Shown one piece after another: positions 1-40,488 of a stretch of 40,488 nucleotides of DNA (positions within the stretch are counted from its first letter, which is position 1; each line of letters starts with the position of its first letter). Origin of the DNA: a virus. The translations under genes were made by a program, and so were the position numbers. The stretch is taken from the IMG/VR virus record IMGVR_UViG_3300035670_000528, positions 1 to 40,488 of that record. One strand, written 5' to 3'. The notes beneath the pieces are model-generated. The model was not told the origin of the DNA. It ran no database searches and was given only the letters and a program-made list of their open reading frames with translations.

Positions 1-118
1 CAATCATATGAGCAAGGATTGAATGCCGTTATCGCGTGGATGAAAGAGCGTGGACTGTATCATGACGCTGATTACTTCGGAGAAGGTGCAGACTTCGCAG
101 CAATACTAACCGAGCATG
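1..118. repeat. Terminal direct repeat, left copy (contig overlap)
   Basis: These bases are repeated at 40371-40488 with one difference (C at 111, A at 40481). The overlap lies inside one open reading frame and the difference is a silent Thr codon change. This is what an assembler produces from a circular or circularly permuted genome, and the silent change suggests real sequence variation in the sample. It need not be the physical phage end. Confidence 0.95.
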
Positions 119-270
119 AGCAACAAGTCAGCGCACAAAGTGACAGAAAGCTTGAGGCGGACAAAGCGCGGATGTTGGATGCGTTGAGAAAAGCCGCCGA
201 AACAACATACAGCGATAAATTACATGTTGATTGGATTGCACTAATCGCAGAAATGGAGGCAAAGGGATGA
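1..270 (+). CDS. 3' part of junction-spanning phage protein (continues from 39633)
   Basis: This is the C-terminal 89 codons of a 335-residue protein that begins at 39633 and runs through the contig junction in the same frame. The visible part is charged and mostly helical, with a Trp-rich stretch (IAWMKERG) and an EAKG end. The complete protein has a zinc-ribbon-like start and a coiled-coil middle. The stop TGA overlaps the ATG of the next gene at 267. A TTG at 19 could be mistaken for a start, but the frame is open upstream through the repeat. Function unknown; small accessory phage protein. Confidence 0.85.
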   Translation, partial: QSYEQGLNAVIAWMKERGLYHDADYFGEGADFAAILTEHEQQVSAQSDRKLEADKARMLDALRKAAETTYSDKLHVDWIALIAEMEAKG

Positions 271-509
271 GTGTAATAAACGCATTAGTAGATGCAGGAC
301 ATTCACATGAGAGTGAATTATTTAATACTGTTATGCAAGCTCATAACGAAGAAACCACCCGCCTACGCCAGCAGCTTGAGATTGCGGTGCATAAACTTGA
401 ATTACTGGAAGCGCAACACACTGGACAAGCCGGAAGCACAAAACTTTCCGACTGCATGGCAATCATGGCCAAGCAATCCCTCGCTCAAATTCGTGAATTG
501 GAGAAGTGA
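267..509 (+). CDS. Small coiled-coil phage protein
   Basis: 80 residues. The ATG at 267 overlaps the previous stop (ATGA) and is preceded by GGAGGCAAAGGG, so this start is preferred over an in-frame ATG at 231 inside the preceding gene. Residues about 25-50 (ETTRLRQQLE...KLELLEAQ) form a predicted coiled coil. No recognisable family. It is one of a chain of small, translationally coupled early genes. Confidence 0.75.
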   Translation: MSVINALVDAGHSHESELFNTVMQAHNEETTRLRQQLEIAVHKLELLEAQHTGQAGSTKLSDCMAIMAKQSLAQIRELEK

Positions 510-511
510 AG

Positions 512-958
512 ATGAGCTATACGCATGACAGAGACAAGATGCATTCAATTCATCCGCAGCTTGGTAAGTTTGACTTTATTAAGGCAAAGGATATGCGATT
601 GCAGGCTCTTTCAAAAGGCATTGGCAGCAAGGAATGGATTGAGTTTGCAACGCTGATGTTTGAGCAGTTCCCGTTCATCTATAACACGTGTCTGCTTATG
701 AACGATGAATCAAGGCTTTTACGCACACTAACCGACTGGAGAAGCATTCAATCAGCACCGAAAGATGGCACTAAGGTATTAGTCCTATTTCGCCACATCA
801 ATTATGAATACGCCGATGGCGATGAAAAGCACCAATGGCAGGAAGAATGCGAAGCCGAGTGGACTGAATTCAATGGCGGTGGCTGGGTTTGGAATGGAAT
901 CGCTGGTACTGCTGTTGCATGGAAGCCGTTGCAAATTAAATCAAAGGAACCATCATGA
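512..958 (+). CDS. Hypothetical phage protein with WRSIQSAPKDGT module
   Basis: 148 residues from the ATG at 512, which has GGAG 8 nt upstream; a GTG at 506 overlapping the previous stop is the alternative. The C-terminal half (from about residue 77) has the W-x-SI-x-SAPKDG-T-x-V-L-V-L pattern and ends in a Gly/Trp-rich stretch and AVAWKPL. That pattern is common in small phage and prophage proteins of the DUF551 type. The N-terminal half (to about residue 65) matches nothing I know. Stop overlaps the next ATG. Confidence 0.75.
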   Translation: MSYTHDRDKMHSIHPQLGKFDFIKAKDMRLQALSKGIGSKEWIEFATLMFEQFPFIYNTCLLMNDESRLLRTLTDWRSIQSAPKDGTKVLVLFRHINYEYADGDEKHQWQEECEAEWTEFNGGGWVWNGIAGTAVAWKPLQIKSKEPS

Positions 959-1158
959 TTAATCACATAGAACTGGCGAAAGAGTGTGGGGCGATACATG
1001 AAGAAGAAACTTCATTATCAACGGAGACTTTTACATTTTTTGGCAACCAACTCGCCACCTACACAAACGCGGTGATTGAGATGTGCGCGAATGTGGCAGA
1101 GACACAGAGCGGATATAAACCGGAATATAGAATCCGTGCGCTTAAAGTGAAAGGGTGA
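955..1158 (+). CDS. Hypothetical small phage protein
   Basis: 67 residues; the ATG at 955 overlaps the stop of the preceding gene (ATGA), indicating translational coupling. It resembles small phage proteins with an N-terminal acidic segment followed by a helix that starts with an aromatic residue (FFGNQLATYTNAVIEM). No catalytic motif is visible and I infer no function. Confidence 0.7.
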   Translation: MINHIELAKECGAIHEEETSLSTETFTFFGNQLATYTNAVIEMCANVAETQSGYKPEYRIRALKVKG

Positions 1159-1160
1159 GT

Positions 1161-1415
1161 ATGCCCATAACCGAAACCCAAAAACACCTAATCCACGCCG
1201 CCGTACTAACCCTAATTGGCGCACTAATAGCAATCGCATTACACGATTACACACTCGAATTACAGCGCCAGAACGACGAACTAATGCGGCTTAATATGCA
1301 ACTATTAAATGAAAATAATAACCTGCGCTGGTGCGTTCCACGTTCAAATGGACGCGCTGTAATCACGATTATTAATAATCGTCCTTTTTGTGAGGTGCAT
1401 AATGTGGTCAGTTAA
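1161..1415 (+). CDS. Small membrane protein with coiled coil
   Basis: 84 residues from the ATG at 1161, with AAAGGG about 5 nt upstream; a GTG at 1155 is possible. One hydrophobic helix (about residues 11-27, AAVLTLIGALIAIAL core) is followed by a coiled coil rich in Leu, Asn and Gln (about residues 30-55), then a short basic segment with two Cys. This is a one-pass membrane protein, most likely with the coiled coil outside the bilayer core. It lies in an early accessory cluster far from the lysis genes, so I do not call it a spanin or holin. Confidence 0.7.
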   Translation: MPITETQKHLIHAAVLTLIGALIAIALHDYTLELQRQNDELMRLNMQLLNENNNLRWCVPRSNGRAVITIINNRPFCEVHNVVS

Positions 1416-1599
1416 CAAAGCTGACCGCGCAGAAAATCAGAAATATTATCGCCAATGCGGAAAATACACGATATGCAAATATGGCGATAGATACGCACTA
1501 ACACACAGACCAGACGCGAATACGATATTTATTCATGGCTGGTTTGATTCTTTTAAGGATGCGACGGAATACTATGAGAAAAACATACAGAGCACGTAA
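1402..1599 (+). CDS. Small hypothetical protein
   Basis: 65 residues. ATG at 1402 with TGAGG at 1391-1395; a GTG at 1390 is less likely. It overlaps the end of the preceding gene by 14 nt. The protein is Tyr-rich and charged (YYRQCGKYTICKYGDRYAL, then FIHGWFDSFKDATEYYEKNI), typical of a small single-domain alpha/beta phage protein. No family recognised. Confidence 0.7.
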   Translation: MWSVNKADRAENQKYYRQCGKYTICKYGDRYALTHRPDANTIFIHGWFDSFKDATEYYEKNIQST

Positions 1600-1726
1600 G
1601 CGTAATTGTAAAAATTATGACATTTTAAAAATTGAAATGGAGGCGCATAGGATTTTTAAATATGTATTGAATAAAATGACTGAGAATTTTCAAAAGTCTC
1701 TTAATAGGCTTAGAGGAGCACCATAA
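1574..1726 (+). CDS. Very small basic protein
   Basis: 50 residues from ATG 1574; the frame is open further upstream, but the earlier start lies deep inside the neighbouring gene. Strongly basic at the N-terminus (MRKTYRARKRNCKNY). No motif beyond that. The start lacks a strong ribosome binding site, which makes this the least certain gene of the cluster. Its stop TAA overlaps an ATG that is immediately followed by another TAA (see findings). Confidence 0.5.
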   Translation: MRKTYRARKRNCKNYDILKIEMEAHRIFKYVLNKMTENFQKSLNRLRGAP

Positions 1727-1816
1727 TGTAAATTTCAGTAAAAATTGCACATAGAATTTTTGGAGGTGGTAGGATTTTATCTGTGAACTATCACTTAACT
1801 ATTGGAGGATTAACAG

Positions 1817-2971
1817 ATGCTTAGTTTTTACAATTCAGGCTTAATAAACGAAGTTTCAATCACAACATTTGGCATTAACGCAAAAGCAAATGATTCAGCA
1901 ATTGGTTATTTTGGCACAGGGTTAAAATATGCGATTGCCGTTTTGCTGCGCAACGGTCACAACATCATAATTAAATCTGGCGCAAATACATTTAATTTTC
2001 ACCTGCAAAATGAAGATGTGCGCGGTAAAAATTTCTCAATTGTTTGCATGAATGGAAAACAGCTTGGATTTACAACTGAGCTTGGTAAAAATTGGGAATT
2101 GTGGATGGCTTATCGTGAATTGTATTGCAATGCAAAAGACGAGGGTGGCGGCGTTTATGGTAATGAAATTGACGATAAATTATTCGATACAGTTATTAAA
2201 GTTACTGGATTAGATGAAATACATGAAAATAATGGACAGTTTATTTTGCAATCGACGCCAATTGCAACTTGCGAAAAGGTAACAATTCACCAGTTAAGTG
2301 ATAATGGTATTTTTTATAAAGGTATTTTGGTTGGCGCTTATAAAGGTATGCGCTACTCATATAATTTAAACTTTCCTGTTGAATTAACGGAAGATCGTAC
2401 AATTAAAAATGAATGGTCGGCTCGCTACGATTTAACAAAGCAATTGCAAACGTTGACAGATTCTGGACTGATTAAAGAATTAGTTACCGCAGAAGATGGT
2501 TACGAGCATGATTTGCTTTGGACTGATGCGACAATGTCAGTCGAGTTTAAGCAGGTTGTAGATTCGCTTATTAATCACCAGTCAAGACAATTGCATCACA
2601 GACTGAAAGATGTATTTAAAGACAAAATTAAGTCATCACTTCTTAATGCTACAAAAACAGCGCCATCAAGTCATCAAGTTGCGTTGATTGATATTGCAAG
2701 AGACTTTTTGCTTAAAATGAATTATGACGTTTCAAAATATCCAATTATGATTGGAAATCTTGGAAGTGGCGTTTTAGGGATGGCGAAAGATGATACGATT
2801 TATTTGAGTGAGCGCGTATTTTTGCAAGGCGCAAAACAAGTAACTGCAACATTGCTGGAAGAGTATTTACATCTTGAATATGATTTAAGAGATGAAACGT
2901 ATGAAATGCAAAATTTCTTGTTTGATTTACTTATTCAACAAGCTGAAATTGCGCATGGAGTAACGCTATGA
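1817..2971 (+). CDS. GHKL-type ATPase-like protein with peptidase-like C-terminus
   Basis: 384 residues; ATG 1817 with GGAGG at 1804-1808. Residues 30-37 (GYFGTGLK) look like the G2 glycine box of GHKL ATPases such as Hsp90 and MutL. Residues 101-110 (ELYCNAKDEG) look like their N-box, which carries the catalytic Glu and the Mg-binding Asn. In the known family the N-box comes first, so the motif order here is reversed, suggesting a circularly permuted ATP-binding fold. The C-terminal region has EEYLH (348-352) followed by DLRDE, placed like the HExxH helix of zinc peptidases but lacking the first His. Similar phage proteins are usually labelled only ATP-binding protein. The next gene overlaps by 4 nt. 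The ATPase role is inferred from motifs; substrate and role are unknown. Confidence 0.8.
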   Translation: MLSFYNSGLINEVSITTFGINAKANDSAIGYFGTGLKYAIAVLLRNGHNIIIKSGANTFNFHLQNEDVRGKNFSIVCMNGKQLGFTTELGKNWELWMAYRELYCNAKDEGGGVYGNEIDDKLFDTVIKVTGLDEIHENNGQFILQSTPIATCEKVTIHQLSDNGIFYKGILVGAYKGMRYSYNLNFPVELTEDRTIKNEWSARYDLTKQLQTLTDSGLIKELVTAEDGYEHDLLWTDATMSVEFKQVVDSLINHQSRQLHHRLKDVFKDKIKSSLLNATKTAPSSHQVALIDIARDFLLKMNYDVSKYPIMIGNLGSGVLGMAKDDTIYLSERVFLQGAKQVTATLLEEYLHLEYDLRDETYEMQNFLFDLLIQQAEIAHGVTL

Positions 2972-3456
2972 CCAAAAAACGCCACCCACACGCAACAAAC
3001 TTCAAGCGCGACAAAACAATCACTGAAAATGAAGCAGGTAAAATTGTCGCAATCTATAACCAATGGAAGCGCATGGATTACTTTGTCGCAAAAGATGTAA
3101 AGCAGGCTATTAGCGCAATCTCTAGCCAGGCAATCCAGCGTTACTTGTGGATTGGTCGCGAGCTTGGATTATTTGCATTTAAAATCAAACCAGTTGGCAA
3201 TATTCCAGCGATCTATCAATGCGTTAAACTTGATGATCCAATGGTGAAATTAACGCCACATATCGTTGAAACAAAGCATCGTAGAAAAGTGGCTGAGATT
3301 ATCACGCACGATACGCCATGCGCGTTGGCTAATTTACTTGGATATGTGCCGATTGACCACGAATGCAAACCAAGGTTGGTTATTAATGATTATCGTGGCG
3401 GCAAGATTGAGCGTGCGCGTAGTAAGGTTTTTGTTAGCGGGGAGTGGAGGTTATGA
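2968..3456 (+). CDS. Putative winged-helix-like phage protein
   Basis: 162 residues, ATG 2968 overlapping the stop of the GHKL-like gene (ATGA), so the two are translationally coupled. The first half contains a helix-turn-helix-like pattern (SSQAIQRYLWIGRELGLF, about residues 47-64) preceded by a basic N-terminus rich in Lys/His. The second half contains CKPRLVINDYRGGK. I infer a nucleic-acid-binding protein, perhaps a partner of the upstream ATPase, but no family is certain. Confidence 0.65.
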   Translation: MTKKRHPHATNFKRDKTITENEAGKIVAIYNQWKRMDYFVAKDVKQAISAISSQAIQRYLWIGRELGLFAFKIKPVGNIPAIYQCVKLDDPMVKLTPHIVETKHRRKVAEIITHDTPCALANLLGYVPIDHECKPRLVINDYRGGKIERARSKVFVSGEWRL

Positions 3457-3806
3457 TGACTGATCGTGAATTGTTGGAGTTGGCGTCTAAGGCGGCTGGA
3501 TTGAAGCATGTTGATTATAGCAATGTTGATTACGATGGTCGTCTTGGAATCATGTTGGTTGATGAGTTTGGTCGCCATACAATCTCATGGTCACCACTAA
3601 CAGACGACGGTGACGCGCTTAGATTGGCGGTGAAGTTAAATATTGAGATTGCAATAAACCCTGGAACGCAATCTTCAAGAGTTTACATTCATCGCTATGG
3701 AGTTGATTCATTTGGAATAACAAATCTGCATAAAGGTGATGCTGTTGCCGCCACCCGCCGCGCAATAGTCCATGCAGCAGCTGAAATTGGAAAGGCAATG
3801 CCATGA
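3453..3806 (+). CDS. DUF2591-like phage protein
   Basis: 117 residues from ATG 3453 (GGAGG directly upstream; GTG 3444 and ATG 3456 are alternatives). It begins MTDRELLELASKAAG, has WSPLTDDGDALRLAVKL in the middle and ends with RAIVHAAAEIGKA. That is the pattern of the DUF2591 family of small phage proteins. The biochemical function of that family is unknown. It overlaps both neighbours by a few bases. Confidence 0.8.
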   Translation: MMTDRELLELASKAAGLKHVDYSNVDYDGRLGIMLVDEFGRHTISWSPLTDDGDALRLAVKLNIEIAINPGTQSSRVYIHRYGVDSFGITNLHKGDAVAATRRAIVHAAAEIGKAMP

Positions 3807-3940
3807 CCGAAGACGAAAACGACGAACTATACGCCGATGAAATTGAAGCGGATCGCCAGTATTACGAATTGCGGAACCTGCACTCGGATTATCAGCGGTC
3901 TATGCATGATTATGGATTAAAGGAGAGTGATTTTGGATAG
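3803..3940 (+). CDS. Very small acidic protein
   Basis: 45 residues (begins MTEDENDELYADEIEADR, ends ESDFG, stop TAG). The ATG at 3803 overlaps the stop of the preceding gene, with AAAGG just upstream. The reading frame fills an otherwise empty stretch and is strongly acidic. Predicted to be one helix. No family. Confidence 0.6.
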   Translation: MTEDENDELYADEIEADRQYYELRNLHSDYQRSMHDYGLKESDFG

Positions 3941-4271
3941 AAAACCGCACAAACACGCAGAATTGATTAAGGCTTGGGCTGATGGGGCTGAGATTGAAAT
4001 GTATAGCGACATTATGAAAGAGTGGGTATTTATTATATCCCCAAGTTGGTGTGCTGATATGGAATACCGCATCAAACCTGAGCCGAAGCCAGATTTTGTT
4101 TATTGCGCATGTTTTGATTTTGATGCACTAGATGAGCATAAAATTATGATGACGGATTTAACAATACATAATGATAACTACTTTTCATATCCTTATAATC
4201 ACAACCTAAAACTAACCTTCGACGGAGAAACTGGAAAACTTAAATCAGCCGAGGTGATTAATAATGATTAA
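3933..4271 (+). CDS. Hypothetical phage protein
   Basis: 112 residues. I choose the TTG at 3933 because AAAGGAG (3918-3924) is correctly spaced for it, and too close to the GTG at 3927. The protein then begins MDRKPHKHAELIKAWADGAEIE. This N-terminus occurs in many small phage proteins: a helix with KHAE/IKAWADG, then W and EYRIKP. The second half is an acidic beta-rich domain. Function unknown. Confidence 0.75.
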   Translation: MDRKPHKHAELIKAWADGAEIEMYSDIMKEWVFIISPSWCADMEYRIKPEPKPDFVYCACFDFDALDEHKIMMTDLTIHNDNYFSYPYNHNLKLTFDGETGKLKSAEVINND

Positions 4272-4389
4272 CCACGAAGAAATCGCCCGCCATCGTGCTG
4301 AAATATCGGAATGGTCGCGCGGGAATTTGTTTAGAAATATTTTTTTTCAGGCTATGACGCTATTATGGGAGAGTCGTGATGTCAGGTAA
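4264..4389 (+). CDS. Very small hypothetical protein
   Basis: 41 residues (begins MINHEEIARHRAEISEW, ends LLWESRDVR). The ATG at 4264 overlaps the end of the preceding gene and the stop at 4387-4389 overlaps the start of the next gene. It therefore fits exactly in the coupled chain. The start resembles the MINHIELAKE start at 955. No function can be given. Confidence 0.55.
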   Translation: MINHEEIARHRAEISEWSRGNLFRNIFFQAMTLLWESRDVR

Positions 4390-4558
4390 ATACACGCCAG
4401 GCCAGTTGCAATCAATGGCAATTCAATTCAATCAATATTACTCTGTTGGTGATCCTCGTGCGGTTTTTATGATTGAAATGCTGGCAGCCGTTACAAATAA
4501 CACTGAGCAAGAATGCTTAGAAAAAATCAATAAATTAGCTATGGGTGAATCGCTATGA
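4379..4558 (+). CDS. Small hypothetical protein
   Basis: 59 residues from ATG 4379 (GGAGAG upstream; GTG 4376 also possible). Helical with a Gln-rich start (YTPGQLQSMAIQFNQYYSVGDPRAVFMIEM). Similar short phage proteins begin with a PEQLQ-type helix. Stop overlaps the next ATG. Function unknown. Confidence 0.65.
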   Translation: MSGKYTPGQLQSMAIQFNQYYSVGDPRAVFMIEMLAAVTNNTEQECLEKINKLAMGESL

Positions 4559-4923
4559 ATCCACTAAGTACCCAAATCGGCGGCACTCACTACGCCAGTC
4601 TTAAATATCAACCAATCGAATTTGCAACAGACGCAAAACTAACGCCATGCCAGTTTTCAGTGGTTAAATATGTTACGCGCTACAAGGATAAAAACGGATT
4701 GCAGGATTTGCAGAAGGCGATGCATTTTTGTGATATTGGGGCGCGGATTGATGGAAAGCAAACGGATGATGATACGGCTTGGTTGAGTGCGCTGGTTTAT
4801 AGGTATGTGCAGGAGAATGAGCTATCGCCAGAGCAGGATGCAGCGATCTCACAAGTTGTCATGAATCGCGATTATGCGGCGGCTAAGCGGGTTATTGAGT
4901 TTATGGTGGGGGAGTATAAATGA
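4555..4923 (+). CDS. DUF3310 family protein
   Basis: 122 residues. The N-terminal half has the diagnostic DUF3310 pattern: QIGGTHY, then YQPIEF, then KYVTRYKDKNGLQDLQKA. This small helical domain is widespread in phages as a stand-alone protein or nucleotide-metabolism accessory. Its biochemical role is not established. It is coupled to both neighbours by overlapping start/stop codons. Confidence 0.85.
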   Translation: MNPLSTQIGGTHYASLKYQPIEFATDAKLTPCQFSVVKYVTRYKDKNGLQDLQKAMHFCDIGARIDGKQTDDDTAWLSALVYRYVQENELSPEQDAAISQVVMNRDYAAAKRVIEFMVGEYK

Positions 4924-5567
4924 TCGAACAATTAATAAACCAAATTTCTCAACTTTCACTAGATGAAAAAATTGAGGCTATCAATAAAATTAAATTAAAA
5001 CTGCATGAAATTAGCCCATTTAAAAACGAGCCTGTAGACTGCGTTTTATGGGTTAAAAACGATCAGGTACATGCTAATGATTACAACCCAAATTCGGTAG
5101 CGCCACCAGAAATGGAATTGCTACGTTTATCAATTGACGCTGATGGATATACTCAGCCAATTGTGTCAATGCCTAGCGATGGTCGATATGAAGTTGTTGA
5201 CGGCTTTCACCGTCACAGGGTAGGAAAAGAAATTCCACAAATAACTGAGCGTGTGCATGGATATTTGCCATTAGTTCAGATTCGTACAAGCCAAGAAGAT
5301 AAATCTAATCGTATGGCTTCCACTATTCGACACAATCGCGCACGTGGTGAGCATAAAGTTGATTCAATGGCTGAAATTGTCATTGAGTTAAAGCGTAGAT
5401 TTTGGTCAGATGAAAAAATCGCTAAAGAATTGGGCATGGAACCTGACGAAGTATTGAGATTAACTCAGGTAACAGGCTTAGCGCTATTATTCAAAGATCA
5501 AGAATTTAGCGCGGCATGGGAAGCAGACACATTGCGCGACATTGAGGGTGAAGATGAAATCGAATGA
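4920..5567 (+). CDS. ParB-like (IbrB-type) protein
   Basis: 215 residues. Residues 76-82 (GYTQPIV) and 92-100 (VVDGFHRHR) are the two signature segments of the ParB/sulfiredoxin fold, and IRHNRARG follows. A helix-turn-helix-like segment (SDEKIAKELGMEPDEVLRLTQV) lies at about 160-180. It is encoded two genes before a PAPS-reductase-like protein, the arrangement of the ibrB-ibrA pair described from an E. coli prophage-like element. Likely DNA- or nucleotide-binding; catalytic activity is not shown by the sequence. Confidence 0.8.
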   Translation: MIEQLINQISQLSLDEKIEAINKIKLKLHEISPFKNEPVDCVLWVKNDQVHANDYNPNSVAPPEMELLRLSIDADGYTQPIVSMPSDGRYEVVDGFHRHRVGKEIPQITERVHGYLPLVQIRTSQEDKSNRMASTIRHNRARGEHKVDSMAEIVIELKRRFWSDEKIAKELGMEPDEVLRLTQVTGLALLFKDQEFSAAWEADTLRDIEGEDEIE

Positions 5568-5943
5568 TGATGGAATATGGCATCCTTACTGGCTGTGGGA
5601 AGAAATTAATTACAATATGTGGGGTGATGTTGAAAATAAAAAACAATGGCTACAATCAGCAATAGAATTTACAGGAAACCATATTTTATATGGTGAGTGG
5701 ATGATGAATGTTGCTAATAACTGGAAATACTCATGCGAGCATCATCTAACAAAATTAGATACCAACAGAAAAGCGTGGATTGGTCATGCTGCCGTTGCTT
5801 TTGCGATTCAATGTCCAGAGGATATTGTTAGGCAAGCATGGGGATTTTTAACCGAACAGCAACAGATAGACGCAAACAATCAGGCGCTTAATGCGATTAA
5901 CTATTGGGAGGAAAATTATGCCAAAAACATACATGGAAATTGA
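5554..5943 (+). CDS. Conserved-looking protein between IbrB- and IbrA-like genes
   Basis: 129 residues from ATG 5554 (GAGGGTGAAG upstream). It overlaps the ParB-like gene by 14 nt and the PAPS-reductase-like gene by 26 nt. Rich in Trp, Tyr and Asn: HPYWLWEE near the start, YSCEHHLT, NRKAWIGHAA, then PEDIVRQAWGFLT. No known domain recognised. The tight overlap on both sides argues that it works with the flanking IbrB/IbrA-like proteins. Confidence 0.75.
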   Translation: MKSNDDGIWHPYWLWEEINYNMWGDVENKKQWLQSAIEFTGNHILYGEWMMNVANNWKYSCEHHLTKLDTNRKAWIGHAAVAFAIQCPEDIVRQAWGFLTEQQQIDANNQALNAINYWEENYAKNIHGN

Positions 5944-7141
5944 TGTGCTAACGGCAGCGCAACAAAGAATTGAATGGACGTTTGATAATTTTGATAAAAT
6001 ATATTGCTCGTTCTCGGCAGGTAAAGACTCAGGCGTTATGACGCATCTTGTTTGCGAAGAAGCGCGCAAGCGCGGGCGTAAAATTGGCTTGTTTTTTCTT
6101 GATTGGGAGTGCCAATTCACGCATACAATTGAGTTTGCAGAAAAAATTTATTATGAATACTCTGACTGCATTGTGCCTTACTGGATTGCATTGCCAATTA
6201 AAACATGGAACGCATGCTCAACTCATGACCCTGAATGGACTGCTTGGGATCAATCTAAGCGCAATTTATGGGTTAGAGAACCTAGTAAAATATCCATTAC
6301 AAATCCAGAATCAATGCCTTTTTGGTATGAAGGTATTATGTTTGAGGAATTTGTACCTACATTTGGTCAATGGCTAGCTCAAGGTGAAAAGTGCGCGTGC
6401 TTTGTCGGCATTAGAGCGCAAGAATCGTTAAACCGTTTTCGCACGCTTGCCAGAGAAAAGCCAATGTACGATAACAAGCCATTTACAACAAACGTTGTTG
6501 AAAACGTTTGGAATGTTTACCCGATTTACGATTGGGATACCTCTGACATTTGGAAATATCACGGAAAAACAGGAAAGTCATATAACAAGCTTTACGACAA
6601 AATGCACCAAGCTGGATTGTCTATTCACCAAATGCGAATATGCGAGCCTTTTGGAGATGAAAGCCGCAAAGGATTATGGTTATATCAGGTAATTGAGCCA
6701 TCTATTTGGGCGCGCTTGGTTATGCGTGTTAATGGTGCAAACACTGGGAAAATGTATTCTAATACTCGCGGCAATGTTATGGGCAATCACACGATAACAT
6801 TGCCAGAAGGACACACATGGGAATCTTTTGCAAAGTCAATACTTGAAAGCACCCCGCCAAAAACAAAAGAGCATTACAAAAATAAAATTGCGGTATATAT
6901 TAAATGGTGGATGAATCACGGATATGAAAACGGAATACCTGATGAAGCGCCAATTAAAATAGAAAATGCTGGCAAAGCGCCATCATGGCGTAGGGTTTGC
7001 AAGACTCTATTGCGCAATGACTACTGGTGCAAATATTTAGGATTTAGCCCGACTAAAACATCCGCTTACACTAAATACACAGATTTAATGAAGCGTAGGC
7101 GTAAAGACTGGAATATTTTTAATGACATCTCCGCGCAATAG
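5918..7141 (+). CDS. IbrA-like PAPS-reductase-family protein
   Basis: 407 residues from ATG 5918, with GGGAGG at 5907-5912. The PP-loop SAGKDSG (33-39) of adenine-nucleotide alpha hydrolases/PAPS reductases is intact, followed by LFFLDWECQFTHTIEF as in this family. The C-terminal half (WKYHGKTGKSYNKLYDKM, CEPFGDES, about 310-400 basic) fits the DUF3440/IbrA type rather than true CysH. It probably adenylates or binds ATP to act on a sulfur or nucleic-acid substrate. Paired with the ParB-like gene upstream. The exact reaction is unknown. Confidence 0.85.
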   Translation: MPKTYMEIDVLTAAQQRIEWTFDNFDKIYCSFSAGKDSGVMTHLVCEEARKRGRKIGLFFLDWECQFTHTIEFAEKIYYEYSDCIVPYWIALPIKTWNACSTHDPEWTAWDQSKRNLWVREPSKISITNPESMPFWYEGIMFEEFVPTFGQWLAQGEKCACFVGIRAQESLNRFRTLAREKPMYDNKPFTTNVVENVWNVYPIYDWDTSDIWKYHGKTGKSYNKLYDKMHQAGLSIHQMRICEPFGDESRKGLWLYQVIEPSIWARLVMRVNGANTGKMYSNTRGNVMGNHTITLPEGHTWESFAKSILESTPPKTKEHYKNKIAVYIKWWMNHGYENGIPDEAPIKIENAGKAPSWRRVCKTLLRNDYWCKYLGFSPTKTSAYTKYTDLMKRRRKDWNIFNDISAQ

Positions 7142-7164
7142 CAGTTAAACTACCACTAGGCTAG

Positions 7165-7212
7165 ACGCGATTAGCTATCGTCGTGACAAGGGGGCAACCC
7201 GTGATGCGCCCC
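7165..7212 (+). other. Two adjacent hairpins in intergenic region
   Basis: Hairpin one: CGAT 7168-7171 pairs with ATCG 7177-7180, extended by ACG/CGT with a one-base bulge (7165-7184). Hairpin two: GGGGCA 7191-7196 pairs with TGC-(G)-CCCC 7205-7212 with one bulged G and an 8-nt loop. No T-run follows, so this is not a standard terminator. It sits just upstream of a plausible promoter in the 161-bp gap after the IbrA-like gene. Confidence 0.4.
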
Positions 7213-7227
7213 TGCATAAATTAAAAT

Positions 7228-7256
7228 TTGCTTACATAAGTTATTTGCAGTATTAT
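7228..7256 (+). promoter_or_regulatory. Putative sigma70-type promoter
   Basis: TTGCTT (7228-7233), 17-nt spacer, TATTAT (7251-7256). It lies in an AT-rich stretch and would drive the 124-residue gene at 7303 and the primase/helicase. Assignment is by consensus match only. Confidence 0.4.
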
Positions 7257-7302
7257 AAAAATGCTGGTTTCAGCATAACATTTTTTATATAGAAGGATTT
7301 CT

Positions 7303-7677
7303 ATGAATGCGTATCTTAATGGCGCAATTACGTCTGCAATGTCTCATTTTGCAAAGTACATGCACAGCCATAAAACAATTAAATTAGCTAAGCAATATTT
7401 GCCTTATGCCATTTATCCTCGCGGCGAAGGTGTAACGCCATCTCACATAGTATTAAACAGGGAATATAAACCAATTGGATTCCCTACATCAGAAAACTAT
7501 CATTTCAATTATGCCGACCCTATGTTTGATGTATTTAGCATCAATATAGAATCTTCAGATAATAAGCCTATTTTTTTATATGGCGGGATACATATTCCGT
7601 GGCTATCTAAATTAGAAGCCGAATCATATAAGCAAAAAGTGTTTGCTATTATCTGGAGATCTTCACATGGCAAATAA
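7303..7677 (+). CDS. Hypothetical protein upstream of primase/helicase
   Basis: 124 residues, ATG 7303 with GAAGGA upstream. Tyr/His-rich and probably alpha/beta (KLAKQYLPYAIYPRGEG, then FNYADPMFDVFSI). No domain recognised. It is the first gene after the intergenic promoter region and overlaps the primase/helicase gene by 11 nt, so it is likely co-transcribed with it. Confidence 0.7.
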   Translation: MNAYLNGAITSAMSHFAKYMHSHKTIKLAKQYLPYAIYPRGEGVTPSHIVLNREYKPIGFPTSENYHFNYADPMFDVFSINIESSDNKPIFLYGGIHIPWLSKLEAESYKQKVFAIIWRSSHGK

Positions 7678-10327
7678 ATACACCGAACAAGATCTGCAAA
7701 ATGCGCAGGCTAATATTGTAGACACTATTTCACGATTTATTCAGCTTAAAAAAAACGGCGCTGATTATTCTGCTTGCTGCCCGTTTCATGATGAGCAGAC
7801 CCCTTCATTTACTGTATCTGATAAAAAGGGATTTTTCCACTGTTTTGGTTGTGGCGCTCATGGCGATTCAATTGATTTCGTCATGCAATATGAAGGGCTA
7901 CCATTCCCTGATGCAGTGCAGCGCATTATTGGTAATTTGCCAGATGCAGGACAAGCACAATCAACGCAGCGCACTAAAACACACAAACCAAAGCCAGCGG
8001 TATGGCAACCTTTATTAAAAGCAAAATCGACAGCAACTGAATCTGACTTTTTACATCGCAGACACGGCAAGCCAACGCATGTATGGGAATACCGAAACCA
8101 AAAAAACGAACTCACTGGCTATGTGTGCAGGTTCCCTATCACAAAACCAGATGGAACGATTGGCAAAGAAACATTGCCGCTTGCATGGTGCGTAAATAGC
8201 GAAACTGGCGCTATCGAGTGGCGTTTCTTAGGTTTCGGAATTCCACGGCCTTTGTATGGATTGCAGAAACTCGCAACAAAAAAGCCTGTGATTATTTTTG
8301 AAGGCGAAAAAACAGCAGACGCAGGACAGAATTTTTTCAAGGCTGCTAATACGCTTACATGGCCTGGCGGTGGTAATGGCGTTAACAATGCTGACTTTAT
8401 GCCACTGGCAGGCGAAGATGTCACGCTTTGGCCTGATTTTGACTGGCAAATAGACGTTAAAACAGGAGAGTTAATACCTGAGCATAGCCAGCCAGGAATT
8501 AAAGCCATGCGCGCAGTTTATGAAAAGATTAAAGACATTGCAAACTCTGTCCGCATTGTTAAGCCATCGCGCGACTTTCAAGATGGATGGGATGTGGCAG
8601 ACGATGCGCCTATGGATAACTTTTCACCTTTTGATTACGCAAAAAATAACGTTGTGCCAGCGAGTGAATATTTTGCAGATCCTATAACAGAGCAGGAACC
8701 AGAAGCATTACCAGAACAAACGGCAGTTCAAATCGACCAAGAAAAGGATATGATTAATAAAAACATCCGCATCTTGGGATTTGATCGCGGCTCATATTAC
8801 GTTTATTCATTTTCAAAAAAGCAGATAGTAGAACTAAAAAAGTCAGACTTTACGCAAATTGGATTAATTGAAATTGCGCCTGCTGAATTTTGGGAGATTT
8901 TATATCCAGCAAAAAATGGATTTTCAAAAGATAAAGCTGCTGAATGGATCATTAACACCGCCCACGAACGCGGAATTTTTAACCCGTCTATGACTCGCGG
9001 TCGTGGTGCATGGATTGACAATAAGCGCGTGGTTTATCATTTTGGAGATCAGTTAAGCGTTGATGGCATATTAACGCCAGTGACTGCTATTGCTTCAAAA
9101 TTCATTTATGAAAATCAGAACATGCTGCCCGTCATTCCAAGCGATGCAATGACGGTTTCTGAATCGGAGAGCATTTACAACATATCTACTCAATTCAGAT
9201 GGTCGCGTGATGCTAGTGCTCCACTATTAGCTGGATGGATTGCACTTGCGCCTTTTTGCGGGGCGTTAAAATGGAGACCACACGTCTGGATTTCTGGCGG
9301 TGCTGGGTGCGGTAAAACTACGATTGTTAACGATTACATTCATACTCTGTTAAACGGCATTGACTTATTCGCGCAAGGTAACTCAACCGAAGCAGGCATC
9401 CGTCAAATGCTAGGAAGCGATGCGCGTCCAGTTATTTTTGATGAATCAGAACAGAACGACGAGCGCGAACAATCTAGGGTACAAAACATTCTGTCGCTAA
9501 TTAGGCAGGCATCAAGCGAATCAGCAGCACTGACATTAAAAGGCACAGCGACAGGATCAGCGATGACATTCTTAATTCGCAGCATGTTTTGCTTGTCATC
9601 AATTCAAGTCGGAATGAAGCATCAAGCGGATAAAGAGCGCCTGATTATTCTTAACCTACGCCCGAAGCATGAGCAATCAAACGCAACAGATCAATGGCGA
9701 GATTTATCAAATAAGCTGCAACTATTGCAACGCGATGAAACTGCGCCATCTAGGTTGTTTATGCGCTCGCTGTCTTTGCTACCTATCACATTGCAGAACA
9801 TTAAAATATTTTCTGATGTATGCAGTAAAAAATTTAATTCAGTGCGTGAAGGCGACCAGATTGGAACACTGATGGCTGGCGCTTATTCGATGCTATCTGA
9901 TGATATTGTCACGCCTGAATTTGCGCGCGATTACATTGATTCTTTTAGCTGGGATGAGCATAGGGATTACGCGGAGACAGATGAGGCTATGGCGGCGCTT
10001 TCTACGCTAATGGAGTGCCGTATTCGTGGCGCTTATGGTGAGACTTCTGTTTATGAAACTATTAAGCAGTCAATTAATAGTGCTACACCTGATGATTATC
10101 GTTCGTTGCTTGAGCGCTACGGCATGAAGATTAAAGACGGTTATTTATTGGTGAGCAATTCCAGCCATGCAATAAAAGAACTCATGAAAAATACGCCATA
10201 CGCGGCAGATATTAAGGGGCAATTAATCCGCATTAAAGGGGCAAAACGATGGGAAAATGAAAAATTTAGCGGTACACAAAGTCGAAGTGTTGGGATACCG
10301 CTTGGCATAATTGATTTAGCAAACTGA
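7667..10327 (+). CDS. Primase/helicase (CHC2 zinc finger, TOPRIM-like, P-loop ATPase)
   Basis: 886 residues from ATG 7667 (GGAG 7654-7657); an upstream in-frame start lies inside the previous gene. Residues 38-62 form a CHC2-type zinc finger (CPFH...HCFGCG) that binds template during priming. Residues 207-220 (PVIIFEGEKTADAG) and WPDFDW near 255 are TOPRIM-like. The C-terminal half is a DUF927-type ATPase with Walker A GGAGCGKT (544-551) and Walker B PVIFDESE (588-595). It should make primers and unwind DNA at the phage fork. It is followed directly by a terminator and the origin-like region, and no phage DNA polymerase is present, so host polymerase would extend. Confidence 0.9.
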   Translation: MANKYTEQDLQNAQANIVDTISRFIQLKKNGADYSACCPFHDEQTPSFTVSDKKGFFHCFGCGAHGDSIDFVMQYEGLPFPDAVQRIIGNLPDAGQAQSTQRTKTHKPKPAVWQPLLKAKSTATESDFLHRRHGKPTHVWEYRNQKNELTGYVCRFPITKPDGTIGKETLPLAWCVNSETGAIEWRFLGFGIPRPLYGLQKLATKKPVIIFEGEKTADAGQNFFKAANTLTWPGGGNGVNNADFMPLAGEDVTLWPDFDWQIDVKTGELIPEHSQPGIKAMRAVYEKIKDIANSVRIVKPSRDFQDGWDVADDAPMDNFSPFDYAKNNVVPASEYFADPITEQEPEALPEQTAVQIDQEKDMINKNIRILGFDRGSYYVYSFSKKQIVELKKSDFTQIGLIEIAPAEFWEILYPAKNGFSKDKAAEWIINTAHERGIFNPSMTRGRGAWIDNKRVVYHFGDQLSVDGILTPVTAIASKFIYENQNMLPVIPSDAMTVSESESIYNISTQFRWSRDASAPLLAGWIALAPFCGALKWRPHVWISGGAGCGKTTIVNDYIHTLLNGIDLFAQGNSTEAGIRQMLGSDARPVIFDESEQNDEREQSRVQNILSLIRQASSESAALTLKGTATGSAMTFLIRSMFCLSSIQVGMKHQADKERLIILNLRPKHEQSNATDQWRDLSNKLQLLQRDETAPSRLFMRSLSLLPITLQNIKIFSDVCSKKFNSVREGDQIGTLMAGAYSMLSDDIVTPEFARDYIDSFSWDEHRDYAETDEAMAALSTLMECRIRGAYGETSVYETIKQSINSATPDDYRSLLERYGMKIKDGYLLVSNSSHAIKELMKNTPYAADIKGQLIRIKGAKRWENEKFSGTQSRSVGIPLGIIDLAN

Positions 10328-10347
10328 CCCGCTTCGGCGGGTTTTTT
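10327..10347 (+). terminator. Rho-independent terminator
   Basis: ACCCGC, tetraloop TTCG, GCGGGT, followed by a T-run (10342-10347). The stem starts on the last base of the primase/helicase stop codon. Closes the early/middle plus-strand operon. Confidence 0.9.
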
Positions 10348-10352
10348 ATTGA

Positions 10353-10677
10353 GGTTACGAAAAAACCGTAACCAGAAAAATCACTGTAACCGCACTTTTC
10401 CTTTTAAAATCAACGCGGTTACGCGGTTACGGTTTTTTCTGGAGATAGAGCTATATAGAGATATGTATACATAAATAGCCATATATAGATACAAAAATAA
10501 ATATCCCTTATTATTATTATATATTTATGTAACTTTATAATAATAATAGGCGTTTTTATGTTGCAAATCAATAACTTACGTTGGTTACTTAAAGTAAATT
10601 CTAGCGTAACCGAGTGATAAAAAACTGTTTAAAATCAAATACTTAGCGGTTACGGTCAAGTGTAACCGAGCGTAACC
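10353..10677. repeat. Ten GGTTAC/GTAACC iterons: origin or control region
   Basis: The hexamer GGTTAC or its complement begins at 10353, 10368, 10386, 10417, 10425, 10583, 10606, 10648, 10662 and 10672 (extended consensus CGGTTACG). Chance would give well under one copy. The first five and last five flank an AT-rich segment (10440-10560) that contains a long inverted repeat. A perfect 14-bp inverted repeat (10360-10373 with 10425-10438) spans cluster one. It lies right after the primase/helicase and before terminase. Fits a replication origin with iterons and an unwinding region; multi-site transcriptional control is the alternative. No convincing gene lies in 10348-10744. Confidence 0.75.
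10506..10550. repeat. AT-rich inverted repeat (possible DNA unwinding element)
   Basis: The left arm 10506-10521 pairs with the right arm 10536-10550 across about 15 bp, with one bulged T and a 14-nt loop. Arms consist of ATT/AAT triplets capped by CC/GG. It lies between the two iteron clusters. It could be a duplex-unwinding element, or a weak bidirectional transcription signal. Confidence 0.65.
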
Positions 10678-10708
10678 GGACAAAAATCGACCCCACATTA
10701 CCACCTTC

Positions 10709-10737
10709 TTTACAAAACCATACATTCGTGGTATATA
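10709..10737 (+). promoter_or_regulatory. Putative promoter of packaging/late genes
   Basis: TTTACA (10709-10714), 17-nt spacer, TATATA (10732-10737). The expected start point is within a few bases of the ATG of the terminase small subunit at 10745. The dyad CCATAC (10718-10723)/GTATGG (10743-10748) brackets the -10 and the start codon and may be an operator. No Shine-Dalgarno sequence precedes the ATG. Confidence 0.4.
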
Positions 10738-10744
10738 TGTTGGT

Positions 10745-11152
10745 ATGGAAAAATCAGCATTAACTCGAGGTAGAAAATCAACGCTCACTAATGAAGTGAT
10801 CGAAAAGGCAAACGCATATCTAATTTACGATTTTCAGAACGTTGGAGATATTGTCACAAGTGCTGTCGGATTGGCTCAATATCTTGGTGTTACCAAGAGC
10901 GTAGTCTATCAATGGGCAGAGTTGGATAGCGAATTAGGACGAGAATTTAAAGACACGTTACGTGCATGCGTCGAGAAACAAGAAAAAATGCTTATTAGTG
11001 GTGGACTAGGCGGCGCTTATAATTCAACGATCACAAAACTCATGATGGCTAACCATGGTTACCATGAAAAACCACAGCAAGCAGACGACAGCGAAGAAAC
11101 CATCGAATCCGTAACAGTGAGCATCAAGAGTGCGAAAAAGTCTAGAGATTGA
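10745..11152 (+). CDS. Terminase small subunit
   Basis: 135 residues. The central helix-turn-helix-like segment (GLAQYLGVTKSVVYQWAELD, about residues 43-62) would bind the packaging site. The C-terminal core (EKMLISGGLGGAYNSTITKLMMANHGYHEK) is typical of phage small terminases of this class. TerS recognises the pac/cos site and loads TerL. The gene overlaps terL by 23 nt. There is no ribosome binding site before the ATG. Confidence 0.85.
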   Translation: MEKSALTRGRKSTLTNEVIEKANAYLIYDFQNVGDIVTSAVGLAQYLGVTKSVVYQWAELDSELGREFKDTLRACVEKQEKMLISGGLGGAYNSTITKLMMANHGYHEKPQQADDSEETIESVTVSIKSAKKSRD

Positions 11153-12407
11153 AGTTAATGAGCCGCAAGGACGGTTTATTAACTCGCAGAAGAAGTACAA
11201 GGCCATGGTGTCAGGCTTTGGGGCTGGTAAGACGTTTGCAGGGTGCCTGGATGGGTGTTTGCACTATTGGCAGCATCCTAAAGTTAATCAGGGATATTTT
11301 GCACCGACTTATCCGCACATAAGAGATATTTACTTCCCGACGATTGAGGAAGTGGCATTTATTGCTGGCCTACGTGTTCAAGTTCGTGAAGCAAATAAAG
11401 AGGTGCATTTCTATTCAGGCAAACAATATCGCGGCACAACTATATGCCGAAGCATGGAGAAGCCAGAAAGCATTGTCGGATTTAAGATAGGTCGCGCACA
11501 CTTAGACGAATTTGACGTATTGCCAGCAATCAAGGCTAAACAGGCATGGCGTAAGATTATCGCCCGTCTACGCTGGCAGGATGACGCGATATTAAACGGT
11601 GCTAGCATAACAACAACGCCAGAAGGATTCCGCGAGACATACAGACTATTCGTTGAGGAAATAGAACGCAATCCGCAACTGGCGAACAGCTATGACCTGA
11701 TTTACGCCAGCACATACGACAACGAAGAAAACTTGCCGGATGATTATATCCAGTCGATGCTGGACACGTACCCTATGGAGTTAATCGAAGCATACCTAAA
11801 CGGTAAATTCGTTAACCTGACCAGCGGCACTGTTTATCGTGCATACAATCGTGAGCGTCACAATAGCAACGAGACCGTGCGCGAAGGTGAGCCGATACGC
11901 GTAGGCATGGACTTTAACGTCACTAAAATGGCGGCAACAATATACGTTGTCCGCAATGGCGACGAATGGCACGCTGTGGACGAATTGAAGGACATTTTCG
12001 ACACGCCTGACATGGTTGCAGCAATCAGGAATCGCTATCCACGTAACCGCGTGATTGTTTACCCTGATGCAAGCGGCAAGTCACGCAAGACAGTAGATGC
12101 GAGCAAGTCAGACATCACGACGCTTACCGATGCAGGATTTGAGGTGCGCGTTAATAGCACTAACCCCGCGGTTAAAGATAGGATTATGTCGGTTAACAAG
12201 CGTTTGGAGTTAGGCAAATTGTTTGTAAATGTTATAAAATGTAAAACAGTTGCAAAGAACCTTGAGCAGCAAGCATATGACGACAATGGCGAGCCTGATA
12301 AGTCCAGTGGTTTCGATCACCAGAATGACGCGACAGGATACCCGATTGCGTATGAGTTCCCGATAATGAAAAACACGCCACAGAGAGTGCAGGTGCTAGG
12401 CCTATGA
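11130..12407 (+). CDS. Terminase large subunit (packaging ATPase/nuclease)
   Basis: 425 residues from a GTG at 11130, overlapping terS. Walker A GFGAGKT (29-35) and Walker B AHLDEFD (123-129) form the translocation ATPase. The C-terminal RNase H-like nuclease has acidic residues at GMDFN (259-263), YPDAS (about 311-315) and DHQNDATGY near the end. It cuts concatemeric DNA and pumps it through the portal. The complete domain set and length are normal. The circular assembly fits headful packaging, but packaging type cannot be read directly. Confidence 0.95.
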   Translation: MRKSLEIEVNEPQGRFINSQKKYKAMVSGFGAGKTFAGCLDGCLHYWQHPKVNQGYFAPTYPHIRDIYFPTIEEVAFIAGLRVQVREANKEVHFYSGKQYRGTTICRSMEKPESIVGFKIGRAHLDEFDVLPAIKAKQAWRKIIARLRWQDDAILNGASITTTPEGFRETYRLFVEEIERNPQLANSYDLIYASTYDNEENLPDDYIQSMLDTYPMELIEAYLNGKFVNLTSGTVYRAYNRERHNSNETVREGEPIRVGMDFNVTKMAATIYVVRNGDEWHAVDELKDIFDTPDMVAAIRNRYPRNRVIVYPDASGKSRKTVDASKSDITTLTDAGFEVRVNSTNPAVKDRIMSVNKRLELGKLFVNVIKCKTVAKNLEQQAYDDNGEPDKSSGFDHQNDATGYPIAYEFPIMKNTPQRVQVLGL

Positions 12408-13780
12408 TTGATTACACTAACCTTGAATACAATAAATGGCTGCCAGTGTGGAAAAAGTGCCGTGATACATATGATGGAGAGGAATCAATCCATGCAGGCG
12501 CGCAGACATATCTGGCAGCACTCACGGGGCAGGATGCAAAGGCTTACGATAAATACAAAAATCGCGCCGTGTTTTTCAACGCAGTAGGCCGTACTGTAGA
12601 AGGCATGTCAGGCATGATTATGCGCAAGAAGCCGATCATTACCGCGCCTGATTCATTGGCTGCTATACAGGCTGACTTTGATATGCGCGGAACCACGATG
12701 ATTGATTTTGCAGATAGCATCATCGAAGAACTGGCGATCACTAACCGCGTTGGCATTTTGGTTGATTTTCCGCGTGCGTCCACAGTAGGCATGACGATTG
12801 CGGACATTGAAGCGCAAGGTGTCAGACCATACGCAAGCATTTACAAAGCCGAGGATATTTTAGACTGGCGGTATGAACGTGTAGGCAATCGCTACATTCT
12901 GACCATGATTAAGCTGCGTGAGATTGTCAGCATTGCACGAGGTGACGACACAGACACGCAAGAGTTAATACGCATGCTAGATCTCACACCAGAAGGCTAT
13001 CGTGTCCGTTTGTACTATCAGACCAAAGACGGTTACAACGATTATCCAGACGATGAATTTTACCCGCTGATGAATAACGCGCCATTGCGTGAGATTCCGT
13101 TTGTTTTCGATAACCAGATCAGTAAACCTGTATTGCTGGACTTGGTGAATATTAACATGGCTCACTATCGAAACAGCGCAGACTATGAGCATGGGTTGCA
13201 TTTCACTGGATTGCCAACTCCGATATTTTGGGGGGCTAATTTGGTTGATGACCAGGGTAACAGCATGATTAGCCTAGGCAGTGCGAGCGCTTATGGATTC
13301 CCTAGCGCGGAAGGTCATGCAGAATACTTAGAATTCACAGGCCAAGGATTAGGCGCGCTTAAGACTGCTATGGACGATAAAATGCAGATGATGGTCGCAT
13401 TAGGTAGCCGCTACTTAGGCGCTGAGAAACGAGCAGCAGAGACAGCCGAAGCAATGACTATTCGCAATGCTGGCGAGAATAGCATTATGTCGCGTATTGC
13501 TCAGCACGGCAGTGAGATGATGACTAAAGCGCTAATGCTGATGGCGCAATGGTTGCGCGTATCAGGCGAGATAATCGTGCAGATTAACACAGACGTGAAT
13601 CCTACTGGAATCACGCCGCAGATGTTGCAGCAATTGACAGCATCGTATCTGTCTGGCGCGATTAGCTATGAGACGTATTTTGCTAACTTGCAAGATGGTG
13701 AAGTTATCGCCAACGACCGCAGCATTGACGATGAACGGTTGGCTATTCAGGATGGCGGAAAGGGGGGTGCTAATGGGTAA
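12404..13780 (+). CDS. Portal protein (DUF4055 type)
   Basis: 458 residues, ATG 12404 overlapping the terL stop. Sequence matches the DUF4055 portal group: W..CRDTYDGEESIHA near the start, FFNAVGRTVEGMSGMI, YKAEDILDWRYERVG, and a C-terminal SYLSGAISYETYF. Portals form the dodecameric ring at one capsid vertex through which TerL pumps DNA and to which the neck attaches. Position after terL supports the call. Confidence 0.9.
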   Translation: MIDYTNLEYNKWLPVWKKCRDTYDGEESIHAGAQTYLAALTGQDAKAYDKYKNRAVFFNAVGRTVEGMSGMIMRKKPIITAPDSLAAIQADFDMRGTTMIDFADSIIEELAITNRVGILVDFPRASTVGMTIADIEAQGVRPYASIYKAEDILDWRYERVGNRYILTMIKLREIVSIARGDDTDTQELIRMLDLTPEGYRVRLYYQTKDGYNDYPDDEFYPLMNNAPLREIPFVFDNQISKPVLLDLVNINMAHYRNSADYEHGLHFTGLPTPIFWGANLVDDQGNSMISLGSASAYGFPSAEGHAEYLEFTGQGLGALKTAMDDKMQMMVALGSRYLGAEKRAAETAEAMTIRNAGENSIMSRIAQHGSEMMTKALMLMAQWLRVSGEIIVQINTDVNPTGITPQMLQQLTASYLSGAISYETYFANLQDGEVIANDRSIDDERLAIQDGGKGGANG

Positions 13781-13994
13781 GGTAGTTGATATATTTCCTG
13801 CAAACTCATTTGCAGTTGTGGCTGATAACGCTAAAGAAGAAATAAAATGCGGGATTGTGATTGGATACGATGAAAATGGTGCGCTTACGGTATTTGGCGG
13901 CGGCTTGATTGATGGGAAGCAGCCATTAGCTAAAGATTGGCTTTGGATTATCGAATCATTCAAGGCAAAACTAATAAACGGCGATTACGCATGA
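13773..13994 (+). CDS. Small hypothetical protein in head gene cluster
   Basis: 73 residues from ATG 13773 (GGAAAGGGGGGTG upstream), overlapping the portal stop by 8 nt and the MuF-like start by 4 nt. Beta-rich, beginning MGKVVDIFPANSFAVVADNA and containing GYDENGALTVFGGG. Small proteins like this occur in head operons of other phages without known role. Confidence 0.7.
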   Translation: MGKVVDIFPANSFAVVADNAKEEIKCGIVIGYDENGALTVFGGGLIDGKQPLAKDWLWIIESFKAKLINGDYA

Positions 13995-15034
13995 CCATAA
14001 ACCAAGACCTATTCGACGCTCAAACTCTCCACAGCGTCCGCGTCGAGTTTCTGAAAAACGGCATCGTTAGGCGCATGCTTGAAATATTGCAGGCCAGCGA
14101 TGCCGAGTTAACAGTTGAATTGCGCCAGAAAATAGAATCCATGCAAGGCACAGCATTTAGCATTGATCGAATCGAGCGCCAACTAGCCAGCATATACGAC
14201 ATAAATCAGGCGCTATATCGTGAGATGAATGACGCTCTAGGTTATGAGATGCAGCAATTCAGTGAGTATGAGACTAACTGGCAGGGGAATTTGTATGAGC
14301 GAACATTGCCGAGCGTTGTTAGTTTTGACCGTATTGGCGTGGCGCAGGTATATGCGGCAGCAGTTGCTAAGCCGTTTAACGGTCGCTTGCTATCTGAATG
14401 GATGAGCGATTTAGAAACCGAGCAGGCAAAGCGCGTTCGTGATGCGGTGCGTTTAGGGTTTGTGCAAAACGAAACTACTGACCAGATTGTCCGGCGCATA
14501 CGTGGGACTAAGGCGAATAACTATGCTGATGGATTGTTGCAGATAGGGCGCAATCAGGCTAAGACGATTGTACGCACTGCGATTGCACACACAGCTAACG
14601 AAGCGCGGACTGCAACGGTTGCGGCTAATGCCAGATTGTTTAAGTATGAGTTATGGGTTAGCACCCTAGATTCAAGGACAAGTCCTTTTTGCGCCGTAAC
14701 CGATGGAAAAAAATTCAAAATTGGCGAAGGCCCAACAGCACCAGCGCACTTAAATTGCCGTAGCATTCGATTGCCTGTCACTAAATCATGGCGCGAGTTA
14801 GGCTTTAATATCGACGAATTACCACCATCCACACGCGCCAGCATGAACGGACAAGTGCCAGAGGATACGACATATTCAGCATGGCTTAAAAAGCAGCCTG
14901 CAAGCATACAAGACGAGGTGCTAGGTAAAGAACGTGGTCGCATTTATAGAGAGACTGGCGCACCGTTAGAAAAGTTTGTCAATCGTGAAGGAAAATATTA
15001 CACGCTTGATGATTTAAAAACGCTTGAATTGTAA
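13991..15034 (+). CDS. MuF-like head morphogenesis protein
   Basis: 347 residues from ATG 13991, overlapping the previous stop (ATGA). The C-terminal third carries the SPP1 gp7/Mu F signature: VSTLDSRTSPFCAVTDGK followed by APAHLNCRS. The N-terminal region is helical. These minor capsid proteins are bound to the portal and ejected or required for head assembly. It sits between the portal and scaffold genes, as in many siphophages. Confidence 0.88.
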   Translation: MTINQDLFDAQTLHSVRVEFLKNGIVRRMLEILQASDAELTVELRQKIESMQGTAFSIDRIERQLASIYDINQALYREMNDALGYEMQQFSEYETNWQGNLYERTLPSVVSFDRIGVAQVYAAAVAKPFNGRLLSEWMSDLETEQAKRVRDAVRLGFVQNETTDQIVRRIRGTKANNYADGLLQIGRNQAKTIVRTAIAHTANEARTATVAANARLFKYELWVSTLDSRTSPFCAVTDGKKFKIGEGPTAPAHLNCRSIRLPVTKSWRELGFNIDELPPSTRASMNGQVPEDTTYSAWLKKQPASIQDEVLGKERGRIYRETGAPLEKFVNREGKYYTLDDLKTLEL

Positions 15035-15052
15035 AGATTTATGGCGTATATT
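15024..15052 (+). promoter_or_regulatory. Putative promoter for scaffold/capsid genes
   Basis: TTGAAT (15024-15029), 17-nt spacer, TATATT (15047-15052). The -35 lies at the end of the MuF-like gene. Transcripts would have a leader of about 80 nt containing three dyads before the scaffold ATG. Confidence 0.45.
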
Positions 15053-15068
15053 AACAATTGTTAAGGTG

Positions 15069-15125
15069 TAGCCGTGCTATGCCGAGGATTTTGTGGCAGT
15101 GCCACGCGGATATGGTCAGTGACCA
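15069..15125 (+). promoter_or_regulatory. Three successive dyads in scaffold/capsid leader
   Basis: 15069-15079 is TAGC-CGT-GCTA. 15093-15105 is the perfect 13-base palindrome GTGGCAGTGCCAC. 15113-15125 is the perfect palindrome TGGTCAGTGACCA. The last two share the centre CAGTG and lie 20 bp apart (two helical turns). They could be operators, or small RNA hairpins with identical CAGUG loops just before the scaffold ribosome binding site (AAAGGA 15126-15131). Confidence 0.55.
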
Positions 15126-15138
15126 AAAGGAACCACAC

Positions 15139-15753
15139 ATGAAGATCGAAGAGTTTACGCAAGAAAAGCTGGATGAATTGCTAGCAGAAGTTGAATCGCT
15201 TAAAAGTGTGAATTTGACTTACAAAGCTGATTTAATGAAATACAAAGCAAAGGCAAAAGGGGTTGAAATTGACCCGGATGCACACGCAGAACTGCAAAGC
15301 AAATACGACGCATCGCAAGCTGAATCAGATAAAGAGCGCAAAATGTTTAAAAAGCAGATTGACGAATTAACAAGTCAAAACGCGGCTAAAGACGCAACTT
15401 TGACTAAGTATCTGATTGATTCGCAACTTTATGACGGGCTAGCTAAATCTGGCGTTAAGCCTGAGTTTATGGATGCAGCAAAAGCATTACTAAGAAACGG
15501 CGCAACGATTAAAGCGGATAACGGTGAGTATTCTGCATTGATTGGCGATAAACCGATTCATGAAGCAATTGGCGCATGGGCATCTAGCGATCAGGGTAAG
15601 CACTTTATTTCTGCACCAGTTAATTCTGGTGGTGGCGGTCAAGGCGGTGGTGGTTCAAGTGGCAGCAAACAATTAACTCGCGCACAATTTGATGCGATGG
15701 CTCCAGGTCAAAAAATGGAGTTTGCTAAAGCTGGCGGGGTTGTAACTACTTAA
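15139..15753 (+). CDS. Capsid scaffolding protein
   Basis: 204 residues from ATG 15139 (AAAGGA 8 nt upstream); the frame is open further upstream through the palindromic leader, but the ATG has the good ribosome site. The N-terminal two-thirds is a charged helix/coiled coil (KIEEFTQEKLDELLAEVES...). A Gly-rich linker (about 165-180) leads to a C-terminal segment (LTRAQFDAMAPGQKMEFAKAG) likely to contact coat protein. This composition and the position just before the coat gene are those of phage scaffolds. Confidence 0.85.
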   Translation: MKIEEFTQEKLDELLAEVESLKSVNLTYKADLMKYKAKAKGVEIDPDAHAELQSKYDASQAESDKERKMFKKQIDELTSQNAAKDATLTKYLIDSQLYDGLAKSGVKPEFMDAAKALLRNGATIKADNGEYSALIGDKPIHEAIGAWASSDQGKHFISAPVNSGGGGQGGGGSSGSKQLTRAQFDAMAPGQKMEFAKAGGVVTT

Positions 15754-15770
15754 TTAAAAAGGATTTTCAC

Positions 15771-16925
15771 ATGACTACAAACACTTTAACAAACCTATTG
15801 CCTAACCTGTACGCCGATTTGGATGTTGTATCACGCGAATTGGTTGGCTTGATTCCTGCTGTTACTATCGACGCTTCATTGGCTCGAGGTAAAGTAGGCC
15901 AGACTGTATATAGCCCAGTTGCACCAGCAAACACATCATCCAGCATTACGCCTGCGATGGCTGTACCTGCTGAAGCAGATCAGGTAATTGGCAGCGTGCC
16001 ATTTACTCTGACCAAAGCAAAAGCTGTTCCTTTCTCATGGGATGGCGAAGAAGAACGCGGCCTGAATACTGGCGGAGGCATTCGTCCTGTATGGAATGGT
16101 CAATTTGCTCAAGCGTTGCGCGTATTGGTTAACGAAGTTGAAGCTGACTTGGCTGCATTGCAATCAACATTCTCACGCGCTTACGGCTCAGCGACTACCG
16201 CATTCGGTACTGCTGGCGACTTCACTGACGCATCTAAAGTTTTGCGAATTCTGAAAGACAACGGCGCACCATTAAGCGATAACCAGTTGGTTCTTAACAC
16301 TGATGCAGGCGCCAATTTCTTGGGTAAACAAGGCCAGTATCAGACTCAAGGCGATAACAGCATCTTGCGTCAGGGCGTGTTCCAGACTGTTAGCGGTATG
16401 GATATTCGTGAATCTGGTCAGATCGTGTCACAAACTGCTGGTTCATTCACATCTGGCACACTGACATCAGCCGTTCGTGCAAAAGGTGCTGTATCTCTGG
16501 CAACTACCGCAGACTACTCTGCTGGTTTGGCTGCTGGTGACATCATCACATTGGCGCACGAATCTGATGCAAACAAATATGTCATTCAGTCTGTTACAGC
16601 AAGCGCGATTGTTATTCAAGAGCCAGGCTTGCGCACAGCTACGGCTGCAACTGGTACTGTTGCGATTACCAAGGTTGCATCTACCGCACGCAACATGGCA
16701 TTCAACCGCTCTGCAATCGTTTTGGCAACTCGCATGCCAGAGCGCCCAAGTGCTGGTGATATGGCGATTGACGTAACAACCATCACAGACCCACGCAGCG
16801 GCCTGACTTTTGAAGTGTCTGTATATCCAGGCTACCGCAAAGTTCGTTATGAAGTTGCATTGGCTTGGGGCGTTGCTAACGTTGCTCCACGTCACACAGC
16901 TTTGTTGCTCGGCGCACCTGTTTAA
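15771..16925 (+). CDS. Major capsid protein (P22 coat-like)
   Basis: 384 residues, ATG 15771 with AAAAAGGA upstream. The N-terminus (LTNLLPNLYADLDVVSREL), the GQTVYSPVAPA segment and the arrangement with an inserted domain at about 230-290 match the P22 coat protein family (HK97 fold). Forms the icosahedral shell around the scaffold. Followed by a terminator-like hairpin, which would let it be expressed at higher level than downstream genes. Confidence 0.9.
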   Translation: MTTNTLTNLLPNLYADLDVVSRELVGLIPAVTIDASLARGKVGQTVYSPVAPANTSSSITPAMAVPAEADQVIGSVPFTLTKAKAVPFSWDGEEERGLNTGGGIRPVWNGQFAQALRVLVNEVEADLAALQSTFSRAYGSATTAFGTAGDFTDASKVLRILKDNGAPLSDNQLVLNTDAGANFLGKQGQYQTQGDNSILRQGVFQTVSGMDIRESGQIVSQTAGSFTSGTLTSAVRAKGAVSLATTADYSAGLAAGDIITLAHESDANKYVIQSVTASAIVIQEPGLRTATAATGTVAITKVASTARNMAFNRSAIVLATRMPERPSAGDMAIDVTTITDPRSGLTFEVSVYPGYRKVRYEVALAWGVANVAPRHTALLLGAPV

Positions 16926-16938
16926 CAGAGTTTGAATC

Positions 16939-16965
16939 AAGCCCCTTTTAATTAGGGGGCTTTCT
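16939..16965 (+). terminator. Terminator after coat gene
   Basis: AAGCCCC (16939-16945) pairs with GGGGCTT (16956-16962), loop TTTTAATTAG, then a short T-rich tail. Moderately strong; probably partial termination after the coat gene. Confidence 0.7.
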
Positions 16966-16998
16966 TGCAAATTTTGGCAACCAATACAGGATTAAATC

Positions 16999-19245
16999 AT
17001 GCCTATCGTAAACGCTAATAAAACACTGACCGACGAGTTAGAGATCTGGCGCAAGTTAACTGTAGTTGTATCTTCTGGCGGCTCTGCTTCTTTGAGAATG
17101 TATCAAGCAGGGCAAGATTTGGGCGCTATTCAGTTGTATTCTGGTTCAAATACGTTTGGCCCATTTACAAGCGCAATTAATTATGCTGTTGATTGCTTCT
17201 CAGGTTTTGCCGATGTTAATGAAAGCCAGCCTTCTGATGATGCTATCGTTTTGGCGGATGGGCCCGAAGAGTCGAGTGGTGGTGATTATGACTTCCCCGC
17301 AATCATCGGCCCTGCATCCCTACGCGGCATAAGCGCAAGAGGCGGCTTCCCGAACACAAACACAGCAGGCCAGCTTCTCGGAAAATCTGTTTGGAAAAAT
17401 ATTGGCGGAGATAAGCCAGATGGCTTTAGATTTTTATTTGTTGGCGTGTCTGCGCAAACTGAAACTCCTGCAACATCTGGTACTTTGCGCGCAAAATGCA
17501 AGACTCCTGATGGCTCTTGGTTTGACATAACATTTAATGCGGCATCGTCAGGGCAATTTACCGCAGGCGGCAATTATATTTTAATTTCGGACAACATTCC
17601 TTATTCTCTTGAAAATGGTCAAGAGGTTGAATTGTATGAATCTGGAATAAATACATTGCCAACATGTTTAAATGGCGACTGGATTTTTGAGCAAGTTCAG
17701 AATAGAGAATATTCATTGCAATTGAATGGCACAAACGAAGCTGCAATGCAGGTTAACCAGTTAAATACTGTTCAACTTGAAAATGCGAAGATGAACCCCC
17801 GCACATACTTCGCAACTGGCGCAACATGGTCAAGCGCAAGTGGTGGTACGCTGACTATTAACCTACCAACACATAGTCAAGTGAGTGTTACAAACATTAA
17901 AGTATTGTTATCTGGATTTATGCCATCGGCGATTAATGGATTGCGTGTGCCTACTATTGTAGACACAAATACAATCACAGTGCCATTAGCGAGTGACCCT
18001 GGTGCAACGACTAACAACGGATTGGTGCAGTTTATTCAAATTCCAACAGCAACAACATGGACTGGCGGGGTGCTTACCGTTACCCGCGCAAGTCATGGTT
18101 ATTTGCCGGGCGAGGTTATTTCACATCGCGGCTACACAACGACTGGCACCAGCTTAAACCGTGATTTTGAAATTGACACCGTTCCAGACGCAAATACATA
18201 CACGGTTAAATTGTCATCTGATCCTGGCACCATCACACTTACAAGTGCATACATTTACCGAAAATATATGGACGCAGCAATCAACAATTTCCATTTACGC
18301 CCATTAGCCATGCTTGGTGTTGGCACTGTTGAATGTGATGCAATTATTTCAGATTCCACACAACAATCGGTTGATTTAATTACTGATGAAACTCGCCTTT
18401 GTGGTGTTGTTGCACGATTGATTGGCCTTAAAATTCCTTTTATTGACCTAGCTTGCAATAACGACAGCTTGACTAATTGGGTGACAACAAACCCAGCACA
18501 GCACGCGGTGCGCAATTACATCGCTGGTTTACTGTGTCAGCAATACACATTAGGCATGAGCAAGAACGATGAGGCGCTTTATACAACTGTCGCATCAGCA
18601 GATACATGGAAAGCACAGCTTGATGCATTTAACCTTTTGCCGACCTATGCGCCAATGGCTGCACGCGGTAAAAACAAAGCAGTTCTTGCCCCAACTAAAT
18701 TCGGAAGCAGCTCCCCATGGAATGACTACTCAACACCTGATGGTCAATCGGAAAGCGGATCATATGCAGCATTGCCTATCTGGCATGCTTATCTGAAGTC
18801 TAAGCTTGGTACAATTTTCAACAAGATTTTTGACTATCAATCAACAATTACAGTATTTAACCAGCCGCCTATTTATAAATGCTATGAAAGTGGCGCGCGG
18901 ATTATTATTGTAACCGGCACTACAACAACGCCAATAGTTACGGTTGATTCAAGTACGCCGATTTATCCTGAGGATAATGGCAAAATTATCGGCATCCCTG
19001 GCGCTAGCGGCACCGGCAATGGCATATTGTATTGCTTGATTAAATATCGTAGCGCCACTTCATTTGTAGCGATGTTCCCATTGTATAAAAATAGGGTTCG
19101 CTCTGGCATGGGTATTGCAGTGACAAATGCCAACGCTATTTTGGGATCGCGCAGATTTATAAACCAAGATAATACGCAATCAGACACGGTACATGAAAGC
19201 CCATTGGCTATTCGTACTGGAACTGGTTTAATCTCGCTGAAATAA
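16999..19245 (+). CDS. Large virion structural protein, SGNH-like C-terminal region
   Basis: 748 residues, beginning just after the coat-gene terminator. Residues 1-90 are beta-rich. Residues about 270-340 and 350-420 are two copies of a beta module: the first has TVPLASDPG; the second has W-x-GGVLTVTRASHGYLPG, then NTYTVKLSSDPG. Residues about 445-615 resemble a SGNH/GDSL hydrolase: DAIISDSTQQS (nucleophile Ser 453 in a DS pair), ACNNDSLTNW, LGMSKND, and a His near 596. The G-x-N-D spacing and the D-x-x-H box are imperfect, so activity is uncertain. Candidates are a capsid decoration protein or a receptor/carbohydrate-modifying spike. Placement between coat and connector genes is unusual for a spike. 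Confidence 0.7.
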   Translation: MPIVNANKTLTDELEIWRKLTVVVSSGGSASLRMYQAGQDLGAIQLYSGSNTFGPFTSAINYAVDCFSGFADVNESQPSDDAIVLADGPEESSGGDYDFPAIIGPASLRGISARGGFPNTNTAGQLLGKSVWKNIGGDKPDGFRFLFVGVSAQTETPATSGTLRAKCKTPDGSWFDITFNAASSGQFTAGGNYILISDNIPYSLENGQEVELYESGINTLPTCLNGDWIFEQVQNREYSLQLNGTNEAAMQVNQLNTVQLENAKMNPRTYFATGATWSSASGGTLTINLPTHSQVSVTNIKVLLSGFMPSAINGLRVPTIVDTNTITVPLASDPGATTNNGLVQFIQIPTATTWTGGVLTVTRASHGYLPGEVISHRGYTTTGTSLNRDFEIDTVPDANTYTVKLSSDPGTITLTSAYIYRKYMDAAINNFHLRPLAMLGVGTVECDAIISDSTQQSVDLITDETRLCGVVARLIGLKIPFIDLACNNDSLTNWVTTNPAQHAVRNYIAGLLCQQYTLGMSKNDEALYTTVASADTWKAQLDAFNLLPTYAPMAARGKNKAVLAPTKFGSSSPWNDYSTPDGQSESGSYAALPIWHAYLKSKLGTIFNKIFDYQSTITVFNQPPIYKCYESGARIIIVTGTTTTPIVTVDSSTPIYPEDNGKIIGIPGASGTGNGILYCLIKYRSATSFVAMFPLYKNRVRSGMGIAVTNANAILGSRRFINQDNTQSDTVHESPLAIRTGTGLISLK

Positions 19246-19246
19246 T

Positions 19247-19741
19247 ATGACCCTAATCGTAGAAAACGGCACAGGACTGGCAAACGCAGAAAGCTACGCA
19301 AGCGTGGCTTATGCGGATGCTTATTTTGCAGCCCGCAACGTAACAGCATGGACTGGTGACGATGCACACAAAGAAGGCCTGTTGCGCATTGCTACTGAGT
19401 ACATTGACAGCGTATTCGGTCAGAGATTTAAAGGAACTCGTAACACTATCACGCAGGCGCTGCAATGGCCTAGGGATGGCGTTAGTGTTGATGGATTCGA
19501 CCTTGATTCTGATGTGATACCAGTTGATTTGATGCGTGCAACTTGTGAAATCGCTCACCAGGCTAACAGCACTGAATTGCTGCCTAACTTGGAGCAAGGT
19601 GTAATCCGTGAAAAAGTTGATGTGCTAGAAGTTGAGTATGATTCCAGCTCTCCACGTATTGTTAGATTAAGCAAAGCAAACTCTATGCTGGCTAAGTATC
19701 TCACTGGCAATGGCTTCACGTTCGAGATTAACCGAACATGA
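19247..19741 (+). CDS. Head-tail connector (DnaT-like domain family)
   Basis: 164 residues, ATG one base after the preceding stop. NAESYASVAYADAYFAAR, ALQWPRDGVSVDG and LMRATCEIAHQAN match the family labelled putative DnaT-like ssDNA-binding protein in siphophages. By gene position it is in fact a head-completion/adaptor protein under the portal. Overlaps the next ATG. Confidence 0.8.
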   Translation: MTLIVENGTGLANAESYASVAYADAYFAARNVTAWTGDDAHKEGLLRIATEYIDSVFGQRFKGTRNTITQALQWPRDGVSVDGFDLDSDVIPVDLMRATCEIAHQANSTELLPNLEQGVIREKVDVLEVEYDSSSPRIVRLSKANSMLAKYLTGNGFTFEINRT

Positions 19742-20088
19742 ATTACGATAATTCAGCAGCCACCGCTTTACGGTTGCTAACGTCATTTGGGCGCGATATA
19801 ACATTGCGCACTGTGACAACTGGCGCGTATGACACTGAAACAGGTAGCAACACAGTCACGACGACAGATACAACGGTTAAGGCTGTAGATTTTGCAGTTA
19901 AAGGCGAATCATACGTTGATGGGCAGCTTATTAAGATGTCAGATCGTTATGCGCTTGTTTCGTATGATGGCGCAATCAGTGTAAGCGATAAACTGGTAAT
20001 TGGTTCTGTTGTCTGGTCGATTGTTGCTGTTAAGACTCTTGCGCCTGCTGGTATTGTTGTGCTGCATAAGGTGTATATCAGAAAATGA
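19738..20088 (+). CDS. Head closure/neck protein (by position)
   Basis: 116 residues, start overlapping the adaptor stop and its own stop overlapping the next ATG. Beta-rich: GRDITLRTVTTGAYDTETGSNTV and VGSVVWSIVAV-like segments. Size and position between the adaptor and gp10-like gene fit the head-closure (stopper) protein. Family assignment is inferred from synteny. Confidence 0.65.
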   Translation: MNYDNSAATALRLLTSFGRDITLRTVTTGAYDTETGSNTVTTTDTTVKAVDFAVKGESYVDGQLIKMSDRYALVSYDGAISVSDKLVIGSVVWSIVAVKTLAPAGIVVLHKVYIRK

Positions 20089-20492
20089 CAGGATTCGCTG
20101 TATCGTTGCGCGAGTTTGAAAAGCAGGCTACGGCTGATATTGGCAATGCCGCGGCTAAGATTGCGTTTGATATTTTTTACCGCGTTACAGTTAAGTCGCC
20201 AGTTAAGTCAGGACGATTTAAAGGCAATTGGAATGTGTCTGTTGGCTCACCTGATTTCAGCATATCAGAATCGTTTAACCAGTCATCGCTAGGTGTTGCG
20301 CCTGATTCAACAAAAATAAACGCTGTGCAGGCTACACTGTTGAAAGTAGACGGCACAAAGCCAGTTTATATATGTAACGGCCTGCCATACGCTGCAAGAC
20401 TTGAAACTGGATACTCTAAACAAGCGCCCATCGGCATAGTTGACGTGACACTCGTTGAAATGCAGGCATTAATTCAATACGGCAAATTATGA
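20085..20492 (+). CDS. Tail completion/neck protein (HK97 gp10-like)
   Basis: 135 residues. AAKIAFDIFYRVTVKSPVKSGRFKGNWNVSVG, then YICNGLPYAARLETGYSKQAP, is the characteristic pattern of gp10-like neck proteins. It follows the stopper gene and precedes the tail terminator, joined by start/stop overlaps. Confidence 0.8.
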   Translation: MTGFAVSLREFEKQATADIGNAAAKIAFDIFYRVTVKSPVKSGRFKGNWNVSVGSPDFSISESFNQSSLGVAPDSTKINAVQATLLKVDGTKPVYICNGLPYAARLETGYSKQAPIGIVDVTLVEMQALIQYGKL

Positions 20493-20887
20493 GCTTAAAA
20501 ATAATCAGAAAAGCATTCGAGACTAGGCTGCAAACATACGCAACAGCTAATAGCCTTCCAGTCGCTTATGAAAACTCAGCATTTACGCCAACTGATGCCG
20601 CGCACCTTGAATTGTTCATGTTGCCAGGCCAGACAGGCTCGCAATATTTGGCGCAAAACGACAGGTCATACATCGGCATTGTGCAGATTAATATCGCTGT
20701 GCCATTAAATTCAGCCAATGCAAACGCACATAATTATGCAACAGCCATCGCATCGTTGTATAATGTTTACATTAGTCAAGATACGTTAAGAATATTCACG
20801 CAACCAGCTTATGAATTGCCAGCACAAAAAACAGACACGCATTATGTTTTGCCGTTGCGCATTCCATATCGCTGTGAGGTGGCCTAA
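20489..20887 (+). CDS. Tail terminator protein (DUF4128-like)
   Basis: 132 residues. RKAFETRLQTYA at the start, LPVAYEN, and YIGIVQINIAVP in the centre fit the DUF4128/tail-terminator family, which caps the tail tube and joins it to the neck. The stop overlaps the next ATG. Confidence 0.78.
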   Translation: MSLKIIRKAFETRLQTYATANSLPVAYENSAFTPTDAAHLELFMLPGQTGSQYLAQNDRSYIGIVQINIAVPLNSANANAHNYATAIASLYNVYISQDTLRIFTQPAYELPAQKTDTHYVLPLRIPYRCEVA

Positions 20888-21324
20888 TGGCTGATATTTA
20901 TATCAGCGCAGGCTCGACTATTAGCGTAAGTGCAAACGCGCCACTGATGCGCACTGCTGATGAATTTGGCGAGCTTACTTATACACAGATTCGTGGCGTG
21001 CGTGCTGTCGGTGATTTGGGCCGCGTTAATGAGACATTCCAGAGCAGGCCGCTATATGGCAAGCCTAGCAATGTGTCAGTTGGTAGCGGCGTACAGACTT
21101 TAACGCTTGAGCTATATCGCTGGATTACAGACGCAGGCCAAAACCTAGTACGCGGATTGTCTGGCACTAGATTTGAATATAGTTTTAAGATTGTTGATGC
21201 TGCTGGTGAGGTTGGTTATTTCACCGCCACATCATCACAGAACGCAGCCGGAATTGCAAACGGAACTGCAATCATGGATAACCGCATCACGCTAGACTTA
21301 ACTAGCGAGGTGGTAACATTATAA
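20887..21324 (+). CDS. Phage tail protein, tube-like
   Basis: 145 residues. Beta-rich; TQIRGVRAVGDLGRVNETFQ, then YFTATSSQNAAGIANGTAIMDN. This pattern is seen in small siphophage tail proteins encoded just before the tube gene. It may be a second tube-fold protein or a tail-terminator partner. A terminator-like hairpin begins at its last base. Confidence 0.65.
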   Translation: MADIYISAGSTISVSANAPLMRTADEFGELTYTQIRGVRAVGDLGRVNETFQSRPLYGKPSNVSVGSGVQTLTLELYRWITDAGQNLVRGLSGTRFEYSFKIVDAAGEVGYFTATSSQNAAGIANGTAIMDNRITLDLTSEVVTL

Positions 21325-21344
21325 CGGGAGCGCCCGTTTATTTT
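21323..21344 (+). terminator. Terminator-like hairpin
   Basis: AACGGG (21323-21328), loop AGCG, CCCGTT (21333-21338), then TATTTT. Moderate strength; separates the connector genes from the tail tube gene. Confidence 0.6.
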
Positions 21345-21377
21345 GGCGAAAGCCGCATTTTTTAAAGGAGCTTTATC

Positions 21378-22022
21378 ATGGCATCTAGTTTACCAAACGG
21401 CGCTGCCCTGGCGCTTGCAACAGCATACGCTACAGCACTCAGCGTCACAGCGGCATCTAACGCATCTGCGGCAGTTCTGACCGTTACCAATTCACTGAGC
21501 GTTGGCGATTACGTTGAGTACGTGTCTGGATGGTCTCGTGCTAATAACCGTATTTTCCGTCTGTCTGCTGTAACTGGCACCACTGCAACACTGGAAGGCT
21601 TGGACAGTTCAAGCACTACATTGTATCCAGTTGGCGGCGGCACTGGAACAATTCGCAAGATTAACACATGGACATCCATCACTCAGGTGGTTGACACTGT
21701 ATTGTCTGGCGGTGATTTGCAGACAACTACGTTCCAATATCTTGAAAACGACTTCGAGCAAGAATTATCCACAGTTGTGGCTGCATCGTCTATCGACCTT
21801 ACATTGGGGGATGATCCTTCACTGGCTGGTTATGCGGCATTGAAAGCTGCATCTGATACACGTGGCACTGCTGCATTCCGTATCGTTCTGCCTACTGGTT
21901 CTATCTTGCTGTATAACACCAAGCCATTCTTGAACGAAACACCGACTACAACTAAAAACGAGTTGATGACGGTTGCGGCTAAACTTAACCTGCTGGGCAA
22001 AGTTACGCGTTACGCAGCTTAA
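21378..22022 (+). CDS. Major tail tube protein
   Basis: 214 residues, ATG 21378 with AAAGGAG upstream. Ala/Ser/Thr-rich and beta-rich (LTVTNSLSVGDYVEYVSG, then VVDTVLSGGDLQTTTFQYLE and FRIVLPTGSILLYN). Flanked by terminators, as expected for a protein made in high copy. It precedes the frameshifted chaperone pair and tape measure, the standard place of the tube gene. Confidence 0.82.
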   Translation: MASSLPNGAALALATAYATALSVTAASNASAAVLTVTNSLSVGDYVEYVSGWSRANNRIFRLSAVTGTTATLEGLDSSSTTLYPVGGGTGTIRKINTWTSITQVVDTVLSGGDLQTTTFQYLENDFEQELSTVVAASSIDLTLGDDPSLAGYAALKAASDTRGTAAFRIVLPTGSILLYNTKPFLNETPTTTKNELMTVAAKLNLLGKVTRYAA

Positions 22023-22040
22023 TTGCATTAATTGCAATGC

Positions 22041-22068
22041 CCTGCCAGATCGTAACTGGCAGGTTTTT
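22041..22068 (+). terminator. Rho-independent terminator after tube gene
   Basis: CCTGCCAG (22041-22048), loop ATCGTAA, CTGGCAGG (22056-22063), T5. A smaller inverted repeat ATTGCA/TGCAAT (22022-22027 and 22033-22038) lies just before it. Confidence 0.88.
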
Positions 22069-22093
22069 CTAACAGCCTAAAGGATAAAATAAA

Positions 22094-22471
22094 ATGGCAA
22101 AAATTGTACTAGGTAAAGCCCCTAAAAACTTTAAACGCAAAATCACCATTGACATGATTGATGGCGGCAAAGGTGATATTGAGTTTACATTTAAATATCG
22201 CACACGCAGCGAGTATGCCGAGTTGATGGATAAAACACTGGCGGCAGAATCAGGCGCTGATGTGCCAAAAGACGAAACAGCGGCACAAGCGTTTGCCCGT
22301 ATTGGCGATGGAACTGTTGATTTTATTCTTGCTATTGCCGAAGCATGGGATTTGGATGACGAGTTTAATGCTGAAAACATTAAAACATTGATCGACACAT
22401 TCCCTGCAATTACACCAGCGGCAAGCGAAGTATATCGCCATGCAGTATTAGAAGGTCGCACAAAAAACTAG
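22094..22471 (+). CDS. Tail assembly chaperone, upstream product
   Basis: 125 residues, ATG 22094 with AAAGGA upstream. KRKITIDMIDGGKGDIEFTFKYRTRSEYAELM is the pattern of siphophage tail assembly chaperones (lambda G equivalents). The last sense codons ACA AAA AAC and the stop TAG coincide with a -1 frameshift signal, so a fraction of ribosomes make a 227-residue fusion with the downstream frame. The chaperones coat the tape measure before the tube polymerises. Confidence 0.85.
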   Translation: MAKIVLGKAPKNFKRKITIDMIDGGKGDIEFTFKYRTRSEYAELMDKTLAAESGADVPKDETAAQAFARIGDGTVDFILAIAEAWDLDDEFNAENIKTLIDTFPAITPAASEVYRHAVLEGRTKN

Positions 22472-22511
22472 AAGGCCTCGGCGCTGCAATGTACACGCAG
22501 CGAAACGAGGC
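22462..22511 (+). promoter_or_regulatory. -1 programmed ribosomal frameshift signal
   Basis: The slippery heptamer A AAA AAC (22462-22468) is in the correct phase, with TAG directly after it. After a 6-nt spacer comes a two-part stem: GCCTCG (22475-22480) with CGAGGC (22506-22511), and CGCTGC (22482-22487) with GCAGCG (22497-22502), loop of 9 nt. Slipping by -1 reads on as L-E-G-L-G-A-A-M-Y into the downstream frame. All elements of a classical signal are present. Confidence 0.92.
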
Positions 22512-22776
22512 TGAACTAAACGCATTTGGCCTGACATTGGATGACTTCGACGACAGTTATGATGTCTGGCCTGATTGCTGGGAATCATATCGCGTATTCG
22601 ACCACTGTAATACGCAATGGAATCACGGATTTAACGGCGTAGTTGGCTTGCGTTATGAATCATTATCTTTTATTTGTTCGGCAATTGATGTAAAATTATG
22701 TGAAGATTTATTAATAGACATTCGCATACTTGAATTGGCAGCGATGCGTGAGATTAACAGCCGGAAAGGGAAATGA
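22489..22776 (+). CDS. Tail assembly chaperone, frameshift extension (GT-like, DUF1799-like)
   Basis: 95 residues if begun at ATG 22489, but that ATG lies in the loop of the frameshift hairpin and has no ribosome binding site. It is better read as the T part of a G-T fusion: 125 residues from 22094 plus 102 residues from 22468. The DVWPDCW and QWNHGFNGVVGLRYESL segments resemble DUF1799, the usual second chaperone domain. It ends four bases into the tape measure gene. Confidence 0.85.
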   Translation: MYTQRNEAELNAFGLTLDDFDDSYDVWPDCWESYRVFDHCNTQWNHGFNGVVGLRYESLSFICSAIDVKLCEDLLIDIRILELAAMREINSRKGK

Positions 22777-25700
22777 TGGCAGATATTGAAAGTAAATTAA
22801 ATGTCGCTGTCACCACTTCCGGCGTTGATGTAGCAAAAAAGTCTCTGGCTGATCTAACTAAGGCTGGGGCTAGTGCGGAAAAGGTAACTGACGAATTAGG
22901 ACGCACATCCCGCCAAACTGGCAACGATTTAAATCGAGCAGCAAGTGACACAAATAAACTTGCACGCGAAACAACAAATTTAAACCGTGTTACGCAACAG
23001 GCATCATCTGCGTTTGCATCATACGGCAAAACTCTAGGCGCGGGCTTAATTGCTGGCGCGTCTTTGTCTGCATTGGCAAGACTTACTGACGAATATACAA
23101 AGCTTTCAGGTCAGTTAAAAATAGCCACTGAATCTCAAGTTGAATTTAACAAAGCCTTTTCTGACGTGCGTAGGATTGCTACGCAGTCGCAGTCTGATTT
23201 AGGAACGGTTAGCGCATTATATTCACGCCTAAGTTTATCATTGCGTGAAATTGGAGTTTCAAGTGGTCAGGTAGCATCAATCACAGAAACCGTGTCGTTA
23301 GCATTAAAAGCATCCGGCGCTGGTGCTGGCGAAACCGCGTCAACCATGCTGCAACTGTCTCAGGCTTTTGGTTCTGGAGTATTGCGCGGCGAGGAATTTA
23401 ACGCTGTGATGGAAGCAAGCCCTAACCTAATGCGGGCATTGGCTCAATCAATTGGCGTTCCAGTAGGTAAGTTGCGTGCATTAGCAGCTGAAGGCCAGAT
23501 CACAAGTGACGTTCTAGTTAAGGCGTTTTCTGATGAATCTCTGTTAAATAATTTCAGAGATCAAGCGCGGCAGGTTCAGACAATAAGCGGCGCTATGACT
23601 ACGCTTAAAAACAGCCTGACGTTGCTAGGCGGTGAACTGAATAATCAGACTGGCGCAGGCTCTGCATTTAGCACTATTCTTGTTCAGATTGCGCGTTCAA
23701 TTGAAGGCTTGGCACAATCTATCAAGGGCGATTTAAAAGGCTCTATCGATGCGCTATTGCCATCTTATGACAAGTATCTGCAAGCAAGAAAACAGCAATT
23801 AGAGGATGAGAAAAAGATTGCTGGCATTAGTCGACAACAGATTATCCCGCAAGGCCAGAGATTAGGTCAGATTTCAATACCTGGCGCTGGTGGCACAATT
23901 TCAGAATCTAACACGGTTTTTGCGCAACTGAAAAAACAGTTTGATGACTTAGCTAAAACTAACCCATTAAAAGACGTTACAGCAGCAACTCAAGAATACG
24001 CGCAAAAAGTGGCAATTGTGCGAGCAAATATGCTTGCCATGAACATCACTCAAGATGAAGGCAATAGATATTTAGCGCAATTCAAGAAAGAATTAGACGC
24101 ATCTAATAGCGCACAAGATAAAAAGAATAAATTACAAGAATCAGCGGCAACAAAACAAAAAGCCGCAACTGATTCATTGATTGAATCTGCTCGCCGCATT
24201 TCACCAGTTAATGACAACGATATCGCTTATTTACAGCGCAAGCTAGATGCAACCATTGCGATTACTGGCGAGCAGCGAAAGTTAATCCAAGCAGAAATTG
24301 ACGCAGCTACAGCTCGCAAAGATGCAGCCAGCGACGATTCATATATTAATAGCATGCTTGATTATGCAACAAGCGTGCAAGCTGTCGTTGATAACTTGCG
24401 CGAATCAGTGCTGCAACAGCAAGACGAAAATAAGGTGCGTTTAGGCTTGGTGGATAGCGTCGATACTTTAGTTATTGCTCGCAAAGAGGAAAAGCTTGAA
24501 ATGCTTAAATCTCTTGGCGCGCCTGAGGATGTGATTGACCTGCTGCAAAAAGAAATAGACCTGCGTAAACAATTAAAAGACCAGACAGACCAAGGCAAGC
24601 GCATTGAGGAAAATAAGCGCGCAGAACAGGAGCGTGTACGCGCTACAGAGCAGGCTAACGCGAAAATTAAGCAAGACGTAGAGCGCACATCGGAAAGCAT
24701 AAATAAATCTCTCACAGACGCACTACTGCGCGGATTTGAAAGGGGTAAATCGTTTGCTGAAAATTTCCGCAATACGCTGATTAATATGTTTAAGACGCTA
24801 GTTTTACAGCCAGCCATTAGCTTTATTTTGTCTCCAATTACAAATGCGGTTGCGCAGGGTGTAGAAGGAATAGTCGGCACGGCAAACAGTATTTTTAGCA
24901 ATCTGTCAAACGTATTCACCACAAGCAACCAGTCAATCATAAGTGGGATTGAAGGAATCGGCGCAACCATTGCAAATGGCATGGGCGGTATTCGTGACAC
25001 AATCGGCGGCTTTATTGGGGCTAATGCTTCGACGCTTGCTAATGCTTCTTTATATGCTGGCGCTGTATTGCAATTGGCACAAGGAAATATCGCAGGAGCG
25101 GCAGGTACAGCAATCGGCACTTACTTTGGCGGGCCAGTTGGTGGTGCTATTGGTTCGTTTTTAGGAAATGCGGTTGGCAGTATTTTTGGCGGGAAGAAAC
25201 GCACACCTCGTTATTCATCTGGCGTTAACAGCACATTTTCTGATGGCGTTTTTTCGTCTACTAGCATTAAAGGCGGAATATCTGGATTTAATAAAAATGC
25301 AGGAGGTCAAGAAGGATTATCCAGCGCTGCTAAAGTTTTCAGCACAAGCCTTGACACACTTCTGCAATCATATGGCATAAAGTCTCAGATCAATGCAAGC
25401 CTGCAATTCTACAAGAGAAAGGGCGCATGGGGTGCGGCTCAAATTTCAGTTGGTGGCGTACAGGCTGAAAGTGTTGGCGGGGGATCAAATACCAGCATTT
25501 ACAGCAAAGATGCACAGACAGCATTTAACAACCTGATTACAGCGTTTTTGACAACTGGCTTTTCAAATGCGGTTAAGGCATCTACATTGCCAGAAGGCCT
25601 AAAAGGCTTGTTTGATGGCTTCACAGATCAGACACAAATTGCCGCCATGATTCAAGCCGTGATGACTCTATCAAAAGCGCAAGACGGATTAACTAAACAG

Positions 25701-26651
25701 TTTGGACTAACTGCATCTCAAGCTGGTTTAGTTGCGCAAGCGTCCGGATTGTCTGGCGAGGAATTGACGGCGTTTGTTAATAGCATATCTGCGGCTGGCA
25801 TTGCAAGCATGACATCTGGTGAGCAGTTGGTGCAATTCAGAGATACGCTGACAGAGCAACTAGGCGGCACTTTATACACAGACTTGCAGGCATTTGATGC
25901 GGCGCTAAAAGGCATTGATAAAACAACCACTGAAGGCATCCAGTCATTCTATGATTTGTTTAGCCTGCGTGATGAGTTTGCACAATTTCAAGCAAGCTTA
26001 GGAAACTTAAAAGGCGGCGTGCGTAGTGCATTGCTAGGCATTGTTTCAGAATCAGATCGCCAGTCAATGCTGCAATCTGATTTGGCTGAGTTGTTTGATA
26101 ATTTAAATCTTACATTGCCTACAAGCATTGATGAGTTAATCGCGCTTGGTAAGTCGATTGATTACACCACCGCAGAAGGATTAACGCTTGCCTCTGTTTT
26201 CCCTTCTCTGGTGAGCGCATTTACGCAAGCAAACGAAGTAATCGCAGAGCTGACTAAAACGACTGACGATTTCGCAACTAACTTTGAATATCTGCGTTAT
26301 CAGGCATTGAAGAAAAACTACGGACAGACTTTTGCAAATAAATATGTACCTAGTTTTGACGTTGGCACCAATTATGTGCCTAGCGATGGACTGGCTATGA
26401 TTCACCAAGGCGAGCGCATTATTCCAGCGGCAGATAATCAGCATCTAATGCAGAATAGCTCAGACATGGTGCAAGAAATCCGTGAATTGCGTAGCGATGT
26501 GAATAAATTAAATTACGCCATGCAATCAGCGGCAGTTAACACAGCGAAAACAGCCAAGTCACTGGATAACATTGAGCGTGGCGGAGTGATTATTTCTGAT
26601 ATTGGTATTGATGGCAATGAGCAAGTATTGAAAGTTGAGGTCGTCGCATAA
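22773..26651 (+). CDS. Tape measure protein
   Basis: 1292 residues, ATG 22773 overlapping the chaperone stop (a second ATG at 22776 is equally possible). The N-terminal region holds the conserved tape measure domain (QSQSDLGTVSALYSRLS, GVLRGEEFNAVMEASPNL). A long charged helical middle (about 380-650) is followed by hydrophobic Gly/Ala segments (about 670-810) and a C-terminal FDVGTNYVPSDGLAMIHQGERIIPA motif typical of tape measures. At about 0.15 nm per residue it predicts a tail near 190 nm, an inference from the known length rule. Confidence 0.93.
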   Translation: MMADIESKLNVAVTTSGVDVAKKSLADLTKAGASAEKVTDELGRTSRQTGNDLNRAASDTNKLARETTNLNRVTQQASSAFASYGKTLGAGLIAGASLSALARLTDEYTKLSGQLKIATESQVEFNKAFSDVRRIATQSQSDLGTVSALYSRLSLSLREIGVSSGQVASITETVSLALKASGAGAGETASTMLQLSQAFGSGVLRGEEFNAVMEASPNLMRALAQSIGVPVGKLRALAAEGQITSDVLVKAFSDESLLNNFRDQARQVQTISGAMTTLKNSLTLLGGELNNQTGAGSAFSTILVQIARSIEGLAQSIKGDLKGSIDALLPSYDKYLQARKQQLEDEKKIAGISRQQIIPQGQRLGQISIPGAGGTISESNTVFAQLKKQFDDLAKTNPLKDVTAATQEYAQKVAIVRANMLAMNITQDEGNRYLAQFKKELDASNSAQDKKNKLQESAATKQKAATDSLIESARRISPVNDNDIAYLQRKLDATIAITGEQRKLIQAEIDAATARKDAASDDSYINSMLDYATSVQAVVDNLRESVLQQQDENKVRLGLVDSVDTLVIARKEEKLEMLKSLGAPEDVIDLLQKEIDLRKQLKDQTDQGKRIEENKRAEQERVRATEQANAKIKQDVERTSESINKSLTDALLRGFERGKSFAENFRNTLINMFKTLVLQPAISFILSPITNAVAQGVEGIVGTANSIFSNLSNVFTTSNQSIISGIEGIGATIANGMGGIRDTIGGFIGANASTLANASLYAGAVLQLAQGNIAGAAGTAIGTYFGGPVGGAIGSFLGNAVGSIFGGKKRTPRYSSGVNSTFSDGVFSSTSIKGGISGFNKNAGGQEGLSSAAKVFSTSLDTLLQSYGIKSQINASLQFYKRKGAWGAAQISVGGVQAESVGGGSNTSIYSKDAQTAFNNLITAFLTTGFSNAVKASTLPEGLKGLFDGFTDQTQIAAMIQAVMTLSKAQDGLTKQFGLTASQAGLVAQASGLSGEELTAFVNSISAAGIASMTSGEQLVQFRDTLTEQLGGTLYTDLQAFDAALKGIDKTTTEGIQSFYDLFSLRDEFAQFQASLGNLKGGVRSALLGIVSESDRQSMLQSDLAELFDNLNLTLPTSIDELIALGKSIDYTTAEGLTLASVFPSLVSAFTQANEVIAELTKTTDDFATNFEYLRYQALKKNYGQTFANKYVPSFDVGTNYVPSDGLAMIHQGERIIPAADNQHLMQNSSDMVQEIRELRSDVNKLNYAMQSAAVNTAKTAKSLDNIERGGVIISDIGIDGNEQVLKVEVVA

Positions 26652-27568
26652 TGGCTAACGAATCAGATTTTTTTGTCGTGCGTCCGTTTACTGTTACCGC
26701 TTCAAATTTGGCGTCATCTAACGTCACAGAAACAGAATATCCTACATACAACGCCAGCACATCATACGGCGTAGTCGGTCAGCGCGTTATTTACAATCAT
26801 GCGGTGTATGAAAACATAAACGGCACTGGCAATATCGGCAAGGTGCCTGGCACTGATGACGCTGTTAACTTCTGGATTTATGTAAGTGTTTCTAATCGCT
26901 TTAAAATGTTTGATAGTCAGATTTCAAGCCAGACAGTTTGGCCAGATGAGATTACCGCATCTGTGACATACACAGAGCGTCCTACACGGCTTTATTTTGG
27001 CAATGTTGAATGTCAGTACATAACAGTTGAAATGCTGGACAGCACTGATTCGGTTGTATTTGCGCGCACATATCAGATGTACGAAAACACAGGCACGCCA
27101 TCATATTACAGCTTTTTTACTGCAAGGTTACAGCGCAAAACTGATTTGCTTGTAACTGGTTTCCCACCCTTGGCAAATTGTAAATTTAACATTACAATTG
27201 TTAACGATGGCGGTGACGCTAAATGCGGCGTTATGCTTGCTGGATATGCGGAATTTATTGGCGTTACTCAGTTAGGACTGATTCTAGGAACGCGAGATTT
27301 CAGCGTTAAACAGCGCAATGATTTTGGCGATTACCAGATTCTACAGCGGGCATATTCTCGCTATGGCGAGGCGACTGTTTTAGTTAACAACTCAGGCATT
27401 GATCGCGTGATTCAGACATTGGCAAACTATCGCGCCACAGCCACACTGTTTATCGCCAGCAATTTATACAACAGTGCAATGATTTACGGTTTTTACGATG
27501 ATTTCACAAATGCGGTTTCATATCAGGAAGCGTCTTTGCTCAATATTAGAATGGAAGGTTTGACATAA
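26651..27568 (+). CDS. Tail-tip protein with carbohydrate-binding-like N-terminus
   Basis: 305 residues; ATG 26651 overlaps the tape measure stop. Residues about 30-75 (YNASTSYGVVGQRVIYNHAVYENING...FWIYV) resemble short carbohydrate-binding modules that start with Y-x-Y/V-GD-x-V. The rest is beta-rich. Position directly after the tape measure suggests a distal tail/tip protein, possibly touching the cell surface. Exact family uncertain. Confidence 0.65.
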   Translation: MANESDFFVVRPFTVTASNLASSNVTETEYPTYNASTSYGVVGQRVIYNHAVYENINGTGNIGKVPGTDDAVNFWIYVSVSNRFKMFDSQISSQTVWPDEITASVTYTERPTRLYFGNVECQYITVEMLDSTDSVVFARTYQMYENTGTPSYYSFFTARLQRKTDLLVTGFPPLANCKFNITIVNDGGDAKCGVMLAGYAEFIGVTQLGLILGTRDFSVKQRNDFGDYQILQRAYSRYGEATVLVNNSGIDRVIQTLANYRATATLFIASNLYNSAMIYGFYDDFTNAVSYQEASLLNIRMEGLT

Positions 27569-28467
27569 TGGTCGACTTATATACAGGAACAGTGCCAAAC
27601 TTAACGCAATCACAGCCTGAGTTTGACACAAACACACAGTCAATACTTGATTACATTGGCAATCTAGCACCTCAGTTAAATGAGTGGGTTGGTGCATATG
27701 TGCAGGACACGTCAAGCACCTCCATTACATCAAATAGCATTGGCGCAGGTAGCAAGACATTTGCAGTCGAAGCTGGCAAGGGGTATAAAGTTAACATGCC
27801 AGTTCGTGCTAGTGCGACAACTGGTAATTATATGGATGGCGTTGTCACCGCATACTCTGGCACATCCTTAACGGTTAACTTCGCATCGTCAAATGGCACC
27901 GGCACATTTACAAGCTGGAATATATTTTTAATCATACCAGGCAGTAACGTAACACTAGGCAGCAATACGTTTACAGGTGATCAGATTGTGCCTGATGAAT
28001 CCTATGATGCTACTGGATGGAATGGAAATCTTAGTACGCCGACTAAGAATGCAATCAGAGATAAGATTGAGGCAATAATTATTGCTGTTGCAAATGCTAC
28101 AAATGACCCAACGTTTGCTAGCACTTCAGGAAGCAATGCAGCAAGCCCGGAATGGACTAACGGCAGAATATCTGCAATATCAATTGGTATTGGGCAGTCG
28201 TGGCAAGACGTAAAATCAACTAGGGCTGTTGCAACAACTTACACAAATACAACAGGCAAACCAATACTTGTCATACCTACGTTAACTATCAATACAGCTT
28301 CTTCTATTCAAGTAACGATTGCAGGGTTAACTTTTAGGGGGTCTGCTTTTGGATCTGCTGGGGGGCAAGTTTCTACGTCTTTTATTGTTCCTAACGGCGT
28401 TAGCTATTCTGTCACTACTAATGCAGGATCGCCGTCAATAGATACATGGATTGAATTGAGGTCATAA
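27568..28467 (+). CDS. Tail fibre/receptor-binding protein candidate
   Basis: 299 residues, ATG 27568 overlapping the preceding stop. N-terminal SQPEFDTNTQSILDYIGNLAPQLNEWV is an anchoring pattern seen in tail fibres. The middle has TFTGDQIVPDESYDATGWNGNLSTPTKNAIRDKIEA. The C-terminal beta domain starts SIGIGQSWQDV and TRAVATTYTNTTGKPI, typical of fibre tips. Followed by a fibre-assembly-like gene one base later. Likely adhesin. Confidence 0.78.
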   Translation: MVDLYTGTVPNLTQSQPEFDTNTQSILDYIGNLAPQLNEWVGAYVQDTSSTSITSNSIGAGSKTFAVEAGKGYKVNMPVRASATTGNYMDGVVTAYSGTSLTVNFASSNGTGTFTSWNIFLIIPGSNVTLGSNTFTGDQIVPDESYDATGWNGNLSTPTKNAIRDKIEAIIIAVANATNDPTFASTSGSNAASPEWTNGRISAISIGIGQSWQDVKSTRAVATTYTNTTGKPILVIPTLTINTASSIQVTIAGLTFRGSAFGSAGGQVSTSFIVPNGVSYSVTTNAGSPSIDTWIELRS

Positions 28468-28851
28468 ATGAAATATTACAAAAATCCAACAACTGGCGAA
28501 GTTTTCGCATTTGAAGGTGATGGCTCACAAGACGAGTACATCTTTCCAGAACTTGTGCAAATGACCCAAGCTGAAATTGACGCGCATTTAACCCCTCGTA
28601 TATTGCCGCCATCTAAAGCCGAGCAATTAGCAACAATCACCGTCACCACTCAATCCGGCAAAATCTTCGACGGCAACGAGACTGCACGGACGGATATTTT
28701 GTCTGCTTTGACTACTGGTGAGCTAATAGGCGCGACATCTACAAACTGGAAGCTTGCAGATAATACAGTGGCGATAGTCACCCGCGATGAACTGCTCGAA
28801 GCATTGGCACTCGCAATACAAGAAAAAGGCCGCATCGTCGGCGCTATTTAA
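28468..28851 (+). CDS. Tail fibre assembly-like protein (DUF4376-like)
   Basis: 127 residues. Starts MKYYKNPTTGEVFAFEGDGSQDEYI; the second half has VTTQSGKIFDGNETARTDIL and WKLADNTVAIVTRDELLEALALA, the DUF4376 pattern found in proteins encoded after fibre genes. Either a fibre chaperone or a small virion component. Confidence 0.8.
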   Translation: MKYYKNPTTGEVFAFEGDGSQDEYIFPELVQMTQAEIDAHLTPRILPPSKAEQLATITVTTQSGKIFDGNETARTDILSALTTGELIGATSTNWKLADNTVAIVTRDELLEALALAIQEKGRIVGAI

Positions 28852-28874
28852 TCATTATGTACGGAATAATTAAT

Positions 28875-29039
28875 ATGCCAGATATGAACCGCGAAGAACA
28901 AAAAGAGATTGTCAAGGAAGCTATTCGCGAATGGCTTGATGAAAAATATGCACAGTTTGGCAAATGGTCATTGCATGGAGTATTAGCGGCTGGTTTAGGC
29001 GCTTTGATTTATTATCTCGTGACGCATGGTAAAATGTGA
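28875..29039 (+). CDS. Small one-pass membrane protein of the lysis cassette
   Basis: 54 residues from ATG 28875; an in-frame ATG at 28857 is possible, neither start has a strong ribosome site. A charged N-terminal helix (NREEQKEIVKEAIREWLDEKY) is followed by one hydrophobic helix (SLHGVLAAGLGALIYYLVTHG). Position directly before the endolysin suggests a holin or antiholin-like role, but topology alone does not prove it. The stop overlaps the endolysin start. Confidence 0.7.
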   Translation: MPDMNREEQKEIVKEAIREWLDEKYAQFGKWSLHGVLAAGLGALIYYLVTHGKM

Positions 29040-29449
29040 TGATTAACTCGCGCGACATAAAAGACTTGCACCCAAAAGTCAAAGCCATGGCTGAAAAGTT
29101 TATCGCTGAGTGCAAAGCTGCCGGATTAAATGTGACCATTTACAGCACATACCGCGACCATGAATCACAGAATGATTTGTATGCACAAGGTCGCACGAAA
29201 TCTGGCAAAGTAGTCACCAAGGCAAAAGGCGGGGATAGCTTTCATAATTGGCGAGTGGCCTTCGATGCAGCGCCGGTTGTAAATGGTGCGATTCCGTGGA
29301 ATGATTCAAAGCTATTTGAACGCATGGGCGCAATCGGTGAGAAATGCGGGCTTGAGTGGGGCGGTCGATGGAAAATGCGTGATTTACCACATTTTCAATT
29401 CCGTGGTGGTATCTCAATTGCAGACTTTAAAGCAGGCAAGCAATTATGA
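29039..29449 (+). CDS. Endolysin, M15-type peptidase
   Basis: 136 residues from ATG 29039 (GTG 29036 alternative). The VanY/M15 zinc peptidase signature is complete: YSTYRDHESQNDLYAQGR, then the zinc ligands His 69 and Asp 76 (FHNWRVAFD), and the last ligand His 118 (LPHFQF). Such enzymes cut peptidoglycan stem peptides (L-Ala-D-Glu endopeptidase or carboxypeptidase). No signal peptide, so it needs a holin. Coupled with the neighbouring small membrane proteins. Confidence 0.92.
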   Translation: MINSRDIKDLHPKVKAMAEKFIAECKAAGLNVTIYSTYRDHESQNDLYAQGRTKSGKVVTKAKGGDSFHNWRVAFDAAPVVNGAIPWNDSKLFERMGAIGEKCGLEWGGRWKMRDLPHFQFRGGISIADFKAGKQL

Positions 29450-29634
29450 GACGCATGATCGCAGACATAGGCGGCAGGCGTTTTTTAATGACTATAGGCT
29501 GCGGCATTATGTCTGCTGTATTGCTATGGTGCGGAAAAATAACATCTAGCGATTACACGACGATTACAATCGCCACAGTTGCGGTTTATATCGGCGGCAA
29601 TACATATCAGAAAACTAAAGGGGCACCAGATTGA
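29446..29634 (+). CDS. Holin-like membrane protein
   Basis: 62 residues, ATG 29446 overlapping the endolysin stop. Two hydrophobic helices (RRFLMTIGCGIMSAVLLWCG and YTTITIATVAVYIGGNTYQ) with short basic ends. Size, topology and place between endolysin and Rz fit a class II holin-type protein; either this or the 28875 gene may be the holin and the other its partner. Confidence 0.75.
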   Translation: MRRMIADIGGRRFLMTIGCGIMSAVLLWCGKITSSDYTTITIATVAVYIGGNTYQKTKGAPD

Positions 29635-30176
29635 TTACCGCTATGGCATTCATACGAAACAACTGGCAAGCGCTGGCAATTATCGCAATTGCTGGCGTTA
29701 TTTTTATGCGCATAGATATACTGAAATCAGAGCGCGATGACGCATTAGCAACGATTGCAGAGATGCGCACGGCTGCTTTAAAACAAGCGGTTGAGGTAAA
29801 GGTATCAGCGCAGGCAGGAAAACAAGCCGTACAAGCAGTTATTGAGCGCAATAAATCAGATATTCAGCACATTGGAGGCTTATATGCAAACGAAATACAA
29901 AAACGCGATGCAACTATCAATAATTATCGCCGTGAGCTTGCTAGCAGGTTGCGCGAACAATCCGACAGTAGTGACAGCTCCATGCAAACTCATGACGCCA
30001 ATATCACTGCCGGAAACGACAGCAACGGAGTATCTGCTACAGAAAGCGTTGATTGCACAGCCGAAAAAGGATACATCAGAACGTTAGAAGAAGCTGGCGC
30101 AGTATGTGCTGCTGACTATAATATGTGCCGTGCTTATGTTGTAACTGAGCAGCAAAGGATTGGCGTTCATGAGTAG
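29631..30176 (+). CDS. Rz: Inner-membrane spanin subunit (Rz-like)
   Basis: 181 residues from a TTG at 29631, chosen because AAAGGGG is 8-9 nt upstream and the codon overlaps the previous stop; ATG 29643 is the alternative. One N-terminal membrane anchor (about 12-28) is followed by a long charged coiled coil in the periplasm. An o-spanin gene is nested inside in another frame. The pair spans the periplasm and fuses the two membranes at lysis. Confidence 0.82.
   Translation: MITAMAFIRNNWQALAIIAIAGVIFMRIDILKSERDDALATIAEMRTAALKQAVEVKVSAQAGKQAVQAVIERNKSDIQHIGGLYANEIQKRDATINNYRRELASRLREQSDSSDSSMQTHDANITAGNDSNGVSATESVDCTAEKGYIRTLEEAGAVCAADYNMCRAYVVTEQQRIGVHE
29884..30087 (+). CDS. Rz1: Outer-membrane spanin lipoprotein (Rz1-like), nested in Rz
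   Basis: 67 residues in a different frame wholly inside the Rz-like gene. ATG 29884 with GGAGG 5 nt upstream. Signal peptide MQTKYKNAMQLSIIIAVSLLAGC ends in a lipobox (LLAGC, lipidated Cys 23). The mature part is short with several Pro. This is the classical embedded o-spanin and shows the host has an outer membrane. Confidence 0.9.
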   Translation: MQTKYKNAMQLSIIIAVSLLAGCANNPTVVTAPCKLMTPISLPETTATEYLLQKALIAQPKKDTSER

Positions 30177-30181
30177 GCTGG

Positions 30182-30451
30182 TGCTGGTTACGATTCCAGC
30201 ATAGACTTATCGTATCTATCGCGCGTTAGAAAACTACACGGTGGGTGGCTAATCGCTTTGACTGCCTCCCATGGTGCTATCCACTTAAGGCCGTTAACCA
30301 CTGACAGAACCCCGCTTTCACCCACACGGCTGGCGAATGAACCCTCGGTGCTATGCCACCGATATTCTTTCAGGGCTGAGTTCATATTGCCGGACAAGCA
30401 ATCATCCAATCGCCGCCCGTGTGAATGCTGGCATCCGGCCAGCGCGGTTTT
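30182..30451 (+). ncRNA. Candidate structured non-coding RNA with three-way junction
   Basis: The gap between convergent genes is visibly GC-richer than its surroundings and folds compactly. The main helix pairs 30323-30336 with 30410-30423 (12 Watson-Crick pairs, one G-U, one mismatch). Inside, two arms abut without gaps: 30337-30345 with 30372-30374/30380-30385 plus tip 30346-30350/30357-30361, and 30386-30390 with 30398-30402. A 5' hairpin (30182-30201), smaller ones (30201-30219, 30224-30240) and a 3' hairpin (30427-30443) followed by GCGGTTTTA complete it. The 3' hairpin may end transcription. G-U pairs exist only on the plus strand, favouring that orientation. No known family recognised. 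Confidence 0.6.
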
Positions 30452-30653
30452 AGTGCATATTGTAAGTTTTACAATCGCGCATATCTTCACAAATAATGTA
30501 TCCATCTGATCCGACAAAAAAGAAACACCAAAAATTAATTTGTAATAATCCAAACCCCCATTGTATGCCTCTATTATAAAAAGCATCCCAAAGACGAAAT
30601 GACATAGTAAGCCTTTTAATTCTTATACGTGGTGCAGACAAATTTATGTACAC
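30450..30653 (-). CDS. Small aromatic-rich protein at the end of the minus-strand operon
   Basis: 67 residues from a GTG at 30653 with AAAGGA 5 nt upstream. Begins MYINLSAPRIRIKRLTMSFRLWDAF, then GIQWGFGLLQINFWCFFFVG, ending in a polar Cys-containing tail. The hydrophobic core may associate with membrane. The stop codon touches the 3' end of the candidate RNA. No family known. Confidence 0.6.
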   Translation of the reverse strand: MYINLSAPRIRIKRLTMSFRLWDAFYNRGIQWGFGLLQINFWCFFFVGSDGYIICEDMRDCKTYNMH

Positions 30654-30682
30654 AGTAATCCTTTCTTTCGCCTATGCGACAA

Positions 30683-30829
30683 TTAAACCAACTTACCACC
30701 AGCACTAAAATTTTTAATCACAATCTTGTTATCAATAGACGAGATAACTTGAGTGCGCTTGCCTACCTGATGCAACACATAATCAACGCCATTGTCTTTA
30801 AGTTGTTGCTGATATTTGCCGATATTCAT
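30683..30829 (-). CDS. Very small hypothetical protein downstream of ssb
   Basis: 48 residues from the ATG at 30829 (AAAGG upstream). The frame stays open to a GTG at 30904, which would add 25 residues, but that start has no visible ribosome site. Contains NGVDYVLHQVGKRTQVISS, a plausible small beta/alpha fold. Function unknown. Confidence 0.55.
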   Translation of the reverse strand: MNIGKYQQQLKDNGVDYVLHQVGKRTQVISSIDNKIVIKNFSAGGKLV

Positions 30830-30956
30830 TTTTTGCCTTTCGTTGGTTGGTGGGTAAATTAATTCCAGCACTCTCGCAGCCGGAACTCGGTTTAACCTTG
30901 CCACTATTTGCGCCGAAGCGTGGAGGAGTATTGCACGTTAAACTGACTAGATTATT

Positions 30957-30979
30957 AACGCCATGCTAGCCTGGGCGTT
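30957..30979. other. Hairpin downstream of ssb
   Basis: AACGCCA (30957-30963) pairs with TGG(G)CGTT (30972-30979), one bulged G, loop containing GCTAGC. It lies a few bases after the ssb stop on the minus strand. No T-run on the minus strand, so it may stabilise the ssb mRNA end more than terminate. Confidence 0.45.
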
Positions 30980-30986
30980 TGAAAAA

Positions 30987-31424
30987 TTAAAAAGGAATGT
31001 TGTCTTCAAAATCGTCCGCTGGTTTTGATGGCGCACTAGATGGCGGCGCTGATTGCTGGCTAGTATTGCCGCCACTATCGCCACTGCCTGCGGTATCTCT
31101 GCCACCTAACAATTGCATACTATCGCCAATAATTTCAGTGCTGTAACGCTTAACACCGTCTTTTTCCCATTCGCGCGTTTGCAAGCGGCCTTCAATATAA
31201 ACTGGACGACCTTTTTTAAGATACTCGCCTGCAACTTCTGCAAGGCGGCGATACAAAACAATATTATGCCATTCAGTTTTGCTTTGTGCATTGCCTGCTT
31301 TATCTTTCCAGTTTTCAGTGGTGGCAATGCTGAAATTTGCAACTGCTTCACCATTTGGCATATATCGCACTTCTGGATCGCGGCCTAGATTGCCCATTAA
31401 AATTACTTTGTTCACGCTTGCCAT
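30987..31424 (-). CDS. ssb: Single-stranded DNA-binding protein
   Basis: 145 residues; ATG 31424 with AAGGAAAA upstream. The OB-fold core is typical ([57 protein letters not shown]). A Gly/Ser/Pro-rich linker leads to the acidic tip DDFEDNIPF that binds host replication and repair proteins. Coats ssDNA during replication and recombination. It lies downstream of the RecE-like exonuclease genes in the same operon. Confidence 0.96.
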
Positions 31425-31433
31425 TTATTTTCC

Positions 31434-31640
31434 TTAATGTAAATGTGTCTTATGCGGGTTAATTGTCGCCATCATGCCTTCAAGTATTTCAAGCATGGCT
31501 AATTTTTCTTCATCGTTTTCACGTTCTTCATACAGTGCAGCAATAATCTCGCATAAAGTTATCAGAACAACGCCAAGACTTTTACCATTGATTATAGCTG
31601 ATATTTCTGCGTTTAATGCGTCTAGTTCGTCGTCTGTCAT
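31434..31640 (-). CDS. Small acidic protein
   Basis: 68 residues, ATG 31640 overlapping the stop of the upstream gene. Helical and acidic (MTDDELDALNAEISAI, then CEIIAALYEERENDEEKLAML). No motif. Located directly before ssb in the operon. Confidence 0.65.
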   Translation of the reverse strand: MTDDELDALNAEISAIINGKSLGVVLITLCEIIAALYEERENDEEKLAMLEILEGMMATINPHKTHLH

Positions 31641-31834
31641 TTTCTACGATTCCTTAGTTCAAAATCATGCCTGCAATCAATATCGCAGAATTTAGCGCCA
31701 TCTGCCACAGATTCGCCACAATTATAACAGTTGCCAGTTGGCGGCATTAATGGCGGCTTATTGCGTTGCGCTTCTAATGCTGCCGCCATTGATTTTTCGA
31801 TGTGGTCGGTTGCGTCGTCGATTATGTCGGGCAT
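31637..31834 (-). CDS. Small zinc-finger protein (TraR/DksA-like)
   Basis: 65 residues. I use the ATG at 31834 because GGAAAGG is well spaced and the codon overlaps the stop of the preceding small membrane gene; an ATG at 31852 lacks a ribosome site. The C-terminal half has C-x2-C...C-x3-C (NCYNCGESVADGAKFCDIDCRHDFE), like phage TraR/DksA-type zinc fingers. Could bind nucleic acid or RNA polymerase. Confidence 0.7.
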   Translation of the reverse strand: MPDIIDDATDHIEKSMAAALEAQRNKPPLMPPTGNCYNCGESVADGAKFCDIDCRHDFELRNRRK

Positions 31835-31971
31835 TATGCGTGGCCTTTCCATAATATGTTACATATGGCGGCAACAAGCCAAAGTGATGCCATAATTACA
31901 CGCCATTGAGCAGATAATATTGGTGATATAAATACAGCCATCATCAAAAAACAATAATCCGTATGCGTCAT
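31834..31971 (-). CDS. Very small membrane protein in recombination operon
   Basis: 45 residues (begins MTHTDYCFLMMAVFISPIL, ends LWKGHA). The ATG at 31971 abuts the stop of the upstream gene (TAAATG), and its stop overlaps the next ATG (TAATG). That exact packing supports a real gene in what looks like an empty gap. Two short hydrophobic helices are likely. Role unknown. Confidence 0.6.
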   Translation of the reverse strand: MTHTDYCFLMMAVFISPILSAQWRVIMASLWLVAAICNILWKGHA

Positions 31972-32637
31972 TTAAAACATCTCCCCATTATCAGGTTCCG
32001 CTGGCACGCTTTCCGGCTCACTAACTGGAGGCGGCGCGGTTGCAATATCCTTGTATTCCTGTGGACAATGACCGCCTAGCGCGATACGTACAGGCTCAGA
32101 TAATGCTTTCCATGCGTTAACCAGTGTAGGTAACCCAAATGGCGCTGCGACAGATAGTGCTTCACGTGCGGCGGCAACTTCTGCATCGGTAACGGTGTCT
32201 GGTTTAGTGGCTGGTGGTGCTGTAGTGTTTAACCGCTTAATCACAAACGGCTCTTTCTTGCCGCGTGTAGCTGTCAATTGCAATTGCAACTCGCGTTCAA
32301 TATCAGACAGGTGGCTAATACGAATACCGCAAACTTTAACGCCAGCCCATTTCACTTCTGGGTCATTAAATAACGTCATGCTGCGACCAATCCATTTTGT
32401 GCCATCGTCGCCCCATGCGAAAATAAGAACCTTGCGCATGGACTTGCATGGCTTAAATGGTCGCCCGTTTTCGCCTTCATAGTGAATAATCACTGGCTGA
32501 TCTGGCGACTCTGACACGTGAATGTCAGTGACTTTAATTGTGATTGGGCCGCCTAATAACTGATCTGAGTTGAGCTGATCTGACTTAGGAATAATCGTCG
32601 GGCTTAAATTTGATACGCTTGCTGATTTATTAGACAT
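31972..32637 (-). CDS. Recombination-associated protein next to RecE-like exonuclease
   Basis: 221 residues, ATG 32637 overlapping the exonuclease stop by 8 nt. The middle has ITIKVTDIHVSESPDQPVIIHYEGENGRP, AWGDDGTKWIGRSMTL and GIRISHLSDIERELQLQLT, reminiscent of phage proteins encoded beside YqaJ/RecE exonucleases. Possibly an OB-fold partner or annealing factor. The C-terminal half is Pro/Ala-rich with an acidic end (PDNGEMF). Confidence 0.65.
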   Translation of the reverse strand: MSNKSASVSNLSPTIIPKSDQLNSDQLLGGPITIKVTDIHVSESPDQPVIIHYEGENGRPFKPCKSMRKVLIFAWGDDGTKWIGRSMTLFNDPEVKWAGVKVCGIRISHLSDIERELQLQLTATRGKKEPFVIKRLNTTAPPATKPDTVTDAEVAAAREALSVAAPFGLPTLVNAWKALSEPVRIALGGHCPQEYKDIATAPPPVSEPESVPAEPDNGEMF

Positions 32638-33490
32638 AACTCACCTCAATTTCGCCTTCGCTTGCTGTAATTTCTCGCTGCTTCCAGATTGGCAACTCTG
32701 CATCCTCAATATCGTAACCATATCCGAACCACTCGCCAGTTTCCAGAGATACGCGGTAAATTTCCAATAAGCGTTCAACTTCTGATACGCCATATTCATA
32801 AATAACCTGGCTGCACTTATAAACTTTATTCAAAAATGGCGCGTCTGTTTCTTGCGCGAACCAGTAAAAAGGTGGCGGCTCTTGTAAGTCATACTCGCGC
32901 TGAATAACAATGCTGTATAACGCAGCCTGCAACCAGTATTCATAATTCGTTATTGCTTTTCCAAATCCGGCTGGTGATGCGTCTGCCGTTGTTTTTAAAT
33001 CAATAATTGCGCCATTAGGAAAATCTTTGCAAGGTTCAATCCAAATATCAGGGCGGATTTTAACTTTAACGCCGTTGATGTAAGAAATAAAAGATTGCTC
33101 AACAATTGGATAATTAGGCTTAACATCAAAGCCAATAAAATAATGACTATGAAAAACATCACGCAACGCCAATGCTAACTCGGAATCTTCTGATTTAATC
33201 GGAGTTTTACCACTAGCGACAATGTCTGCAAATAGCTGTTTGCCTTCTTTGGTGCGCGTGTCGATGCCGTCTGGTACTGTGACATATTGCTCGTCAAATA
33301 AATGCGGCTCAAGGCATGCTGTGTGAATCATAGTGCCGCGTAACATTGCCGCTGTAGGCTCTAATGGCTTGCGGTTAGGGTCAAGGTATGCCGCATAATA
33401 CTTTGCAGGCGCTTGGTTTAATAGTTTAAGCCCACTCGCGCCAATTGCTGGTAGTGAGTGGTATTCTTGGTTGGTTAGGGATTGTTTCAT
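32630..33490 (-). CDS. RecE-like PD-(D/E)XK exonuclease
   Basis: 286 residues. The start (LPAIGASGLKLLNQAPAKYYA) and RGTMIHTACLEP (residues 51-62) are typical of the exodeoxyribonuclease VIII/DUF3799 family. The active site is visible: His 56, Asp 148 (KIRPDIW) and the D-x-K of IIDLKTT (164-166). It resects 5' ends so that an annealing protein can act. Coupled by overlaps to both neighbours, heading the recombination operon. Confidence 0.9.
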   Translation of the reverse strand: MKQSLTNQEYHSLPAIGASGLKLLNQAPAKYYAAYLDPNRKPLEPTAAMLRGTMIHTACLEPHLFDEQYVTVPDGIDTRTKEGKQLFADIVASGKTPIKSEDSELALALRDVFHSHYFIGFDVKPNYPIVEQSFISYINGVKVKIRPDIWIEPCKDFPNGAIIDLKTTADASPAGFGKAITNYEYWLQAALYSIVIQREYDLQEPPPFYWFAQETDAPFLNKVYKCSQVIYEYGVSEVERLLEIYRVSLETGEWFGYGYDIEDAELPIWKQREITASEGEIEVSYV

Positions 33491-33717
33491 TCGCCTAACT
33501 CCTCGCTGATTTCATTCCAGAATTTAACCCCTTGTGGAGTTGTGCTCCAAATCATTACACCTAATAAGCATCCACAATAATAAAACGGCTGCAAACTCCT
33601 GCACTCCTTACTCATCAAATACTCAGCCGCTTCAAAGTTAATCTTTGCAACTTTTGAGATCAATTCAAGATAGGAGATAAAAGCCTCTTTGCTGCCGTGT
33701 TTTTCGCGGTATTTCAT
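33487..33717 (-). CDS. First gene of the minus-strand operon, hypothetical
   Basis: 76 residues, ATG 33717 with an excellent ribosome site (GGAGGTGAC). Helical N-terminal half (KEAFISYLELISKVAKINFEAAEYLM), then a Cys-containing aromatic stretch (FYYCGCLLGVMIW). No family recognised. Confidence 0.7.
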   Translation of the reverse strand: MKYREKHGSKEAFISYLELISKVAKINFEAAEYLMSKECRSLQPFYYCGCLLGVMIWSTTPQGVKFWNEISEELGE

Positions 33718-33753
33718 AATGTGTCACCTCCAATAAATTAAAAACGTATCGCT

Positions 33754-33802
33754 ATATTGCATGATAAAAAAATAAATTGCAATATTATTTTATACGCGGT
33801 AT
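33754..33802. promoter_or_regulatory. Divergent control region with dyads
   Basis: The 118-bp gap between divergent operons contains the perfect 8-bp inverted repeat ATATTGCA (33754-33761)/TGCAATAT (33778-33785) and the dyad ATAC-GCG-GTAT (33792-33802), which overlaps the plus promoter's -10 boundary. These are reasonable operator candidates for the RHH protein encoded next door. Confidence 0.5.
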
Positions 33803-33805
33803 GAT
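33777..33805 (+). promoter_or_regulatory. Putative early promoter (plus strand)
   Basis: TTGCAA (33777-33782), 17-nt spacer, TATGAT (33800-33805), 30 bp before the RHH gene. The -35 lies in the right arm of the inverted repeat and the -10 in the second dyad, so a bound regulator would block it. Confidence 0.55.
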
Positions 33806-33835
33806 AATTTACACTTTTAAACAATTGGATTAATT

Positions 33836-34015
33836 ATGACCGAAGAAAATCAACACGAAACACAGGTAAACGTGAGCATGAATCTGCCAGAATCACTTTT
33901 ACACCAGATTGATCGCGAAATTAAAGCTGAATTACAGCGTACTGGCGTTAAATTATATCGTAACCAGTTTGTTGCGCGGGCGGTTCGGGCTTGGGTGGAT
34001 GGGAAGAGATCATGA
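33836..34015 (+). CDS. Ribbon-helix-helix-like regulator
   Basis: 59 residues, ATG 33836; its TGA overlaps the ATG of the next gene. Polar N-terminus, then a beta strand (QVNVSMNLP) and two helices (SLLHQIDREIKAEL and RNQFVARAVRAWVDGK), the arrangement of MetJ/Arc/CopG-type repressors. First gene of the plus-strand early operon, directly beside dyads in the divergent promoter region, so autoregulation is likely. Confidence 0.72.
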   Translation: MTEENQHETQVNVSMNLPESLLHQIDREIKAELQRTGVKLYRNQFVARAVRAWVDGKRS

Positions 34016-34569
34016 AAATATTGGTGGCCTGCGAGTATTCTGGAACGGTTAGAGATGCTTTTATTAAGGCTGGGCATGATGCTATAAGCTGCGATTTATT
34101 GCCAACAGATAAGCCAGGGCCGCATTATCAAGGCGATGTTTTTGACATTATTAATGATAGATTTGATTTGATGCTTGCACACCCACCATGTACAGATTTG
34201 GCGGTAAGTGGAGCTAGGCATTTTGAAGCAAAACGAAAAGATGGAAGGCAGCAATCTTCAATTGATTTTTTTATGAAATTAATTAATGCAGACATTCCGA
34301 TGATTGCCGTAGAAAACCCTGTAAGCATTATGTCAACGATTTACAGAAAGCCTGACCAAATTATTCAACCTTGGCAATTCGGACATGGTGAAACAAAGGC
34401 CACATGCTTGTGGCTAAAAGGGTTAAACAAATTAATGCCAACTAATATTGTTGATGGCAGGGAGCAACGCATTCACAGATTGCCGCCAAGTGCCGACAGA
34501 TGGAAAATAAGGAGCAAAACATATCAAGGCATTGCTGATGCTATGGCTAGTCAATGGGGGAGTAAATGA
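34012..34569 (+). CDS. Short Dcm-like cytosine methyltransferase-fold protein
   Basis: 185 residues from ATG 34012 (overlap with the RHH stop). The start MKILVACEYSGTVRDAF and SCDLLP fit a Rossmann SAM-binding fold. HPPCTDLAVSG (57-67) is like motif IV of C5 methyltransferases, with the catalytic Cys 60, and ENP (101-103) is like motif VI. It is much shorter than normal C5 enzymes and has no target-recognition domain. Related phage proteins are common but their activity is unclear. Could protect phage DNA or have another substrate. Confidence 0.72.
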   Translation: MKILVACEYSGTVRDAFIKAGHDAISCDLLPTDKPGPHYQGDVFDIINDRFDLMLAHPPCTDLAVSGARHFEAKRKDGRQQSSIDFFMKLINADIPMIAVENPVSIMSTIYRKPDQIIQPWQFGHGETKATCLWLKGLNKLMPTNIVDGREQRIHRLPPSADRWKIRSKTYQGIADAMASQWGSK

Positions 34570-36092
34570 CCACAATCCTACGCCCCTACCAATCAAAAAT
34601 AGTTAAAGAAATATCCAAAGCCTACACCGTAGATAAATTAAAAGGCGTACTGCTTCAAAAGGGCACTGGTCTCGGCAAAACTCGCACGGCGGCTTATATC
34701 GTAGATAAATACGCCAGCACTGGTCGTCAGGTTTTATGGCTGGTGCATCGTGAGGAATTGCTAACACAGGCCGCGCTTACTTTTGCAGAAAACGGCATTA
34801 AGCATCGTCTGGTTTGCTCTAAATCTAGCGAGCGTGCCATTAAAGTTGAGGAATTTAAAGAATACGGCCGTTCTTTTGTGTCGCCTGATGCAATGGTTGT
34901 TATCGCCAGCATACAAACTATTGTTAGGCGCATAGACCAATTGTCCTGGCTTAATCCTGCTCAGATTGTTGCTGATGAGGCGCACCTGTCACTTGCTAGA
35001 ACATGGCGCGTAGTATTAGCTCGATGGCCTGATGCGCGTATTTTAGGTCTGACAGCTACGCCATCACGAAGCGATAAACAGTCATTCCATAAAGACGATG
35101 GCGGCTTGTATGAGGTTATGGTGACGGGGCCATCGACAAAAGAATCCGTCGAAATGGGCTACCTTGCGCCAATTGCAGTTTATGCGCCACCGATTAAGTT
35201 TAAAACTGGCGTAAAACAGAAAATTAAAGGCGGTGATTATGACCCTAAAACGCTCGAAGAAGAATTTGACGAGCCTGTAATTTATGGCGATGTTATAAAG
35301 CATTACAGGTTAATAAGCCTTGGTGAGCCTGCGATTGCTTTTTGTCCGACAATTAAGGTTGCTAAGAAATTTGCGCAAGAGTTTTGCGATGCTGGATTTA
35401 AAGCAATTTGCCTTGAAGGCGCAACGGACGACACTGAAAGAAGGCAGGCATTAAAGAAACTTGGGCGCGGGGAATTGGATGTTATATTCAACGTGAATCT
35501 GCTAATTGAGGGGACTGACATTCCATATGCAACGACGGTAATGTGGCTGCGTAGATCGTTGTCGATTATTGTTTATCTGCAAGGAACTGGAAGAGTTAGA
35601 AGGCCGCACCCATTGAAAAAAACGGCTAAAATGCTTGATTTTGTTGGCATAACTCAGATACACGGCATGCCTGATGATGATTTTGAATGGTCGCTTACTG
35701 GTGAGGTTAAGCGCATATACAAAAAGAACGATGACGACACGCCGGACGTTATTGTGCAGGTGTGTCCTAAGTGCCATTCAAAAGATAAGCCTAAGGCAGT
35801 ATGTTCTGTTTGCGGGCATGAATTTACAAGCAAAGAGCGCAAAGAGTTGGCTCAAGTTGAAGGCATGCTGGAATTAAAAACGCCAGAACAGAAAGAAGCA
35901 GAACGGCGAGCTGAGGAAATAGAAAAACGCCGAGAACGTTATGAAAAGTTAAACGAAGAAAAAGCTTGCAAAACATTGGAGGATTGGATTGCGTTAGGAA
36001 AGAAACGCGGGTATAAATTTAGTCTCCAATGGGCTGAGCATAGATGGCAAGCCCGCCAAGGTAAAGTTAAGCAGAATCAGATTGATTTTTAG
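34566..36092 (+). CDS. SF2 DNA/RNA helicase with zinc ribbon
   Basis: 508 residues. Motif I GTGLGKT (33-39), DEAH (137-140), motif III LTATP (162-166) and motif VI QGTGRVRR (339-346) are all present, so it should be active. A C4 zinc ribbon (Cys 400, 403, 413, 416) follows, then a basic coiled coil and a C-terminal segment. The phage DEAD/DEAH helicases of this type (similar to RecG/SNF2-like phage helicases) take part in replication restart or recombination. ATG 34566 overlaps the previous stop. Confidence 0.92.
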   Translation: MTTILRPYQSKIVKEISKAYTVDKLKGVLLQKGTGLGKTRTAAYIVDKYASTGRQVLWLVHREELLTQAALTFAENGIKHRLVCSKSSERAIKVEEFKEYGRSFVSPDAMVVIASIQTIVRRIDQLSWLNPAQIVADEAHLSLARTWRVVLARWPDARILGLTATPSRSDKQSFHKDDGGLYEVMVTGPSTKESVEMGYLAPIAVYAPPIKFKTGVKQKIKGGDYDPKTLEEEFDEPVIYGDVIKHYRLISLGEPAIAFCPTIKVAKKFAQEFCDAGFKAICLEGATDDTERRQALKKLGRGELDVIFNVNLLIEGTDIPYATTVMWLRRSLSIIVYLQGTGRVRRPHPLKKTAKMLDFVGITQIHGMPDDDFEWSLTGEVKRIYKKNDDDTPDVIVQVCPKCHSKDKPKAVCSVCGHEFTSKERKELAQVEGMLELKTPEQKEAERRAEEIEKRRERYEKLNEEKACKTLEDWIALGKKRGYKFSLQWAEHRWQARQGKVKQNQIDF

Positions 36093-36103
36093 TGGAGGTA
36101 AAT

Positions 36104-36319
36104 TTGTACGTAATCCTAGACCTAACCGAAACCCAGCAATCGCAGATTAACGCGCTACTGCTAGACAAATCACAAGATGGCCCTATCATCGCTCAGTGCT
36201 ATCCAGACGGTATTATTTGCCGAAAGATTAGTATTAAGATGGCTAAGCAGATTCAGGCGGATACAGGGCATATAGCAAGTAATACACATAAAACTTTGAA
36301 AGAGAGGATGGCGGAATGA
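36104..36319 (+). CDS. Small hypothetical protein with TTG start
   Basis: 71 residues. GGAGG (36094-36098) is 5 nt before TTG 36104, so the TTG is preferred over the GTG at 36092 that contains the ribosome site. Begins MYVILDLTETQQSQINALL, then GPIIAQCYPDGIICRKIS. Small alpha/beta domain, function unknown. Confidence 0.7.
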   Translation: MYVILDLTETQQSQINALLLDKSQDGPIIAQCYPDGIICRKISIKMAKQIQADTGHIASNTHKTLKERMAE

Positions 36320-36804
36320 AAATGCATAAGTGGCTAATGCGCTTCACAAAAAACAAGCCAATGCGCCTGATTGAAATTAATGGCGATCCATATTTAGAAC
36401 GCTATCACATCGCATCAATTTTCGGCTTCAAAATATGGCTGCATCGTTTTGTGCGTAAAGATTCAGAGCGGCACTTGCACAATCATGCATGGGGTGCATT
36501 ATCATTAATTTTAAACGGCGGCTATCGTGAAGTCGTCGCGCTTGATGGTTATCGCAACATGGATATTATTGATTATAAGCGTGGTCAGATTAACTTCATC
36601 CGCGCATCTAAGGCGCATCGTATTTTAGCTGTTGAGCCTAATACATGGACATTGTTTATTCGTGCGCCACGGTTAACGGATTACTGGTTTTTTATTGATG
36701 ATGAGGGGAAGTGGTCGCCTATGAAGTCGGCGGGGGATGAGTGGCAGAATCACGCACTGACCAGACCAGAAATTTACACCAATCGAGCAACATGGGAAAA
36801 CTAA
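36316..36804 (+). CDS. Cupin-like protein
   Basis: 162 residues. RHLHNHAWGALSLILNGGYRE (residues 52-72) has the three-His metal-site pattern of a cupin, followed by AHRILA and a second beta half. This group of small phage cupins is widespread; the substrate is unknown. Stop TAA overlaps the next ATG (TAATG). Confidence 0.78.
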   Translation: MKMHKWLMRFTKNKPMRLIEINGDPYLERYHIASIFGFKIWLHRFVRKDSERHLHNHAWGALSLILNGGYREVVALDGYRNMDIIDYKRGQINFIRASKAHRILAVEPNTWTLFIRAPRLTDYWFFIDDEGKWSPMKSAGDEWQNHALTRPEIYTNRATWEN

Positions 36805-36989
36805 TGCTACCTATAATCAAAAAAACCTACACCGTAATATCACCAGACGGCAACGAATATCCAGCAACTGGCTACGGTGTCGCGTGCCAGCTTGCGAGTG
36901 ATTTAGCAAAAAAACATAATTACTCAGCAATTTTTATTAAATTTAGCAAGGAAAACGAATGCACATCGACCACCAATACAAGCTCCTGA
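36804..36989 (+). CDS. Very small hypothetical protein
   Basis: 61 residues from ATG 36804, overlapping the cupin stop. Begins MLPIIKKTYTVISPDGNEYPATGYGVACQLASDLAKKH. Its C-terminus overlaps the thyA start by 31 nt. Probably a small beta/alpha regulatory or DNA-binding-like domain; no family. Confidence 0.65.
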   Translation: MLPIIKKTYTVISPDGNEYPATGYGVACQLASDLAKKHNYSAIFIKFSKENECTSTTNTSS

Positions 36990-37810
36990 TTAGCAAAATT
37001 CTGCAAACTGGTCACGATACGCATGATCGTACTGGCGTTGGTACTCGTGCAATTTTCGGCTATCAGATGCGGTTTAATCTTGCTGATGGATTTCCAGTAA
37101 TCACGCTTCGCAAAACTGCATGGAAATCAGCCATCGCTGAGATGATTGGATTCATGCGTGCATACGATAACGCGTCTCAGTTTCGTGAGTTGGGCTGCAA
37201 GTTTTGGGATGCAAACGCGCTTGCATATTCTGGCGGTGATGATTTAGGGGCTATATATGGCTGTCAGGCACGCGGATGGCTTAGGTCTGATGGAAATGGC
37301 GTACTAGATCAGGTTAAGGAAGTTTATGACCAGATACGCAACAATCCTACATCACGCCGTAAGCTGGTTTCACATTGGCGGCCTGATGAGTTTGCAAATA
37401 TGGCGTTACCTGCTTGCCATGCGTTTTATCAGTTTCATATTTCTGGTGACAAAATGTCATTGCAAGTTTATATGCGCTCAAACGATGTAATTTTGGGATT
37501 GCCTACAAACGTTGTCGGATATGCTTGGCTGCTTGAAGTTACGGCTTATATGTTTGGATATAAAGCGCATGAGTTGATTTATGACATTGGTGACGCACAT
37601 ATTTACCATAATCATATTGATGGCGCTAAGTTGATGATGCAGCGTAATGCGAGGAAGTTGCCAGTTTTTAAGTGCTCAATGTCTGCTCTTGATGCTATAT
37701 ATGATTACAAAAATAAAGAGCATGAAGTTTTTGATTGTTTAACGCCAGATATGTTTTTTATGGATGGCTACAAACACGGACAACCTATTAAGTTTGAGAT
37801 GGCGGTGTGA
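36959..37810 (+). CDS. thyA: Thymidylate synthase
   Basis: 283 residues, ATG 36959. Converts dUMP to dTMP with methylene-tetrahydrofolate. Visible ThyA features: DRTGVGTRAIFG (23-34), the arginines of NPTSRRKL (129-136), active-site Cys 153 in LPACHAFYQFH, and RSNDVILGLPTNVVGYA. Asn 184 is retained, which points to dUMP rather than dCMP (hydroxymethylases have Asp there). Supplies thymidine nucleotides for an AT-rich genome. Confidence 0.95.
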   Translation: MHIDHQYKLLISKILQTGHDTHDRTGVGTRAIFGYQMRFNLADGFPVITLRKTAWKSAIAEMIGFMRAYDNASQFRELGCKFWDANALAYSGGDDLGAIYGCQARGWLRSDGNGVLDQVKEVYDQIRNNPTSRRKLVSHWRPDEFANMALPACHAFYQFHISGDKMSLQVYMRSNDVILGLPTNVVGYAWLLEVTAYMFGYKAHELIYDIGDAHIYHNHIDGAKLMMQRNARKLPVFKCSMSALDAIYDYKNKEHEVFDCLTPDMFFMDGYKHGQPIKFEMAV

Positions 37811-37811
37811 T

Positions 37812-38189
37812 ATGGCGCAAAATACCGAATCGAAACTACAGAATGCAGGCCTAATAGCCATCGGAACCCGCCAAGACACACTTGCATGGCGGCAACAAGT
37901 AGGACAATTCCGCTATCTGCATAACGATGGGCGTATCAGTATTGGTGAGCCTGGAATGGCTGATTTGGGGCTAGTTGTTGCATGCACGATCACGCCGGAT
38001 ATGGTCGGGCGCGTGATCGGAGTAGCAGTTAACGCTGAATATAAAACTAACAAGCCAGGGAGCCGCCAAAGTAGTGAGCAGAAACTATGGCAGCTTGCTT
38101 TCGAATCGCGCGGCGGAGTTTATCGTGTTTGTAGGTCGCCGGATGATTTGGTTAAGTTGGTGGAAGATGTAAAACAAGGTAAATTCTAA
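37812..38189 (+). CDS. VRR-NUC domain nuclease
   Basis: 125 residues from ATG 37812. IGEPGMADLGLVVACT, then VAVNAEYKTNKPGSRQSSEQKLW and GGVYRVCRSPDDLV, match the phage VRR-NUC family of PD-(D/E)XK nucleases (catalytic Asp, then E-x-K, then Q). Such enzymes cut branched or nicked DNA in replication and recombination. Lies right after thyA. Confidence 0.85.
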   Translation: MAQNTESKLQNAGLIAIGTRQDTLAWRQQVGQFRYLHNDGRISIGEPGMADLGLVVACTITPDMVGRVIGVAVNAEYKTNKPGSRQSSEQKLWQLAFESRGGVYRVCRSPDDLVKLVEDVKQGKF

Positions 38190-38247
38190 CCAATGAGCAT
38201 TATCTTGATGGTAAGCTGGCTTAACTATTAATTTATTGGAGGTTGAT

Positions 38248-38544
38248 ATGAGTGATATTTGCAAGGCTGGTACGCTATTAATGGTAGATGGCGGGGAATA
38301 TTCTAGTTATGGGGTTACTGGTTTTTTTGTGGTGTTAAAAGATTTTAACCCAATGAAAGAGCTGGAAGAATATAAAAGCTCAAATAAAATTGACGATTAT
38401 TTTTATGATAATACAGATAAATATTTTGGTTCTTTAGTATCAAAAGGATATTTAGTTGATATTAATTATGCAAATTTATATCTTGGAGCTTATGGCGATC
38501 TAGAAAGTATTAAATATACTCCATTGTTTAACAAGGACGCATAA
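38248..38544 (+). CDS. Hypothetical protein
   Basis: 98 residues, ATG 38248 with GGAGG 5 nt upstream. Tyr- and Asp-rich (DDYFYDNTDKYFGSLVSKGYLVD). Markedly AT-rich coding sequence compared with its neighbours, hinting at recent acquisition. No family. Stop overlaps the next ATG (TAATG). Confidence 0.7.
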   Translation: MSDICKAGTLLMVDGGEYSSYGVTGFFVVLKDFNPMKELEEYKSSNKIDDYFYDNTDKYFGSLVSKGYLVDINYANLYLGAYGDLESIKYTPLFNKDA

Positions 38545-38684
38545 TGTACTACATCGGCGCATACTTTTTAATGGTTGCCATTTTCTGCGGAATATTGTCG
38601 TCGAAAGTTGGGTTTAATTTATTTGCTGCAATCGGCGCGGGTATTATCGCGTTGGCGGCTTTGATTGAGTGGGGGATGAAATGA
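38544..38684 (+). CDS. Very small membrane protein
   Basis: 46 residues (begins MYYIGAYFLMVAIFCGIL, ends LIEWGMK). ATG 38544 overlaps the previous stop, and its stop overlaps ATG 38681. Two hydrophobic helices separated by KVGFN. Packing with neighbours supports a real gene. Confidence 0.65.
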   Translation: MYYIGAYFLMVAIFCGILSSKVGFNLFAAIGAGIIALAALIEWGMK

Positions 38685-38716
38685 GTGTACAAGAAGATTT
38701 TTAGAGAGTTTTATTT

Positions 38717-39157
38717 GTGCCAAATTGGTTGAAATTTGATGCAAAAAGAAATCTTTACAGGCTATTCAAACAAGAAAATTTTCATAATGAAAGCGATCAA
38801 TACATGGATATGGTTCGCCAATGTATTAACCAAGCGTGGGATAAATGGCAGAATGTGGCCGCCCACTACGAAGCCGAGATATTGAAGCGTGATGCGCTGA
38901 TTGCGGAGAAGGATAAGGCGTTGAAAGCCGCGCAAGTGTCAATAGGTAGACTTACAAGCGATGAAGGCTCAATTCAGGAAGATTTTGACAATGAAGACAC
39001 TATACAGCATGCCCTCTCCCTAACCCATGACAGCGTGAGGTTGAAGCAATTGGGAAGCGTTAAAGAACATGGTGGTTCGATTGCTGTTTTCAATTGCATT
39101 GAACCTATTTCAGTTGGCACTAAGCTATACACCATCGTGAAAGGGGCAGAGGGATGA
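38717..39157 (+). CDS. Phage protein with amber-interrupted N-terminus
   Basis: 146 residues from GTG 38717: PNWLKFDAKRNLY, a Gln/Trp-rich helix (CINQAWDKWQNVAAHYEAE), a coiled coil and a C-terminal beta segment. The same frame begins at ATG 38681, which overlaps the preceding stop and has a strong ribosome site (TGGGGGATGAA). It reads MSVQEDF, then TAG at 38702, then RVLFVPNWLKFD without further stops. The natural start was probably 38681 and the amber codon is recent; otherwise translation restarts at the GTG. Small accessory protein of unknown function. Confidence 0.65.
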   Translation: MPNWLKFDAKRNLYRLFKQENFHNESDQYMDMVRQCINQAWDKWQNVAAHYEAEILKRDALIAEKDKALKAAQVSIGRLTSDEGSIQEDFDNEDTIQHALSLTHDSVRLKQLGSVKEHGGSIAVFNCIEPISVGTKLYTIVKGAEG

Positions 39158-39378
39158 TTGATTTTTATAAGTTCACTACAGGCGATGTTGTTGAATGTCA
39201 TTTATGCGACAGATGCGCCAGAAAATCAGGATTAGTTCAAAAGGATAAGGCTGATAGTAGCGTTAGTTCTTGGCTATGCAATGTTTGTGGTCACTACGGC
39301 ATCGGCTCTATGGCGCGTTGCTTGATCGGTGACTGGCTTATTTTAATACCGATAGCTTACACAAAGGCCACATCATGA
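39154..39378 (+). CDS. Small zinc-ribbon-like protein
   Basis: 74 residues, ATG 39154 overlapping the previous stop. Four Cys in CHLCDRCARKSG and WLCNVCGHYG form a likely zinc site, followed by a hydrophobic stretch (CLIGDWLILIPIAY). Unknown role. Confidence 0.7.
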   Translation: MIDFYKFTTGDVVECHLCDRCARKSGLVQKDKADSSVSSWLCNVCGHYGIGSMARCLIGDWLILIPIAYTKATS

Positions 39379-39452
39379 CCTACACCGAAGAAGAAAAGCA
39401 AGCTCACGAAGCCGAACGCATAGCCAGGTTGCTGGCGTTATTGGAGGTTTGA
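39375..39452 (+). CDS. Mini-protein (25 residues)
   Basis: 25 residues: MTYTEEEKQAHEAERIARLL plus five more. ATG 39375 overlaps the preceding stop and its TGA overlaps the next ATG at 39452. One amphipathic helix. It fits the coupled gene chain, but size leaves the call uncertain. Confidence 0.45.
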   Translation: MTYTEEEKQAHEAERIARLLALLEV

Positions 39453-39652
39453 TGAAGTTATTTGTACCGGATCACGAGGCTCACATACAGCATGCTTTTG
39501 AAAGATACGCCACCAATCGAGGCATGTCTCTTGAGCAAACGGCAGGCAGCTATAAAACACAAGCAACCAAATCAGCATGGCATGCTTGGTATTACTTGGC
39601 ACGCTTTGGAAACGATATTTTAAGGACTAACCATGACAAAAACACATATTAA
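39452..39652 (+). CDS. Small hypothetical protein
   Basis: 66 residues, ATG 39452 with GGAGG 4 nt upstream. Helical with Trp and His (HEAHIQHAFERYATNRGMSLEQ, then KSAWHAWYYLARFG). The 20-nt overlap with the next gene is typical here. Function unknown. Confidence 0.65.
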   Translation: MKLFVPDHEAHIQHAFERYATNRGMSLEQTAGSYKTQATKSAWHAWYYLARFGNDILRTNHDKNTY

Positions 39653-40488
39653 GTTGGACACCGCCATAGCTGCGGCAATGATTAAAGCCAGAGAGGTTGG
39701 CGTAAAGATGCTGGCTTCCGATTGCGAACAGATATTGTCGGCTGCGGGTATTGATGGTCAATTTATGGATTGCGGGCACCATAAGTCGTTGTTGCTAACC
39801 AGTGCAGAAACAGGAGAGCCATTGTATTGCGAATATTGCGATATGAGAGACCAGAGAAATGATCTGCTAGCATCCGCGCCAGAAGTTGGCGAGGCGGTGG
39901 CGGATAAGGTCGAGCGCAATTATGTATATGAAGACGGCATAGAACCTGGATACGACAAGGAGCCAGCAGTCATATTAGCTCTAAGGAACACGGAACTACA
40001 AAAGCGTGTTGAGCAGTTGGAGGATTTGCTTTCAAGCGCATACAACATCGCGAACAGAAACGGAGAGGACACGCATTGGTTCAGGTTTGCGGCTCAATTA
40101 CATGTGCATGGCATTTCGCCTGTTACAGCCAAGACTTTCAAAATATTGCCCAGCGATGAAGGTTATCAGCCAGACCGCACCGCACAGCTTGAGGAAATTT
40201 ACGGCTATGTATATCAAGTAAATGATACATACACTATGTTTAGCTACAAGAAGCCGCCAGAAGACGCCTACGATGAAGGAACGTTAGTGGCAGTAAGTAG
40301 AGCACATTATTCTACAGAAAAAAAACTTCAGGTTAAGTTGGCTGAACGCGATGAAGAAATCGAACGCCTACAATCATATGAGCAAGGATTGAATGCCGTT
40401 ATCGCGTGGATGAAAGAGCGTGGACTGTATCATGACGCTGATTACTTCGGAGAAGGTGCAGACTTCGCAGCAATACTAACAGAGCATG
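39633..40488 (+). CDS. 5' part of junction-spanning zinc-ribbon/coiled-coil protein
   Basis: Starts at ATG 39633 and is open to the end of the contig; it continues at base 1 and stops at 270 (335 residues in the circular molecule). Near residues 47-71 there is CGHHKS...YCEYCD, a likely zinc site. Then comes an acidic linker, a helix (TELQKRVEQLEDLLSSAYNIAN), a central domain and a second coiled coil (KKLQVKLAERDEEIERLQSYEQ) at the junction. Zinc ribbon plus coiled coil suggests a regulatory or adaptor protein; no family assigned. Confidence 0.8.
   Translation, partial: MTKTHIKLDTAIAAAMIKAREVGVKMLASDCEQILSAAGIDGQFMDCGHHKSLLLTSAETGEPLYCEYCDMRDQRNDLLASAPEVGEAVADKVERNYVYEDGIEPGYDKEPAVILALRNTELQKRVEQLEDLLSSAYNIANRNGEDTHWFRFAAQLHVHGISPVTAKTFKILPSDEGYQPDRTAQLEEIYGYVYQVNDTYTMFSYKKPPEDAYDEGTLVAVSRAHYSTEKKLQVKLAERDEEIERLQSYEQGLNAVIAWMKERGLYHDADYFGEGADFAAILTEH
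40371..40488. repeat. Terminal direct repeat, right copy (contig overlap)
   Basis: Copy of bases 1-118 with one silent difference (A at 40481). Removing one copy gives a circle of 40370 bp in which the reading frame stays intact. Confidence 0.95.

Follow-up and report, generated by a model that had tools for sequence, protein, structure and literature searches.

The segment that separates two head-on operons in the genome of an uncultivated phage is GC-rich, structured and probably non-coding, and we tentatively propose that it gives the transcript of the minus-strand SSB/recombination operon a structured 3' tail, which might end or stabilise that transcript. This reading is favoured by the gene layout, the strand on which the excess folding is found and the lack of a normal terminator. 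The gap is an ordinary candidate, namely a modestly significant structured intergenic segment of an orphan phage, with its structure on the strand opposite to the one preferred in a first-pass annotation of the same DNA, and it is probably an ordinary structured transcript end rather than a demonstrated new RNA. The inverted repeats, the excess folding of the minus strand, the convergent layout and the lack of a coding signal are observed; that an RNA is produced, where it would end and what role it would play are points that we infer.

Gene layout and coding potential of the gap

The virus record was analysed whole, and these 40,488 bp are referred to here as the window. Its gene content is of the siphovirus type, and it encodes a terminase with Terminase_6N and Terminase_6C domains and an M15 peptidase endolysin. 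The closest capsid relatives share 84% amino acid identity in IMG/VR and just 46% among cultured phages, which indicates that this phage is without a close cultured relative. A minus-strand replication/recombination cluster (33717-30683), with p76, p286, phrog_11517 protein, SSB and 73-aa protein, meets the plus-strand lysis genes head-on at the stop of the Rz-like gene (Table 1). An Rz1-like ORF is nested in the Rz-like gene (PHROG match, E 9e-4), and the start of the same gene contains a strong 13-pair hairpin at 29669-29699, which is followed by ATTTTTA.

The first-pass annotation had described a GC-rich gap of 273 bp between the Rz stop and the last minus-strand ORF. Both parts of this description agree with our results, as the Rz stop lies at 30176, the minus-strand ORF ends at 30450 and the 240-nt stretch starting at 30241 has a GC content of 0.537, which is the maximum of the genome (mean 0.434). 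The non-coding gap may extend to 506 bp (30177-30682), with the ORF ending at 30450 scoring as non-coding. This 67-aa ORF is rich in aromatic residues and its codon use is like that of non-coding sequence; a weak 36% match to a dNMP kinase from Aeromonas phages (E 0.2) was put down to chance. According to codon statistics, the 67-aa minus-strand ORF, a 132-aa minus-strand ORF and an 83-aa plus-strand ORF group with shadow ORFs and not with genes. The minus-strand ORF 30188-30586 has a coding score of -0.06, or -0.13 for the part inside the gap, on a scale on which genes range from 0.005 to 0.31 and shadow ORFs lie at -0.15 +/- 0.11. Due to this non-coding-like score and the absence of relatives in database searches, it was rejected as a protein-coding gene.

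Table 1. Genes and predicted structural features in and around the gap between the convergent operons.
Feature	Position	Strand	Remarks
Rz-like spanin gene	29631..30176	+	final gene of the plus-strand lysis/late cluster; stop at 30176
73-aa gene and SSB gene	30683..31424	-	last genes of the minus-strand cluster, whose transcript would bear the tail
Whole structured gap	30177..30450	-	Rz stop to stop of the small minus-strand ORF; non-coding by codon statistics
Small ORF, 67 aa, doubtful gene	30450..30653	-	GTG start preceded by Shine-Dalgarno-like AAAGGA
Core fold, long helix and internal hairpin	30317..30430	-	z -3.81
Main helix, 5' strand (minus sense)	30404..30427	-	pairs with 30319-30342; 21/24 positions paired, 4 G-U
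Main helix, 3' strand	30319..30342	-	partner of 30404-30427
Inner hairpin UCGGUG-GCAUAG-CACCGA (minus sense)	30345..30362	-	pair probability 0.98 minus, 0.91 plus
Outer closing stem CGCGC/GCGCG	30442..30446 with 30220..30224	- only	pair probability 0.68 minus, 0.04 plus
Second closing stem GGCCG/CGGCC	30436..30440 with 30289..30293	- only	pair probability 0.68 minus, 0.02 plus
Hairpin TGCTGG..CCAGCA adjoining the Rz stop	30182..30201	-	pair probability 0.86; RNA 3' end if transcription runs through
Weak terminator candidate, hairpin and CGGTTTT	30426..30444	+	pair probability 0.24 plus

Folding of the gap on the two strands

Measured against dinucleotide shuffles, the whole gap folds more strongly than expected on the minus strand, with a minimum energy of -103.8 kcal/mol and a z of about -3.06 to -3.31 (0 of 200 and 1 of 400 shuffles were as good), whereas the plus strand, with -86.3 kcal/mol and a z of about -1.22 to -1.6, is near chance (18 of 200 shuffles). 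The plus-strand RNA preferred in the first-pass annotation is therefore at odds with the strand that carries the excess. For the core fold, 2 of 400 shuffles were as good on the minus strand, and the plus strand has a z of -2.07. The adjoining strip 30452-30682 is unstructured (z -0.34 and 1.55), and when ten intergenic gaps were folded on both strands, the only outliers were this gap on the minus strand and 10328-10744 on both strands. The excess is real but modest, corresponding to roughly 1 in 150 to 1 in 200 windows, in a region that was picked by eye. The gap window ranks 5th among 1008 overlapping, GC-corrected 240-nt windows. Although unusual, the fold has equals in this genome, since 5 of 710 unselected 114-nt windows (about 0.7%, 20 shuffles each) also reach a z of -3.8 or lower.

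All inverted repeats listed in the first-pass annotation are present as sequence where they had been placed. The 14-position helix (30323-30336 with 30410-30423) pairs at 13 of 14 positions on the plus strand, including one G-U pair, and at 12 of 14 on the minus strand. The claim that G-U pairs are confined to the plus strand is correct within these 14 positions, but does not extend to the whole minus-strand helix with its four G-U pairs. The best helix score on the minus strand is 40 (41 in the best register), compared with a shuffle mean of 27 (sd 3.6), and none of 150 shuffles reached it; the best plus-strand score was matched by 9 of 150 shuffles. In silico, the main helix has a pair probability of 0.98 on both strands, and the two closing stems join the gap into a single domain on the minus strand only (probability 0.68).

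It had also been suggested that the helix encloses a three-way junction. The two abutting arms, ATGAAC..GTTCAT (30337-30385) and ATTGC..GCAAT (30386-30402), exist as sequence; their outer pairs reach probabilities of 0.34 and 0.47 on the minus strand and 0.12 and 0.20 on the plus strand, which makes the junction a minority state, and the junction fold on the minus strand lies 5.5 kcal/mol above the optimum. As the arms are improbable on both strands and the energy is above the optimum on the minus strand, a three-way junction RNA was rejected as the dominant fold. The competing helix GTGGGTG/CACCCAC is present as sequence, but the switching ascribed to it is contradicted by a pairing probability of 0.00 on both strands, and its size is ordinary, as a stretch of 270 nt should contain about two 7-bp matches by chance. 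Similarly, both copies of GGTGCTAT-(G)CCAC are found, but a repeat of this kind is at chance level, and no further copies of the GGTGCTAT-CCAC motif were detected elsewhere in the genome. A kissing loop TACGAT/ATCGTA between two hairpins at 30182-30222 was attributed to chance, as each strand has 9-11 pairs of this kind and shuffled sequences have about 7.

The strongest-folding gap of the genome is 10328-10744 (z -4.6 on the plus strand and -3.8 on the minus strand), located after a primase/helicase-like gene. It starts with the canonical terminator 10326-10343, is rich in GGTTACG/CGTAACC repeats on both strands and has the appearance of an origin of replication or a control region. At 22462-22515, A AAA AAC is found just before the TAG of ORF 22094-22471 and is followed by a strong stem-loop (z -6.6 for 22459-22572, from few shuffles, and -3.2 for 22440-22580), and the -1 frame contains ORF 22489-22776. 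This arrangement resembles the -1 frameshift found in genes for tail assembly chaperones.

Possible functions of the gap

In an intrinsic terminator, a U-run comes immediately after a stable hairpin on the transcribed strand or strands. No clear minus-strand intrinsic terminator was found inside the gap in a scan for hairpins with U-runs, and the plus-strand candidates are limited to 30426-30444 (with CGGTTTT) and 30345-30362 (with TATTCTTT), so that an intrinsic or bidirectional terminator was rejected. The 3' hairpin with a T-run noted in the first-pass annotation does exist at 30426-30444, but is followed only by CGGTTTT, and the region has no more terminator-like matches than shuffled sequences do (6 observed, 6.1 in shuffles). 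Canonical intrinsic terminators are present elsewhere in the genome, at 10326-10343 and 22041-22063, and none is found in the gap, which leaves room for another kind of transcript end. The terminator at 22041-22063, CCTGCCAG..CTGGCAGG followed by TTTTT, is situated between tail genes.

We propose that the tail would be carried by the operon running from p76 to the 73-aa protein gene, possibly including the 67-aa ORF. As RNA polymerase exits the last minus-strand gene, the RNA would fold as one domain, from about 30446 to 30220, which would be closed by the CGCGC/GCGCG and GGCCG/CGGCC stems and have a helix of about 21 pairs with the inner hairpin at its centre. Such a tail would most likely end or pause minus-strand transcription or shield the 3' end from exonucleases, resulting in less antisense run-through into the head-on lysis genes. 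Several observations speak against a tail: no homologue was found in our searches, other windows of the genome fold equally strongly, the gap has no clear minus-strand terminator and, should the 67-aa ORF prove not to be a gene, the structure starts more than 200 nt past the last real minus-strand gene. We consider it unlikely that the gap encodes an undescribed minus-strand RNA of about 230 nt, which would be processed from the 3' end of the replication operon, fold as one domain and act as a regulator while the phage switches to lysis, and nothing speaks for a late, packaged or switching RNA. If the RNA exists, this would be another phage with a structured RNA at the meeting point of early and late operons, and it would show that antisense run-through into lysis genes can be limited without a classical terminator. 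With the sequence of one genome as its present basis, it is a candidate and not yet a finding.

A serious rival, although a doubtful one, is that chance and composition account for the gap, which would then be a non-coding spacer of high GC content, perhaps the remnant of a gene or a piece of foreign DNA, with functionless inverted repeats. The unselected windows with equally strong folds are in line with this idea, as are the loop-loop complementarity, the repeats and the competing helix, all of which are at chance level, and relatives of the gap were found nowhere in the phages, plasmids, patterns, loci and records searched. The Rfam scan gave no matches at gathering score in the window and none at E <= 5 in 30000-30700. 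Distant blastn of the gap against phages and plasmids returned just a 25-nt chance match, exact and degenerate patterns had no match in IMG/VR, and one pattern searched in GTDB was likewise empty. With the endolysin, SSB, phrog_11517 protein, tail protein, capsid and p127 as anchor genes, the gap was absent from about 265 related loci (about 2.36 Mb), the nearest of which (capsid 84% aa) are either short contigs or differ in their lysis regions, and a capsid scan of genome contigs revealed zero relatives. Weak DNA matches in the relatives G007 and G012 are located in a tape-measure gene, and a 405-nt convergent gap in locus L276 was rejected as a counterpart, as it has an ordinary terminator and a tRNA-like end instead. 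The covariance model R1 was built from a single sequence and hence has a short reach, so that its empty results without a known positive show little: with default filters, it gave no match at E < 2 in the loci and none at E <= 1 in 100 whole viral records. In the window, R1 matches solely itself and its own reverse complement, and unfiltered its best E was 0.13, in four loci. The lack of homologues in these searches does not mark the gap as unconserved. Chance has to contend with a core z of -3.8 and a helix above all 150 shuffles in a genome with little non-coding DNA, and with the lack of such structure in most other gaps.

One might also speculate that the gap encodes an independent small regulatory RNA, either processed from the minus-strand 3' end or transcribed from a start close to it, with host or phage mRNAs as its targets in trans. 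A size of about 230 nt and the 3'-UTR-like place would suit such an RNA, and phage phiKZ produces UTR-derived and intergenic non-coding RNAs (PMC8545117), but the 5' side on the minus strand is without a promoter-like site and the RNA would have no U-rich end, and we regard this as rather unlikely. Quite unlikely, in our view, is a plus-strand late RNA or a plus-strand lysis-operon terminator, to which a Rho-type stretch rich in C at 30250-30349 would belong: the main helix is equally stable on that strand, the hairpin with CGGTTTT is located there and the plus-strand C excess at 30250-30374 is among roughly the highest 1% in the genome, but folding is near shuffle level, the closing stems are absent and terminator-like matches occur in shuffle numbers. 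A DNA-level element, such as a replication, packaging or recombination site with hairpins acting as DNA, is very improbable; the TGCTGG/CCAGC stem common to the terminal hairpins gives an 11-nt inverted repeat at both ends, but the origin-like repeats sit at 10328-10744 and strand-specific excess folding is unneeded for a DNA function.

Comparison with known systems

Theta ribozymes are a minimal HDV-like class, in which P4 is absent (PMC10879173). On the minus strand of the gap, it is possible to draw a nested P1-P2-P4 arrangement from GCCGGAU/GUCCGGC, the main helix and the AUGAAC/GUUCAU arm. HDV-like ribozymes are defined by a nested double pseudoknot with a 7-bp P1, P3, P1.1 and a catalytic C in J4/2; here, P1.1 is without a G partner (AAUAUG after P1), P3 is mostly G-U, J4/2 is unmatched, no tRNA is nearby and Rfam gave no match at E <= 5, and this assignment was rejected.

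The phiKZ RNAs, one of which is about 100 nt long, resemble the gap element as structured phage RNAs from UTRs or intergenic regions without a convincing ORF; they were detected as RNA (PMC8545117), whereas the gap element is a candidate predicted from sequence. Bidirectional terminators are likewise found between head-on operons and contain GC-rich inverted repeats, but in the gap neither strand has a hairpin followed by a proper U-run. The sib retroregulator of phage lambda is located downstream of int, is a target of RNase III and has a known effect on int. The RNase III site, the factor and the effect on int belong to sib, and the candidate gap is likened to it by position and fold: like sib, it would be a structured 3' UTR element of a phage transcript, which could set mRNA stability.
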